Under the pieces are notes generated by a model. The model worked only from the letters and a program-made list of their open reading frames with translations. It was not told the DNA's origin and did not search any database. The position numbers were made by a program, and so were the translations under genes. Of a stretch of DNA of 64,000 bases, positions 1 through 64,000 are shown piece after piece (the stretch's first letter is position 1; each line of letters starts with the position of its first letter). The DNA comes from Lichtheimia corymbifera B2541. Taxonomy: Eukaryota; Mucoromycota; Mucoromycetes; Mucorales; Lichtheimiaceae. The stretch lies in NCBI GenBank assembly GCA_000697475.1, contig JNEU01001007.1:42352-106351 (forward strand), read 5' to 3'.

Positions 1-1113
1 AAGAGGCAGGCGTGAAACGCTTTTTGGGTTTTATAGGCTCAACAATGAGTAATCGCCGACATAGACCCTTTCCTCTTATGCAATCTTGTATTTTCGATAA
101 GGAGACAAAAAATATCAAAAGTGATGCTATCATGTGCTGTGCCGTAAACATATCGCCACCATGCATAAGCTCTACCGATATCGTTATCATCCATGTAAGC
201 CTTCCTTGGAATTTTGGCTACCGCTTTCTTTCCCACGTCATTTGTCACGTTGTTTATTCTTCTTGTCAGCTTTATCCACTCACCAAACATCGTCATTCAA
301 TTCATACTCACATTGTGCAACCCCAGATGATTGTCGTCATTGAGGAGCCTGGTGCGTCGTTCCTGAACGGGGTCTTGAGACGGGTGATGGTAGTGGTGAT
401 GTAGCACATGGCTCTTACTAACCATCGTGCTCGGTGCTCTGTCACACCATGAGTCGTAAAGCATTTGAGCGCCCGTGCTGATAAATGTCGCATGCTGCAT
501 GCTTATTACAACTTTTCCACCCAATCCATTTCACGCTCTTCATGATCTGCTACATGAATAAGGATAGATCATTTATTATACATACACTTATGATTGGTAA
601 AACTTTCTTTATAGCCTTGGATACATCACCTTTTGCATCTACAACAATCCCCAACAGTGATTATAGTGTGGCTGCATATGAAAGGTTTCTCCGACAACCT
701 GCTTCGACCCATTCTTCATCTTATTCAAAAGACTTTTTCATCTTTGAATCCATCTTGCCAAAAGGGGATTGCCGTCTGTAACTTGTGACAGTGTGTATGC
801 TATATGCATTGCATCCCTATCGGTCACAGCTATAGCCATACTCAAATAGTAGGGGAGGGGAAAGAATCGATTGTCGTTCTTTTGGTATCGATGGTCTTTT
901 TATTACTCCATCCACGTTGGCATGGAAACCTGTAAAGAGCCCCTGATCATCCCAATCACTCAATTTGTCGTCATTCACGTATTCTCTTAATATGATTTTC
1001 ATGAGTGTATTGAAGAAAGAATATACAGTGCAATGGGTAATAAAGATATGATGAGATGGGGAGGATGTAATAGGGTCAAAAGCTGGATACTGTTGTCATG
1101 CTGTTGAAAGTGT
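1..1113. other. No gene recognised; left edge and region downstream of COQ7
   Basis: Short overlapping reading frames occur on both strands, but none has a recognisable domain, signal peptide or splice-consistent extension. The last ~300 bases probably include the COQ7 3' untranslated region, since that gene ends at 1114 on the minus strand. Nothing else is supported here. Confidence 0.5.
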
Positions 1114-1860
1114 CTATACGCGCTCGGCGACATAAATAGCAGCCTTACAGCCTTGCATGATGACTGATTTGAGTACGCCATGGAAGGGAGCTTGGTGAGC
1201 ATCATGTTCGATAGCAATATCATGGTGTTCCAATTCCTCATCTCTAAACTGGGCCACTGTCTATAAACATATATAATTGAGTGATTAGCAAGAGAAGAGC
1301 ATAATGAGTTCTTTTGTTACCTTGCCGAGTTCTTCCAAGTCAGGATTGGCGTCTATCATCTTGACAATGGTACGCAGCTGATCATCATAGTGGTTTCCAA
1401 TAACGGTCTCGACAGCTTCTGTGCACGCCATGGCTGCTTCTTTGCCCATCAATGCTGTACCAGCGCCAACTGCGAATCCTGCCACTTCCCACAATGGACG
1501 TAATAGACTTGGACGTACACGCATATCACCCACAAGCTGGTCAAAACGCTCCAAATGATGCTTTTCTTGGTCCCACATTTCTTGCAAGATAGGACGTAGC
1601 TTCTTGTCGCGTCCCAATACAGCCATTTGTCCCATGTAAATATAATAGGCACCCACTTCGCCAGACTGGTCGACACGAATCATTGGATCCAATACCTCCT
1701 TTTCTTTAGGTGTCAAGGGTCCCAGTCGTCGTTGCTGTTGTTGTTGTTGTTCACCTTGTTGGCCTTGTGTTGCACCTGTTTGTCCGGCACCATTGGTAGC
1801 TGTTGCCATGGCACGTGTCAATGTAGGGCGTAGTGAAGTAATGCGTCGACTAGCAAGCAT
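1114..1860 (-). CDS. COQ7: 5-demethoxyubiquinone hydroxylase, mitochondrial (COQ7/CAT5)
   Basis: Two exons (1321-1860 and 1114-1260) separated by a 60-bp GT-AG intron give 228 residues. COQ7 is the di-iron enzyme that hydroxylates demethoxyubiquinone in coenzyme Q synthesis on the matrix face of the inner mitochondrial membrane. The iron ligands are visible: DQSGEVGAYY, then WDQEKHHLERF (ExxH), a glutamate in the ACTEAVETVIGNHYDDQL helix, and DEELEHHDIAIEHDA (second ExxH) in exon 2. I chose the ATG at 1860 because it opens an Arg/Ser/Thr-rich mitochondrial presequence (MLASRRITSLRPTLTRAM); an in-frame ATG at 1953 would add 31 residues. A Gln-rich stretch separates presequence and enzyme. It diverges from the CFAP20 gene across 157 bp that must hold both promoters. 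Identification is secure. Confidence 0.96.
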
Positions 1861-2017
1861 CTTTGACAATGCGCGGAAATGCGGAGAGAAGGTATGGAGA
1901 GTGAAAGAGCGTGGTGGTAGTGGTGGCAGTTCATTATCGGCAGATAAACACAAAATCAGCTGTTTGGATTCTTTGTCCTCCTCCTCACTCCACCCTATTT
2001 ACCCGCAGGAACTTGAC

Positions 2018-2904
2018 ATGTTCAAAAACACCTTTCAGGCATGCGTCACTCATTGAACAACCAGGCCACCAGAACTGCGTTCTCATGAATATAAATAGTC
2101 TGGTTTCCTTTCCATCTTATACAGCATTGGGCAAGTATTCACTCTCCATGGACACACGACGATCGCCTTTGACTGACACACGTCTTTCAGTACTGAGCCG
2201 TTACAGCTATGGCATCAACAACTCCCTATATCCGACAATGACAATGACGACAACGACAACAACAAACAACCTATAGCACATATCGATTTCGTAGAGGACG
2301 ATCTTATCAGCTCCAAAGTGATCGAATTACTCTCTCCCAATCTTGCAGAGACATACATCACGTGTCCCTCCATCCCAGATCGCACACTTGGTATCAAGCT
2401 TCCATTCATTGTTCTCTTGGCAAAGAACCTCGGCAAATACTTTTCTTTTGAAGTTCAAGTACTGGATGATAAGGGGATTACTCGGCGATTTCGTGCATCC
2501 AATTACCAGGTCAGGTATTGAGAAAGCGTGTGTGTGTGTGTGTGTGTGTGTGTGGTTATGATTCAAGGCCCACATTGACAGGTAATCTTATAGATGGTAA
2601 CACGGGTCAAACCTTACATCACGACCATGCCTATGCGCCTTGATCCAGGGTGGAATCAAATTGTCTTTGACTTGGCGGATTATGTGAAGCGTGCATATGG
2701 CACCAATTATGTCGAGACAACTCGTGTCACCATTCACGCCAACTGCCGGTTACGTCGCATCTACTTTACTGATAGGCTTTATGCCGAAGAAGAATTACCA
2801 GCAGAATTCAAGCTGTTTTTACCGGTAAGCATCGAAATGATATTATTGCTATCCGCATTTCTTTTTCTCATGCCATCCATCTGTAGATTCAAAGAGCGGC
2901 ATAA
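2018..2904 (+). CDS. CFAP20: CFAP20 / BUG22 family protein
   Basis: Five exons (2018-2038, 2099-2130, 2191-2509, 2594-2824, 2887-2904) encode 206 residues. The hallmark blocks of this very conserved family are present: the MFKNTFQ start, [69 protein letters not shown] and [15 protein letters not shown]20 is an inner-junction protein of axonemal doublet microtubules and also affects tubulin modification; some non-ciliated lineages keep it. Introns 1 and 2 start with GC rather than GT. Only these boundaries restore the family sequence, because reading through either site meets a stop. Between the second exon and the FVEDDL block there is a lineage-specific Asn/Asp-rich stretch. Intron 3 carries a GT microsatellite. 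Identification is secure. Confidence 0.95.
2528..2554 (+). repeat. (GT)n microsatellite inside CFAP20 intron 3
   Basis: A run of alternating G and T of about 27 bases lies just after the donor at 2510 within the 84-bp intron. It is removed by splicing, so length variation should not change the protein. Confidence 0.9.
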
Positions 2905-3104
2905 ACACGTTCCATACATACCACCAGCAATCACAAGACATGTAAACTAGAAAAGGATGGGTACTGTACGATAGAATGGGTTGAATGAAATATTAACACT
3001 TATATAAAAACGAATAACTTGAGAACAATGAGCAAATGAAGAAGGATGAAGGAGGAGATAAGAGGGAAATGGTATTCTTTGTATGAACAAGCACCTTAAA
3101 CCAG

Positions 3105-4174
3105 TTATGGTGCAAGCTCAGATAGAACAACGACTTCTTGATGTTGCTTGATTTCAAGCTTCATGGGCTTTTCAGCAGAAGAAAGTTGCGATGCCTTGAC
3201 AGTGCATTGCATTTCTGAAGGATGCATGGCCACTATAATATGTCCAGTGATGATTAGCAACCGCCATGATACACATATAGTGGTTAAAGTAATGACTTAC
3301 CCCAATGTACACCAACAACGACGAGCGAACCAGTCTACAATACCATACCCATTGTCAGTATTATGAATCAATGCGAAAGAAGAGAGAAAAGACACTTACA
3401 ATCGAAATGACACTCGTTTCCAACAGACCACGTGTCTGACCATCCAATCCAATGAGAAGACAATAATTGACAGCGGAGGCGAGCAATGCCATGGTGGTGG
3501 CTACAATACTGCGTTGGGCAATGATACGAAGCGACACAGCTTGATGGGCAGTTTGTTGAGCAACGCTTGGATAAAAGGCGTATTTAACAAAGAATCCCGT
3601 GTACAATAGTGAAAGTAGGATATCATAAGCCAACGTAGTGACTGAAGCTGGTAGTTGGAAGCCGATGGTACAATGATATGGATACGAGTCGGCAACCATT
3701 TGAATACGATACACGATCTGCAACACAAACAGGGCAAGATAGGGCACTAAGAGACCCAAATGGATCAAGTACATGGGTGTTCGTAGACGACTGGTTTTGG
3801 GTACTGAGATGATATAGATCTGCATCATATATTATAAGTATTTGCTTCCGCCTCCGCTTATGCATCCTTTAGCTTTTTTTTACCTTTTCGATGAAATACA
3901 AATACAGCACAATCTTGACGATGGTATAAACAATGATGCAATTGAATATGCTAACACCACAAGAGATGTAGTTGCCATTGTTGGTGCTGTTGGCCATGCA
4001 TGTAATGATATCAAAAATCCACATGGTTGTGTAGAGTGTCAACAAGAGTCCTCGGATATAATAAAGGGGTCGCTCGATGCTGGCAATTTTACGTCCAAAG
4101 AGGAGCGATACGATGGTCACGCAAATGACACTGATCACCTCGGCAACGATTTCATACGCGTCAGGCGTGTACAT
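3105..4174 (-). CDS. Seven-transmembrane protein of unknown function (GPCR-like topology)
   Basis: Four exons (3884-4174, 3400-3819, 3301-3334, 3105-3232) join in phase to give 290 residues. I see seven hydrophobic segments: three in exon 1 (around residues 8-28, 37-60, 72-95), three in exon 2 (TPMYLIHLGLLVPYLALFV; LAYDILLSLLYTGFFVKYAF; ATTMALLASAVNYCLLIGL) and one spanning exons 2-4 (SVISITGSLVVVGVHW), followed by a short soluble tail ending in ELAP. There is no signal peptide and no catalytic motif. The layout of short loops, seven helices and a C-terminal tail fits a serpentine receptor-like protein, but I do not recognise the family and no ligand or G-protein coupling can be inferred. Upstream (4300-4470) the coding strand is pyrimidine-rich, as expected for a fungal promoter. 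Confidence 0.8.
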
Positions 4175-5429
4175 TTTTAGTGGTGGTGGTGGTAGGTTGG
4201 GCTGTGTGTGTAATGATGCAAATATTGATGGCTGTTTTCAATATACAATTGGTTGGGTCGTTCGTTTACTGCAGGTACATATATCACGAATCTCGCTGGT
4301 TTTGTTGAGCAGTTCTTTTTTGACTCGCAAGAAAGAAAAAAGGAGATCCAAAAGATTTTATATGAAGCGCAGTAAAAAGGTGATGAAAGAAGGCGTGTAT
4401 GTGTATAAGGGCGTATGTACAATAAGGCAAAGAAGAAGAAAAAGAAAAAGAAAAAAGAGACGCGTTTGGGGGCGGACAGGTTCTGGGTTATGGGATCCTC
4501 TCGCTTTTGCAACCCATATGGTAGATGAGAGCTGTGTGTTACAAGGTCACCGCTTCGACAAAAAAGAGAGGGATCATCCTTTTCGTCTCCGACTGTGTAC
4601 CTGCAAAAAAATCTTCTCATGTGTACTCATCCTCACGAGGTATTCGGTTCATTACTTACATCTACGTATCGTGGAGCTAGACATCAACAATAATCAAACA
4701 TCATACCACAGGCACACAAAAGGGAGCTTCTTTGTATTGCTTTTCGAGTACAAAGGGGTTCGATCAGGCTGCGGTGTAGCGTGATACAGGTTGCGTGAAA
4801 TCACAAATACAAATACCACCAGTACACAGACACACGCGGCCCATTCCTTTGGCAGGGTTGACCCGAGTTCTCGTTTCTCCTCGTCCTCCTCTTCCGTCAG
4901 GAAAAATTGTGCTGTGGTTGGGCAACTTTCATTTTATTTGCTGATGTGCCAAACCCAAAAAAGAAGTACGCTTTGACGATCGCTCGTGAAAAAGCAGCGT
5001 TTGTCGTGCTTGTAACTTTTCCAAAGCCACGTTCAATGGCATATCCTTTGTTACAACATTGGATGCATTAGTATAGTATGCACAGGAAAGGATAGGTTCA
5101 AGCAGTAATATATGATCAATCTGCCAATCTCTCCATTTTTGCCTCATCGGTTAAACTAACGACGACTACAGCCAAATGATTGAAACAATAAACGTACATC
5201 TTTATTGGAACTCCCCTTCTTATTTTTACACTGGATCTTCCGTAATGTTTGGATCATGATATTATAGATGATGAACAGCAGATGGCGATGATAAAACAAG
5301 GAGTACTATTATTTATCAAGGGACGTCAAGCCAATTATGGTAGTGTTATATAGGATTGTCAATTATTGCCTATTATGTGGAATTGGATATATGAAAAGTA
5401 GGGGAATGTTTTGGCAAAGGCGTTCTCCT
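4175..5429. other. Intergenic, no gene recognised
   Basis: This stretch contains the promoter of the seven-TM gene and the region downstream of TSC10. The purine-rich tract at about 4330-4470 creates long low-complexity reading frames on both strands that look artefactual. A 72-codon minus-strand frame (4929-5147) has no recognisable features. Confidence 0.5.
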
Positions 5430-6841
5430 TCATTTAGTATGTTTGACGACGTAATCCATGTAAAGAGCGTAGATAGATCCTGCAGGCTATTAAACGTCTT
5501 GTTAATCAAGTTGAATCTAACGCTCAATATGGCTGACTACAAACCTGTCCAACAATGGCCATCAGTGAATCAAGAATAAAGCTATTTGATGGATTGACAC
5601 CTGTCAACAAGAATTAGCATTTGCAAAATGATTATCCATTCCTCTCGGTCCACATACCTCGAGTGGCGCTACGAAGAACTTCTGCGATGAATTCATTGGT
5701 GATCATATAATGGCCAGCTTCCAGACCTAAACATGTACTTGAGTTAACCATTTCTCTGGTTGTTGCATGACCAACGTTCTTTGGACCTACCCTTGATCAA
5801 GGACTTTGCACAATCCGCAGGTGGTACAGGAATGCTGACACCCTCGATAATCCTGGTAACCTTGGGCTTGGTCAAGTTCTAGAATGTATAAAAGTCATTA
5901 TGCATCGCAAGGTACTTTTTGATACCGTTACATACCTCGGTGACAAAACCGGGAGTGTCAAGGTTGCCAGGCATATAAATGTGAACGTCGATACCGTACA
6001 TTTTGAGTTCATTGCGAAGACTATCGGCTAAACCACGCAAAGCAAACTTTGTAGGGGAGTAGGCAGCGTAACCAGCAACACCGATAAGACCAGCCATGGA
6101 AGAAACAAATACAATCTTGCCATCCTTGATACCAGTATCTCGCATACGCAGCGTTGCTTGCTATGATACGAAAGCCTGTCAATTCTTTTCCCTCTTATTT
6201 GATCCCCCAATCTCTTGATGGATACTTACATGTGCTACGTATACTTGTCCAAGGTAGTTGAGCTTTGACAAATATTCGAAATCCTCCACAGTATGATCGA
6301 CGAACAACTTGGGATAAGCGGCACCTATGGTTGGATGTCAATGACATGCGTGCAATGATATCTTTTTGATTGATTTACCTGCACAAGCACAGACAATCTC
6401 GGGATCACCATCCATCTTGACTTTGGCTTCATCAAAAGCTCGGATGACATCGGCATTGGAAGTCATATCAGCACTCACAGTAACCACGCGCTGATCGTCG
6501 TTCACCTTGTGGGCCTAACGAACGAACACGATATGTTTTAGATACGGCTGTTTGACATCATCGATACAATATCCTCACGAACAACATACCTCAAGCTCTT
6601 TGGCAGCCTTGTCCAATTCAGATTGACGTCTTGCCACAATGGTAACATTGGCGCCCTTCTTAATGAGTTCGATAGCGAGTGCTTTGCCGAGACCTGTGCT
6701 GCCACCGGTAATGAAGCAATGTTTTCCAGCTGGTTTGAAAGGTTTGCGTGTGAGTCGGTTGTAAATGACATCTGCCGAGACAGCAACAAGCAATGCAGCT
6801 GCTAAGGCGATAACAACGGATGCCCAAGTTGGAAGAGCCAT
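5430..6841 (-). CDS. TSC10: 3-ketodihydrosphingosine reductase (TSC10/KDSR)
   Basis: Eight exons (6590-6841, 6379-6514, 6230-6324, 5936-6160, 5791-5878, 5658-5726, 5545-5600, 5430-5486) give 325 residues, with all phases consistent. This short-chain dehydrogenase uses NADPH to reduce 3-ketodihydrosphingosine to dihydrosphingosine, the second step of sphingolipid synthesis, at the ER membrane. Evidence: an N-terminal membrane anchor (ASVVIALAAALLVAVSADVI), the Rossmann motif CFITGGSTGLGKALA, the catalytic serine in IVFVSSMAGLIG, the YSPTKF Tyr-Lys pair followed by ALRGLADSLRNEL, and MPGNLDTPGF. The C-terminus adds a second hydrophobic segment and ends in VVKHTK. The ATG at 6841 is the first in frame. 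It is divergent from the secreted repeat-protein gene. Confidence 0.95.
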
Positions 6842-7277
6842 TATGCCTTTCCCCCCAACCAACCCCCGTTCCCCTGAATTCCCAGTTCGGTGTCAAAGAA
6901 ACTCCCCCTTTGGATCATCCATTGCTCTCCCCTTCTTTCATATGCACAATTGTATGCTTTGACGCGTGCATGAAATAAAGCGAACAACAGATGACAACTC
7001 ACGGTTAATGTTCAATCAAGTATGTCTCGTATATCACATATTCGACGTTATCAAAGATAAGGCATGTAGGCATGAACACTCTCCCTCACTCATATTCTTG
7101 CCATCATTGTCAGATTCCTCATCTTCCTCCTCTGCCTCTCTCCCCCGTTTTCACATTCCAATAATCACATCATCTCTTGTCTTTATAGGGGTGTGTTGGT
7201 TAATGTCATGATAATAAAAAGGTATAAAAATATGGGCCACCACAGCCTTTACATTTTATTCATCATCTTGTTGAAAT
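6842..7277. other. Divergent promoter region between TSC10 and the repeat-protein gene
   Basis: This stretch separates the start of TSC10 (minus) from the start at 7278 (plus). It contains pyrimidine-rich stretches on the plus strand at about 7080-7160 and a TATA-like element at 7223-7230. No gene is seen in it. Confidence 0.6.
7223..7230 (+). promoter_or_regulatory. TATA-like element upstream of secreted repeat-protein gene
   Basis: TATAAAAA lies 48-55 bp upstream of the ATG at 7278. That position suits a TATA box with a very short 5' untranslated region. Similar elements precede other secreted-protein genes in this window. Confidence 0.55.
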
Positions 7278-8003
7278 ATGGCACGAGGCACTTTAGTTTT
7301 CATTTCTACTGCGATTGCATTGTTCCTGACAGCAGCCGTAACCAACGCAGCACCAGCTGTGGATTCTCGTCTTGAAAACACTGATACCAAGTTTACCAAA
7401 GCTTCCCATGATATCTTTAATGCCCACAAATTGGCACGACGCGAAGATCGTAGCGACCAACAACATCGTGATGTAAATGCTGATATCGTTGAGGATGAAC
7501 GTGACCATCAGGAGACTGACGAAGAAGAACCTGAGGAATACGGACCTAAAGAACAACACAAAAAGCGCGAAGACCGTAGCGATCAACATCATCGTGATAA
7601 AGACGCTGATATTGACGAAAAAGAACCCGAGGAATACGAGCCTAAAGAACACCACAAAAAGCGTGAGGACCGTAGTGATCAACAACATCGAGATGTAAAC
7701 GCTGATATCGTTGAAGATGAACGTAATCATCAAGAGGTTGACGAAGAAGAACCCGAGGAATATGGACCTAAAGAACATCACAAAAAGCGTGAAGATCGCA
7801 GTGATCAACAACACCGTGATGTAAACGCTGATGTTGACGAAAAAGAACCTGAGGAATACGAGCCTAAAGAACATCACAAAAAGCGTGAAGACCGTAGTGA
7901 TCAGCACGATCGTGATCGACACAAGAAAACTGAAAAAGAAGAGCACGAAGAGGAGGAGGAAGAAGAAGAGGAAGAGGAAGAGGAAGAGGAAAACGAAGCA
8001 TAA
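7278..8003 (+). CDS. Secreted acidic repeat protein with Kex2-type KKR sites (KEP-like)
   Basis: Single-exon, 241 residues. Residues 1-24 form a classic signal peptide (core FISTAIALFLTAAV, cleavage near TNA/AP). After a ~30-residue spacer ending in LARR come repeats that each begin EDRSDQ and end HKKR: residues 56-97, 98-129, 130-171, 172-203, then a last truncated copy (204-241) running into a poly-Glu tail. Every unit is preceded by a dibasic or tribasic site, the layout of kexin-processed fungal precursors (ustilago Rep1, KEP proteins, mating-factor precursors). Processing would release highly charged peptides of about 30-40 residues. No cysteines are present in the repeats. Function unknown; alternatively the basic sites are simply part of a charged hydrophilic repeat. 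A long antisense frame exists only because of the repeat. Confidence 0.88.
   Translation: MARGTLVFISTAIALFLTAAVTNAAPAVDSRLENTDTKFTKASHDIFNAHKLARREDRSDQQHRDVNADIVEDERDHQETDEEEPEEYGPKEQHKKREDRSDQHHRDKDADIDEKEPEEYEPKEHHKKREDRSDQQHRDVNADIVEDERNHQEVDEEEPEEYGPKEHHKKREDRSDQQHRDVNADVDEKEPEEYEPKEHHKKREDRSDQHDRDRHKKTEKEEHEEEEEEEEEEEEEEENEA
7443..7886 (+). repeat. Tandem duplication of a 222-bp unit (each = 42-aa + 32-aa subrepeat)
   Basis: Subrepeats alternate in length 42-32-42-32 residues. Units 7443-7664 and 7665-7886 are therefore two copies of a higher-order repeat, best explained by duplication of an already duplicated pair. Differences are mostly synonymous or conservative. The partial fifth copy starts at 7887. 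Confidence 0.85.
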
Positions 8004-8329
8004 ACGATTAAAGCACGTGTAGTAATCAAGACATTTTTTGCATATGTGACAGCACCCATAATAAACATCTACATACATTTTAAAGCACAAGAGCACTACT
8101 CTGGATGATTCCTTGCGCCTTACAAGAAGCAGACAGATTAGCCTTATTTGCCGAGTTAGCATAGCCGATCCTGATCTACATGTTAAACACGTGATGAGCT
8201 TGGTGCTGTTTAATTGTGATTCCAATTTTATTTCTTTCATGTATGAACAAAATAGATAATGGTATGTAGAGGGGAAAAATGTCATATACATATAAGAAAA
8301 GGCAGGTTGTGTATATTTGTGAGTGATCT
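8004..8329. other. Convergent intergenic region, no gene
   Basis: This stretch lies between the stop at 8003 (plus) and the CBS/PB1 gene stop at 8330 (minus). It should hold both 3' untranslated regions. No other feature is visible. Confidence 0.6.
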
Positions 8330-10868
8330 CTAACGATGCCTTGGGCTTACACGCGAATAAGCAAATACGCCAAGAATGACCACACCAAGGAAAGCAATGG
8401 CTGCTGGTAGCATAAGTTCTTGTGGGAAACCAGTAGCTGATCCATCATTGGAATAATACCCCAAGTCACTATCATCACTGTCATACCTCCTGGAGCTACG
8501 CTTGGAACGACGTTTACTACGGCGATGACCGCTGCTGCTATGGCTGCGCTCCATGTGCCCTTTTTCAAGGTGTGGCATATACTTTGCTGCTGGTTCATCA
8601 GGCACGGGTGACATGGTACTGGCAGCCGTTGTTGATCCATTTGGAAACATTTGTACAGGAGAATCTACACGCACAGGTGTATCGGGTTGGGATGCAAGAC
8701 CCATGACAGGCGTTGTTGTAGTAGTTGTGGTACCAGCAGCTGTGGTTGTACGTGATGCTTCGGGTCGACTGGAATCATGCACAAAAAGCTTCACTCGATC
8801 CTGTCCAAGTTTACGTGCCAATTGTACCGAGTCTTGCAGGTCGGCATCCGACGTGATCAATACCTCGTCATTCTCATCATCCAAGTATGATACGGTTAAC
8901 CAATCTTCATTGCCGTTATCAGCATCCGAGGGAATATGTTCGCCAATCACTTTACGTCGAATGGTTTCAAGAAGCTGATTATAATTGTTGATAGGTGATG
9001 TAAACCGATGGGTCTTGCCACATGCAGAAGTAAACTTGAATGCAAATGTGCCATCGCCAGTCATACCACGGCTGCTATGCTGTCTCGACATGTACTGAGA
9101 CGATGAATGTGCAGAAAGGCTGTCCTCGTTGTTGGCTACCATGCTAGCTGACTCGTTGGGAGTAATCTCAGGGAATCCTTGCAGTTGTGAAAAGGATGCA
9201 GAAGGTTCAGGTGAAATAGCATTCAAGGCTGAAGGAGCATGATGACCAGGATGATGAAGTGAAGAAAGAGGGTCCGAAGATTGAGATTCGCTCTCTCCAG
9301 CATCAGCACCAAAGCTATCCCAAAATCGTGACCACATTGGACCCTCTCCATCATTGCCTTGTATACTATGGATCTAAATATAAAAGCATTTAATATCCCC
9401 TTTATATTTTTGCACCGTGTTTTACCACTCATACCTGCTCCAATGTTGCATATGTAAGTCTAAGAACATCAACCATTCCAACAATTTCTTCATCCTCCAA
9501 CACAGGTAGGTTCAAAAAATGGCCATCTACATGATTACGATGAGTATTGGTTGACCAGTAGTGGGTTCCCTATGTACTTACCATACATGCGATGCAGCGC
9601 ATCCATGATTGTGGTACGAGGCGAAGCTGTTTCTGGGTGAGGAGTCATGACACGTGATATGGAGCATGTGGCAGGGTTTAATCCAGTAGCAATCACTCTC
9701 AAAACAACGTCTTTGCTATATGGATATAGTATTAGCAGTCGTTGATGTGAATCGATTCAAGCAAACTTACGTGGTGAAAATGCCAGTCAAACCCTCACGA
9801 TCAGTAACAAGGACCGCTGTGGTATGTTGTTCCTTCATCAAACGAGCTGCATCATGCACTGTGGTCTTCATGAAAGCTTCAACGGGTGGAGAATCAGCCA
9901 ACACGGTGCTTAGATCGGGACATGACATGCGGTCACGTAGGGCTTCCATGTATTGCACAAGCTGGACTGGGCTGTTATTCCATTCTCGCTCAACACCTTC
10001 AAGAGCGTCGTATAATTTGCGTGAAGATCCATATGCTCGTTCCATCTTGTCCACTGCTTCGTATAAGCACTTTGTAATGTCCAACAAGCCGAAAATGTCT
10101 CCTTCTTCGTTACACACAGGCTGTTAATTTTTAGGTTCCGTATGTTAGATTATTGAACCTTAACACCACAGTAAAAACCGCGCCACTCTTGTTGCCAGAT
10201 ACTTGCCAAATGTCGGAAACCTCGAGACACCATCAAGTTGAGTGCATCAGTTGCAGATGTATCGGATGTCACGCACATGGGTCCTTGTGTCATGATTTGG
10301 GCTACAGTAGTCGCTCTATTATTCATTGACACTTAATATGCTACGAAATCATGATATGTGTTTTTAACTCGATTTACCTTACATCCAGTGATTCGGCGAC
10401 CACGCGATATGCTAAATCTTTTGCCTAAATCAAAGTAAGTCCTCCCATTACCATACACCCTGTCCAAACCACCCCTTTTTGAGCTATTATTACCGTAAAA
10501 ATACCACTGAGATGATCCTCTTCATCCACAACAAGGACACAATCGCTTCTTTTGGCTGCCATCAACTGAGCTGCTTCAATAACAAGTAGGTTTTCTTTCA
10601 CCGTCAAGGCTTGAGAAGGTCGAAGAGCTGATACGGTGCCTGGGATTTTGCGCGTTTGTCTAGCACGTGTGGATCCATGACGCTTTTTAGATAACTCTTG
10701 TTCAAGCTTTCTACGAATGGCCTATAGGAACAGGACACCAATGTCAATGAACAGAGCCCTGGCCGCATTGTGAAAAGACGTTACCTCATCTCTTTTTGAC
10801 TGACGCTGACGACTGATAACAGTGCTCTGATCTGAGTAATCGACACGGGACCCGGAATGTTTGGTCAT
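8330..10868 (-). CDS. CBS-domain and PB1-domain membrane protein (mug70-like)
   Basis: Eight exons (10785-10868, 10494-10721, 10378-10424, 10207-10315, 9771-10120, 9582-9715, 9435-9526, 8330-9373) give 695 residues. The N-terminal half has two pairs of CBS modules (about residues 60-165 and 225-345), with typical strings such as DCVLVVDEEDHLSGIFT, RGFRHLPVCNEEGDIFGLLD and FLNLPVLEDEEIVGMVDVLR. CBS pairs bind adenine nucleotides. A PB1 domain follows at about residues 455-548 (GTFAFKFTSACGKTHRF ... DADLQDSV). A single helix near the C-terminus (LPAAIAFLGVVILGVFAY) suggests a tail anchor. The fungal CBS-CBS-PB1-TM architecture matches S. pombe mug70-type proteins; the biochemical role is unclear. 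The intron at 10121-10206 begins with GC: reading through would break the CBS domain at RHL/PVC and reach a stop. Confidence 0.9.
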
Positions 10869-11327
10869 GTTAAACAAAGAATATGAGAGGAGAGAAAGAG
10901 GACAACTAACAACGACGACGGCAGCAGCAGGCCAGGTGGACCTCTCTTAACGCGGAGATCCAATAGCGACGGACAAGACCCCACAACCTTCCGAGGTGTG
11001 CAACGTGCGACATCAACCATCCAAATAGAGATGCTCATTTGTTCAACATTAAAAGCTTCACTCTTTGAAATATATTGCTCTTCATTTTCATGTGGATTGC
11101 CTATTCGCATTTGCTTCTAGGTGCCCTGAATAATGCTATATGTCATCGGATAACCAGGCACCGGTCAACATTAGCTCCGATGAGTGCGTGCATAAAATGA
11201 GTTTTTGTTTGCAGACCTCTTTATTCTGAAGCATGAAACATTCCAATGCATCCCAATAACCAATCATCCTTGTTTTGTATATCAACATGATGTTTACAAT
11301 CCAAATGCTTGTTTTATTATACAGATT
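10869..11327. other. Intergenic, no gene recognised
   Basis: This stretch contains the promoter of the CBS/PB1 gene and the 3' region of the tryptophanyl-tRNA synthetase gene, both minus strand. No conserved coding signal is seen. Confidence 0.55.
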
Positions 11328-12902
11328 CTAGGGCTCTATCTTGCGGTTGCTATCCATAAAGTACTTGACCGTTTCATCGGTAACCTCAGATCTCCGTTTC
11401 TGGAAATCACCAACAATCTTTTGCAGAACCTCAATACAGATCTTCTTAATCTCGCCAGTCATCATTTCACCCGACTTGTATGCCTATATAACATTGGGTC
11501 AGATACTCAGTCTACACATTTGCACATATATAACATAACATACATCATGGATCCGCTTAAGCTCGTCGTCATCTTCAAGGAAGAAGCTCAAGTATTGGTA
11601 TGCGACATCAACTTCAGGATTACCGCCATTGGCACGGTGTTCCTCAACAGTAGCTCCACCACCAGAGAAAGCATAACGATTGATCTTGTTCTTGATCTTG
11701 TTAGCGGTATCAGTCATGAAGATGGCAGAAGAGTCAATGGAAGCGCTCATCTTAGTTTGAGGACCTTGAAGAGCAGGGAAGAAACGAGCGTGGATCAAGG
11801 ATGGCTTGGGATACTTGAGACGTTGAGCAACATCACGAGTGAGACGGAAATAAGGATCTTGATCAATAGCACAGGGGATCAAACAGGGAATATCCTTTTT
11901 GCCACCAAAGATGTTAGGGAACGAATTGGAGAAGGAAGGTGCAGCCTGAACAGCAACAAAGTGGAACTTGCCAACAGCATCACTGAAAAAGAAAACGTCC
12001 CCCTTGTTAGATCAATGCATCTTTCCTTTGTCCAATATACTTACGTGTCCTTGAATCCAAAGGTAGCTCTTGACTGATTCGCGGTAATACAACGAGAGAT
12101 ACGCACAATGTTGTGATAGAATGGACCACTATATAATGTTTAAGAATAATGCCACTTTTGCAGCCTTCTCCCTTGACTTACCCGACAAAGTCCAAATCGG
12201 AAAAGATAAATGTCTTTTCAGGCTTGAATCCGCAAGCAATGATATCCTTTGCGTTTTGGTAGGCATACTCGTTGGCTTTTTCAATGGTAAGATTCTGCTT
12301 GAACAAGAACTTTTCATCATCAGTCAACTGAATCACAATGGGTACATCAAAGACGTCTTGCAACCATCTATTCCGATGTCATTATGAGTAATCCCATGTC
12401 AATTTTTTTTTCAATGAGATACTTACTGGCAAAAGATGAAAGGAACCAAATGGCCAAGATGCATGGAATCACTTGAAGGACCACGACCAGTGTAAAGGTA
12501 AAATGGCTTCTTCTGTTCATATCGATCCAAGATACGGTTCAATTCTCTATACAAGGAAGGGAATGCATTTCTTTGTTAGTACCTGGACCCCTCCTCCTCC
12601 TGTACTATTGTAGCTGATCGGAGCCCATCGACATACCTGTGAGAGAAAAAGGTACCACGACGCAACAAGACATGGGGTTTACGACCGGTCAATGACTCAA
12701 AACGTTGGAGGAGTGCTTCATCAATGGCGCGTGTGCCGAATTGCTCAATCAACTTGTTGTAGTCAATGGCTTGCTGGACACCGTCGACAACAGCTCCTTC
12801 GACTTCCCAAGGGGTGACGTTTTGTTCAGCAGTGCTAGCAGGAGGTGCCTCGTTTTCCTTGATGCTAATGTCGGCCACTTTGGCGGATAGGTCTTCAGAC
12901 AT
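11328..12902 (-). CDS. WRS1: Tryptophanyl-tRNA synthetase, cytoplasmic
   Basis: Six exons (12637-12902, 12427-12546, 12182-12367, 12045-12128, 11544-11982, 11328-11483) give 416 residues, the usual size for eukaryotic cytoplasmic TrpRS. It charges tRNA-Trp. Class I signatures are visible: the HIGH-type motif [13 protein letters not shown] and the KMSKS-type motif [11 protein letters not shown], plus the conserved LYTGRGP and [10 protein letters not shown] blocks and the eukaryotic [12 protein letters not shown] segment. The acidic N-terminus ([20 protein letters not shown]) has no mitochondrial targeting character, so the cytoplasmic enzyme is meant. All intron phases fit. The start at 12902 is the first in-frame ATG. 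Confidence 0.97.
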
Positions 12903-13412
12903 GGTAAAGAGGGGGAGAGAGAAAAGAGGTTGTGCTATTTACACCATCCCATCTGCACCATCCCTGATTGAAACTCAGTTGTTGCACACCTTTAGTTTGC
13001 ACTTTCACGCCTATGCACCATCCCTAGCCACGTGCCACCTCTCCCGCATCACCCTGCTATACACCACCCATATCCTTGCTCGTTGCTATGCGCCATCATA
13101 ACTCCAACTACAATTCCAATGTATTTTATCAGTTGTCATGCAATGGGACCTTAGTTAAAGCTTCATCAAATCCTCTAGTTGAGTGACTCAAAGTCTATTA
13201 TAAACCTCATGAATAAAATTATTGGAATAAGGCATGTAATAACAAGTCTTTTCTCAATAGCCATTTATGTATCTTTTTGTAGGGTTATGATGCTAATGTA
13301 TTATCGGTGGGCGTGCCTTGACTGGGTATGCGCTGTTTAACCGGGGGACCATCAATATCACGTGGTTTCGTGTAAGGCTCATAGATGACAGCTGACCCGG
13401 TATGCATAATTG
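12903..13412. other. Intergenic between WRS1 and the Fanzor locus
   Basis: This AT-rich stretch should contain the WRS1 promoter (transcribed leftward) and the left flank and promoter of the Fanzor gene. No terminal inverted repeat or target-site duplication is convincing by eye, so the left boundary of the element is undefined. Confidence 0.5.
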
Positions 13413-16400
13413 ATGGTTCCCGTCAAAGTTGTCACCACAGACTCTTCTTCCCTCGTACACGTAAGTGCATGTTGTCACACCACAAAGTGTATACTAAACA
13501 CGTTCATCAGATGTCTGCACTCATTCAACCTATCCATAACGTTCTCGTATACAGCTGGGCCGAGTACCCTGATACTTTGAAGGTGTTCCCAAGGAATGTG
13601 GACGATCTCTGGACAAGATGTGGCAATGCAATGCTCGCTCTCCAAAACATGACTGGCACCAATGAAGTTCTCAAGGAACAGGAGAGACGACTAAGAAGGA
13701 TGGGATTACGCGTGGAGAAGGCAGCTACCCAAGATTGTGCGTCGACAATCATATCCATGCTCAACGGAAGCACACCGAGTGCGATCAATCTTGCAGTAGG
13801 GAAAACAATACTCCCTGTTCATGGTGACCAGCTTGTTTTCGCCTGCAGCAACCTATTGCAAATGAATACCTTCTTCTTCTCGACTCGTTCGCAGCCGCGA
13901 TTGATCACCCCGCGACATCCATTTGTTTCCTCCGATAAACGCCCATGCATTGCTCTACTTCACCATGTCGATTCTTATGCTGGTACTTCCCAATGGTTCA
14001 ATATCTGTGTTGATGAAAGCAAAACAAATGTACCATCGGTAAGACTTTCCTTTTATTTCGTCGTTTGACATACCCAAATACTCATATCAAATCACCCGTG
14101 TTATTAGATATCACAAGGAGCGCCATCTGTAAGCAAGTCGTATCCAACTCCACCAGCATTTCCATGAGCGGGTTCATCAAAATCCCACAAGGAACCTGTT
14201 CGTACCAACATAAGCGATGATGCGCTTACTGCTGCTATGAACAAGCACCTTGAAATTCACATCACCAGCTTGTATAAAGCAAAAGTGCTGAAAGGACGCG
14301 AGACTTTTGATGCTTTCTTTGAGAAGGAGTTGAAGCTGAAGAATTTTCCAAAAGTCAGGCCAGCTGTCATGAACGATTTATTTGGAGAGGACACAGAAAA
14401 CCATCCTTCAGCAGCTTGGCTGTCAACGAATCTCAAGAAGATTGGATACACCATTGAGCGATATCAACAAATCGTGACCACATTTAAAGATCAGCAAATG
14501 CAAGTAGAGCGATCATCTAAGAGTTCCGCAAGTGACACCAGTGGCAGCAGCAGCAGTGGGAGTAGTTCTGGTGACGATGATGACAGTAGACAGCAAAAAG
14601 GCAACACAAAGACAATCCAGGAAACCAGAATTGAAACAGCAACCATGTCGTTGAAGGCATTGTTAAGAGAAGATGTCTCTTATCCTGAGATTAAGCAGCG
14701 ACTTGAAGAGGAAAAGTCTCGATTGGCAACGGATTTTCAATCTCTGAGCACGTGTGTCGACAAGTTAGTTGACATGTTATCGAAGGGAGAGCTCAATCAG
14801 TCATGTGGATATGCTCAGCCTGTTTCAAGGGAGATCGACATGAAAGACGTGGCAAATGATTTCGATTTTGGTGATGGCGCCATTACAACTGTTCTTGTCA
14901 CCCCTCCTCAACACAATCTGACACATTTTCACGACAACAAGCTATTCGAATATGAACATTTTTCGAATTTACTGTCCGGATGCGTTGCCAATTCAGTGAA
15001 CGAAGGAAAAGAGAGATCGGTTTACAAGGAGATTCGAAGACACTTGCTTCCAAAGCTTGATCAATCTGACAAGAATCATCAGCAATTTTGGTTCAATCAA
15101 GCCGTGACTGATATGCTGACTGAATTCACAACATCATTCAAGAACATGTGGAGCAGGGGTCGATTAGAGAGGGATCTTCGTGTTTCCATCTTGGGCTTGT
15201 TACGTGTACGCTTGGCACCACAACGATTACGGCGTTTCATTGAGTATCGCCGTAACGCTGGAAGGAAAAAGACAGAGGCAAAGGAGGTATCACCAAGCAG
15301 CATTTCATTATCAGAAAGTCAGCAAAAGAAGCAACAAAGGTCCCTTATGCGCCGCATTGGTACTGCTGTGATCAAAGGGAAGCCATCTAAAGTCATCCAA
15401 AAGCTGTATCGAAGGCTTGAGCAACTCTCTGAAGCTTCAACTTCAACTTCTACACAATCGGATAGTCAAAGTGAACAAGGTATGTATAACCATTATCTAC
15501 ATGGAATCATTAGATCCACATTCTAACCTCAGTGATAATAGAAGCAGATGACGACTATGATCCCCTTAGTTTGCCACATGCAGAAGAAGAGTTCGAAGAG
15601 GATGTTGATGAGGACAAGGATGAAAAAAGAAAAGAATCGACAGCAAAGACTCTTCGCGCGTTGGTGGCGATATTGAAACGACTTCTTCAATCTGGTTCAA
15701 CAGACAAGGTGTTTACCAAGGAAGATGTTATCAAAACAGCATTCAAAGGAACTACGCTCTCCGATTCAGAAGCAACCGTTGCAGCAGAGATCGCGAATTT
15801 TCTGAACCCTTTTGTGCCCAAAGGAGATGCATTGAATGATATATCGGTGCTTAATGGAGTTTCTATCGCAAAGATTGCCAATGCTATTGTTTCTCTCATC
15901 CAGCCACAGCAAAACATATGGAAATTGAGCCCCTCGTCATCGAACTCAAGGGGATTGCCTCTTGGGGCTGTGGCACTATACCAGATATTGAGAAAAGAAT
16001 ACGAGATTCCATGCAGCAGCACCCAATCTGGATACATCACCAACGTCGATCAAGCAAGAGAGGCAAAGAAGGAACTCTTCCGATCTTTCTTTGATGTGGT
16101 CAAGATGAAGCAGTTTCTTCAATCACGTGGCCTGGACCCATATTGGAGGATAACGTATGTCGACAAGTGGAGAATCAGAATTTTGGGGAAGAAGACTATC
16201 TATCGTACGGTGGAAAGGAAATCTAAGAAGCCACCAAAGACAAGAAAGCAGCACCGGGGCCGTAAGAAGAGAAAAAAGAAGCAAGATGTCGTAAGAGAGA
16301 AGCTGATGAAGAGCATAATACCAAGAAGAGGCACAAGAAGGCTGAACATGATGAAGACCAAGAGGTGGAAAAGGTGGCAAAGGAGCTCAAGGAAGTTCGA

Positions 16401-17848
16401 TCACAGTTGTCCAAGGAAAGGAAGGAGCATACCAAGCTTGAACGTGCTCGAGCAGAAAAGGGACGAGCTTTTAGAAAAGGAAGGAAGACCGGGAACTGGG
16501 ATGCATCATTATACGCGGAGCTGAAGAAAGCAAGAGATAATGTCAATAACCATTATCTGAAGATGGATTCACTGAAGGAGAAGAGTAGTCGCCTATCCCA
16601 GAAGCTATTTGAATTGCAAAGGGGAGTGTCTTTGAAGGACGTAAAACGTGAAACAAAGCAAGACGAGTCAAGACATGTATGTACCATTAAATTTATTGTA
16701 TTGTTCATATCAATGCCTGACATTGGATATATAGAAGGCATCAAATATTATTCAAGAGCATATACAAGGGGAGCTGGGGTTGGGTATCACCGGCACGGAC
16801 CCTGGCATTGTCACCACTGCCACTATCGCAATAGTATCTGCTGACGAGCACATCAAACATATTCAAGATTTCGCTTCGCTTAAGACTTCGGATGATGAAG
16901 AGGTGCAATCATCCTCAGCACAACATGAGGCACAATCATTGTCATCAGCAAGTGTGGAACCACCATTGTCATCACAGCATGAGGCACAATCATCGTCACT
17001 ACAGCATATGGAGCCATCATCGTCTTCGCAACATGTTGTCGAGCTATTAACTACCTCATTTACACCATCACATTCATCTACACAACCACAGCAACCATCC
17101 CACCAATCCGATGAGCCTTCAACAACCAAGCCAACCCAACAGAAATCGCCATCCCAGCCAAAGAAGACAACTACAATCAACCTCACAGCCAAACTTGTAT
17201 CAGACCGTACATTTACCACCATCCATCGGCGACAGCGTGAATGGAGAGAGAAGCATAAAAAGGATACGACATCCACCAAGCGAGCGAAGCAGGCCAGGAC
17301 ACGTGAAATTCGACGCAATCGGTTTTATTGCAAATTTGGATCCAATGTTCGACACAAAGCTGCTGCAACTGGTGAGAAGAAGGCTTGGAGCGTGATGAAT
17401 TTCTATGGATCATGGACAGGAAGAAACAGCAGGGTCAAAGGGCATTCGCGTGTAGGAAGTCAACAGAAGATCCAAGAAAGAATGAATTGTCCTGAGAATG
17501 ATCACGTGCTTGTGGTGGACGAGTACAATACTACAAAGACTTGTGGGAGTTGTTTACACCCGGTGGAATTGCAATGGCAGCGACAAGAAGATGGCACCTA
17601 TAGGCGTTGTAAAGGGGCGGGTCAACTGCTCAAATCCTCGTTGTCCACGTCGACTTGCCAGTAATCAAACTACCAAGGGTCGAGATGCATCTGGAGCTGA
17701 GAATATTGCCCTTTCTGGATTATCAACGTTGATGTCTACAGATTCCAAGCCCTTACCAGCATTTCAGCGTGGGGGTCATACCACAGCGTATCATCTCGCT
17801 GCACCATATCAATCCAAAACCATCATCGGGGCCAGTTCTGGCCACTAA
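13413..17848 (+). pseudogene. Fanzor (eukaryotic TnpB-like RNA-guided nuclease), apparently interrupted copy
   Basis: Reconstructed exons: 13413-13460, 13511-14038, 14108-15479 (probably with another intron at 14129-14191), 15533 to about 16260, about 16266-16676, 16735-17848; roughly 1,380 residues. The C-terminal third carries the split RuvC nuclease: RuvC-I GITGTDPGIVTTATIA (Asp codon 16798-16800), a Glu in VVDEYNTTKTCGSC (17521-17523), a four-Cys zinc finger (CGSC at 17542-17553; Cys codons 17627 and 17642), and RuvC-III KGRDASGAENIA (Asp 17684-17686). This order and the DEYxTxxxCxxC string match Fanzor proteins, eukaryotic relatives of IS605/IS607 TnpB that cut DNA using an RNA from the element's 3' end. 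The N-terminal part (helical, Ser-rich and acidic linkers, coiled coil around 16365-16620) is not recognised. Breaks: a frame change between about 16260 and 16360 without a clear intron, and one extra base in the G run 17614-17617 that separates the last Cys pair and RuvC-III from the rest. Confidence 0.85.
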
Positions 17849-18726
17849 TGGTGACCACACTTTGTATCATACTTTGTATGTGGATAAAATTATGGGTAAG
17901 CCATTCTGTCTAGCTCTACGATTTAGTGACTAACATGGATGGTGTAAATAGCTCAAGCCACAATTCTGTGGAGATATAGTAACGAAAACATCCATGGCTG
18001 GTTCCTTTTTAATTACACACCATAGTAGAATGATCCATTTCAACAATAAACACAATCACCGGACGCAATTCCTCATTTAAATGTGTGGTCCCATTATGCT
18101 TTACTACCACCAAACTATTGTCTTTATGTCCTTTTATTGCAAAACAACAAGGTGGTTGCTATGGCTACGCCTTATAATTGCTGATTCAATCATAACCTAT
18201 CATGTATTGCTTTGCTAGCATTAGCTGAGTGTATTAATTCGTATGAACAACTTGAATGGATCTTCTCCTTGCAGATAAGCAATAACAACAAGAAGGGATC
18301 CTCTGGTCGATAATAGTTGAAGGCTCACCACCACCCGAAGGATTGATGATATTATTCGTTAGCACTTTGAATAATGCAATGCATAGTTCGAGGATATCGC
18401 GGAGTGAAATATGATCACACACAACATACACACAAGCAGTTTACGCCCAAACACTGGGAGGCATGACAATGTGCATACACTTTCATCTCGGGTGGAGTGA
18501 ACAATTCCCTTTCTTTCTTTCTCTCTCTCTCTTCAATCAACCATAGAAAAAAGCCCATTCTTTTTATTATCAAAGAGACACCAGCACACAAAGAGGATTC
18601 GATTTCACTTTTCCTTTCTTGTACCACAATCAAGTCAACTCTCTCACGCATACTCACGCAACCCATATACGTCCTTGATCACCTCTTCACCATTTTGTTC
18701 TATATACGCGTCCAACTATTCAACTC
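17849..18726. other. Fanzor 3' flank (possible guide-RNA region) and promoter of the carrier gene
   Basis: No gene is seen. In Fanzor and TnpB systems the guide RNA starts near or inside the 3' end of the nuclease gene and runs into the element's right end. Two small perfect stems are visible: 5 bp with a 4-base loop at 17830-17843 (inside the last codons) and at 17958-17971. They are short and could be chance. The element's right end cannot be placed. The last ~250 bases before 18727 contain a CT-rich tract (18505-18535) and act presumably as the carrier gene promoter. Confidence 0.4.
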
Positions 18727-20036
18727 ATGAGCACTGCCACCGAATGGTACAAACGTTTTGCGTAAGGGAACCAAATCAGGGCACACCTTTCCACCGAACC
18801 AGCACTCGATACTCATGCCCTTCTCCTCCCACCGTCTCTTTTGCATTGTAGACAACGCCATGAAAACATTCAGCATTCACTTGCTGGCGCAGGAGCTGGC
18901 GTAGTATCCTCAGTGGTCACTTGTCCTCTCGACGTTGTCAAGACACGGCTTCAAAACCAAGGGAAGGCTGAGGCCGGTGTCATCCTTTACAGAGGAACCT
19001 TAGGTATGTGCATGGATACGTACATATACAACAGAGCGTGTCATGATTGATATGTACATATGATATATATGTAGGCACACTCTCTAGAATTTGGAAAGAA
19101 GAAGGCATACGTGGATTATATCGTGGACTAGGTCCCACGGTCCTCGGATACTTGCCGTAAGTTAAAACATATGATTATAAGTTAACATTTTATTTATTTG
19201 ATTCAAGTACATGGGCGATCTATTTTACAGCATACGATTATTGTAAAGCACGCTATGGCAGGAACATGGGTAATCGATTTGGCAGTGTGTATGTATACAT
19301 GGCAACTGAGAAACCTTTTTCCATTTGGGATAGATGCCGACAAGGCTTGGTTGGTCCATATTGCATCCGCCATGTCAGCAGGAGCAACGTCCAGCTGCAT
19401 GACTAACCCTTTGTGGTTGATCAAGACACGATTAATGGTATGATGGGATATGTAGAGCATGGGTTGAAAGGAAATAGTAACTAAATACCAGTATTTAGAC
19501 TCAAAATGAAAGGACCGCGTATCGTTACAAGAACACATTGGATGCATTCATCAGCATTGGGCGTCGGGAAGGCATCCGCGGTTACTACAAGGGATTAGGT
19601 TCATCACTTTTGGGCGTGACACACGTAGCAGTTCAATTCCCACTCTATGAAAAGCTTAAAACTTATCTACGTAAGTATGGGTCATAGCGATGATGATGAT
19701 GGCCTGCGTACTGACATTGATGTTTAAACAGATGTTGATGCTGGGTCTCCTGGATCAATAGCCATTCTTCTCGCTTCTTCCTTATCCAAAATGTCGGCTA
19801 GTATGGCAACCTATCCACATGAAGTAATACGGACACGGTTACAGAACCAATCAGTCAAGCCTTACAAATACAAGGGGATTTTCCATGCAATCAAGGTTAT
19901 CATGGCGGAAGAAAGCATTCGTGGATTCTACAAAGGCCTTCCCACCAACTTATTGCGTACAGTACCATCATCAGCGATGACCATATTGACATATGAGATG
20001 CTTGTGCGAGAGTTAAACGCATTGAAAGATCGGTGA
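18727..20036 (+). CDS. Mitochondrial carrier, NAD+ transporter type (NDT1/YIA6-like)
   Basis: Seven exons (18727-18761, 18852-19003, 19075-19156, 19208-19269, 19334-19437, 19499-19670, 19732-20036) give 303 residues. Three ~100-residue SLC25 repeats are present with the signatures PLDVVKTRLQ, PLWLIKTRLM and PHEVIRTRLQ. The blocks YRGTLGTLSRIWKEEGIRGL, LGPTVLGYLPTWAIYF, GVTHVAVQFPLYEKLK and TVPSSAMTILTYE closely follow yeast YIA6/YEA6 (mitochondrial NAD+ carriers). The PLW signature in repeat 2 is shared with pyrimidine-nucleotide and folate/FAD carriers, so the exact substrate is an inference. It would sit in the inner mitochondrial membrane. The start at 18727 gives a short N-terminus before repeat 1. 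Confidence 0.9.
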
Positions 20037-20530
20037 CTTGTCATCCAGCCTATTTACCCACAAACTCATCAACAAACCTCTCTCTCCAATCATCATCACC
20101 GTCATTCATCCTCCAACTTTATATCAACTCGTTATTCTCCACTCTCACCCAACCCATGTTGTACATTCACGCACGAGACTATTTATCATTTTCCTGAATA
20201 CAATGCCAACATTCGCATCTTCAATTATCCAATCCATGTGGTGGAGTTAGCCTTATAGTACAAGTGTATCATCTTTTTATCAATTGAAAAGAAAACATAA
20301 AGGTACAAGAGGGAAATGGGGAATCTACAATGGCAAAGTATACTCAGGGGGGAGAACGACAAAAACAAAAACAACAATGAAGGGTACAGATCCTGCTGTT
20401 TGGAAGGAAAAAGAAAGATACAATACAACAACTTTCGGTTACAAGCGGGAAAAGTGTGTGCGTGTGTGATGTGTGTGCGGTGGGAGAAAGGGAAGAACTA
20501 GTAAAACAATGTGGTGAAAGGTTGCGCTTT
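20037..20530. other. Convergent intergenic region, no gene
   Basis: This stretch holds the 3' ends of the carrier gene (plus) and the peptide transporter (minus). A purine-rich segment at 20280-20500 yields several overlapping low-complexity frames with no features. Confidence 0.55.
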
Positions 20531-22449
20531 TTAAGCTTCTTCCTTGGGTTCAGGATTAGTAGTGTTCTGGGCATGTTGATACTCTTGACGTTGCTCCTCG
20601 TTACGACCAATCATATCATCTCGCACATCATTATCATCGAGCTTGTGATGACAAATATAGACGAGCACCATACAAACAGCTGCTGCTGCTGAAATACCGG
20701 TGTACATCCATGTGAGCTTGGGGTCCACAGCAACCGATACAAGGGCAAAAGCCAAAATGGAAGCAAAGCAGTTGGTGAGCAAGAACAAAGCCATAACAAT
20801 GGATTTCATCGACTCGGGTGCCTTCTTGAAAGCATATTCGTAACCAGTAATGACGGCAAAGATCTCGGACAATGCAATGAAAAAGTAAGATGGAATCTGA
20901 TATGCAGCTGAAATCCAGTTGGGGCCATCAGGATGATCATAGTTAGGAGCGGTCTGATAAATCTTGGCCTGGATACCAGCAGTGTAGCCCATAGCCACAG
21001 AAGCAAATAAGAAACCAAGAACGATACGCTTGATGGGGCGAAGTGGGATACCAATGCGACGAAGACCGGGGAACAATAGCTTGTCGGCAAGGGGCACCAT
21101 AATAACAAGGGCAATTGGGTCGATATTTTGCATGATATCGTTTGGCACGCTACCAGTCAACATGGTACTGGCTTTCGAAATAAGGGTGTTTGTCATTTGG
21201 GAATAGCACAACCAATAGATGGGATACCAGCAGAATACAAGACATGCACGCATGGTACGCTTGAGCTCGTCAACAAAGACATCATCATATGTGACCGTGA
21301 TATGGGGATGTGTCTCGGCAAGGTTAGATGGCTTTGCAGCATCAAGACCTTTCGTCTTGCACTTGAACCACGAGATCCAAAAGACTTTGAAGGCTTCCAC
21401 GAATACAGAGCCACGAGGAGGTGTTTGCACATAACGTTTACGACCAAGAATAATGACGCAGATACCAGGAATAAACATCAATGCAGGAAGCAAAAAGGCA
21501 GGCCAGAAGCCAACGTTCTTTTCCAATTCAGTGGTGGCAATGGCAGACAAAGAACCAATGTTGATACCCTATCATCGTGAAGCAGAGTTGTTAGCATATG
21601 GCTTAAATAAATAGGGGGAATTGATCTTACCCAGTAAAAGTAGTTAAAGATTTTTTGGTAGGTAGCTTGAGGGGATACAATAACACGGTCTCCATTCTTC
21701 AACGTCTTGATATAAGGAGTCTTGCTTCGATATTGTTCAGCGACGAGTGGCGATACATTGGCCTTGATACCACCAGTACCAAGACCGATAATGATGATAG
21801 CAACAATGTATCCAGGGAATGATGCACCTGAAGCGATAGCCATTGGGATAGATGTACATACGAGGATGATCAAGCCAACTAGGTAAATGAAAGCAAAGAC
21901 GACAATGGTCTTGTACTTGCCCAAAAATTGGTCGGCAATGATGGCACCAATAATCTGAAGGTTGGGCAAATGATAAGTATAGAGCTAAAGATTGCGCCAT
22001 ATCCCATGAAGCTTACAGGTGTGATATAGCACCAAAACTGAAAGAAGGTATTCAAAGCGGTAGCGGTTTGTTGACCTTTACCCATGGCACCAGGTTGGTC
22101 GGCAGGATCTACAATGTAATTTGTGTTAAACATTTGATAACATGCTCACTCATAAGGATGATAAAAGAAACGTACAATCCACAGGATCGGGATACTGAAT
22201 ATAATTCTGGAAAGGACCACTGAGACCGTAATAGGTAAACCGCTCGCAAAACTCGATGAGAATAATGAGATATGCAGAGTAGGGAATGGCATCGGTGACT
22301 TCGCGCAAGTTTTTGTAATCTTCTTCAGTGGGCTCTGGGCCATTAGAGTCATTTTCGGCAAGAACGGATTCCCCGATTTCGTATTCTTCCTTGTAACCCT
22401 TCAAGGATGTGTCTGTCACCTGGACATCTTGCTCAATTTTTTGGTCCAT
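20531..22449 (-). CDS. PTR2: POT/PTR2-family di- and tripeptide transporter
   Basis: Four exons (22176-22449, 22017-22108, 21631-21954, 20531-21568) give 575 residues. Proton-coupled uptake of di- and tripeptides across the plasma membrane is the family role. Evidence: an acidic cytosolic N-terminus, the POT signature ERFTYYGLSGPFQNYIQYP, IIGAIIADQFLGKYKTI, the GLGTGGIKANVSP segment, FNYFYWGINIGSLSA (FYxxINxGSL motif), about twelve hydrophobic helices, and SYFFIALSEIFAVITGYEYAF near the C-terminus. Length is typical for fungal PTR2. The tail after the last helix is charged and Gln/Asn-rich. The ATG at 22449 is preferred because the upstream in-frame extension to 22530 is hydrophobic and not conserved in character. 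Confidence 0.95.
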
Positions 22450-23754
22450 GGGTGAAGATGGTTGGCCCCGATTATTGCCGTAGCGGAGGAGAGAGGTTGG
22501 TTGGTAAAAAGAGAAAAGAAGAAGGAGCAATTACCAGCAAAGCAATTGGTAGCTATATACCGAGCGGAACACGTTGCTGTCTTTCGTTTTTTGTTTTCCC
22601 TTCAATAGCGGACTATGCTATCTACTAAGACAGGGCAGAAATATTTTAGCCAGTTAGTGACAGTTGATTTGTTCATGGATACTTTCCCTTCTTACTGGCT
22701 AAAAATGACTTCTATAATGAGAACGAGACAACGAATCGCGTCCAATTAAATATACACCATGTACTACTACTACTACAGCTTTGCCCAAAATCTGTCAGGG
22801 TCTACATAGGAGTACATTATGACATCGGCTTGTGACCCCATTCAGAGTATTTGCTCAAAAAAGGTAAACGATAAGATCGGATTGTCGTGAGAAAGCGGAG
22901 CCACTTTTGCCTACATCCGAAAGCTTACTTTTGACTATATTCCTTGGCGTTATTCTCTCTAATGTCATGTGGAATATAGCTATAATAGACGTAGTGCATT
23001 GGTATAGTCTTTCGGGAATAATGGATTAAACATTGCAAGGGGATGAGAAGATTGGGTTCGTGTTGTCAGCAATTGACAAAGCGGGAACCAGAAATGGTTA
23101 TTGATAACAGATGATTAGGCTCCAATCATATGCAAACGGCAACGCGGTCCGCCGAGAGCAAAAGGTAACGGTAATTCATCCGGCAGTTGTCAATAACAAC
23201 AACCGCTACCTAGCTTCTTGTATCCTTTTACTGCATTATGATAAAACATTGAGAGCTATGAATTGCAATTTTCTGCAAACATGACAAAGGTGGTACAGAT
23301 TAACACTTAGCATAATGATGCGTGGGAAAGTTTTCACAAAAGGGATCTTGAGGGTGTAAGCTTCCCTTGATTTGGATTACGCAAATCGTTTTGTCGATTT
23401 ATATCCCGCTCGTCATCATTCAAATATTTGATTGGTTCAACATATATCCGCCATCGGCCGATAAAATACCACAGCCGAGGTTTTATGGTGATGATATGGA
23501 AGAGTTGTAGCTACCCGTTTGGGAACAGCTTGGATGAATCTCATTGGAATACAAGCATCAAAGCAATCATTATTCATAAAGCGCGTTTTCATTGTCCATA
23601 ATAATGCCATTAAGGAGACATGCTCAAAGAGCCTTTCATTGTTTAAAAGAATATGCATTACAGAGTTCCATGAAAATATTTGAGGGAGGTGGGGTGATAA
23701 TCAGCTTCTGCATGACACTTGCACCACCGCCCCTTTTTACGCTTCTTCACAATC
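22450..23754. other. Intergenic, no gene recognised
   Basis: This 1.3-kb AT-rich region includes the PTR2 promoter (transcribed leftward). Short frames are present but none is supported. Confidence 0.55.
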
Positions 23755-23848
23755 AACCCCACCGCTACATGTCAAACTGCAATGTGCTCCTCAATGAGCG
23801 GTAATTAAGAAGCGTTGGCTAGTTGAGAAACAAGAAAAAGAATACTGA

Positions 23849-24342
23849 TTGTTGTCTACATTTGCCATTGGTCACAGCCCACACGAGCTCCAATCCCAAA
23901 CTACAGGCGCCATTGACACTCTAACACATACAACTTTCTCTGACGCCGACCATAAGGGCGATACGTTCTTTGGGATGCAAAGCAATAAGGCAGCAAAAGT
24001 ACCTATCCGCGACAGCCTCGGCAACCAACACCCTTTGTGCCGTCAAGGACTATATCGCTCATGTGACTTTAGCCAGGTACAAGATTCATAATGCATGAAT
24101 TAGATTACATGGATATTGATGAAGGTATTAGGATACTCTATGGGAACATCTTCAAAGGACAACTACAGCGCAGTGTACGCTCAAATGGACGTGATTACGA
24201 CTTTCTTCTGTCAATCGCCGCTATCTTTAAACCTGGAACATCTTCCTCAATCGAAGAGAGAGATACAAGGATCGTTGATGACTTGCTTTGTTTGCCGGTG
24301 GCAAAAGGAACGAAGATCTATCAGCAAAAAAAAAAAAAGTAA
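23849..24342 (+). pseudogene. Decayed coding relic shared by both duplication copies (copy 1)
   Basis: One frame reads ELQSQTTGAIDTLTHTTFSD..., followed after a splice-like GTACAAG by LDYMDIDEGIRILYGNIFKG and GRDYDFLLSIAAIF. The corresponding frames in copy 2 share GELQ, FSDA, YIDVDEAVRISYGDHYQGQ and a similar downstream block, but contain stops and frame changes. Conserved blocks with damaged frames point to an ancestral gene that was duplicated along with its neighbour and then lost. I cannot name the family. Confidence 0.45.
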
Positions 24343-25170
24343 GCACTATAGTACTATCGTGCATGAGAAGGTTTCCTTATTCCCTTTTCCTACGCAGGAG
24401 GAAGCTACATCAAAGGAAGGACTCTGGATGTGACCATCGATACAAGAATGCGTTCTATTCGGATAATGAAAAAGGGTTAGTATCCATCGATGCGGTATAA
24501 TATCAAGTTGTCTAACACATGTCATCAAGTAGATGCCGTGATGATGCAGCAACCAATTTATACGCACTTCTTTTATAATGAATGGACAATTCTATCAATG
24601 CAGCAAATGGAATATTCACCGTAGCGAAGCGAAGCTCATCCACGCTATGTACATCCACATCTTTCCACCAAAGAAACTGCGCCACAAGGAAGATAGAGGA
24701 GCAAACAAACAACAGATGACGCCACCTAGAAGCAGAGCATCAACGCTTTCCATTGTCTCTTTTGATCACGGGATCAGGGTGACACACACTTGTACACATT
24801 TACACATCACCGACGTATTTCTCCTGCCCTGCATCATCCATACTCCTATATACCACCAATTCCTATCTATAACGTCTCTTTTGTACATGGATTTATTTTA
24901 CGTGTGTTCCTATTATAGTCATGTCAATAAATCTCTCCTTGGGCTTTATGATAAGGTTGTACTGATGGAAACATTTGAAGTAGTAAATTGGGGCTGTGAG
25001 GATGAGCGTGGCGCATACTCGTTAATTTACCATTTTAGGAAGTCGAATCAAAATCAAAGCTTGTCTGTGATGATCTCAGCTTCTTTCTCTTCTCATTTTT
25101 CTTTTCCTTTTTTTGTCCCTCACAGCCTCTTCCTCAAACACTACTGCTGCCAACCTTTGGATATCGCAAT

Positions 25171-27266
25171 ATGGCTCAAGAGGATGGCGATACCCGTAGC
25201 TACAACTCTCACCAAAGCACCAACAATAGCACATCAGCCCTTCATGACGATAATACCAGACGGCGGAAGAATAACGACGATGCTGCATCAACAAACACAG
25301 AGGTAATTATATACCATCCATGATCCATGATCTGCAGTCATTAATTCATATTAAATATATTAGAAAAGCAAAGCTGGAAAGCTGATGGCTCGTATCTCGG
25401 GTGTGCGTGATTTGCTAGGCGTCGTCTTTTTGCCTATTCTCAACGTCATCTTCACAGCCATTATGATGGGTCTTTTAATCTATGCATATTCCACGGCGAA
25501 TGGGAAACCTTTGGACTATACAATTGGCAGTATGAACGTTCCAACATTTGTATCCTTGATCACTACACTTCTCAAAATGGGTATCATGGGTGGTATTGGA
25601 TAGTAAGTTCGAAGCTTGGATATGGCTAATTACACCTACTCAAATGGTTCTGTAACATAGCGCTATTTCCGAGTATAAGTGGGTGCGATTCCAGAATGGT
25701 GGTCAACTCAGCTTGCTTGACGTGTATGATGCTTGCACACGTGGTGTTGGAGGTTAATATCATACTTTCACCTTGTTGTCATTTACCTTTGTTTAATTGA
25801 TGGTGGGTTGTTGAATAGGTGTAATTCGTGTGTTATTGTCGATCCGAATGGATACTATCCTTATCCCAGCTGTTATCTTCCAAATTGGTCTTATAGCCTT
25901 GGGACCAGCAGCACAAGAGATTCTTGCAAACTACGATGAAACGGTTTCATGTTATATCGATCCTCCTGGTCGACCATTGTATGTCAAAACGTACCACTCT
26001 TGGCAGTGGTACAAAGTACCACAACCCCATCGTGCACCACAGCTGAAGGGTATTAAGCAGGATTACGTTCCAAAGATTGGATTCGGTGCAGCATACGCCA
26101 ATAGTACCACTGGTCTTGTCAATTACATGTACAACTTGTACTCGATCAATACCACCTGGCACGACGTTGCAACTATGCGCAATGATATTGATTGCGTGAC
26201 AGGATCCTACGCAGATACACGTATCATTAACGACCAAACATTGAATGTCAGCACGCTGAGCGAGTATTTTGGAAGCGGACGACCAATCGATGTCCCTCGT
26301 ATGTTTTATGCAGAGTCTATGTATAATCGTACGCATTATGATCGCGAACGCCTGTTCTTTGATATTCTGGATACAACAGCCTATCATCCTGAAGATCGAC
26401 CCTTAGTAGGTGACCAAACGGTTGTCATCGTTACCGAAGGCAGACAAGCAATCAGTAGCAGCTTAAACAATCCTGAGGAAGAAGCAACGGTTGAAATATG
26501 CACGTTACGATCCTATATCACCAACAGCACTATGGTCGAATCCGGCACACTGAATGTTGAAATCCGACCTACGTGGGAGAACAAGCGACTTATTGATATG
26601 GACTATGACAGGCTGCTGAATGGCAGTGTCCTGGATTTGTCCTTCTCTGAAACAGGAGACCACACATACGACAATGCTTATGCCTATCAGCTCAGTCTCA
26701 TTGCCACTATGACCGACCCCAAAAATGCAAAGTTTCATCGAAAATCAGCTGATCGATGGGCTACTGCTGTGCCGGAAAATGTGGAGAACGTGTTCACCAA
26801 TTACATCAGAGATGGATTCTACATGAGCGATCTTTTCATGACCTTTTATGCACCTGAGGAGGATTCTCCTTCGAGAGCTATCTATGGTGATGCTTGTTTC
26901 GCCAATGACACAACCTATAACTTTGATCAAGGTGCCTATTTGGGCTTGTCATTAGCACCCGTTGTGCCACTTGCATGGTGGGTTGTATTGTGGATCATTA
27001 GTTTATACCAAACCAACGGCATATCACGTGGCAATTCACAAATCGCCTTGATGGCAACCGGCCTCACACACCGCGTCTCAGATCGATTCAAAGGATTCTC
27101 TCATACGGGTCAAGCTCAAATTTTCAGCCAGGCTTCCAAGGTGAAGGCTTGGTTTGGTGAAATTAGACGCAGTGATGGTCGTCGTGGTCACGTTGCTTTT
27201 GGCCTTGAGGATGAAATTCAGCCGTTGCGTGTAAGGAATCAACGCAATGATGAGGCAGCAGCTTAA
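25171..27266 (+). CDS. Two-ended membrane glycoprotein with large extracellular domain, paralogue A
   Basis: Four exons (25171-25302, 25364-25602, 25661-25752, 25819-27266) give 636 residues. After a polar Ser/Asn-rich N-terminus there are hydrophobic helices near residues 58-84 (GVVFLPILNVIFTAIMMGLL), 98-115 and 155-180 (TILIPAVIFQIGLIALGPAA). A ~350-residue hydrophilic region follows with many N-glycosylation sequons (NST, NTT, NVS, NRT, NGS, NDT), suggesting exposure to the ER lumen or cell surface. Then come a last helix (LGLSLAPVVPLAWWVVLWII) and a basic ~110-residue tail. It is a tandem duplicate of the gene at 29543. I do not recognise the family; no enzymatic motif is visible. Confidence 0.85.
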
Positions 27267-28009
27267 GATCACCTTTTACTTGTACCATTATCTTTATATA
27301 CCTTACTCATAATATTAAAAGAGCCCATACATTCGTTCCATTTATGGATGGAATTGTCATTCTACAATGTTCAGAAGCAAGGAATATGCGTGAATCAATT
27401 CAACAGTATTATAACCTACTGAATTCATAAACCTGCAGCTAACCCTTCCTCCCATTCCCAATTGTTGTCCAATCCACTGCAGGTGATCAGTTCTCCTGCT
27501 CCAGACCAACCTTTAATCATTCAGTGGACTTGGACCGAGAGGATTTGACTGACGCGACAAACACTGGAACAACAGGGAAACATGCCAGTAACCTACTTAC
27601 ATTCTCACCCGTTCATCATCTCTTTTATATGTAGACGCTCCCATTTTAATTCTCATAATGAAGCATGTGGTTTTTATTTGAATGGAGTTATTCAGCATGT
27701 CGAAGCCCACCGTCTGACCAAGTTTCACGATGGAGGTGGACAATGGCGGGGGGGTGCATAGTAAACTCCACATTACACCCTCCCATTCAAAATTTTTAAA
27801 TGAAAGGTGTGTTCTTTATTAAGACAAAATTGATCAGCATATCCGAAAGCATCTTGTGTGCAAGTTTGAGGTCAATGTAGGCAATCTCAAGATCATGGAT
27901 TAATTTACAGTGTGCATGAATTTATAAGGCAGTGCCTGATCTATTTAATTTCCAGCTCTTCCCACACCCAGCTCGCTGTCTTCCTCCCATTTGCGCATGA
28001 CTCTATATC
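27267..28009. other. Intergenic between duplication copies; contains a dispersed repeat
   Basis: No gene. The segment 27426-27554 matches 61948-62093. The remainder is AT-rich and lies between the end of copy 1 and the start of recognisable copy 2. Confidence 0.55.
27426..27554 (+). repeat. Dispersed repeat, copy 1 (matches 61948-62093)
   Basis: Both copies share CCTTCCTCCCATTC, ATTGTTG, CTCCTGCTCCAG-type words and a final GAGAGGATTTGACTGAC in the same order and spacing on the plus strand. The copies are 34 kb apart and moderately diverged. Origin unknown: it may be a fragment of a mobile element or of a gene family. Confidence 0.7.
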
Positions 28010-28149
28010 CAAACCACCTCGCGCCGAAACTGCAATGTACTCCTCAATGAGTGGTAATTAGGAAGATTCAGTTGTTGTAAACAAGAAAAGGGATACCAAT
28101 CGTTGTCTACTTTTGTCCTTGCTCACAGCCACCACCAGCTGCAATGGCG

Positions 28150-28515
28150 AACTACAGACGTCATTTACAGCCTACTACAGCACCGCGTTCTCTGATGCCA
28201 ACCAAAACGACGACACTTCTTTTGACGTGCAAGGCAACAAGAACGTCCAATGTTATCTACAGCATCCTCTACAGTCTGAGCAGCAATAACTATGTGTTCG
28301 TCAAGAACAGTGTTGTCAACCAATCCATTTGGCGTTAGCAGGTACAGGCTTCATATGCATGAATGTACTACATTGACGTTGACGAAGCAGTTAGGATTAG
28401 CTATGGTGATCATTATCAAGGACAGCTGCAATGCAGTGAACACTGAAATGGATGCGATCCTGACGATTCTTCTGTCAGCTGCCCCTATCTTCGACATTGA
28501 GGGACGACCATGAAT
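28150..28515 (+). pseudogene. Decayed coding relic (copy 2)
   Basis: The frame GELQTSFTAYYSTAFSDANQ continues to a stop, and a second block reads YIDVDEAVRISYGDHYQGQ before stops. Both align in order with the relic at 23849-24342. Multiple stops and frame changes show it is not functional in this form. Confidence 0.45.
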
Positions 28516-29542
28516 GATAACCATCGAGGGACTCAGCTCGTTTCACTCAAGCCATCCAATATTGCTTTTGTACTCACACAACTATTATCGATGGATTGGA
28601 TGATGGCGTTTCACTTTACAAGGATTCTGACAACTAGTCCACGACACATGACATGACCATACTTTTGTTATTCAAACATTGTCAGCAACATCGAGTGAGT
28701 GTGGAGGGGGTTTGCTATGAAGTGGAAGGATATCACGGATTGACTAGTACATTCAATTGGCTAGATTCATGGGCATGAAGTGAATGCGGTATCGAACAAA
28801 GGTTTTATTTGCGGCTATATATGGCGAGATATGGGAACATCAACTTCAGAGACGGCAAGGTCAGCGGTAGCTTGTCCAATGGGTTGTAAGTGTTTTTAAA
28901 CTGTTACTGAATGATCTAAGCTAATACAGAGCTTATAGAATCTATACCGCTTCAAGATGTTGGATCATTTTCAAAAGCTATTGCAGCTGTATCGTACAAC
29001 ACATCAAACGTCCTACCGGTAGAGCTATAGCGACTTTCAATCCTCTCACACTTCCACGGCATGGAATAACAGCATTTTCACAAATGAACTCTGCGTTCAC
29101 GTCGTATGCAGAAAACCTTGTGAAGCAAACAAACATGAGACGCCGCCAACAAGTAGTACAGCATCAACGCTACCCCTTTTGCTTCATTGTCATCACCGTA
29201 CCACAAGCGAGACATACCATTGACGAACTTCTATTTCCCACCGATCTTTGCTACTCAAAAGGACCACACTTTTACGCAAGTCTTGTATAGAGGTATGCAT
29301 GGTTATAATGCAGTTATGGCATGCCAGTGAAGGTTTCTCATGATTCTATGATCAGGTTGCACTGATAGAAACGCCAGAAATGATGAAATGAGGCTGTGAA
29401 GATGAGCGTGATGCATGTGCTTGACCATCCACAACATCCAATGGATACCAAATTTATCGGTAAAGAATCTCCGTCCCTTCCTTTCTCTTTTACTTCCACA
29501 GCGTTTTCTCCAACACGACTATTCGTTCCTTTAGATCGCAAT
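28516..29542. other. Upstream region of paralogue B, no intact gene
   Basis: Homologous throughout to the region upstream of paralogue A, including the stretch GAGGCTGTGAAGATGAGCGTG near 29390 and its counterpart near 24995. It presumably holds the promoter of paralogue B; no intact reading frame is supported. Confidence 0.5.
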
Positions 29543-31647
29543 ATGGCTCAAGAGGAAGGCGATATCCATAGTCACAATTCCCACCAAAGTACCAGCAGTA
29601 CATCAGCGCTCCACAACAACAATAATCAAAGGAAGGACAGCGATGATGAAGCTGAATCAACCAACACGGAGGTAATTATATACGGTCAATGATCCATTAT
29701 ACGCATTGTTTAACTCATACTGGAATTAACAGAAAAACATATCTGGAAAGCTGTTGGCTCATATTTCGGGTGTACGGGATTTGTTTGATTTGTTTGGCGT
29801 CGTTTTTTTGCCGATTCTCAACATCATTTTCACAGTGGCTATGATGGGACTTTTGCTCTATGCATATTCCACAGCAAATGGGAAAACGTTGGATTACACT
29901 ATTGGCAGCATGAGCGTCCCAACATTTGTATCCCTAATTACTACACTTCTCAAAATGGGTATCATGGGTGGTATTGGATAGTAAGTTTGAAGCTTGGATA
30001 TGGGTAATTACAGTGACTCTAATGATTCTGTAACATAGCGCTATTTCCGAGTATAAGTGGGTGCGATTCCAGAATGGTGGTCAGCTCAGTTTGCTTGACG
30101 TGTATGATGCTTGCACACGTGATTTTGGAGGTTAGTAGCATACAATCACCTTGCTGTCATTTATCTTTGTTTAATTGATTATGGGTTATTGAATAGGTGT
30201 AATTCGTGTGTTACTATCGATTCGGATGGATACTATCCTTATTCCAGCTGTTATCTTCCAAATTGGTCTTATTGCCTTGGGACCTGCAGCACAAGAGATT
30301 CTTGCAGATTACAATGAAACAGTTACATGTTATGTTGAACCGCCTCTTCGAACATTTCAGGTCAAGGATTTCCACCGTGAGCGGTGGTACTTGATACCAG
30401 TACCGCGCAGGATAGCACAGCTGAAGGGGATCAAGCTGGATTATATTCCACAGATTGGATTTGGCTCAGCGTCTAGCAACACCAGCAGAGGCTTTCTCAC
30501 GTATAGATACGGCATCGGATCGATCAACGTCACCTGGCACGACATGCCCACCATGCGGACTGATATTGATTGCGTAACAGACTCTTATGCAAATGCACGC
30601 ATTATTGACGACCAAACATTGAATGTCAGCACGCTGAGAGATTATTTGGGAGCTGATCAGCCAATCGACGTCCCGCGAATATTTTATGCAGAATCAATGT
30701 ACAATCGAACGCATTATGATCGTGAACGACTTGTCTTTGATGTTCTCGACACACCAAATTATCATCCTGAGGATCGACCCTTAGTGGGTGAGCAAACGGT
30801 TGTCATCGTGACGAAAGGTGGACAAGCAATCAGTAGCACTTTGAACAATCCTGAGGAAGAAGCAACGGTTGAACAATGCACGTTACGGTCCTATGTCTCC
30901 AACAGCACTATGACCGAGTCTGGCACGTTCACTGCTGAGATCCATCCCACTTGGGAGAACAAACAACTGATTGAGATCAATTACGATGATTTGCTGAATG
31001 CCACCTACATGGGCCCACGTCACTTTGCTGAGGACAAGCGCGTAATGGACAACGCATATGCTTATCAACTCAGCCTTATTGCCACCATGACCGATCGCAA
31101 CAATACAAAGTTCCACCAAGAGGCAGCCGATCGATGGGCTCTAGCTGTGCCGGATAATGTGGAGAACGCGTTCACCAACTATATCAGAGATGGATTTTAC
31201 AGAAGCGACTTGCTCATGACCTTTTATGCACCTGACGAGCAAATTCCTTCGAGAATCCTATTGGGCGAAGCATGCTTTGCGGACGACATAACATACGACT
31301 TGAATCAATCAGCCTATTTGGGCTTGTCATTAGCTTCAATTTTCCCGCTTTCTTGGTGGATTGTCTTGTGGATCATTAGTTTATACCAAACCAACGGCAT
31401 ATCACGTGGCAATTCACAAATCGCCTTGATGGCAACCGGCCTTACACACAGCGTTTCACATCAATTCAAAGGATTCTCTCATACGGGCCAAGCTCAACTT
31501 TTCAATCGTGCTTCCAAGGTGAAGGCTTGGTTTGGTGAAATTAGACGCAGTGATGGTCGTCGTGGTCACGTTGCTTTTGGTCTTGAAGATGAAATCCAAC
31601 CGTTGCGTGTAAGGAATCAACACCATGACGACGAAGCAGCAGCCTGA
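29543..31647 (+). CDS. Two-ended membrane glycoprotein with large extracellular domain, paralogue B
   Basis: Four exons (29543-29671, 29733-29980, 30039-30130, 30197-31647) give 639 residues with the same helices, sequon-rich middle domain and basic tail as paralogue A. Intron positions and phases are identical. Differences concentrate in the middle domain directly after the third helix (residues about 185-245), whereas the last helix and tail (SLYQTNGISRGNSQIALMAT; KAWFGEIRRSDGRRGHVAFG) are nearly identical. A three-residue insertion creates FDLF after VRDL in the first helix region. Function unknown; a surface protein with a diverging ectodomain is an inference. Confidence 0.85.
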
Positions 31648-32611
31648 GACTACCTTTTTACTTGTACCACCTACTGTTATTATACCTTGCCTGTAAATAT
31701 TATATATAAAGGGACTTGAACGTGCTTGTCTTACTTCACAAAGGGGGACGATGCAATAATGGTGGTGATGCGCGGAGATGATGATATTGTATATGGGCTT
31801 ATAATGTGATGCAAACCACAGTCGTCAATTCCAGCATTATTCCCTTGGTGCCTTGATGATACGCGGGCATGAAAGATGATTCATCAATGTTTGTATACAT
31901 AAACCATCCCTTTTTCGTGTTTAGTGCCATAGTTGTATGAATGCATTGACATTGGCGTCTTGTACTCTATGCATGTCACATACCTTTTAGACTAGTGCCA
32001 TATGCATATTGAGTTTGGGAATATAAGCACTGACCAGTTTTGGGCAAAGAGTGTATTTTTACCCTTCATTTATCGACGGAGTCTTACACGGGGTTACAAT
32101 CAGTCACATACATCACGCAACATGTACTCGGGCTTTTGTAGAATTAATTAATTGGAACATTGGGAATATTGTACGTAAAGAGCTACAAAACGTTATACTA
32201 CACAAGTGTCTTTTTTCCCTTATCGCATGATTAACTTGCGTATTGCCATTCATGGATGTTGCACGTGGTGCTTATCTATACATGCATACAAACTCTCATC
32301 ACTCACAATGTCATTCTCTAATGAATAAAGTTATCCTATCGTTGTTTGGTTGTTGGTGAAGCGTAGAAAAAGTACAATGTGTGTTGTAATACAAAACGAT
32401 GGCTGGTTAAGGTATGCCCCGCTTCGCCAAGTGAAACGGGTAAAACGGTAAAGCAAAAAACATGTGTGTGTATATGTGTGTGTGTGAAAGGTCATTGTTT
32501 ACTCACTGTGAAAGGGAGAAAGAGACAACAGAATAAATGACTTTGAGGAAAAACGGGGACAATGGATACAGTAGGGAGAGTGGGTGGTTGATTTCATCCT
32601 CACGACTGGGT
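31648..32611. other. Convergent intergenic region, no gene
   Basis: This stretch lies between paralogue B (plus) and the LysM gene (minus). A TG-rich stretch occurs at 32462-32488. No conserved coding signal is seen. Confidence 0.6.
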
Positions 32612-34125
32612 TTAGAGGTAGTTGAGGAGTTTGCAGTTGCCACCATCGTAAATGTCGACCTTGGTGGTTCTATGCTGCTTATCCAACTTTTGGTAATAGT
32701 CTTGCTCGTACACATAAAAGTCAATGTGGTGAGAGCTGAAACTCCAGCTTTGATCATCGACCAACAAACAGCCATTGTGCTTCTTGTTAGAGCCAGGCAC
32801 AGACCAACCGTCGATCTCAGGTACATAGATCTTTTTACCCTTGGGAAGATCGTTAGCAGCAATGGTGACATAAGGACGAAGGGGAGAACCGTAAGCTATA
32901 ATAACAAAAAGAAAGTGTGAGCAATGTGAATCAACAATTGTTGTGCATACATACCAGTGATACCATAGGGTTCCTCGGAGCGGTTGATTTCTTCAAAGCA
33001 CTTGTAGTTGTTGCAGGAGCAACCACCAAGGTTGACAATCTTGTTGCCAACGACACCAGTGCCTTCCATGACGAGAGCATCGGCATAGTTTTCATTGACC
33101 TTGGCAATGGTCTTGCCGCTGCAAGTCTTGATAGGGACCTTGGAACCACCCTTGTAGTCACTCTGTTGGGCGATCCAGTAGTAAGTGAAAGCAGCCTTGG
33201 ATTGAAGCTTTTTGCGCTTTTCGGACTTGCTAGAGGAAGACTTGGATGATTTCTTCTTGGTCTTGGAAGCCATGCTGGTCACCTTGTGGCTAACATCATC
33301 ATCATCTTTCTTCTTGTCATCCTTCTTGGAAGTCTCCTTGGAGGAAGACTTGTCGGATGACTTGCTGCTGGAGCCACCTGAAGCAACACAGTAGTACTTG
33401 CCGGTATCAAGGTTGTCGCAAGAACCACGATGAACTTGGGTGTTGAGGTTGTAAAACTCGTTAAGCGAAAGACCGTATTTCTTGGCAACCGAAATGCAAG
33501 TATCCGAGTTGGTCACTATAAAAAGGCAATAATGATGAGCATTGATTTAGGTAAATGATGGATATTTATATAACGAATATTACCTTTATGCTTCTTTGAG
33601 CAGCCACCAGATGATGAGGATCCAGAATCACCCGAGGAAGAAGAGGAACCTTCTTCAACGCAGTACTTCTTGTGGACGTGCAAGTTGGTGCACTTGCTGT
33701 TGATTTGCGAGTTGAGACCCATGAATTCCTTGGTTGAAATGCCGTGCTTCTTGGCAATCTTGTCACAAGTATCACCGCTCTTGACTGTAAAATATTTTGT
33801 CAATATATGCAATAGCGGCTGATAGTAGGCATGGTGTTGCAATGGATGTGTGCTTACCAGTGTAGTAATCAGCACAGCCGCTACCACGCTTCTTGAGCGA
33901 GATCAACTTGGAAGAAACGTCATTGGGAGTATCAACAAGCTCAAAGGAAGGCTCAGGGTCATTGTCGTTGTCGAATGCAGCGAGATAGCTAGCTGAAATC
34001 TTGATTGCATCAGAACCAGAAGTGCCGTGAACGATAGCAAGAGGTTCGGCATGGGCGGTGTTATGGTTGCCAGTGAATGCAAGGATGCCAATGGCTGCGA
34101 GTGTGATTGCGCGCTGAAGAAGCAT
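32612..34125 (-). CDS. Secreted protein with two LysM domains and a 3D/double-psi-barrel-like C-terminal domain
   Basis: Four exons (33858-34125, 33584-33784, 32955-33515, 32612-32895) give 437 residues. Residues 1-26 are a signal peptide; a propeptide ends in the Kex2-type site LKKR (residues 77-80). LysM 1 (about 84-136: VKSGDTCDKIAKKHGISTKE ... YCVEE) and LysM 2 (about 157-208: VTNSDTCISVAKKYGLSLNE ... YYCVAS) bind chitin or peptidoglycan-type glycans. A Lys/Ser/Asp-rich linker leads to a C-terminal domain beginning FTYYWIAQQSDYKGG, with PYVTIAANDLPKGKKIYVP and HHIDFYVYEQDYY. These resemble the 3D/RlpA-type barrel of peptidoglycan-active proteins. Cysteines are spread through the domain, fitting secretion. 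Activity is unproven; a wall-binding protein or a lytic enzyme are both possible. Confidence 0.88.
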
Positions 34126-35734
34126 TGGACGGTTGTAACGATATGGTTGTTAGGTTATAAAACGAATGACAGCTCCTGGCTGCGAGAGTAATATATGATC
34201 TGTGTATGTGAAAAGAAAGGAAGGGGGTTGTGGTTTTTTGTTACGAAAACAAAAAGCTTGACAGGAAAATAAGAAAGGGAGGAAGAGATCGAATGGCATG
34301 CCACGATGAAGCTGTATTTAAAGCATTGGCGGGTTGTCCGCCATTTGTGTTTGCGTATGTGCAAAGTCCCTATGTGTTACAATCATAGATTGCATTACTT
34401 CATTCAGGGCAAGTTGTGTCGCCCCCAAACGTGGGCTTTCCACCCCTTCTATCTTGTGTCTCGAGGAAACCGAAAATGTTCTTTTTCGTCGTGAACGGTG
34501 AGGTTTATTTTACTGCATTCTTCATACTGCATATATCGAGGCAATGACATTATTCGTTAATGAAGACAATCAGAATGATCATTCTTTTTCTTTCAAAAGA
34601 GTAGATGCATGCATCATTTCTCAATTGCATGCGAACGCTTCATAAGAGGTACCATCCTGCGCCTCTTTTTCGGTACGACAATTTTACACAACAGCAGCTG
34701 GTCAGGTCTACCATTCGCTTTCTGAATTGAGAAAGGCGGCCGATGCGACCCTTTTTCCCTTCATCAAACTGGTGTAACTGAATATGCTTTTCTTTGTGTA
34801 CCTGTGGTCCAGGGCAATTTTAGGATGCCACCCGTCTGGGAAATGTTGTGAAATGGACAAAGGCGTTTCGTGCATTCTGGCTCGTGTGGATGTGTCTCCG
34901 CTTCCGATAAGAGCACAACAATTACCCTCTTGATTCTTCTCTCCAAGAAATCCCATTGCATATCCACGATGGGGTCACAAGCCATTTCATTGTGGCCATC
35001 CCCCATTTACATTGGTTTTCTACAAAGACTTTCTTCTGCCATACAAGGATATGTCTCCAAAAACAATCATTATATTGATCCCGATAATGATCACATTCTG
35101 TCTTTGTTCTTTGTACCACCATGGTTATTGCTGTGAACCTCAGCCTCGCTTTTCTAAGCCAAGATATTATCTGCAATATCCACCAGCAACGCCTCATCAT
35201 TGCCACCAACCATCCGTCTCAATGGCTCATTCCATATCGTTAACCTGTTTTCAGTAACCACTGCTTTGGCTTGGACACACATGAAAAGCATATCAACCCT
35301 GCAGTGGGGAGTAAAGCCAATCAGCGAAAATCGCTCAGGTTTTCCCGCTGATGATGTGTTCACTGCCAGCTATAGCCTTAAAAAGCTTAATAGTGGTTAT
35401 GATCATGTTGTTGCCATATTTGCAGAAAAGCTCCCAATATAAACTTTTCCATGGATACTTGCATTGGTGTTTATTAGCTTGCTATCACTTTTTTCCCCGG
35501 CATTGGTTGCAATAGCCAATTCCATATGCAGTTAGAATAATCGTGCGTTGACGTACTTGCTTTACATGCTCAAACATGTGCATCGTCTTTGTGTTCTCTC
35601 AGATATCGTAAATGCATAATCAAAGCGATGGGTGGTGAGGACGACTCATAATATGACATCGTTTCCATGAAATTTGGTCTCTTTGTTTCCTTTTTTTATT
35701 CTCTTGTCTTTGCTCATATTTATTGTTCAATCGA
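34126..35734. other. Intergenic with possible minus-strand relic
   Basis: This stretch holds the LysM gene promoter (34126 to about 34350) and the promoter of the OB-fold gene. On the minus strand around 35154-35363 a stretch reads as fairly protein-like (RMVGGNDEALLVDIADNIL) but is flanked by stops and has no start or splice support. It could be a decayed gene fragment. Confidence 0.4.
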
Positions 35735-36977
35735 ATGACCGCGACTGGGGGCCATCGGCCACTCTTTATCCGCGACATTACGTCGGCATGGCAATTGACA
35801 AAGAACCAGGACGACACTAGCCGATCAAGCAGACAACAAGGCAAACCAGAAAGGGTCAGGTACACTAATCGAGTGGCAGTACGGGACCCCATGTGCACCC
35901 CCATTCACACACACGCCTTTACTTCTTGTAGAATCAACGGGGTGATAGTACTTGACAAATACGATAACAAAACCGGGGAACGCAGAATATGGGTGGGTAA
36001 GTTGCTATGGAGATACACGTATTGGGGGATGGTTGCGAGGGTGGTGGTGGGGGAGTGGGTATTACACATGTCTCCGCGCACACTATGAGAACTTCTTGTA
36101 TGGGTTATGGAAAGTGGATACTCAATGTTGCACACTTTATTAGATGACAGTACGGATACTATTTGTGTCGTCTTGAATCCAAGGCTTTGTCGAAGACCGG
36201 ATGCCAAGCAGCTGCGGATGTCTGTATCTGTGACACTCTTCGGCACTGTTGACCGATTATCATTAGAGAAACTTCTTGTTGTCCGATGCGGCGGGTAAGT
36301 AAGAAAGGGAAAGGATCGTGTGGTGGCGAGGGATCAAGTATACTATTCCTAGGTTCAACTCACAAATCCTTCTCCTTCTTCCATATACTTTATATAGGTT
36401 CCACATTGAGCATGATCTTAATATGGAGATATACCATTGGATTAGAGCATTGGCGGTCAATGGAGGAGAGGAGGAGGAGGATGCAACCACGCTGATGCCA
36501 CCTATTACAATCGACAATGATCGTACAACAGCACTTGAACCACCTTTACGAGATAAAGATACCGAGCACCATAAACAACCACCATCATTCAACAGGCTAT
36601 TCCAAGGTCAGCATCAAAGCCTATTATCACAACCATCACCAACCCGCGGACCTACTACTCATTTACTTCAATCACAATTATCGATCACCGATGATGACTT
36701 GTTCAATGATTTTGGTGACAGTGATCAATGGAACTGGTCGCCTGATCATGCTGTTGCTTCATCCACACCTATCACTCGCGTACAGAATACAGCAAGGACG
36801 ACTGACAAAGGATCCCCACTTCGTACTCAAATATACCCTGCCGATGTTGGAAAACAGAATGAGGATTACGATAGTTTTGGATTCGATTCATCATTTGATG
36901 CAGCCGATCTCGACGCATTGGAAAAGGATGCAATACAAACTAGGAATAGCAAACGACCTTTTGATGCCATCGACTGA
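35735..36977 (+). CDS. OB-fold protein, possibly STN1-like
   Basis: Four exons (35735-35859, 35932-35996, 36144-36294, 36398-36977) give 306 residues. Residues about 42-145 have the strand pattern of an OB fold: RINGVIVLDKYDNKTGERRI, WVDDSTDTICVVLN, then VSVTLFGTVDRLSLEKLLVV, ending with DLNMEIYHWIRAL. The order (V-x-G-V-I-V, then VDDST-x-x-I, then a V-x-G-x-V strand, then a helix after D-x-N) is that of the STN1 subunit of the telomeric CST complex and of RPA2 or RMI2. STN1 is my best guess because of VDDST. The C-terminal 140 residues are disordered, acidic and Gln/Ser/Pro-rich, ending RPFDAID, with no second winged-helix domain visible. The gene ends 106 bp before the NDPK start. Confidence 0.72.
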
Positions 36978-37083
36978 AAATGGGTTCCTGAATAAAACAC
37001 TTGTGTATACATCCCAGCATCTTATTTGTTGCGGAGAATCCTCTCTTGTTTTCCCTCTCCCCCTCCTCCTCCTTTTCACTAAT

Positions 37084-37732
37084 ATGGCACAACCATTGAA
37101 ACGACAGCTGACATTGGCATTGCTTAAACCTGACATTTGTGCCGATTCCTCATTGCCACCAAAGATCTTCGACGCCATTAACGCAAACAATATGAAAATC
37201 CTCAAACAGCGACAAGTGCTGTGGACACAAGAACAAGCAGGTGCCTTTTACGCTGAACACAAGGGCAAGTTTTTTTATGAACGACTCTGTGGATATATGA
37301 CAAGGTAAATAAGAATGAAATAAGGAGGTTATGATAGCTTATGGTGGTTTCTCTTTAGTGGTCCATTTGAAGCATTAATATTGGAGTCACCTAATGCCAT
37401 CAAGGATTGGCGAGCATTGATTGGTCCGACACACCCTGTTCGGTGAGTATCGAGATATGCTTCAGCTATGTTTTTAAGGTTTGTCTCATGCATGTACCTC
37501 CCCCTTGTTTATGTAGTGCACGGATACATCAACCCACCACATTGCGTGCCCTCTATGGATTAACCGATACACGAAATTCTTTCCACGGCTCAGGTATGCT
37601 TCCATGATAAGCAACTACTAGTCAAAGTAGATGTCTCATCAATATTTGGATCACGTAGACTCGGATGAGACAGCAAGGAATGAGATCCAATTCTTTTTTG
37701 GAGAAAATGTATATAATCGATTGAGTTCTTAA
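37084..37732 (+). CDS. Nucleoside diphosphate kinase-like protein (NME6 type)
   Basis: Four exons (37084-37304, 37359-37442, 37517-37593, 37659-37732) give 151 residues. NDP kinases transfer a phosphate between nucleoside di- and triphosphates through a phosphohistidine. Motifs: LTLALLKPDICADSSLP (start of the fold), FYAEHKGKFFYERLCGYM, GPFEALILESPNAIKDWRAL, LIGPTHPVRAR, LRALYGLTDTRNSFHGSDS with the catalytic His in SFHGS, and a C-terminal EIQFFFGEN. The LKPD start and the IGPT rather than MGAT motif suggest the divergent group II NME6 branch instead of the housekeeping enzyme. Residue count is close to standard. Confidence 0.9.
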
Positions 37733-38478
37733 TACACTGTGATCTTTAGCATGTGGTTTTCAATGCCATTCCCTGTTCTTTTATTAAGTGAAGAGTGTGC
37801 CAGAGGGGGAAGCGGAGCATAATAACTTATGGAACTACGCCAAGATATCCTCAAACATCTAATGGGATGATCACCCCATGTACACCTATAGATGCTTTTT
37901 ATCCTATGCACATGATTCCCATCGATGTTGACCATTCATTCATAAAGTATATACAACAACGTGGACGCATGAATGCAAGTTACAACCCAGTATATGGTAT
38001 TGTTAATGAACCCCCTCTACGTGCACCAACCTCCACACTGGATAAACGCGACAAGAGCATAAGGAATTCAACGCAAAATCGGAAATTGGATGCAGGTGAC
38101 TGATGTAGTAGTAGGCATAGCCGCAAGAAAAAAGTACCAAGAATGGAAAAATGCAAGCTCATTATGGTGAGAATCATGTAACGGCTTAACAATATCCCAT
38201 GTTGGTGTCACATTCTCCTTCACTCGATGATGGGTTCTTGCCTAATTCTGAGAATTCAAGAATGACGCACAGGAACTACAACTGCTGTGTATGACATCGC
38301 CAAACGAATGTGTTAGAGAAAGGATCATGAGAGAAAAAGTAATGCCATTCTTGTACAAGCGCCAAGCTACTGCTGCAATTCATAACCCAGCGCATCATGA
38401 TACGCAAACGAAACCTTATAAAAAGACATGCAACCCGCCTTCCACCCAAGACTGCATCTTCCTTTCATAACAATAACA
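37733..38478. other. Intergenic; one unsupported frame and the cipC-like promoter
   Basis: A plus-strand open frame (37795-38103) has ordinary-looking codon use but starts with GTG and has no splice-consistent link to the NDPK gene. It might be an alternative 3' exon or a small gene. The last ~100 bp contain a TATA element (38417-38424). Confidence 0.4.
38417..38424 (+). promoter_or_regulatory. TATA box of the CipC-like gene
   Basis: TATAAAAA lies about 55-60 bp upstream of the start-codon AT at 38479-38480, implying a short leader. This is consistent with strong, regulated expression. Confidence 0.6.
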
Positions 38479-39050
38479 ATGTAAGTTATTTCGTATTCTG
38501 AACCACCACGTACCCATGTTCATGGATTCACCTATTCTCTATAGGGGTTTGTTTGATCATTTCCAAAGCCAACACGAAGAAGTCATGAACACTGAAAGTG
38601 GCCATGAAGGCAAGCTCTCTCACGAATTGATTGCTGCTGCTGGTATGTAGGCTATTGGCACGTTTTTATGTACATGATTATTGAATATAGGGATGATATC
38701 TTGTAGCTTCCTACGAAGCCGCCAAGGCATACAACGATCACTGTGCAGCAAACGGGTAAGCCTATGAAAGCATTTCACGTTGACATCATTGACGAGCTAA
38801 CCACTTATCATGCCAATATTTAGTGAGGAGCCTGATCACGCAAAAGCCAAGGAGTTCATGGCTGCTGCCGCTGGCGCTTTCATTGACAAGATGTAAGTAG
38901 ACGCATAATCACAAAGAATAGGCTATTATATGACTAATACCTTGTGTGTTATTCATCGATAGGATCGAGACCAAGGGCTTAGATTACCTTGACAAGTACA
39001 AGGCCAGAAAGCACGCTGAGGATAATATCAACGAGGGATATAACCAGTAA
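38479..39050 (+). CDS. CipC-like protein (DUF3759 family)
   Basis: Five exons (38479-38480, 38545-38642, 38707-38755, 38824-38892, 38963-39050) give 101 residues. The family is named for the concanamycin-induced protein CipC of Aspergillus; members are small, abundant, stress- or growth-phase-linked cytosolic proteins of unknown biochemistry. The typical string is clear: GLFDHFQSQHEEVMNTESG, LSHELIAAAASYEAAKAYND, HAKAKEFMAAAAGAFIDKM, IETKGLDYLDKYKARKHAED. The first coding exon contributes only the AT of the ATG; the G comes from exon 2 after a 64-bp intron. No other upstream ATG fits, and the residue after Met (Gly-Leu-Phe-Asp) matches the family start. Confidence 0.88.
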
Positions 39051-39256
39051 ACTGCTGAATAAATGTTGAATCATTCGTCTTTCCGCTATAATATGCAATA
39101 TTGGCTCAAAACTGTGTGCACAAAATGGATGGCAAGAGAACATGTACAGGCTTTTGCTTTCTTTTGGATGTTGTCAGTAAGATAAACCCTGTCGAGAAAA
39201 GTGTCATTCGGCTCTTCGCTACCAACCTGAAACATAATGCATCTGAAAGTGGCAAA

Positions 39257-39738
39257 TTATACCCCAATTAGATGTTTTGCTAACGAAAACGCCAGCTCGG
39301 CATCAGCCACCTCACCCGCATATCCAGGATAAAAGGAACTGGTTCTTTCCACCACCTGGTGTGCTACCACATAATCATGGATAGCTTCCATTCCACAAGC
39401 ACTGCCGAGGTGCCACCCTATGATAACGCACGCTCGCCTAATTTGTTTGAGGCATATCATAGCAACCGGGAGATTATCACTGTATGCGTAAGATGCATAT
39501 GATCTTTCAAAGAGATCGCCAATAAGAAGTTGCACATGAGAAACCTGCAGCTTGTTGGTGTGCATTCCTGAATATCCTGTAATAAATCGATGTTGTTTAC
39601 ATGTGCTACATCCCCATCCTGTGCACAGTGCAAACGTTGATATAGAAAAGATGGTACGTGTAGTGCTTTTCTACACTCTTTGAGAGTGACAGTGAGTACA
39701 CCGTCGTAGTATGAAGGACATAGAGGCATCTTCTTCAT
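39257..39738 (-). CDS. Small protein of unknown function
   Basis: Two exons (39636-39738 and 39257-39576) joined over a 59-bp GT-AG intron give 140 residues beginning MKKMPLCPSYYDGVLTVTLK and ending in AELAFSLAKHLIGV. The unspliced frame stops early, while the spliced frame is open throughout, which supports the model. The sequence is predicted mostly helical (LPVAMICLKQIRRACVIIGW). I do not recognise a domain. It is convergent with the CipC-like gene. Alternatively it is a fragment of a larger gene, because no promoter feature was recognised upstream. Confidence 0.5.
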
Positions 39739-40215
39739 GATGATGCATTGTTGATACAGGGGCTTATCTTCATGACGAGTACTTTTAGTGGATCCTGGAT
39801 GCTATCAACTATACAACAAATGCAGTCAACAACTTGAATAGTGATTTGTGGATATACAACCAGCAATCAAGAGTTTGTATGATATGCTCATAATGATAAT
39901 GTTTTATGATTACACTATATTGCGTAAGGCCTATATTCTATGACTTACTACCGCCCCTTATCATCCCCTTCCTAGCTACAGCTATTACATGTTTGGTCTT
40001 TAAATAGTATATTGCTTTATGCATTCTAGGTATGTATTATTATGCGTATCAACTGGGGGGGGTCTAAATGAGTGATGGATTGAATGCATTAGGTCATCAT
40101 GCAATAGGCAATCACGCGCATCCAGCTGCTCATGCGGGGGTCAAATATTGGGAGCGCTTTGTCTTGGACACTCGCTACGTCTTGGCAAAGCGCTTTTTGT
40201 GAATAACGACGAGAT
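39739..40215. other. Intergenic, promoter region of YPT1
   Basis: No gene recognised. A minus-strand frame that starts at 40292 inside YPT1 intron 1 has a signal-peptide-like beginning, but it overlaps the YPT1 first exon and has no other support. Confidence 0.5.
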
Positions 40216-41201
40216 ATGAACCCTGAATAGTAAGTTTCCACCGCATGGGAATAGGCAATGGGAGCAGAAAACAGTAGCAATGCCAGCTTCAATCACCGGG
40301 GATGAGACTATGGCGGGAGATGAGGCTATGGATGAAGGTGGCAAATCGAACGGACGCTAACTTTTGCTTTCCCTTACCATTGACATTGTCATGTAGCGAT
40401 TACCTCTTCAAGCTTTTGCTTATTGGCGACTCTGGCGTTGGCAAGTCCTGCTTGTTGCTTCGTTTTGCTGACGACACCTACACCGAGAGTTATATCTCCA
40501 CTATAGGCGTTGACTTTGTAAGGGGGTTCTTTTTTACTCGACTACTCTCTATCGACCACCATCAAGGCATACTGACTGATATATGTTATCCATCACTATA
40601 GAAAATCCGCACGATTGAACTCGAAGGCAAGACCGTCAAGCTTCAAATCGTAAGTTTAAAGCTGAGTGTGCATTGAAACGAGGAATACTGACGCATGTGG
40701 GGGATTCATAGTGGGATACAGCTGGCCAAGAACGTTTCCGCACGATTACATCATCTTATTATCGAGGTGCCCATGGTATCATTGTCGTCTATGATGTGAC
40801 GGATGAAGACACCTTCAACAACGTCAAGCAATGGATGCAAGAAATCGATCGATATGCTGCAGAAGGCGTGAACAAGCTGCTTGTTGGTAACAAGAATGAC
40901 ATGACTGATAAAAAGGTGGTGGAAACGGATCAAGCCAAGGTATGTGCACAGGGTTGAAAAGGAGGAGCAAGATCCATGTATTTATTTGCTTCACTACTAG
41001 GAATTGGCTGAATCACTCAGTATCCCATTCTTGGAAACTTCAGCCAAGGACTCCAGCAATGTTGAACAAGCTTTCTTAACTATGGCCAAGCAAATCAAAG
41101 ATCGAATGGGCTCAACTATGCAACAGCAACAACCCAAATCAACCGTCAAGGTGGGCCAGGGTGCAGCTGTCCAACCTAAGCAATCAGGCGGCTGCTGCTA
41201 A
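40216..41201 (+). CDS. YPT1: Rab1-type small GTPase
   Basis: Five exons (40216-40229, 40397-40517, 40602-40649, 40712-40939, 41001-41201) give 203 residues. Ypt1/Rab1 controls ER-to-Golgi vesicle tethering and autophagosome formation. All GTPase motifs are intact: GDSGVGKSC (P-loop), the switch I effector loop [18 protein letters not shown] (switch II), NKNDM and ETSAKD. The N-terminus [16 protein letters not shown] and the identical switch regions mark Rab1 rather than Sec4/Rab8. The protein ends SGGCC, the double-geranylgeranylation site. The first coding exon is only 14 nt and intron 1 is 167 bp, long for this window. Confidence 0.97.
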
Positions 41202-42343
41202 GCGGATACCAGACAACATGCGTGAGCATACACCACAGACACACACATACATACACTTTTTCGTTTTAGTTAAACTTCTACCTTTGTCTTCTTTCTTACA
41301 CAGAGACTCTCAATACAACCTAATAACGCTTTTTCCTTGATTGATATGATTGGATCACGACTGGGAAGAGTGGGAGAATGGGGGAAGGTTGATTTAAAGT
41401 GTGTGTTGCAAAGGTAAAACATTGGCCTTAGCCATAAAGCATAATTAATATCCCTCTTCTCCTCTCCTAAAAACGAAATAGGGGCTGATTGTTTTATGAA
41501 ATACAATCATGTCAAGATGTTTTTCACTTTCCGTCTATTTCAATAAGCTCACCAAATTGATCAGCAATGCTTTCATAATCATCCCTCCTCCTCCTTTATA
41601 CATCCATTTACTTGTTGATACCCATCCCAGTTATTCCACGTCCCACAAGCATGCTGTGCATTCTTATTAACGCGATGACCTGATCTATACCAAAATTGAT
41701 ATGCATCAAGTTGCACAGCAGTTCATTTTAAATCTTTTTTGCACACGGCCGGGGACATTGCGCGCACCAAATACCTTCACCTTCCCGAACAATACCTATT
41801 CCTTCATGCAACGATCCCTCGGCTTCGTTGATTAATGACATTTAATTACCATAAACCACCATTTTTAAGATGGCTTTGACCGGGACAATGGATCGTCTTG
41901 GATATCCTAGTGGCCCGACAATAACACAGCACGACGCAAGTTTCTTTGTGAACAATGATACCTATCTACCATATTGAGAGAAAGACGTTGATGTCATCCA
42001 ATAATGTAAGGGGCACACCTCGTTGATTGAAGGGAAAGGCATATGGGTGGTTAGCCTTTTGTAGCTTATGAAAAGACAATGGATACCTCCTTTTTGCTTT
42101 TCATATACCAAAAAGGCGGTTATTTACACGTTGCACAGACATTGCCGGATGGATCACCACGCCAAATAAGGTTTATTGGCTCAACAAAGGGGGTACTTCA
42201 AACCGTTTGATGTAACATTTTGTGTCCGCTTGTCGATGTAGTAGTAACTTGTTCTCGTTTATGTGTAGCACATCGAGTAATGCTCATTTTTATTGCTTCT
42301 TTCTTTCCCTTCCCACTCGTTTCAGGATTTATGCAAATCATCC
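41202..42343. other. Intergenic, no gene recognised
   Basis: This stretch contains the YPT1 3' region and the promoter of the flavoprotein gene. Short frames only; nothing else supported. Confidence 0.6.
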
Positions 42344-45091
42344 ATGTCTAACGCACTACGATCGGATGTTCTTATTGTAGGCGCTGGTAAATTGTTAATG
42401 AATCGTGTGAAATTGGGTTGTCTGTTGGTGCTAACATGATGTAAATGCAATAACTAGGCGCCTCAGGATTGTACGCTGCTTTACTTTTAGCGAGCATGGA
42501 TGTATCTGTTTGCATCATTGGTAATATAGTATTTATTTTTATGTATATACACGATCAATAGCTAACATGATGGACTATGGTGGCGGTGGATCACATTATG
42601 TTATTAGATAGCAAGCCATCACCCGCATTGACAAACAACACCACAGACGAGTCATCCTCCTCCTTGCTAATTTCACCGCACACGTTGCAATATCTACAAG
42701 CATATCAACTTATTGAGCCTCTTATGGAAAATGGGATGCGACATTGGCGTTTTCAAACATACCTTAACCAGGGGCAAGGGTCCAATGCAGCATCAGTGGA
42801 ACGACAAAGTTACCGTGTCTGGGAAAGAAAGGGATCACAGTTTAATTGGGCCTTGTCCTGTGATGCAGCACACCTTGAAGACGTCCTAAGAAATACTTTA
42901 CACACACGGCAACACATCCAAGTCGAATACCAACATGAACTCGTCAATCTTCAAGACATGATGGCCAGCAACGGTCCTGCTACTCCTGATGAGCCCATTG
43001 ACTATCCAATCGTCGCCAGCATTAAAGACCTCTCCACTGGAAGACTCAGCTGCCACCGTTCACGCGTTGTACTTGGTGCTGATGGCATCAACAGCTTTAT
43101 AAGACAAAAAATAGGTAAGGACAAGAAGAATGAGTACCGTACGCTCACGAAACTAACATGGTCTCGTTGAAAAGGATGTAAACAAAGGAGTGGTGGCAAG
43201 TCAGGAACGTTTTACACGCTCAAAGTATCGGCAGAAGGCAACTTTCCCGGCATGCGTGCATTGTCAGTGGTTACCAAGGAAAACAAGGCTGTTATGCTTG
43301 TTGGTACGATAGCAACAGACAACATCCATTCAAATATCATTGACATTGGATCATAGGCCACCGAAAACACCTCATCATCACCATGGAGGAGCATTCAAAT
43401 TGGAGCCAGTTTTCTCTACTTGACCACGATGATTTGTTACTCCAAGCTATAGAAGCCCATATCAAATCCATCCTTCAACCATATGATATCAAATTCACCA
43501 AGGTCCATTCCTATAAGCGTTGGCAAGGTACGTGTGATGGCTCCTTCTTCGTTGCTATGATACTAATACGCATTCGTATAATGCAGCCAATGATCCTATG
43601 ACCGACATCTTCAGCCTCCATCGTCGATATTTCATCGTTGGCAGTGCTGCTCAGCGGATGAGTCCGCATGACATGCTTTCTGTCAACCTCGCATTTGATC
43701 AAGTCCACAACCTCTGCTGGAAGCTGAATTTGTATCTGAAGCATTATGCATCACCGCACCTCCTCGATACGTATGATATTGAAGCCCGATCGCATGTCCG
43801 AGACTATATGATGGTGTCCAATGCAATGCTGGCTTTGATCACTTGTGGCGATTACAAGGAAGAAAAGGATGGTGATGATGACCGAGGCAGCGTTGCCAGC
43901 ACAGCAACACAGCGAATGAAACGAAGCGGCAGCTGGTTCATTGGTGGTGCACCTTATCCCTCGAGCAGCATAAGCAATTCCTTGGCAATTGCTTATAATT
44001 CCAAGCTGAAACCATACACTGCCCAACGACTCGTTTCTCAAAATGTCAAGCCAAAAGGAAGCCGATCATCCACTTCTAGCTCAATGTCTGATCCCGCTAG
44101 CAGTGCAGTCTCAATTGCCAATAGCAGCACCGCTTCCATGTTGTCAAGAAGTCGCTCATTGACTGGGTTGAATGGTAAACATCGATCACTTCCTATGGCT
44201 GATATGAACAACCTTGAAAGTGGAAGCTCATGGCTCTTTCGAAAACCCGTCTTTCGGAACAAGACCAAGGTTAAAACTCGAGGATATCAACATTATGACC
44301 AAGATTCAGTTGTCGTCGCACCGCACGTAGATCGATGGCGGTTTATCAAAGCCAACCATTATGACCTTCTGGATCGTATCACTGCCGATCGCAATACACC
44401 AGGCTGCTTTACCATATTGATCTTTTGTACAGCTATCACTGATTGCCAGCATGCTTTACAACAACTAAAGCAGTACTTGGATTTGCCATCATCAATCATG
44501 CAATACGACATCCATCCGAGCCACCAACATCGTCAACAAGAACAACAGCAACAGCAACCTCAGCCATTGACACGCCCTCTTTCATCATCATCTTCCTCTG
44601 AATCAACCATGTCTTCTCCTCGATCCTCATCTTCTATCATGTCAGCAGGCAGCCGTTTATCTCGATTCTTCTCATCATGGTCGTCTGCATCATCCCACAG
44701 CACAGTGTCAGTACCATCTTTGTCATCCAGCATCACAGCCCCTTGCACAACATCCAATACACCGTCTTCGTTGTTTTCGTTTGTTTATATTACCTCTTCT
44801 ACACGACAAGAAGTGGCAGATTTCCTCTCTATAACACCTGCCAACATCCTTCCTCACATGTTTCCTCATGGGCTTGACCAGTTGTATTTGGATCACGATA
44901 ATCAGGCTCATTCATCCTACAACATCAGTGAACCCACCCTTGTCATTGTTCGACCTGATGATTATATGGGTGCACGGATACGGCTTCCTTGTCAACTACC
45001 AGGATTGGGCCGTTACTTTGATAGATTCATGGTGCCTCCCGTTGATATGGATTCAGCTGCTGCCGATGTAGCCGCCGATTTTTGCTTTTGA
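42344..45091 (+). CDS. FAD-dependent aromatic hydroxylase-like protein (phenol 2-monooxygenase family), degenerate GD motif
   Basis: Six exons (42344-42386, 42458-42520, 42608-43114, 43175-43303, 43357-43527, 43587-45091) give 805 residues. The N-terminal Rossmann fold (VLIVGAGASGLYAALLLASM), the DSKPSP strand, and the DG motif (VVLGADGINSFIRQK) place it in the p-hydroxybenzoate/phenol hydroxylase family. The second FAD motif, normally GDAAH, reads FIVGSAAQRMSPHD at about residue 320, so the Asp that contacts the FAD ribityl chain is missing. The expected NLxWKL (HNLCWKLNLYLK) follows. A Ser-rich, low-complexity insert of roughly 150 residues (44040-44250, 44570-44760) splits the C-terminal half, and the thioredoxin-like end retains RPDDYMGARIRLP. 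It may be a non-catalytic or altered member; substrate unknown. Confidence 0.82.
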
Positions 45092-46125
45092 TGCTGAAAC
45101 CACAAAACATTCGAGTCTAGATTCCTTCGTCAGCTGTAACATATACATTCCTTCCTTAATATCTCATCTCTGACGCGGGGGACCATCTCAATACCACTGT
45201 ACTGTAGTCCTTTCTCCTTTATATTTATATATACATACACTCCTTCTTGTCCTCTATTCTTGTCGAAATAAGCATTTTATATACAAAGCATCGTTCTCTT
45301 TCTATTTGACGGTTACAATATGTTTGATGGCCATCGTTTAGTTTGCATATTGGCATTGACTCATCATTAAACGATACACACTTTCATTATCAAATATTCA
45401 CGAGAATTGTATCTGCGGCTTGTAAACACACTCTTATCAGCGAGACAATAATCACATGTTACAGCTGGCAAATAGGATTTGAGGTCTTTCGCAACAGCAG
45501 CAATGAAACTGGCACATACGATTTCATATAACATCCCGCGAGATGCTGGGGGCTCCGTTTTTTCTTTTCATTCTTGTTGTAGATAAGTTTAGCAATAACC
45601 AATGGGGGCAAGTGAAAGGAGATTTTCAAAGAAAAAGGGGAAAATGGAAATCAAACATAACTGCGACGACCGCCCCTTTGTGTCGAGATCCACCATGCGG
45701 CATGGATGCAAAGGTTCCGCCTTTTTTCGATTTTCGAAAATTGGCGGGGATAACAGCCTCATTGTTATTAGATAGGTAATCATGGGCCATGTGTCACTTG
45801 GATTGAAAGTACCTGCAATTCAGTTTCTCTTGGGAAGGGATGTTTCAGTGCTGTGCATGGATGGATCGCTAATGTCATTGGATATGGATTGATGAATACG
45901 GCACCCCACAAATCAAATACCAACTGCCAACATGCGCGTGATGAGCGTGATGATATCAGGTACGCAGAGAAGGTTTTCTGTTTTTTCTTGTACCTGAGCT
46001 GAAAGTAAATGAAAAAATGCATATAAAGCAGTGATGGATCGCACCATTGCTAACCACCATCATCACCCTCCATACCTTCTCTTCTGCACACACACCCCAT
46101 TCTTTCTTTCTTTTACTTCAACGAT
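45092..46125. other. Intergenic with thaumatin-like gene promoter
   Basis: No gene recognised. A TATA element at 46022-46028 and a CT-rich leader (46070-46120) precede the start at 46126. Confidence 0.6.
46022..46028 (+). promoter_or_regulatory. TATA box of the thaumatin-like gene
   Basis: TATAAAG lies about 100 bp upstream of the ATG at 46126, followed by a pyrimidine-rich leader as in highly expressed fungal genes. Confidence 0.55.
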
Positions 46126-46824
46126 ATGCTGAGCATCATCAAGTTTGCATCCATCATGGCTCTTGCTGGCATGGCCATGGCTGCACCCACTTCATCTCCT
46201 ATCAATGGCACCTCTATCGTCAAGCGTGATAGCGTCACGGTGACCCTGAAGAACAAGTGCGACGTCTCTTTGGATGTACACAAGCTCACAAATGGCCAAG
46301 GCGATCCAGATGGCAGCTATAAGCTAGCACCTAAAGCTTCTCACGATGTCAAGGTTGACTCCCAATGGAAAGGACGCTTTTGGGGTTGCAAGGAAGGTGA
46401 CGATTCCTGCGAGAAATATGGCTCGGCTTCTTCACTTGCCGAGGTTTTATTTAGCGGATTTGAAGGTCAAGACTTTTACGATATCTCGTTTGTGGATGGA
46501 TTCAATTTCCCTATGCGTATTGAGCCACATACCTCCAAGGCTGGATCTGGGTATGATTGCGGTGCTCCCACTTGTTCGTCATTGCCTGAATGTCCCGAGG
46601 ATCTCAAAAACAAGGATGGTTCATGCAGGAGTGCATGTGCTGCATTTGGCACGGACGAATTTTGCTGCACTGGCAAATACAATGGAGATAACAAGTGTCC
46701 CGAAAACGAGTACTCTCGTCATTTCAAGGCTGGATGCCCTGATGCTTATTCATTTGCATACGATGATGCCAAGAGCACTTTTGCTTGTAGCGCAACAACC
46801 TACACTGTCACTTTTTGCCCTTAA
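46126..46824 (+). CDS. Secreted thaumatin-like protein (PR-5 family)
   Basis: Single exon, 232 residues. Signal peptide at 1-19 (MLSIIKFASIMALAGMAMA), then a short propeptide ending in the Kex2-type site IVKR (residues 31-34). The mature part starts DSVTVTLKNKCDVSLDVHK, as thaumatin-like proteins do, and continues with the core blocks WKGRFWGCKEGDDSC, EVLFSGFEGQDFYDISFVDG, FNFPMRIEP, PTCSSLPECPEDL and the C-terminal CPDAYSFAYDDAKSTFAC followed by YTVTFCP. I count 14 cysteines after the signal peptide; plant large TLPs have 16. Family members bind or cleave beta-glucans or act against other fungi; the role here is unknown. Confidence 0.93.
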   Translation: MLSIIKFASIMALAGMAMAAPTSSPINGTSIVKRDSVTVTLKNKCDVSLDVHKLTNGQGDPDGSYKLAPKASHDVKVDSQWKGRFWGCKEGDDSCEKYGSASSLAEVLFSGFEGQDFYDISFVDGFNFPMRIEPHTSKAGSGYDCGAPTCSSLPECPEDLKNKDGSCRSACAAFGTDEFCCTGKYNGDNKCPENEYSRHFKAGCPDAYSFAYDDAKSTFACSATTYTVTFCP

Positions 46825-48006
46825 ATTGCAAATGCATGCACCATTTATTCTAGAACCTTCATCATCCATCGCCTCATCCCTTCTGTCACACATAATAGCG
46901 CACTGTAGCTGGCCTACTACTACCATTCTTTTGTGCAATAAATCCCATTTTCATTCAAACATACACACGTATACATGTTATTTATGGCCATATTGAATGC
47001 ATCAAGCGCTTGAAACCATTTTGGGGGAAATGACATTCCTTGTATCCGATTTTCGAGAAAAGGGACCCCCTAATAACAGACCGTTCAATGGGTTGTGATC
47101 CTTTGTATACATACTTGCTTGCATGGCTAAATGCTCTTTGTTTTACGAAAGGCATCACGTTGCCCATAATGCCAGACGACTTTTGATTGTTGTTCATATC
47201 AATGTAATTGGATCATATACTGCTCATACTATTATTAAGAGTAGCCTGAAAATGACATGGATCACAATGACACCATGATAGCAGATGGATTTCATTGTCT
47301 GGTGATGCCTTAATTTGGCATGTCAATTACTTGTTATGCAATCACATCAAAGGGTCTTTCTAAAGAGGACCTGATGAGGAGGGTGGTTGCTCATCCCAGC
47401 GGACTCAACACGCATGGTTTTCGACGCCTCTCTTTCCGCTACTCCCTCTTTCTGTTTTCTACAACACACACTGCTTGGTTCACCCATTAGAGAGGCAATG
47501 CAGTTGGACGATTGTGTAAGTTCAATCGAGTGGTCGACATTGCGCAATCGGGAATATCGAAGTAACCAACGCCATTAGTAGCCCCAATGGCCTCTTCAAG
47601 GAGATCAAGTAACGAGGAGAGTGTCCACTTTATTGACGATAAACATTGACCATATACAACTATGCAAGTAACAAGGTAAGAATATGAAGAGTTATGGGAC
47701 TCGGATGATTCTTGGGATGTGATCTTAATGACGAAAAAAAGTAGTAGCGTATATGCAACGTCTTGATTCAGCGACAGTTTCAGTTTTTGTACCTCGGGTA
47801 ATATACACAAGACATGTCGATCCTTTTGAAAGTTCGGAAGACTTATATTTGTTTTTAGTACTTTTCTTTTCTTCAAAAAACAAAGAACGAGTCTGCAATG
47901 ACAGGTAGGTTGCACAGAGGAAACAAAAGATGGCCCGTGCTCAAAGGCAAATGGATATACAGAACATGATGATAACACCGCCACCACCACCACGACGAGC
48001 GATGCA
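46825..48006. other. Intergenic, no gene recognised
   Basis: This stretch holds the thaumatin-like gene 3' region and the glucanase promoter. Long overlapping frames on both strands at 47487-48119 have no domains and appear incidental. Confidence 0.55.
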
Positions 48007-49613
48007 ATGGGGAACTCGGATATTCAAAGAGAAAAAGTGGCAGCAAACATGGAGAAGAAACCGCCTTCCTTTGCACGTCGACATATCAAATGCCTTAGTT
48101 TTGTGTGCGCAATTGTGATCAGCTGTATTCTCGTTGCAGCCGTTGTTCCACCTGTCTTACTCGTGAATCGACAAAACAATCCGGTTGCTCCACCTGAATC
48201 AACATCAACAGCGTTACCAGAACAGCATCGAGATCCCAATGACCATCCACCTCCTTTACGTGATCCATTCAATAATACAGCACAAGCGAATGTATATACA
48301 CCACCATTGAATGAACCATTTCCATATGGCAAGACCCCCATTCGTGGCATCAATCTCGGTGGATGGCTAGTGACTGAGCCCTTTATTACGCCAAGCTTGT
48401 ATGATCAATTCAATTCCTCTGCTGGTGTCATTGATGAATGGACGCTATGTAAAGCCCTTGGACCCGAAGAAGCTCGCCGTCAATTGACACAACATTACGA
48501 CACATTTATCACCGAAGATGACTTTCGCAAAATTGCACGTATGGGCTTCAATCATGTACGTATTCCAACGGGTCATTGGGCGATCGAGACCAAGGAGGAT
48601 GAACCCTATGTACCAAAGGTGGCATGGCAATATCTATTACGAGGTGTGCAATGGGCGCGTAAATATGGTCTACGTGTGATGATTGAGCTTCACACAGCAC
48701 CTGGATCACAGAATGGATGGAATCACTCAGGTCGGAAAGGCGAAATCCGCTGGCTCAATGGTACTCATGGTGAAGAAAATGCCAATCGCACTATGCGCAT
48801 TGTCGAATCGATGGTCAAGTTTTTCGATAAACCAGCATGGCGAGATGTTGCTCCTATCTTTGGTGTACTCAATGAACCTGCCATCTTCCGTATCCACACC
48901 AAACCAGTCCAACAATGGTACAAGGATAGCTACCATACGCTTCGCAACGTCACTCAGGATGGTGGTCCCTATCTCACCTATCATGATGGCTTTATTGGTC
49001 TCGACTCATGGAATGGCTTTTTCGACACAGAGCACGTCTACAAGCGAATGTTCCTCGGTAAGGTTTTTCTATTTTATTTTCACACATGCAAAAGCGAAAC
49101 AATTTACCGAACGTTTTATATATAGAAACACACATGTATATGATTTTTGATGACCATTTGGTGTCCATGTCCCATGATCAGCAAGCCAAGTTTCCTTGTG
49201 GTGCATGGCGAACAACACTGCGCAATTCAATGCGTTCTGCAGCACCTACCATGGTGGGAGAATTCTCAATGGCAACCAATGATTGTGGAAAGTACTTGAA
49301 CGGTGTTGGTCTTGGCACCCGATATGAAGGCACATTACAAGAAGGCACAGCCGTACAGCAACCCGTATGCCCCAACTGCTCATGCGCTCACACTGAAGAT
49401 TGGAAGAATTGGGACAAGGAATATAAAGATTTTCTCAACTCGTTCATCGAACATCAAATGGATGCCTTTGAAACCAGCAGCGTCGGATGGTTCTTTTGGA
49501 CTTACAAGACCGAGGATCATATCAACCCTCATTGGGACTATTCTCTGGGTTGGGAAAAAGGCTGGATTCCTCAAGATGTCAATAACCGTACTCATTCTTG
49601 CGATCCCCAGTAA
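48007..49613 (+). CDS. Exo-beta-1,3-glucanase, GH5 family, membrane-anchored (EXG type)
   Basis: Two exons (48007-49057, 49126-49613) give 512 residues. A short basic N-terminus and one helix (residues about 29-52: LSFVCAIVISCILVAAVVPP) make it a type II membrane protein; a Pro-rich stalk follows. The catalytic domain shows PIRGINLGGWLVTEPFITPS, MGFNHVRIPTGHWAIE, VMIELHTAPGSQNGWNHSG, the acid/base FGVLNEPAIF (Glu 290), and the nucleophile PTMVGEFSMATNDC (Glu 396), ending with WFFWTYKTED and DYSLGWEKGWIP. These are signatures of fungal glucan 1,3-beta-glucosidases that trim or remodel cell-wall beta-glucan. The membrane anchor distinguishes it from fully secreted EXG1. The ATG at 48007 keeps the positive-inside charge before the helix. 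Confidence 0.94.
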
Positions 49614-49802
49614 CAACATTACCATAACATTACCATCACTACTATCCCATCCTCATATGTAATAAACACTTTGAATCATATATTTCATAGCAATTATAAA
49701 CCACAAATTTTGCTTTGATTCTACGACGTCATATAATATAATTTAACTGTACAATGAGAAGCGTTTGCAATTCCCATATCGGTTGGCATACTAAAAGTTA
49801 AT

Positions 49803-50814
49803 CTACCAAGTGGCTTGATTATCATGAGCAACTTCAGTGGATGAGGAGGAGGAGGAGTCAATATTGCGACGAAGAGCATCGATCAATTCTTTCCATTCTT
49901 GTTCAGTGGTGATGTTGGCAGTGGCTGCCTGTAAATCCTTGACTGCATCGGCAGATTCAGGATAGCTTGATTGAAGGTCATTCAAAAAGCTGTTCCATTG
50001 TTCTTTGATTTGATCTTGAGGGATGTGGTCGGCTGTTTGTTGTTCAAGAGTACGAACAGCACCAGGAAGAGCTTCCCATGCCGAATGGATAGGTTCTTCA
50101 AGGTAACTGTTATCTTGATGCTCTGCTGTGCCATCATCATCCTTGGAGTAATCACCATCAATAATACGTAAGCAGCCGTATTCGGAGCGACCCGTGGGGC
50201 AATCAGCCTAATGCAGCATGTTGAGTTTATGTGGATAAATGTTATTCAGGGAGGAGAATTTACCTTGCTTTGACAACAGCGGATACAAAAACGCTCAATG
50301 TCGGGTTCAATCATGCTAACGAAATAGTTGTATCCTTTGCATGTTGCGCCCGTGGGTTTGCCACTGGCATGATTATCGTATTGTCCACCACCATCAGTAG
50401 CCAAAAGTTGATATGCATCGCGGTTAAAGAAACCAGTGACTTGTTCATAGCTGTTTTCCTTCTTTGCATAGTGTGCTACCGTGATGAAACCTGTGTCGTA
50501 TACGTGTGTGTGAATCCTTCTGCTCTGCTTTTCAAAAAGTATCCATGTAACATACCATCGGGAAACTTTTGTGCACCAGTGATAGCACCTTCCTGTGAGC
50601 TGAACGGCTTGCCATCACTTTCATGAGGAGCCACCTCCAATCCAGGCTGAGGAGGCAAAAAGAGACAAAAATCTTGACCACTATTAATCATGACTTGCAC
50701 CCCAGGGGTGGGTGTCATGACATCGTCGCGAGCTTGAAGAGGACTTGCTACTACAGAGGTAGCAGCTAATAACAGTGCAGATGCGCTGGTGAACAAAGAG
50801 AATGGATATAGCAT
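49803..50814 (-). CDS. Secreted protein of unknown function
   Basis: Three exons (50556-50814, 50264-50490, 49803-50207) give 296 residues. Signal peptide at about 1-23 (LFTSASALLLAATSVVASPL) with a possible dibasic-like cleavage after QAR. The central block (VQVMINSGQDFCLFLPPQPG ... PDGFITVAHY ... TDGGGQYDNHASGKPTG ... FVSMIEPDIERFCIRCCQSK ... DCPTGRSEYGCLRI) is rich in Cys, Gly and aromatic residues and looks like a compact disulfide-bonded domain. The C-terminal ~110 residues are helical and acidic with a Ser-rich end. I recognise no enzyme motif. TATA-like sequence lies about 120 bp upstream. It is convergent with the glucanase gene. Confidence 0.85.
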
Positions 50815-50931
50815 TATGTATGTATGTGAAATAAAATGGAAAGAGTTAAATCGAGTAGCTTGCCAAGCTGAGCAAAGGGAAAAAAAGAGGAGATTATAAG
50901 TGGGTGCGAAAAATGGTATAGTCCCCCTGCT

Positions 50932-50948
50932 CTTTATATATATATATG
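50932..50948 (-). promoter_or_regulatory. TATA-rich element upstream of the 296-residue secreted protein gene
   Basis: On the minus strand an alternating TA tract ending in TATAAAG lies about 120 bp before the ATG at 50814, a typical position for a fungal TATA box. Confidence 0.5.
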
Positions 50949-52303
50949 CAGTCTCTCCGTTTGTGCATGGTAATCGACGACCGTGCGTGTCATTTTTCCT
51001 TCTTTTGTTGCTATATTTATCCTGGGTGTTCGTTTTCCACAAGGCGACAAATGGTAAGAGAGGGCCTGGGCTATTGGTATCGGCGGTAAAACCATGTCTC
51101 TCCCTGTGGAGGTGCGGAGAGCAATGCTGCATCCCGACAAGGTGATCAACACGATAACACATGTTTCAGTCAATTGCAAACAAGAAGAAAGCGAACCCCG
51201 TGGCATAAGGCACAAAAGGTAAACTAATAGACAAAATGACTACTACTAGACTAGTGCTATCCCTTCACTACATAGGTGTCGTTGTACAAAAAGAGAGGTT
51301 GGCTTTCGCTAGTTTGCATATCGCACTTGCAATGGTCTTTTAAAGTTCATGCTGTTCCAGTCACTGTGCTGAAAGAAAAGTTTCATTTGAAACGCCTGAC
51401 TTTCGGTAGAATAGCGGAAGGAGGCCAAGGTTTGGCTGATCTGTCAATTCAGGCTGTCATTAAAACGCGTGGTAAAGCTGTGGAATGTCATTGAGAGCAT
51501 AATGGTACACGCCACAGAGTTGCCACAGCGTTGGCTCATTGTATTCAACTGTGTAACTAACAAAATGCCGCTTCGTATTGTCAAATGGTACAATGGGGTT
51601 AGCAAAGGACACGCAGCTTTCAGCTTACAACGACTTGAAACCAGCATGCTTTTTTTTTTGGGACATAGCTACAACTATGGTGGAGGAAGAGTGTGACAAT
51701 AGTACAAGAGAGACTATAGATGGATCAAAGCCAACCTAATTTAATTCAATGATAAAGTTGGGCATACACGTGCTAATAACGTTGCTAATCATAATGTAAT
51801 GTTATTGTGCATGTAATCGGAAGCACTGCTGGTTTTACTGAACTCGGAGCTGTTCCCGTCTTGGCAATTCACAACACGGCTTTGGAAACTGGATGCGAAA
51901 AAAAGAAAGTGGTTGATCCATTATTATCGCTATCTCGCATCTTCTAAATATCACGCCATGAATGGTCAGTTTCAAGAAGAAAAGAAAGGTCTTTCACACT
52001 CATATATATAAAAGATAAGGAAACAGCAGGATTTTAAGCCTACATCCTCGCACTGGAAACAGCCATTGTGGTATTGCAACTACACCTTTATTGATAGAGA
52101 AACTGGGCATTGTCGCTTTTTTCTTTTTTAATGCATAATGGATTAGGACTAATGGATGGAGTGGGGGGTTGGGAAGCCAAAGTCCATGCAATTCCTTGTA
52201 GTCGATGCGAGACAAATTCACCGTTTCCTGATTTGGCACAAGGGCAACTCCTTCTTGCTTCCACTCGCATTCACATACACGCATACACGCACCAAACACT
52301 TAA
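50949..52303. other. Intergenic, no gene recognised
   Basis: This region separates two divergent genes. Short frames on both strands are not supported. A single-base A/T-rich composition and several short direct words are all that is visible. Confidence 0.55.
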
Positions 52304-53913
52304 ATGACAAAGCTGTTTGATCGGGCTGTTGGCAAATCGGGGCCTGTCTTTATTGCCATTGCCGTTCTTCTCATTGAGTTGTGCGTTCTCGCATTTTATC
52401 TCGTCGTCTTTCCATACACCCATGCTTGGTCTGATGCGTCATTTGCCGGCAAGCTCTTTACAGCACTCGTCTTCATTTTCACATTGTATATGGTCTATTG
52501 CATTCATTTTCACTATTACATGGCGATCAAAACCCATCCTGGCACCTTATCCAACACAGCAACTGAGACTGGAGAAGGGGTATTATGCAAAATATAGATA
52601 TCATGCATGGGACATATTTGGATTAATGTCATATCAAAACAGCAGCACGACAGTGATCCATCTGCTAGACAAGTGCTCTTGGAAATGGAGGAATATGCAG
52701 GAGAAGCACCCAAGATGTGTAAAAAGTGTAAGTTGCAAGCTGTGTGTATCACTTGACACGACCCTGATCATGCATAACAATCCGCTGCAGGCAATTTGCC
52801 TAAATCCGAGCGAGCACACCATTGCAGCATATGTAACAAGTGTATTCTAAGATTCGATCATCATTGTAAGTTTATCCACCATGCGTTCGAGTGATATGGC
52901 AACCTACTGACCCATTGACAACAAGGTCCTTGGATACACAATTGCGTCGGTCACTTTAATCACAGATACTTTGTCCTCTTTATGACCTATCTCGTCATCT
53001 CTGCGGCCTATTTTATCTTTTTTGGATGGCAGCCGTTCATGCTCTCGTTGGATCTTTTTAATGACGATGTAAGTCTGGGTGGGTGGCTTCTTTTACCTGC
53101 AGAAAGAAAAGATCATTGACTTTTGGATACATTCGAATGCACACAACAACAACAGTGGCCATATTATTATCCTCGCCCATTAATGGCTTTCTCAATCATA
53201 TTAGCGATTTGCATGGGGCTGACAATAGGTAAGAAGCAATGGTGATCAGGAATGACATTTGAGATAGGATTGACCGAATTTGTGTAGGTGGACTCTGTTT
53301 ATGGCATTATTACCTGGTAAGCAGTAAATGAGGGATGAGTTTAAACCACGCCTGAAAAAGGGATGATGCTCATCATGGACGGGTTAGATTGTCACGGCAC
53401 AGACGACGGTTGAGTTTTACAACAATCATTATGACAAGAAGCAATGCAAAAGAATGGGCGAGGTATGAAGCTTACCAAGAGATAGGAGAATTTGAATGAT
53501 GGTGGCTAACTAGGTTCTCCTTTTAGGTGTTCGTCAATATGTACAGTTTTGGGTTCAAGGAGAACTTGAGGCGATTCTTCAATGTTTGCGAACGATTGTA
53601 AGTGGGGTGTGATGACAGGTGGCAGTTGTTGTGGGGGAGTAGGGATTCTTTTTCCATGTTCATAGTGCTTATCTGGTATGAAATAGTTCATGGTATACGA
53701 TCCTGTACCCTGTACCAATACCGCCAAGGGTAAGATAAAGGGGGGGGGAATGGGATATGTATGTATGACGGATAAGACTGATGCTGTTTGGCATAGGGCA
53801 ATGGACGCGTGTTCGAGAAATCCGATGAGTTTTATTTGTTACCCAAATCACGGCAGCAGGATCATATTGAGATGCAACATGAAGCACAAGACATTGAAGA
53901 CAAGGAACTATAG
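52304..53913 (+). CDS. DHHC-type protein S-palmitoyltransferase
   Basis: Ten exons (52304-52579, 52643-52727, 52791-52865, 52926-53068, 53156-53228, 53288-53316, 53388-53462, 53527-53597, 53687-53729, 53797-53913) give 328 residues. The cysteine-rich domain reads CKKCNLPKSERAHHCSIC then [20 protein letters not shown], with the catalytic Cys in DHHC. Four helices flank it: two before (IAVLLIELCVLAFYLVVF; ALVFIFTLYMVYC) and two after (FMTYLVISAAYFIFFGW; AFSIILAICMGLTI). The post-helix TTVEFYNN is the family TTxE motif. It attaches palmitate to cysteines of membrane proteins, on Golgi, vacuole or plasma membrane. Size and layout are like yeast PFA3/PFA4, but I cannot assign one. Ten small exons make this the most intron-rich gene here. 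Confidence 0.93.
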
Positions 53914-54216
53914 TAGCTAGCAAATCGCTCGTACAATTCTTTTTTTTTCTTTATAATAGTTAATGCATTTCAAGTAATAGAGACATGCTTTTTGTTAGAA
54001 GAGCTATCATCCCTGCACCTGATTCAAAGATATATATGCGGAGCAAAACAAAGAAAATGGGGACAAGAGCAAGGGATCCAAGGGTTTACATACATGCATG
54101 GCACATGATGGATCGTCGTGGGTGTTGCTGGTGGTGGTAGATAACTAATGCAGGATGATGATGATGATGATAGGAAAATGTAAAGTACGTCGTCGGTGTG
54201 TGTGACTCAAAGGAGA

Positions 54217-55035
54217 TTAATGGTGGTGCTGTTGATGGATATTTGTGGTAGATGTTGAGCGAGAGAGACGGTTCATTAAACGCTTGGCAATGGATGGTTT
54301 GTTGGCATGTTTGGGTGGACAAGAGGCAGAAGTTATTGATGCTGTTTCACCCACACTGCTAGTAGCATCACTGTTGCTACTGCTGGTTGTGCTGCTGAAC
54401 CTGCTACTGCTCAAAGAGGGTGGTCCACTGTGATTTCCTGGTGGTGTCATTGGGGCATTCCGTTGATTGATCATGTTACTACTACTACAACTAGGATCCA
54501 TACGAACGAGGCGGTTTGGAGACGATGATCGATTTGTTCTCAAGTTGCTGTAGCTTATGGATCGGCGCTGTTTACCAGAAACAGATTCTTGGCTTTTGTT
54601 GCGAGAGGCTAGTATAGCCAAAGGGACATTATCATCTGCTACCGAACGGCGATGTTCTTCAGCAATGGTAGCCATGGATGGATGCGAGGCAGTGGTATTA
54701 CCGGCTTTCACTTGTGGATAATGATGTCCAGGTGGCACAAGTGGCCGTGATATTCTGTTTTTGGATACCAATACTTCTGCTGAATGACATCGGCTGGGCA
54801 TACGATGAGGTTGTTGCTGGATCAATGGTTGTGGTTGTGGTGGTGGCTGCTGGCGGTGCATTGGTTGGAAATAATAACCCATTGCAGGTGATGGCATTGG
54901 CGGTGAATAAAGATAAGGTTGTGGTTGGAAAGTATGTTGCATAAACATTGGTTGCTGTTGTTGGATAGGCGGTGGTGGAGTAGCAGCAGTAGTAGGCCAA
55001 TATTGCTGTGGAGGATACGGATGATAAAAGCTCAT
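54217..55035 (-). CDS. Intrinsically disordered Pro/Gln/Ser-rich protein
   Basis: Single exon, 272 residues. The N-terminal third is Pro/Gln/Tyr-rich (SFYHPYPPQQYWPTTAATPP, PQPQPYLYSPPMPSPAMGYY), and the rest is Ser-rich and basic (SKNRISRPLVPPGHH, GKQRRSISYSNLRTNRSSSP, PSIAKRLMNRLSRSTSTTN) with a C-terminal poly-His. Several RxxS/RRxS patterns look like kinase sites (AKRLMNRLSRS, KQRRSIS). I recognise no folded domain. It could be a regulatory or scaffold protein; the open frame with regular codon use and a fitting start supports it being a gene. The region downstream (54086-54216) contains short GAT repeats. Confidence 0.65.
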   Translation of the reverse strand: MSFYHPYPPQQYWPTTAATPPPPIQQQQPMFMQHTFQPQPYLYSPPMPSPAMGYYFQPMHRQQPPPQPQPLIQQQPHRMPSRCHSAEVLVSKNRISRPLVPPGHHYPQVKAGNTTASHPSMATIAEEHRRSVADDNVPLAILASRNKSQESVSGKQRRSISYSNLRTNRSSSPNRLVRMDPSCSSSNMINQRNAPMTPPGNHSGPPSLSSSRFSSTTSSSNSDATSSVGETASITSASCPPKHANKPSIAKRLMNRLSRSTSTTNIHQQHHH

Positions 55036-55848
55036 TGTATATTTCTGATGTATTCACAATCAGCGATATGCTAGAGGATAAGATGTATGTATCTTCTTTT
55101 TCTAGTTGTAAAACAAGAAATGGAGAGGCTTATAAATGGATCCTCGGTAGTAGGGAAGGGGTCAAGTTTAATACAAGGAGACGGGTTGGCCGGACAAAAT
55201 CTAAAAAAGATGGTGACACGCAGCTACCTGATATATCTTTAGATGGTTTATTGCTGGAAAAGCTGCGTAAAGTGTGGTAACGAGGGGGGTGAAAAGGACA
55301 TGTGCATGTTCACAGCTGAAGGGGGTGGGCTTTCCTTGTATGCGGACATTTACGCCGCTTTTGCGTTCATAGAGTGCAATTCCCAACATACGCAGCAATG
55401 TGGGACCGTTGCAAATACAGCTTCTTCTTTCTCTTACCACCTCCTTTTCTCTCCCTTGTCATGCACAAGTGTAATTACAATACAAAAAGCGACTTTCGAA
55501 TTATACAGTGAATTCATCCGGATGATACCGGTTTTTGGGTGGCGAGAAGCCCCTATGACATTGAATAGCCCGCCTTATGTTATATTACACATTGTTTGAC
55601 CCATCTTTTTTTACACGAATGATTTAAAAAGAGATGCTGATTGTATGTTTATTCATTAGAGATGAACTGAATATACGTACAAATGGGATATAGATGTAAA
55701 TGTAATAAATGCTTAATGCGTGCAAAGATGCTATTTCTTTTCTTCAAACCAGTTTTAGGAGGTCCGCGGGAAAAAACATGAGGAAAGGGAGAATGACGAG
55801 GATAAAGAAAAGGAGGAGGTGATGTATGAATACACAAAAGAAGAGAGA
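55036..55848. other. Intergenic, no gene recognised
   Basis: This stretch lies between two minus-strand genes and includes the promoter of the disordered-protein gene and the 3' region of the bZIP gene. Nothing else supported. Confidence 0.6.
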
Positions 55849-56622
55849 TTATCGAGGCATTCTCTTGTTGATCTCCCACTCATGGGCGATCCGCATAAGA
55901 TCCTGCTGTCGAACACCGCCGTTTGGTAGTACATGTCGTTTGACAGCATCACAAAGATCCTCCAAATCGCACTCTTGAAAGAAGGATCGTTCCAAAAGAT
56001 ATTCCCAGGTCTCGGCGTAATTCATGATTCTATCACCATCGTAGTTGTTGTGTTGATTGTTTTTCTCAATGGGTGATGATGATTTATGGTCATAGTTGCT
56101 GGCAACAAAGTCTACCAATGTTGAATCTGTGTAGTCGCTGTCGTCGTATAAACTGTGATCCCCTAGCGATGACGATCCTCCACTCGTTGCTCCTTCCATA
56201 TATTCTCCTGAAAGAACACTCCCATTGTGCGAAGATCCACTACTGCTGCCGCTATTTTCACTATTCGTTCGTATACTCGAAAGCTTGTCCATAGCCATCA
56301 TCGCACCCTTCATCATGTACAGCTCCAACTCCATTTTTTTGGCTACCGAACGAAGCTCTTCATTCTCGCGTTGTAACTTGTCAGTGCCTTCAAAGTGACG
56401 CGATTGCAATTCAGCTAGCTCGACTTCAAGATCCTTGATTCGTTGTTCTTTTCGTGCACGGTAGGCTCGTTGCGCTTCTCGATTCAACTCTCGACGCCGT
56501 TGACCCTACGTGATAGACGCCCAATCAGCTTTTGTTCATAGTCCGCATGAGCCATGTCGTTATGATGCACGTGCCTGATTCGCTCCGGGACCGACAAAGA
56601 CAATGTCTGAACTAGTTTCCAT
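55849..56622 (-). CDS. bZIP transcription factor (Pap1/Yap1-type basic region)
   Basis: Exon 2 (55849-56505) is solid: basic region GQRRRELNREAQRAYRARKE (the NxxAQxxxRxR pattern of AP-1/Pap1 factors with Tyr in place of Phe), then a leucine zipper (LEVELAELQSRHFEG ... LQRENEELRSVAKKMELELY), a Ser/Gly-rich region and a C-terminal helical domain (YLLERSFFQECDLEDLCDAV; QQDLMRIAHEWEINKR). Exon 1 (56575-56622) gives METSSDIVFVGPGANQ, joined by an intron that starts with GC (56506-56574). The join keeps frame directly before the basic region. The donor (GCACGT) is weak, so exon 1 is less certain. Total 234 residues. Confidence 0.82.
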
Positions 56623-57446
56623 AGTGCAATTGTGATAGAAGCTGCAAAGACGAAGGTTTAAATAAAGCACTGACTTGGTGTCTGAGTAATGAGTAAGCAA
56701 AGGCAATACCCCAGTGATTGGTTGGTTCCCTTGGTTTCCTTTCTTGCAGTAAAGGGTTTTGTGATGCAGATCTGTGTCACCCAGTTTTCTGCCGTCAATA
56801 GCGCCAACGACGGGCAATGGCACCATAGCTTTCTTCTTCATCCGATAGCAATCATCCTATTATGTTAGTATTGAGCCATCATCAACCTTGGTGATGGTTT
56901 GCTGTATCAACCTATTACTACTTGAAACAATAATATGCATCATGCTCAACTGCTACATCATTATTAAAGTCTTCATAAGCATGACCACCTTGCTTTGTCA
57001 GCAATGTGAGATATGAAATGGAACATTCTCCACGATTTATGGTCTCTCCTTTCGAATGCACGTGCACTCAACAATAGCACCACTAGCAAAGTTACGACTC
57101 TACCCGATCTACATGTTCCTTTTTCGAAAAGCATACTCGATTTTTCTCTTTGTTTCAACAACTCATCACGTGACCATGGATCATCTTATAAAAGCTGCAG
57201 CTTCTACGACCTGGCCTAGCTGCATCCAATAGTCTTCAGAGAGAATGGTTCACTAAGCTTACAATATAAAGTCCCATCATTACTGCACCTATATCGCTGG
57301 GACCAACCAAATGCATTATGCGAGTGTGAGCACGTAATCCCGATTTGGATGCACAGCGGGTCCAATTTGATCACTTCAACCCCCCTTGTTCTTTCTCTTT
57401 TCTTCTTTACTTTGTGTTCTTTCTGTTCAACCAGATTGATTCGACA
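56623..57446. other. Intergenic, divergent promoter region
   Basis: This stretch lies between the bZIP gene (minus) and CHO2 (plus). It contains a CT-rich leader just before 57447. No gene recognised. Confidence 0.55.
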
Positions 57447-60400
57447 ATGAGTGCAGAGGAGCCAGGGTTACGACATCGTTTCCATGACAACACCAATGAC
57501 CAAGCTGGATCCACGAGATCGTCGTCGTCGTCGTCGTCGACATCCCCCAGCGGTCCCAGTATCAGCAATGGCGACATGACTCGACCATCGTATGGAAAGA
57601 CGCCCACAGGAAAAGGTTCATAATGTTTATCCACGTTTCCTTCATCGTTCAATGTTACTAACATTGACTTTCCCACGGTACAACAACAGTCTTCCAGGTG
57701 CCAACCACACGTGACATGGTGAACACGTTGTTTGATCCACGACAAGGCAAAAGCGTCTTTGACATGGTCACATTGGGTGTCATGGCCGTCGAGATTTTAT
57801 TCTTCTTTTCATTATCTCGTCAATCCAAACGCATTTTTTTTGTCTTTGTCTTTTTCTTTTGGCGCTTGGCGTATAATGTCGGATTGGGCATCTTACTCAA
57901 GTATCAGAGTGACACTCGTGGACTGGTTCTTTTCGCCAAGAAACACAAGATCTTTGAAGAGAATGCACATCCCAAACTATACAAGTGGTTAAAGCATCAG
58001 TTGTCAATCAAGATGGGAGATGACTATGATTTTACGGTAAGCCTTTCCCTAAAAAAGATGGCTGGTGCAACTGTTACACGAATACTCAATCACATTCATG
58101 CAGACTGCACCGCTTGAGTACAATACGTGGCTACTTTTTCGGCAATTGGTCGACCTTATCCTGATGAATGATTTCGTATCTTACTTGTGCTTTGCATTGT
58201 CGTGGTTCAATACGTCGTCACAGTCGACCATGTTTCTAGGTGATGCTATGCGGTGGTGCGGAGGGCTATTCTTGATCGTATTCAACATATGGGTCAAGCT
58301 CGATGCACAACGCGTGGTGAAGGATTATGCATGGTGTAAGTGTGCTCTTGTTGGACGAATTTGGGATGGATGGTTGATATTATTGTTATATATGTAGATT
58401 GGGGCGACTTTTTCTTTCTCATTGAGCAATCTCTCACGTTTGATGGTGTGTTTGAGATGGCACCTCATCCCATGTATTCGGTTGGCTATATTGGTTATTA
58501 TGGCGTCTCCTTGTTGAGTGCGAGCTACACAGTCTTGTTTGTCAGTATTGCAGCCCACGCTATGCAATTTGCCTTTTTGGCATTGGTAGAAACACCACGT
58601 TAGTCTTGACAACCATGTGATATACGATGAAACTGATAAAAAGGTTTCTTTAGACATTGAAAAGACCTACAATCCTCCAGTTACACCAAAACGAATGCCA
58701 TCTCATACCCTCTCCACCATTGTGTCCTATGAAGACCTGGATCAAGTCAACCAAACATTGGATCAAAATGCCAGCCGAGACTTTTACTCCTATTATTTTC
58801 GACGAGATCTCATTGTATTCAAAAACTTTGATCTTTTCCGATCCACTGACTTGGCATCAGGAGCACTCATGGTTTATGCGCTTGTCACACCAATCATCGT
58901 ACGAGGAACCAAGGGTGTCTGGTTTGCAGTAGCACAGGCTGTATTTTGGCGTATTTTCCATTCGTATGGACTAGGCACCTTGCTTCATGCTCAATCGACC
59001 AACAAGTATTTTACACGACATTTTGTAAAGTGGGGCGGTGGCGTTCAGCAAGCATTTCAAAACTGGAAAAGCATTTACAACCTCTCCTTATCAATGACCT
59101 ATATCACCTTCTTTGCTGCATGTTGCAAAATGTACTCGCTGCCTGTTGATTGGACTTATGGTACAACCTTATTACAACATACGCTCGGCTTTGCTTTTAT
59201 TGCTTTGCATGTTTGGACAGCAATGTCAATCTATGAAGTTCTCGGTGACTATGGATGGTATGAAATCAAATTATAATCACGATGGATGATAATAGTAGGC
59301 TAACTTAAAGTATGATGCTAGGTTCTACGGAGACTTTTTCTTGGAGGATCACCATCAATCGCTCTTGTATCATGGCATTTATCGATACCTGAATAATCCT
59401 GAAAAGATTGTTGGACATGCAGCTTTTTGGGGGATGACTCTTATTGCCAGCAGTTGGACCATCTTTGCTCTTGCACTCTTTTCTCAAATCTCCAATTTCT
59501 GGTTTCTGAATTATGTGGAAGCGCCTCACATGCGCAAGTTGTACGGTGATCAGATTCGCAAAGAGGCCGGTTTCACCAAGACACTAAAGTCGGCAGCTGC
59601 ACTGGCCTTGCCACGCGCATTCCCTGATAAGTTGCAACAAGAAGTGAGCAAATTGGTCCATGACACTGGAGAACTACGATCAGCGGTTGATGCAACGAAG
59701 AATGCGGAACGTGCTTTTAAGGAATTGCTTGAAAAAGTGGAACGCACAGCAGAAGGAACAGCTGGAGCTGTAGGTGGCATGTTGACAGATGCAGGTATGT
59801 GAATTATACCCAATCTATTCTGCATGTTGTTAATGTTGACGGTGAATAGCGCTTCCTAAACTTCATGACATTGTACAAGAAGCAATGCATTTACTCGAAT
59901 CATCACGCGCACGATTGATCCATCCCTTGATCACTCGTGACACTGATGTGAATGCTCTGAATGGATATTCGGTCACCATATTGCCAGTGACACAATCTCA
60001 TGATACAAATGATGCCAACAAGTTCTACCTTGGCCAATCGATTCGTGTCCATTGGAAGGCACCCAGCACCCACGGCACACATGATTGGATTGGGATCTAC
60101 AAGATCACAGATAACAGGCACACATATATCAGCAATGTGAGTTCACAAGGCCGATGGCAATGGATAATGGAGCCACATGAAGAAGGGGATATTGGAAACG
60201 AGGGGACACTGGTCTTTCAAGGAATGAAGCTACCATGGCATACTGGCACCTACGAATTACGATACCACCACAACGGCAAACACACCGTGATGGCACGTAG
60301 TGCACCATTTGACATTGTTGTGCCACCTGCACCTAGTTTGAATGATAAGGATATGGTTGAGCGCAGCTTGCTTCGCTTAATTCAAAATGTCCTTGCCCAC

Positions 60401-60721
60401 GACCCGCAACAAATGCCTGTAACCCCTTTGGATGAAGCGATTGGAATGACAGAAGCGGAAGCCGAGAATATTGCATATGCCATTAAGCTCATGTTTGGTA
60501 TCGAGTTTGCAAGGGAGATTGTGTTGGCCGATAAAAGCGTGGCGCGATTATACAAGCGTTTATATCATGCACACCAGGCATTGGCTCCATTTTCAACAGT
60601 GACCGATTGCAAAGCACCAGCTTTACTTGATCCTCTTTCACCTGAAACATCACCACAGCCATCGCCTAGCAAACCAAAACCAAGCACTATCCCCAAAGTT
60701 GAAAGCGACCCGGTTTTGTAA
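57447..60721 (+). CDS. CHO2: Phosphatidylethanolamine N-methyltransferase (CHO2)
   Basis: Seven exons (57447-57615, 57690-58036, 58104-58335, 58398-58598, 58654-59257, 59322-59794, 59850-60721) give 965 residues. CHO2 carries out the first methylation of phosphatidylethanolamine in phosphatidylcholine synthesis at the ER membrane. Two PEMT-type repeats carry the SAM-binding signatures: [16 protein letters not shown] in the first, and [34 protein letters not shown] in the second. Further landmarks are [24 protein letters not shown], at least eight helices, and a C-terminal soluble domain with [11 protein letters not shown]. The N-terminus begins with a Ser-rich tract encoded partly by (TCG)7 at 57519-57539. 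Size matches fungal CHO2 (about 870-970). Exon phases all fit. Confidence 0.96.
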
Positions 60722-61947
60722 AGAATATATATATACAGCCCATGATGAATAAAAGCAGTTACATCGGTGTCGTTATTATTGTAAGACGTGGGGTTGGATA
60801 TATAGTTGTACACGAGAGAGAGCAAATAGGACACACCAGTCAATGACGGTAGTGGGAGTATTTCACACAAAGCCCGTGTTAATATTGTCGGTCATGTCCA
60901 TCGAATGATTGTATCTGAGATACCTCCTTATTCTCCTCCACTGCCATTTCACTCAGCTCTCCATCTTTCCATCAATGCAACCGACACCATCACTAGGAGA
61001 GAGCAACTCCATCACGCTTACTGCCTGTAAGCGTGATGCTATATGAAAAGTGGCCTTTGTTCATGGTCAATCGCCTCGCTCGTATTAGAGCCAAAGATGC
61101 AGAAAGACTTATCTGTGTAACTAGCCGAAGAGAGGGCGCGAGTTGAAGGGTGATCTTATTGGTGGAGAGTGCATGATGGACGTTTTCCCCTATATTACAT
61201 CGGCCTATGATAGCTCGTATGACACTTTTTCCGAGTTGACTATGATATAGTTAATAAGGCAGAAACGATCACTGCATCCGAAAGCATTCTGTTTGAAAGT
61301 GCATGAAGCGTGAGACGTAAAATTGTTGGTCTTCATGTCTCGCAAGAAGGTCGGCCCAGGGATAATTTTATACTATTTGACACCAGCAGAGAATGACCAT
61401 CGACTTCAATCCTGAGAGGCTTATGGCATTACAAGATGCTTCTGGATGCACTGGACATTTCGGAAAGACTAACCACACTATGTTTGTGAGGTATTATAGT
61501 GCGAGTGATCTTATCATTATTAGGAGCTGCGTAATTAGTAGTGCATGTATGTATGCAAAGTGGGACTTTTTAATTTATAGATCATACTTGGCTTTAGTAA
61601 AAAAGAGTGATGTTAGGATCTGGCTCTTTGTGAAGGTGTCCCACCAATCTATCAGCTCATCACTATTTCATCGCTCTTCCTCCTGTTTGTGACACAAAAA
61701 TATCCACGCCCACATGCAGATATACAAACAAGAACAATGTTGTCTCCCATCGTTTTACTCCCACACATCTCTTTCTTCCTAACATCTTTTTGATTGCTGA
61801 TACCTTTCAAAGCCCAAGCTAATGGTGTGTATGACTTTATTCTGTGAGCGACTTTCTACTAATATGCGTGATGACCTCTACGGTAGAGTAACGCTCAAAC
61901 AAAGGAATATCATCCAACATCAGAAAAGTCCTTTTTTTTGTGAATAA
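60722..61947. other. Intergenic, no gene recognised; contains a strong hairpin
   Basis: A perfect inverted repeat sits at 61010-61038. A 99-codon plus frame (61393-61692) lacks a recognisable domain or splice context. The 5' end of the C2H2 gene may start somewhere in the last few hundred bases. Confidence 0.5.
61010..61038. repeat. Perfect 12-bp inverted repeat with 5-base loop
   Basis: The arms at 61010-61021 and 61027-61038 are exact reverse complements (CATCACGCTTAC and its complement) around TGCCT. It lies about 290 bp past the CHO2 stop, so it could be a transcript-end structure, a protein-binding palindrome or a small-RNA hairpin. Confidence 0.75.
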
Positions 61948-62093
61948 TTCGTAAACTGTTAGGTAATAGCCCCTTCCTCCCATTCGCCATTGTTGCCTAA
62001 TCTACTGCATATGAACTACTCCCCTGCTCCAGCCCATCATTTCCATCACTCAACTTTCTTGATCCGAGAGGATTTGACTGACATCCATGCACC
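61948..62093 (+). repeat. Dispersed repeat, copy 2 (matches 27426-27554)
   Basis: Same orientation and word order as the copy at 27.4 kb (see that entry). It sits directly before the first recognised exon of the C2H2 gene, so it may be part of that gene's promoter, leader or first intron. Confidence 0.7.
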
Positions 62094-62108
62094 CTATTTA
62101 ATCTTTAG

Positions 62109-63079
62109 AAACTCGGATTCGGCTTGCGGCGAGTGGTAGCCCCCGATGTCATCAAGTATTATGAACGTGTAAAGAATCGATGTCGAAAAATGGCGATTAA
62201 ACACCAGCCCAAACAGGTAAGCCGTTGGCAATGTTATGTGGTACTCACAGCTAATGCTGCTGACTTTAGCTGGCGTACAAGTGTGAGACGTGCACAGACA
62301 TCATAGTGAAGCTCTTCCGAACCACTGAAAAACTCGAGCATCATATTGAGTACTTTCACACTCCTGATGTACGTGAATATTGGAATATATAACGGGTTGA
62401 TGGATTACTCACTGCATTCACCACATTTACTACATAGGATGCGCCAAGCATGGGCATTAAGGTATGGTGGATGGTGATTTTGATTCAACTTTATCTTTGC
62501 TCTCGAAACATCGGCATGGATTGACATACGTGCACGGCACGCTAACTAACCAAAATTCTTTATCCAGGATTCCGATTGCCCATGTTCATTCGATGATTGT
62601 GACGAGCTTTTCTACACAATGGAAGAGCAACGTATACACTTACTGGAGGAACATTTGGTATGTTGATGAGTGTGCATGCTTATTTTTTGTCACCTTCCTC
62701 ATCACATCGCGTTTCTTGTGCATTAGGATGAATTACATTTATGTCATGAATGCGACAAAGCTTACACTAGCAAGGAAAAAATGTTACGCCATTCAAGAAA
62801 TCAGCATGATACGGTATGTATAACCTCGCTCAAGATCTATCATCCTGTGTATATTGATAGAGCATTTAGACACAAACTTGTACTGCATGACGCTTTTCTA
62901 ACATTCCCCTTTCTTTGTGTTTTATCACCATCCACATCCATTCAATACAACATACTCAGGTATGTCAACCTCAGTATGCTCATTGTACATTCATAATAGG
63001 AGGAATCCAAGTTGTAAGACATGACATCTTATCATTGAAAAATTGTGTACATGATCCAATCCCGCTTTTCGACCTTTAA
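62109..63079 (+). CDS. C2H2 zinc-finger protein (5' end unresolved)
   Basis: Six exons fit in phase 0: 62109-62216, 62270-62368, 62438-62461, 62568-62657, 62727-62813, 62960-63079. Each middle exon holds a finger: YKCETCTDIIVKLFRTTEKL with EHHIEYFH (spacing slightly long), CSFDDCDELFYTMEEQRIHL with LEEH (C-x4-C-x12-H-x4-H), and LCHECDKAYTSKEKMLRHSR with NQH (C-x2-C-x12-H-x4-H). All introns between fingers are phase 0, so exons can be joined freely. The last exon (VCQPQYAHCTFIIGG... to a stop at 63077-63079) is less certain. No initiator ATG is resolved: the acceptor at 62108 implies an upstream exon that I could not place. A nucleic-acid-binding role is likely. Confidence 0.68.
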
Positions 63080-63493
63080 TTTCTATCCCCATCTCCACCT
63101 CTTCAGTCCAAAATCCAACCAAAGTGATACACATGTTCCCCATATAAGCTGATGTCTGATATCCCAAATATTACGTTGAATCCAATTTTCGTTCAAATAA
63201 AGTCAAATAATAGCATATGGTAGTAAAGGAATTGAATAAGGTACGGATGAGTCACATAGAGTCGATAGGGATAGCATTCTTCTTGGTTGCTGCCGTCACA
63301 AACGTCCTTCATCCATGAGTGTAAAATAGCTGCTGCATGCATTGATTCGAACGTTCCAATGTCCTCCGTCGCTGTAACACACCTCATCCAATCCACCATC
63401 ATCCTCAGCCGTATTCATGTAATATGATCCTTCCTTCCTGCTGATGGCGTGCCAAGTAACCAAGCAGCATTCCATAAGTCTCGATTGCTGAAC
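63080..63493. other. Convergent intergenic region, no gene recognised
   Basis: This stretch lies between the C2H2 gene and the frame entering from the right edge. A second minus-strand frame (63415-63669) overlaps the neighbour, and one of the two must be the wrong frame or belong to another exon. Confidence 0.45.
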
Positions 63494-64000
63494 TTAATTG
63501 CGTTCACCACCATAACCATTGCAAGTCCAATACTGCTGCTGATATGCTTCCTTTTCATCCGGTTGTGGGTCCATCTCTTTCTTGGTGCATCTTTGTCGAA
63601 ACTCAACCAGGTGAAGGATTGCTTGTATTGCTCGATAGCTGGTATAGCACCCCATCCATAGGAACCCATATGTATCGAAGCAAGTTGCTACGCGTAAATA
63701 AAGCTGTCTGTATATCATGTCTGCTAGTAGAGAACGCTGTTGGAGACGATGTATAAGGTTCTTGCTAATGACAACTGCTGCTTCGTATGGCTGTGGCAAG
63801 AGAGCAGGTGTGGTGTCAAGGAATGCTGGTGTTGGAATAGATTGCATACACGCCATGGAACTTGGCTTGCAGTCAAAGTCTTTCGGATGACGACCATTGA
63901 AGGATTGACATGATGGGTTGGACCATAACGAATGGCTTGTTGTAGAATGGGGAAGCAGTTGCGAATGTAGGAGAGAAAGAAGCGAAGTAGCGGGAAGAGC
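63494..64000 (-). CDS. Partial reading frame running off the right edge, function unknown
   Basis: A minus-strand frame is open from the window end (64000) to about 63494, reading QSFNGRHPKDFDCKPSSM, then FLDTTPALLPQPYEAAVVIS and LIHRLQQRSLLADMIYRQLY. The first ~100 residues look protein-like; after about 63710 two frames compete, so an intron may lie near there. No domain is recognised. The true start lies outside the window. Confidence 0.4.
   Translation of the reverse strand, partial: ALPATSLLSLLHSQLLPHSTTSHSLWSNPSCQSFNGRHPKDFDCKPSSMACMQSIPTPAFLDTTPALLPQPYEAAVVISKNLIHRLQQRSLLADMIYRQLYLRVATCFDTYGFLWMGCYTSYRAIQAILHLVEFRQRCTKKEMDPQPDEKEAYQQQYWTCNGYGGERN

Follow-up and report, generated by a model that had tools for sequence, protein, structure and literature searches.

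Eukaryotic transposons encode Fanzors, RNA-guided DNA cutters whose role for their host elements is treated as an open question in PMC10711439 and PMC10432273. As described there and elsewhere, typical Fanzor1 proteins are mostly 600-700 aa in length, with some reaching about 800 (PMC11423790, PMC10711439), and their C-terminal motif has been given as D-X(125,275)-[TS][TS]-XX-C4 zinc finger-X(5,50)-RD (PMC3627910). A DPG at RuvC-I and a repositioned glutamate six residues ahead of the zinc finger are among the features ascribed to Fanzors (PMC10711439). Fanzor1 elements with MuDR-like terminal inverted repeats (TIRs) and, as described, without a MuDR transposase occur in Rhizopus, Phycomyces, and Mucor (PMC3627910), while ghost loci and possible help of Fanzors to transposons in trans have been described for Spizellomyces (PMC10432273). 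Here we analyzed a 64,000-nucleotide stretch of Lichtheimia corymbifera B2541 (contig JNEU01001007.1; hereafter the window), in which a Fanzor gene had been predicted. New to this locus are the placement of a Fanzor gene within a TIR transposon, deleted copies with 11-bp duplications, and the occurrence of its TIR core in a Mutator-like transposon (MULE). This one genome combines giant Fanzor1s, an intact-looking paralogue, ghost-like deleted copies with clean scars of insertion, and a complete MULE whose ends are related; it thus makes directly testable which transposase moves the Fanzor element and whether the Fanzor helps.

Structure of the Fanzor1-type gene

The plus-strand region 13385-17848 was found to hold a multi-exon gene of Fanzor1 type encoding about 1,350-1,390 residues, an exon reconstruction that fits the length of roughly 1,380 residues originally proposed. 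The gene fills a transposon of about 5.03 kb (12930-17959), in which it is the only long gene. Its predicted neighbors were also recovered: a class I W/Y-type tRNA synthetase domain, as expected of WRS1, lies to the left and mitochondrial carrier domains lie to the right. The features of the element are as follows.

12930..12949, + strand: left TIR arm (TTGTGCTATTTACACCATCC), from a repeat search
13385..14038, + strand: exon 1 with a conserved FSTR...LLHHVDSY block, from homology to exon 1 of the paralogue C362 and to the N-terminus of the Circinella protein P0001
14039-14107, + strand: predicted intron, GT-AG
14108..14128, + strand: possible mini-exon of 21 nt, bounded on each side by a GT-AG intron, from the splice-site and phase check
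14129-14191, + strand: predicted intron, GT-AG
14192..15479, + strand: large exon, conserved N-terminal region, from identity to C362 and P0001
15480-15541, + strand: predicted intron, GT-AG
15542..16290, + strand: exon with a conserved ...ITYVDKWRIRILG block and a Lys-rich linker at its end, from the P0001 match and alignment A1
16291-16337/16340, + strand: less certain intron, GT-AG; alternatively a frame break
16341..16676, + strand: charged stretch ahead of RuvC-I, coiled-coil-like in appearance, from the C362 match and splice check
16677-16734, + strand: predicted intron, GT-AG
16735..17664, + strand: last exon with RuvC-I (GTDPG), the repositioned glutamate, and the first CxxC, from motifs and the C362 match
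17639..17848, + strand: continuation in another frame with the second Cys pair, RuvC-III (GRDASGAENI), and the stop codon, from motifs and sister-copy comparison
17849..17959, + strand: 3′ non-coding end as far as the right TIR, where an omega (guide) RNA may be placed purely by analogy with the Fanzor loci described in PMC10432273
17937..17959, + strand: right TIR, through to the element's right end (...GATGGTGTAAATAGCTCAAGCC), the same in the sister copies C415 and C419

The predicted Fanzor order of RuvC-I, a DEYxTxxxCxxC string, the zinc finger, and RuvC-III was borne out at the level of the motifs, including: (i) GTDPG, with its D codon at 16798; (ii) DEYNTTKTCGSC, with its E codon at 17521; (iii) CSNPRC as the second Cys pair of the zinc ribbon; and (iv) GRDASGAENI, with its D codon at 17684. 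However, these motifs do not lie in one open frame, as RuvC-I through the first CxxC are inside 16735-17664 and the second Cys pair and RuvC-III are in a different frame that ends at 17848. The last exon, which also holds a low-complexity Ser/Gln-rich insertion after RuvC-I, reads into a stop after this frame break. The remaining frame changes were readable as GT-AG introns of 47-69 nt when splice sites and phase were checked; the mini-exon reading renders the TGA at 14165-14167 intronic, and the frame of 16341..16676 differs from that of the exon before it, which a short intron at 16291-16340 or else a break in frame would explain. The start codon of exon 1 is uncertain, with a later in-frame ATG at 13511. 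Identities along the gene were 26% between the first exons of the window copy and C362 (E 6e-9, one-to-one blastp), 31% and 29% over two stretches of exon 14192..15479 against C362 (33% against P0001), 36% between exon 15542..16290 and P0001 residues 680-918, and 26% between 16341..16676 and C362 residues 1017-1078 (E 1.4e-6 without composition correction).

Membership in the Fanzor1 family and the giant N-terminus

Motif tests, a profile match to SpuFz1, the PF07282 (OrfB_Zn_ribbon/TNB) result for C362, and the transposon context upheld the predicted Fanzor identity, and on these sequence comparisons the assignment of the window gene to the Fanzor1 family is supported. In the window, the Fanzor1 motif elements are ordered, with 245 residues from the D of DPG to TT and with the second Cys pair and RD out of frame, while C362 and P0001 match the regular expression of the motif, the matches beginning at a D earlier than the DPG. 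DPG at RuvC-I is present in the window, C362, and P0001, and a second Circinella protein, P0002, has GVDPG. The repositioned glutamate (ExxxxxxCxxC) is present in the window and C362; it is missing in P0001 because that protein has DKYGTSKTC, with K in its place. The profile check of the original prediction gave a divided result: the window piece alone scored 14.8 bits against PF07282 (E 0.033), below the 26.3 cut-off, but the last exon of C362 reached 28.9 bits and the family profile A3 retrieved SpuFz1 from PDB at E 6.4e-5, its sole match at E <= 0.01. P0001 scored 18.6 bits, below the same cut-off. Single-sequence searches of PDB gave weaker results: the Fanzor match of C362 was at E 0.055, the 16735-17664 translation had no match at E <= 1, and the window pieces found no Fanzor at E <= 1. 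The 16735-17664 translation matched C362 at E 1.5e-8 and, with the score of the last exon of C362 above the PF07282 cut-off, this indicates that the motif signal is not due to chance. AlphaFold2 models from alignments of 3 and 4 rows (RuvC exon; N-terminal exon) had a mean pLDDT of 37 and 43 and were unusable as a check for a RuvC fold with WED/REC lobes.

The proposed search of the same genome for intact copies uncovered C362, an intact-looking paralogue of 5 exons and 1,361 aa with identical motif order and introns of 50-62 nt. Protein relatives were found in Circinella only, as P0001 (1,415 aa) and P0002 (975 aa). Since both C362 and the longer Circinella protein have the long N-terminus, this part belongs to the protein. 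Both are outside the typical Fanzor1 size, which does not define membership, and the 1,139 residues ahead of RuvC-I in C362 exceed a whole typical Fanzor1. The large N-terminal region, described as unrecognized from the start, indeed had no significant match in Pfam and PDB searches and is about 26-44% identical between the lineages compared. Weak profile matches in PDB to SENP1 (E 0.21-0.35), ALIX, and others were taken as chance, and no viral relative was confirmed among 41 pattern matches. The FSTR...LLHHVDSY block of exon 1 was presumed to be OTU-like; an OTU- or protease-like origin found no Pfam OTU match at E <= 10, and as the 2 loci with OTU (PF02338) genome-wide are not Fanzor loci, the idea was dropped.

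Conservation of an N-terminus that carries no significant Pfam name, together with the loss of the repositioned glutamate in P0001, could be read as a giant protein that is no longer an RNA-guided nuclease, its RuvC a remnant and its N-terminus of about 1,100 residues otherwise employed. We regard this as improbable, as all three acidic residues are preserved in C362 and in the window sequence, along with the Cys pairs. Under such a reading, the N-terminus might, for example, bind DNA on behalf of the transposon.

Transposon ends and sister copies

The TIRs (12930-12949 and 17937-17956) are 20 nt in length, 95% complementary, and 4,987 nt apart; when pairs of 120-nt flanks were mononucleotide-shuffled, none of 100 gave a comparable pair. 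In the same genome, two sister copies with internal deletions (C415 and C419) are 96-99% identical, from which the element appears to have moved rather recently. They are flanked by 11-bp duplications, AAGTTTTCTAG and TAATTTTCCGA, with the duplicated target starting directly after the GCC of the right end. C419 has 4 stops within its matching stretch. For C362, TIRs are unconfirmed: the surroundings of the gene yielded nothing better than a weak 17-nt pair (82%), and visual inspection revealed no duplication. The TIR matches at C377 and C363 were considered as Fanzor copies or transposase donors, and neither was recognized in the stop-to-stop ORFs around them. That the gene is a domesticated host gene is very hard to sustain: its introns and its housekeeping neighbors would fit, but it is flanked by TIRs, deleted copies with target-site duplications lie at two other sites, and its frame is broken.

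This break arises from a one-base length difference inside the zinc ribbon, in which the window differs from both sister copies, and by it the window copy looks dead as assembled. With the zinc-ribbon frame broken in this way, the copy is probably a non-working enzyme, and the claim of a working nuclease was not upheld for it. We lean toward regarding the window copy as the decayed remains of a Fanzor1 transposon, dead in that it would give neither product nor guide RNA. A target-site duplication is not visible at this copy, and the TGA at 14165-14167 and the frame change near 16291-16340 need additional introns, in line with decay. Against it, GT-AG introns similar in length to those of C362 would account for the other breaks, the near identity of the sister copies speaks for rather recent movement, and the sole break unexplained by an intron is a single-base length difference that an assembly error could also cause. 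The relic reading concerns the status of this copy and can hold alongside the reading of the family that we favor below.

Mobilization and a proposed role of the Fanzor

The TIR core GCTATTTRCACCAT was detected at 35 exact sites in the genome (reversed control, 0); the window element and a complete MULE (C307:8057-12002) each bear it at their two ends, and it also occurs in MITE-like pairs. As the core is common to this MULE, our results suggest trans-mobilization of the element by a MULE-type transposase. A MULE domain was absent from the six scanned ORF pieces of the element, and none of the 9 MULE matches in the genome lies inside the window. The exact core was present at one of these nine loci (C307), with a shorter part (GCTATTTGCACC) at C118; a looser scan (<= 8/22 mismatches, 1,500-nt flanks) gave matches at 8 of the 9, mostly noise, in which C343 (5 mismatches, without the core) was closer by count than C307 (6).

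The target-site duplications point the other way. Both the C307 MULE (CGACATTT) and the C222 MITE (GCCAAACG) have duplications of 8 bp, which speaks against MULE movement of the Fanzor elements, as the duplications of C415 and C419 are 11 bp and not the 8-9 bp of MULE type; the duplication was ambiguous in C314 and none was found for C91. A less likely alternative, in our view, is that the element moves in the way of MCi-2, a Fanzor element of Mucor, with a constant 3′ end, a fuzzy 5′ end, and duplications of 11-12 bp. In keeping with such movement, the 11-bp duplications of both derivatives share TTTTC, and the 5′ ends vary between C244, C415, C419, and the window, the last three of which have one 3′ end in common. 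However, MCi-2 is said to be without recognizable TIRs in the account of PMC3627910, whereas TIRs of 20 nt are found here with the core of a MULE and MITE-like pairs. A bolder reading, in which the N-terminus of about 1,100 residues is a new conserved module and the Fanzor takes part in inserting the element, seems to us quite unlikely. The 11-bp duplications and variable 5′ ends are explained neither by 8-bp MULEs nor by small Fanzors; if true, this reading would amount to a eukaryotic RNA-guided insertion system, beyond a nuclease that protects copy number.

Overall, the reading we favor, at a probability of roughly three in four, is a giant Fanzor1 in a non-autonomous TIR transposon that is moved in trans by a MULE and, in intact copies, retained by RNA guidance. 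Under this model: (i) a MULE-type transposase would mobilize the Fanzor element in trans; (ii) the Fanzor of intact copies would use an RNA whose transcription crosses the right end, guided by the flanking DNA; (iii) cutting of empty or allelic sites would favor retention of the element; and (iv) the short sister copies may be ghost elements and a possible source of further guides. Folding of the 3′ end compared with shuffles gave no outlier (z of 0.77, -1.16, and -1.17 for 111, 150, and 260 nt), and Rfam returned one snoRNA match at the 3′ end, far below the gathering score. Within 3 mismatches, the 20-base stretch adjoining the element on its right matched the genome only at its own locus (reversed control, 1), so that no other target of the presumed guide is visible.

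Comparison with known systems

Bacterial TnpB (IS605/IS607) shares the RuvC and zinc ribbon, whereas the repositioned glutamate and DPG are described as features of Fanzor and pro-Fanzor (PMC10711439). NCBIfam TnpB profiles had no match at E <= 0.1 to the window piece, the C362 exon, P0001, or P0002, and matched four other loci of the same genome. SpuFz1 (8gkh), of the SPu-1 element of Spizellomyces punctatus, shares in alignment the glutamate position of DEYKTSxxCxxC and the zinc ribbon with a CxxxxC second pair followed by an RD-type RuvC-III; its element is likewise described with TIRs, without a transposase of its own, and with ghost copies (PMC10432273, PMC3627910). By the published descriptions, SpuFz1 is a 633-aa protein of one open frame in an element of about 2.1 kb with putative TA duplications, compared with about 1,360-1,415 aa, at least 5 exons, about 5 kb, and 11-bp duplications here. 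PpFz1 of Parasitella parasitica (Mucorales; PDB 9cf0) is likewise a larger-than-usual Fanzor1, with a PDB chain of 1,259 residues that includes a maltose-binding-protein tag, and is a weak match to the last exon of C362 (E 0.37). Its described extra part is an insertion of about 100 aa inside RuvC that binds cyclophilin (PMC11423790), whereas the extra part here precedes RuvC-I and the window's own RuvC insertion is of low complexity. Among the Mucoromycotina, the MuDR-type elements ROr-4, PBl-3, and MCi-4 share MuDR-like TIRs and, as described, the lack of their own MuDR transposase, but have 9-bp instead of 11-bp duplications (PMC3627910). MCi-2 (Mucor circinelloides, unclassified Fanzor1) resembles the present element in its reported 11-12 bp duplications, ATAATTNNNN(N), of AT-rich core, in a 3′ part that is nearly identical, in ends that are fuzzy on the 5′ side, and in the large size of its Fanzor part (6 kb); recognizable TIRs are not reported for it in that description, whereas they are clear here (PMC3627910). 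The family is about twice the usual Fanzor1 size, and the giant Fanzor1 is a variant of the known Fanzor1 kind.

A giant Fanzor1-type gene and its relatives

The motifs named in the original prediction of a Fanzor locus were all found, in the order stated, as pieces of one gene at 13385-17848 (+), carried by a TIR transposon of about 5.03 kb (12930-17959). The following features were identified by splice-site fit (introns) and sequence inspection (motifs):

14039-14107, 14129-14191, 15480-15541 and 16677-16734, +, GT-AG introns of 58-69 nt
From 16291, +, possible further intron of 47-50 nt
16798, +, D codon of RuvC-I (GTDPG)
17521, +, E codon of the repositioned glutamate (DEYNTTKTCGSC), six residues ahead of the first CxxC
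Second Cys pair, +, CSNPRC
17684, +, D codon of RuvC-III (GRDASGAENI)

Passages of PMC10711439 present DPG and a glutamate placed six residues ahead of the zinc finger as the two active-site signatures that set Fanzors apart from ordinary TnpBs. A search of the same genome for intact copies, suggested as a check on the prediction, turned up an intact-looking paralogue on contig C362 (C362:88000-97999, minus strand) with four introns of 50-62 nt, five exons and 1,361 residues, sharing with the window copy about 30% identity and the order of blocks. TIRs were not confirmed for this paralogue. Spaced 27-nt repeats at 16910-17017 of the window, which encode a Ser/Gln-rich low-complexity insertion within the RuvC domain, are missing from C362.

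The window RuvC piece matched C362 at an E-value of 1.5e-8 (29% identity). In profile searching, likewise put forward with the original prediction, the last exon of C362 scored 28.9 bits against PF07282 (cut-off 26.3); the window piece (14.8 bits) and P0001, a 1,415-aa Circinella umbellata relative (18.6 bits), fell under the cut-off. In searches of the PDB, a profile of C362, the window copy and P0001 had the Spizellomyces Fanzor as its sole match at E <= 0.01 (E 6.4e-5); as single sequences, C362 matched weakly (SpuFz1, E 0.055; Parasitella PpFz1, E 0.37) and for the window pieces no Fanzor came up within E <= 1. When compared profile to profile with four other zinc-ribbon loci in this genome, the family aligned over the same active-site stretch (E 1.9e-4), at a probability of only 48%. 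PF07282 zinc-ribbon open frames were also detected on contigs C363, C312, C364 and C281 (79% identity between C312 and C364), and are probably Fanzors of other lineages. At least two protein relatives were found, in Circinella umbellata (P0001, with K where the repositioned glutamate would stand) and Circinella minor (975 aa); these were drawn from about 5.8 billion proteins, with 7,979, 7,993 and 1,755 candidates scored, and more may exist. Judging by these relatives, the fungus probably belongs to the Mucorales.

About 1,100 residues lie ahead of RuvC-I (1,139 in C362). This part is as large and unrecognized as originally described, with nothing significant in Pfam and PDB searches, and is kept across the window, C362 and Circinella proteins at about 26-44% identity in aligned stretches. 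AlphaFold2 models from alignments of 3 and 4 sequences had mean pLDDT values of 37 and 43, too low to judge the fold by.

Transposon ends, sister copies and probable damage to the window gene

The gene is bracketed by inverted repeats, and two internal-deletion derivatives (96-99% identity) lie on other contigs:

12930-12949 and 17937-17956, 20-nt inverted repeat, 95% (repeat search)
C415, window 12946-13541 joined to 17365-17960
C419, window 12973-13180 joined to 16862-17959
12902-12900, minus, ATG of a class I (W/Y) tRNA-synthetase gene (sequence inspection)

A comparable inverted pair occurred in none of 100 mononucleotide-shuffled flank pairs. Immediately outside C415 and C419 are 11-bp repeats, AAGTTTTCTAG and TAATTTTCCGA; the right flank of the window element, ACAATTCTGTG, is not repeated on its left side. 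Because the left arm starts 27 bp upstream of the tRNA-synthetase start codon (gap 12903-12929), we infer that the promoter of that gene lies inside the transposon or was displaced by it. Element fragments were found on C244 and C59, and Circinella-like Fanzor fragments on C219, C317, C106 and C264. The fragments at C106:412-687 and C264:412-687 share coordinates and scores, possibly because one contig end was assembled twice.

The zinc-ribbon break of the window copy differs in kind from the breaks that introns can explain. Both derivatives differ from the window copy by one base in zinc-ribbon length and stay open in one frame across the zinc ribbon, from upstream of it into RuvC-III, with C419 carrying 4 stops elsewhere within its matching stretch. 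Owing to this one-base difference, the window copy as assembled stops at 17664, without RuvC-III. The break may instead be an assembly error. As assembled, the window copy is damaged, and the intact-looking paralogue is present elsewhere.

Elsewhere in the window (+), tandem open frames at 25815-27266 and 30193-31647 (483 and 484 residues) are clearly similar, the first having no Pfam match at E <= 0.001, and a thaumatin-family gene lies at 46054-46824 (PF00314, E 3.8e-43).

Mobilization of the element and a guide RNA candidate

No transposase domain was found within the element by Pfam scan of its ORF pieces. The TIR core GCTATTTRCACCAT matched the 35-Mb genome exactly at 35 sites, with G at 28 of them and A at 7 (reversed control, 0). 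Among the A-form sites are the two ends of the window element, together with the right end of C415 and that of C419. The G form marks either end of one complete MULE (C307:8057-12002), the ORF of which carries the MULE domain, and three facing pairs about 730-750 bp apart:

C91:20860-21589
C222:97932-98678
C314:60251-60998

These pairs are probably MITEs mobilized by the MULE family of C307. Target-site duplications are 8 bp at C307 and C222 and ambiguous, in an A-run, at C314; none was found at C91. The exact core occurs at one of nine MULE loci (C307 alone; the left end of C118 has GCTATTTGCACC). Only the core is informative, since a looser scan (<= 8 mismatches) matched eight of the nine, including C343 without the core (5 mismatches, versus 6 for C307). 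The C118 MULE transposase has a sub-threshold FAR1 match; after it, at the contig end, comes a DGNCGFRSL stretch, which resembles OTU proteases and is absent from the genome-wide PF02338 matches.

The 3' non-coding stretch (17849-17959) sits at the end of the transposon, the part from which Fanzor omega RNAs are produced according to passages of PMC10432273. Folding of the 3' end showed no excess over shuffles (z 0.77, -1.16 and -1.17), and the sister copies resemble each other too closely for covariation to be read. Within 3 mismatches, the 20 bases that flank the element on the right matched only their own place.

Comparison with known Fanzor1 elements

Searches for Fanzor with Mucoromycota or with Mutator-like/MULE gave no match under those terms among the papers searched, and among the matches listed for Fanzor with genus and order names only the PpFz1 structure paper treats Fanzor. 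The Fanzor-MULE idea itself has been published, with the name spelled MuDr (PMC3627910): Fanzor1 elements of Rhizopus, Phycomyces and Mucor have MuDR-like TIRs and 9-bp duplications without MuDR transposase, and the transposon setting is therefore of a known kind. The 11-bp duplications of the derivatives and the differing 5' ends are not what a plain MULE would leave behind, and recall MCi-2 of Mucor circinelloides, with its 11-12 bp duplications and fuzzy 5' ends (PMC3627910). In size, passages of PMC11423790 put most Fanzor1 proteins at 600-700 aa and those of PMC10711439 put some at up to about 800 aa; by these published figures, the present family (1,361-1,415 aa) is far beyond the range. 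PpFz1 is also above most (PDB chain of 1,259 residues, tag included); its extra part, however, is the RuvC insertion (FRI, about 100 aa) that passages of PMC11423790, the PpFz1 paper, describe in Parasitella and Rhizopus, whereas that of the giant Fanzor lies elsewhere. The giant Fanzor1 may be a new variant within known Fanzor1 elements, and the Mucor protein sequences in the supplements of PMC3627910 may already include a large Fanzor.
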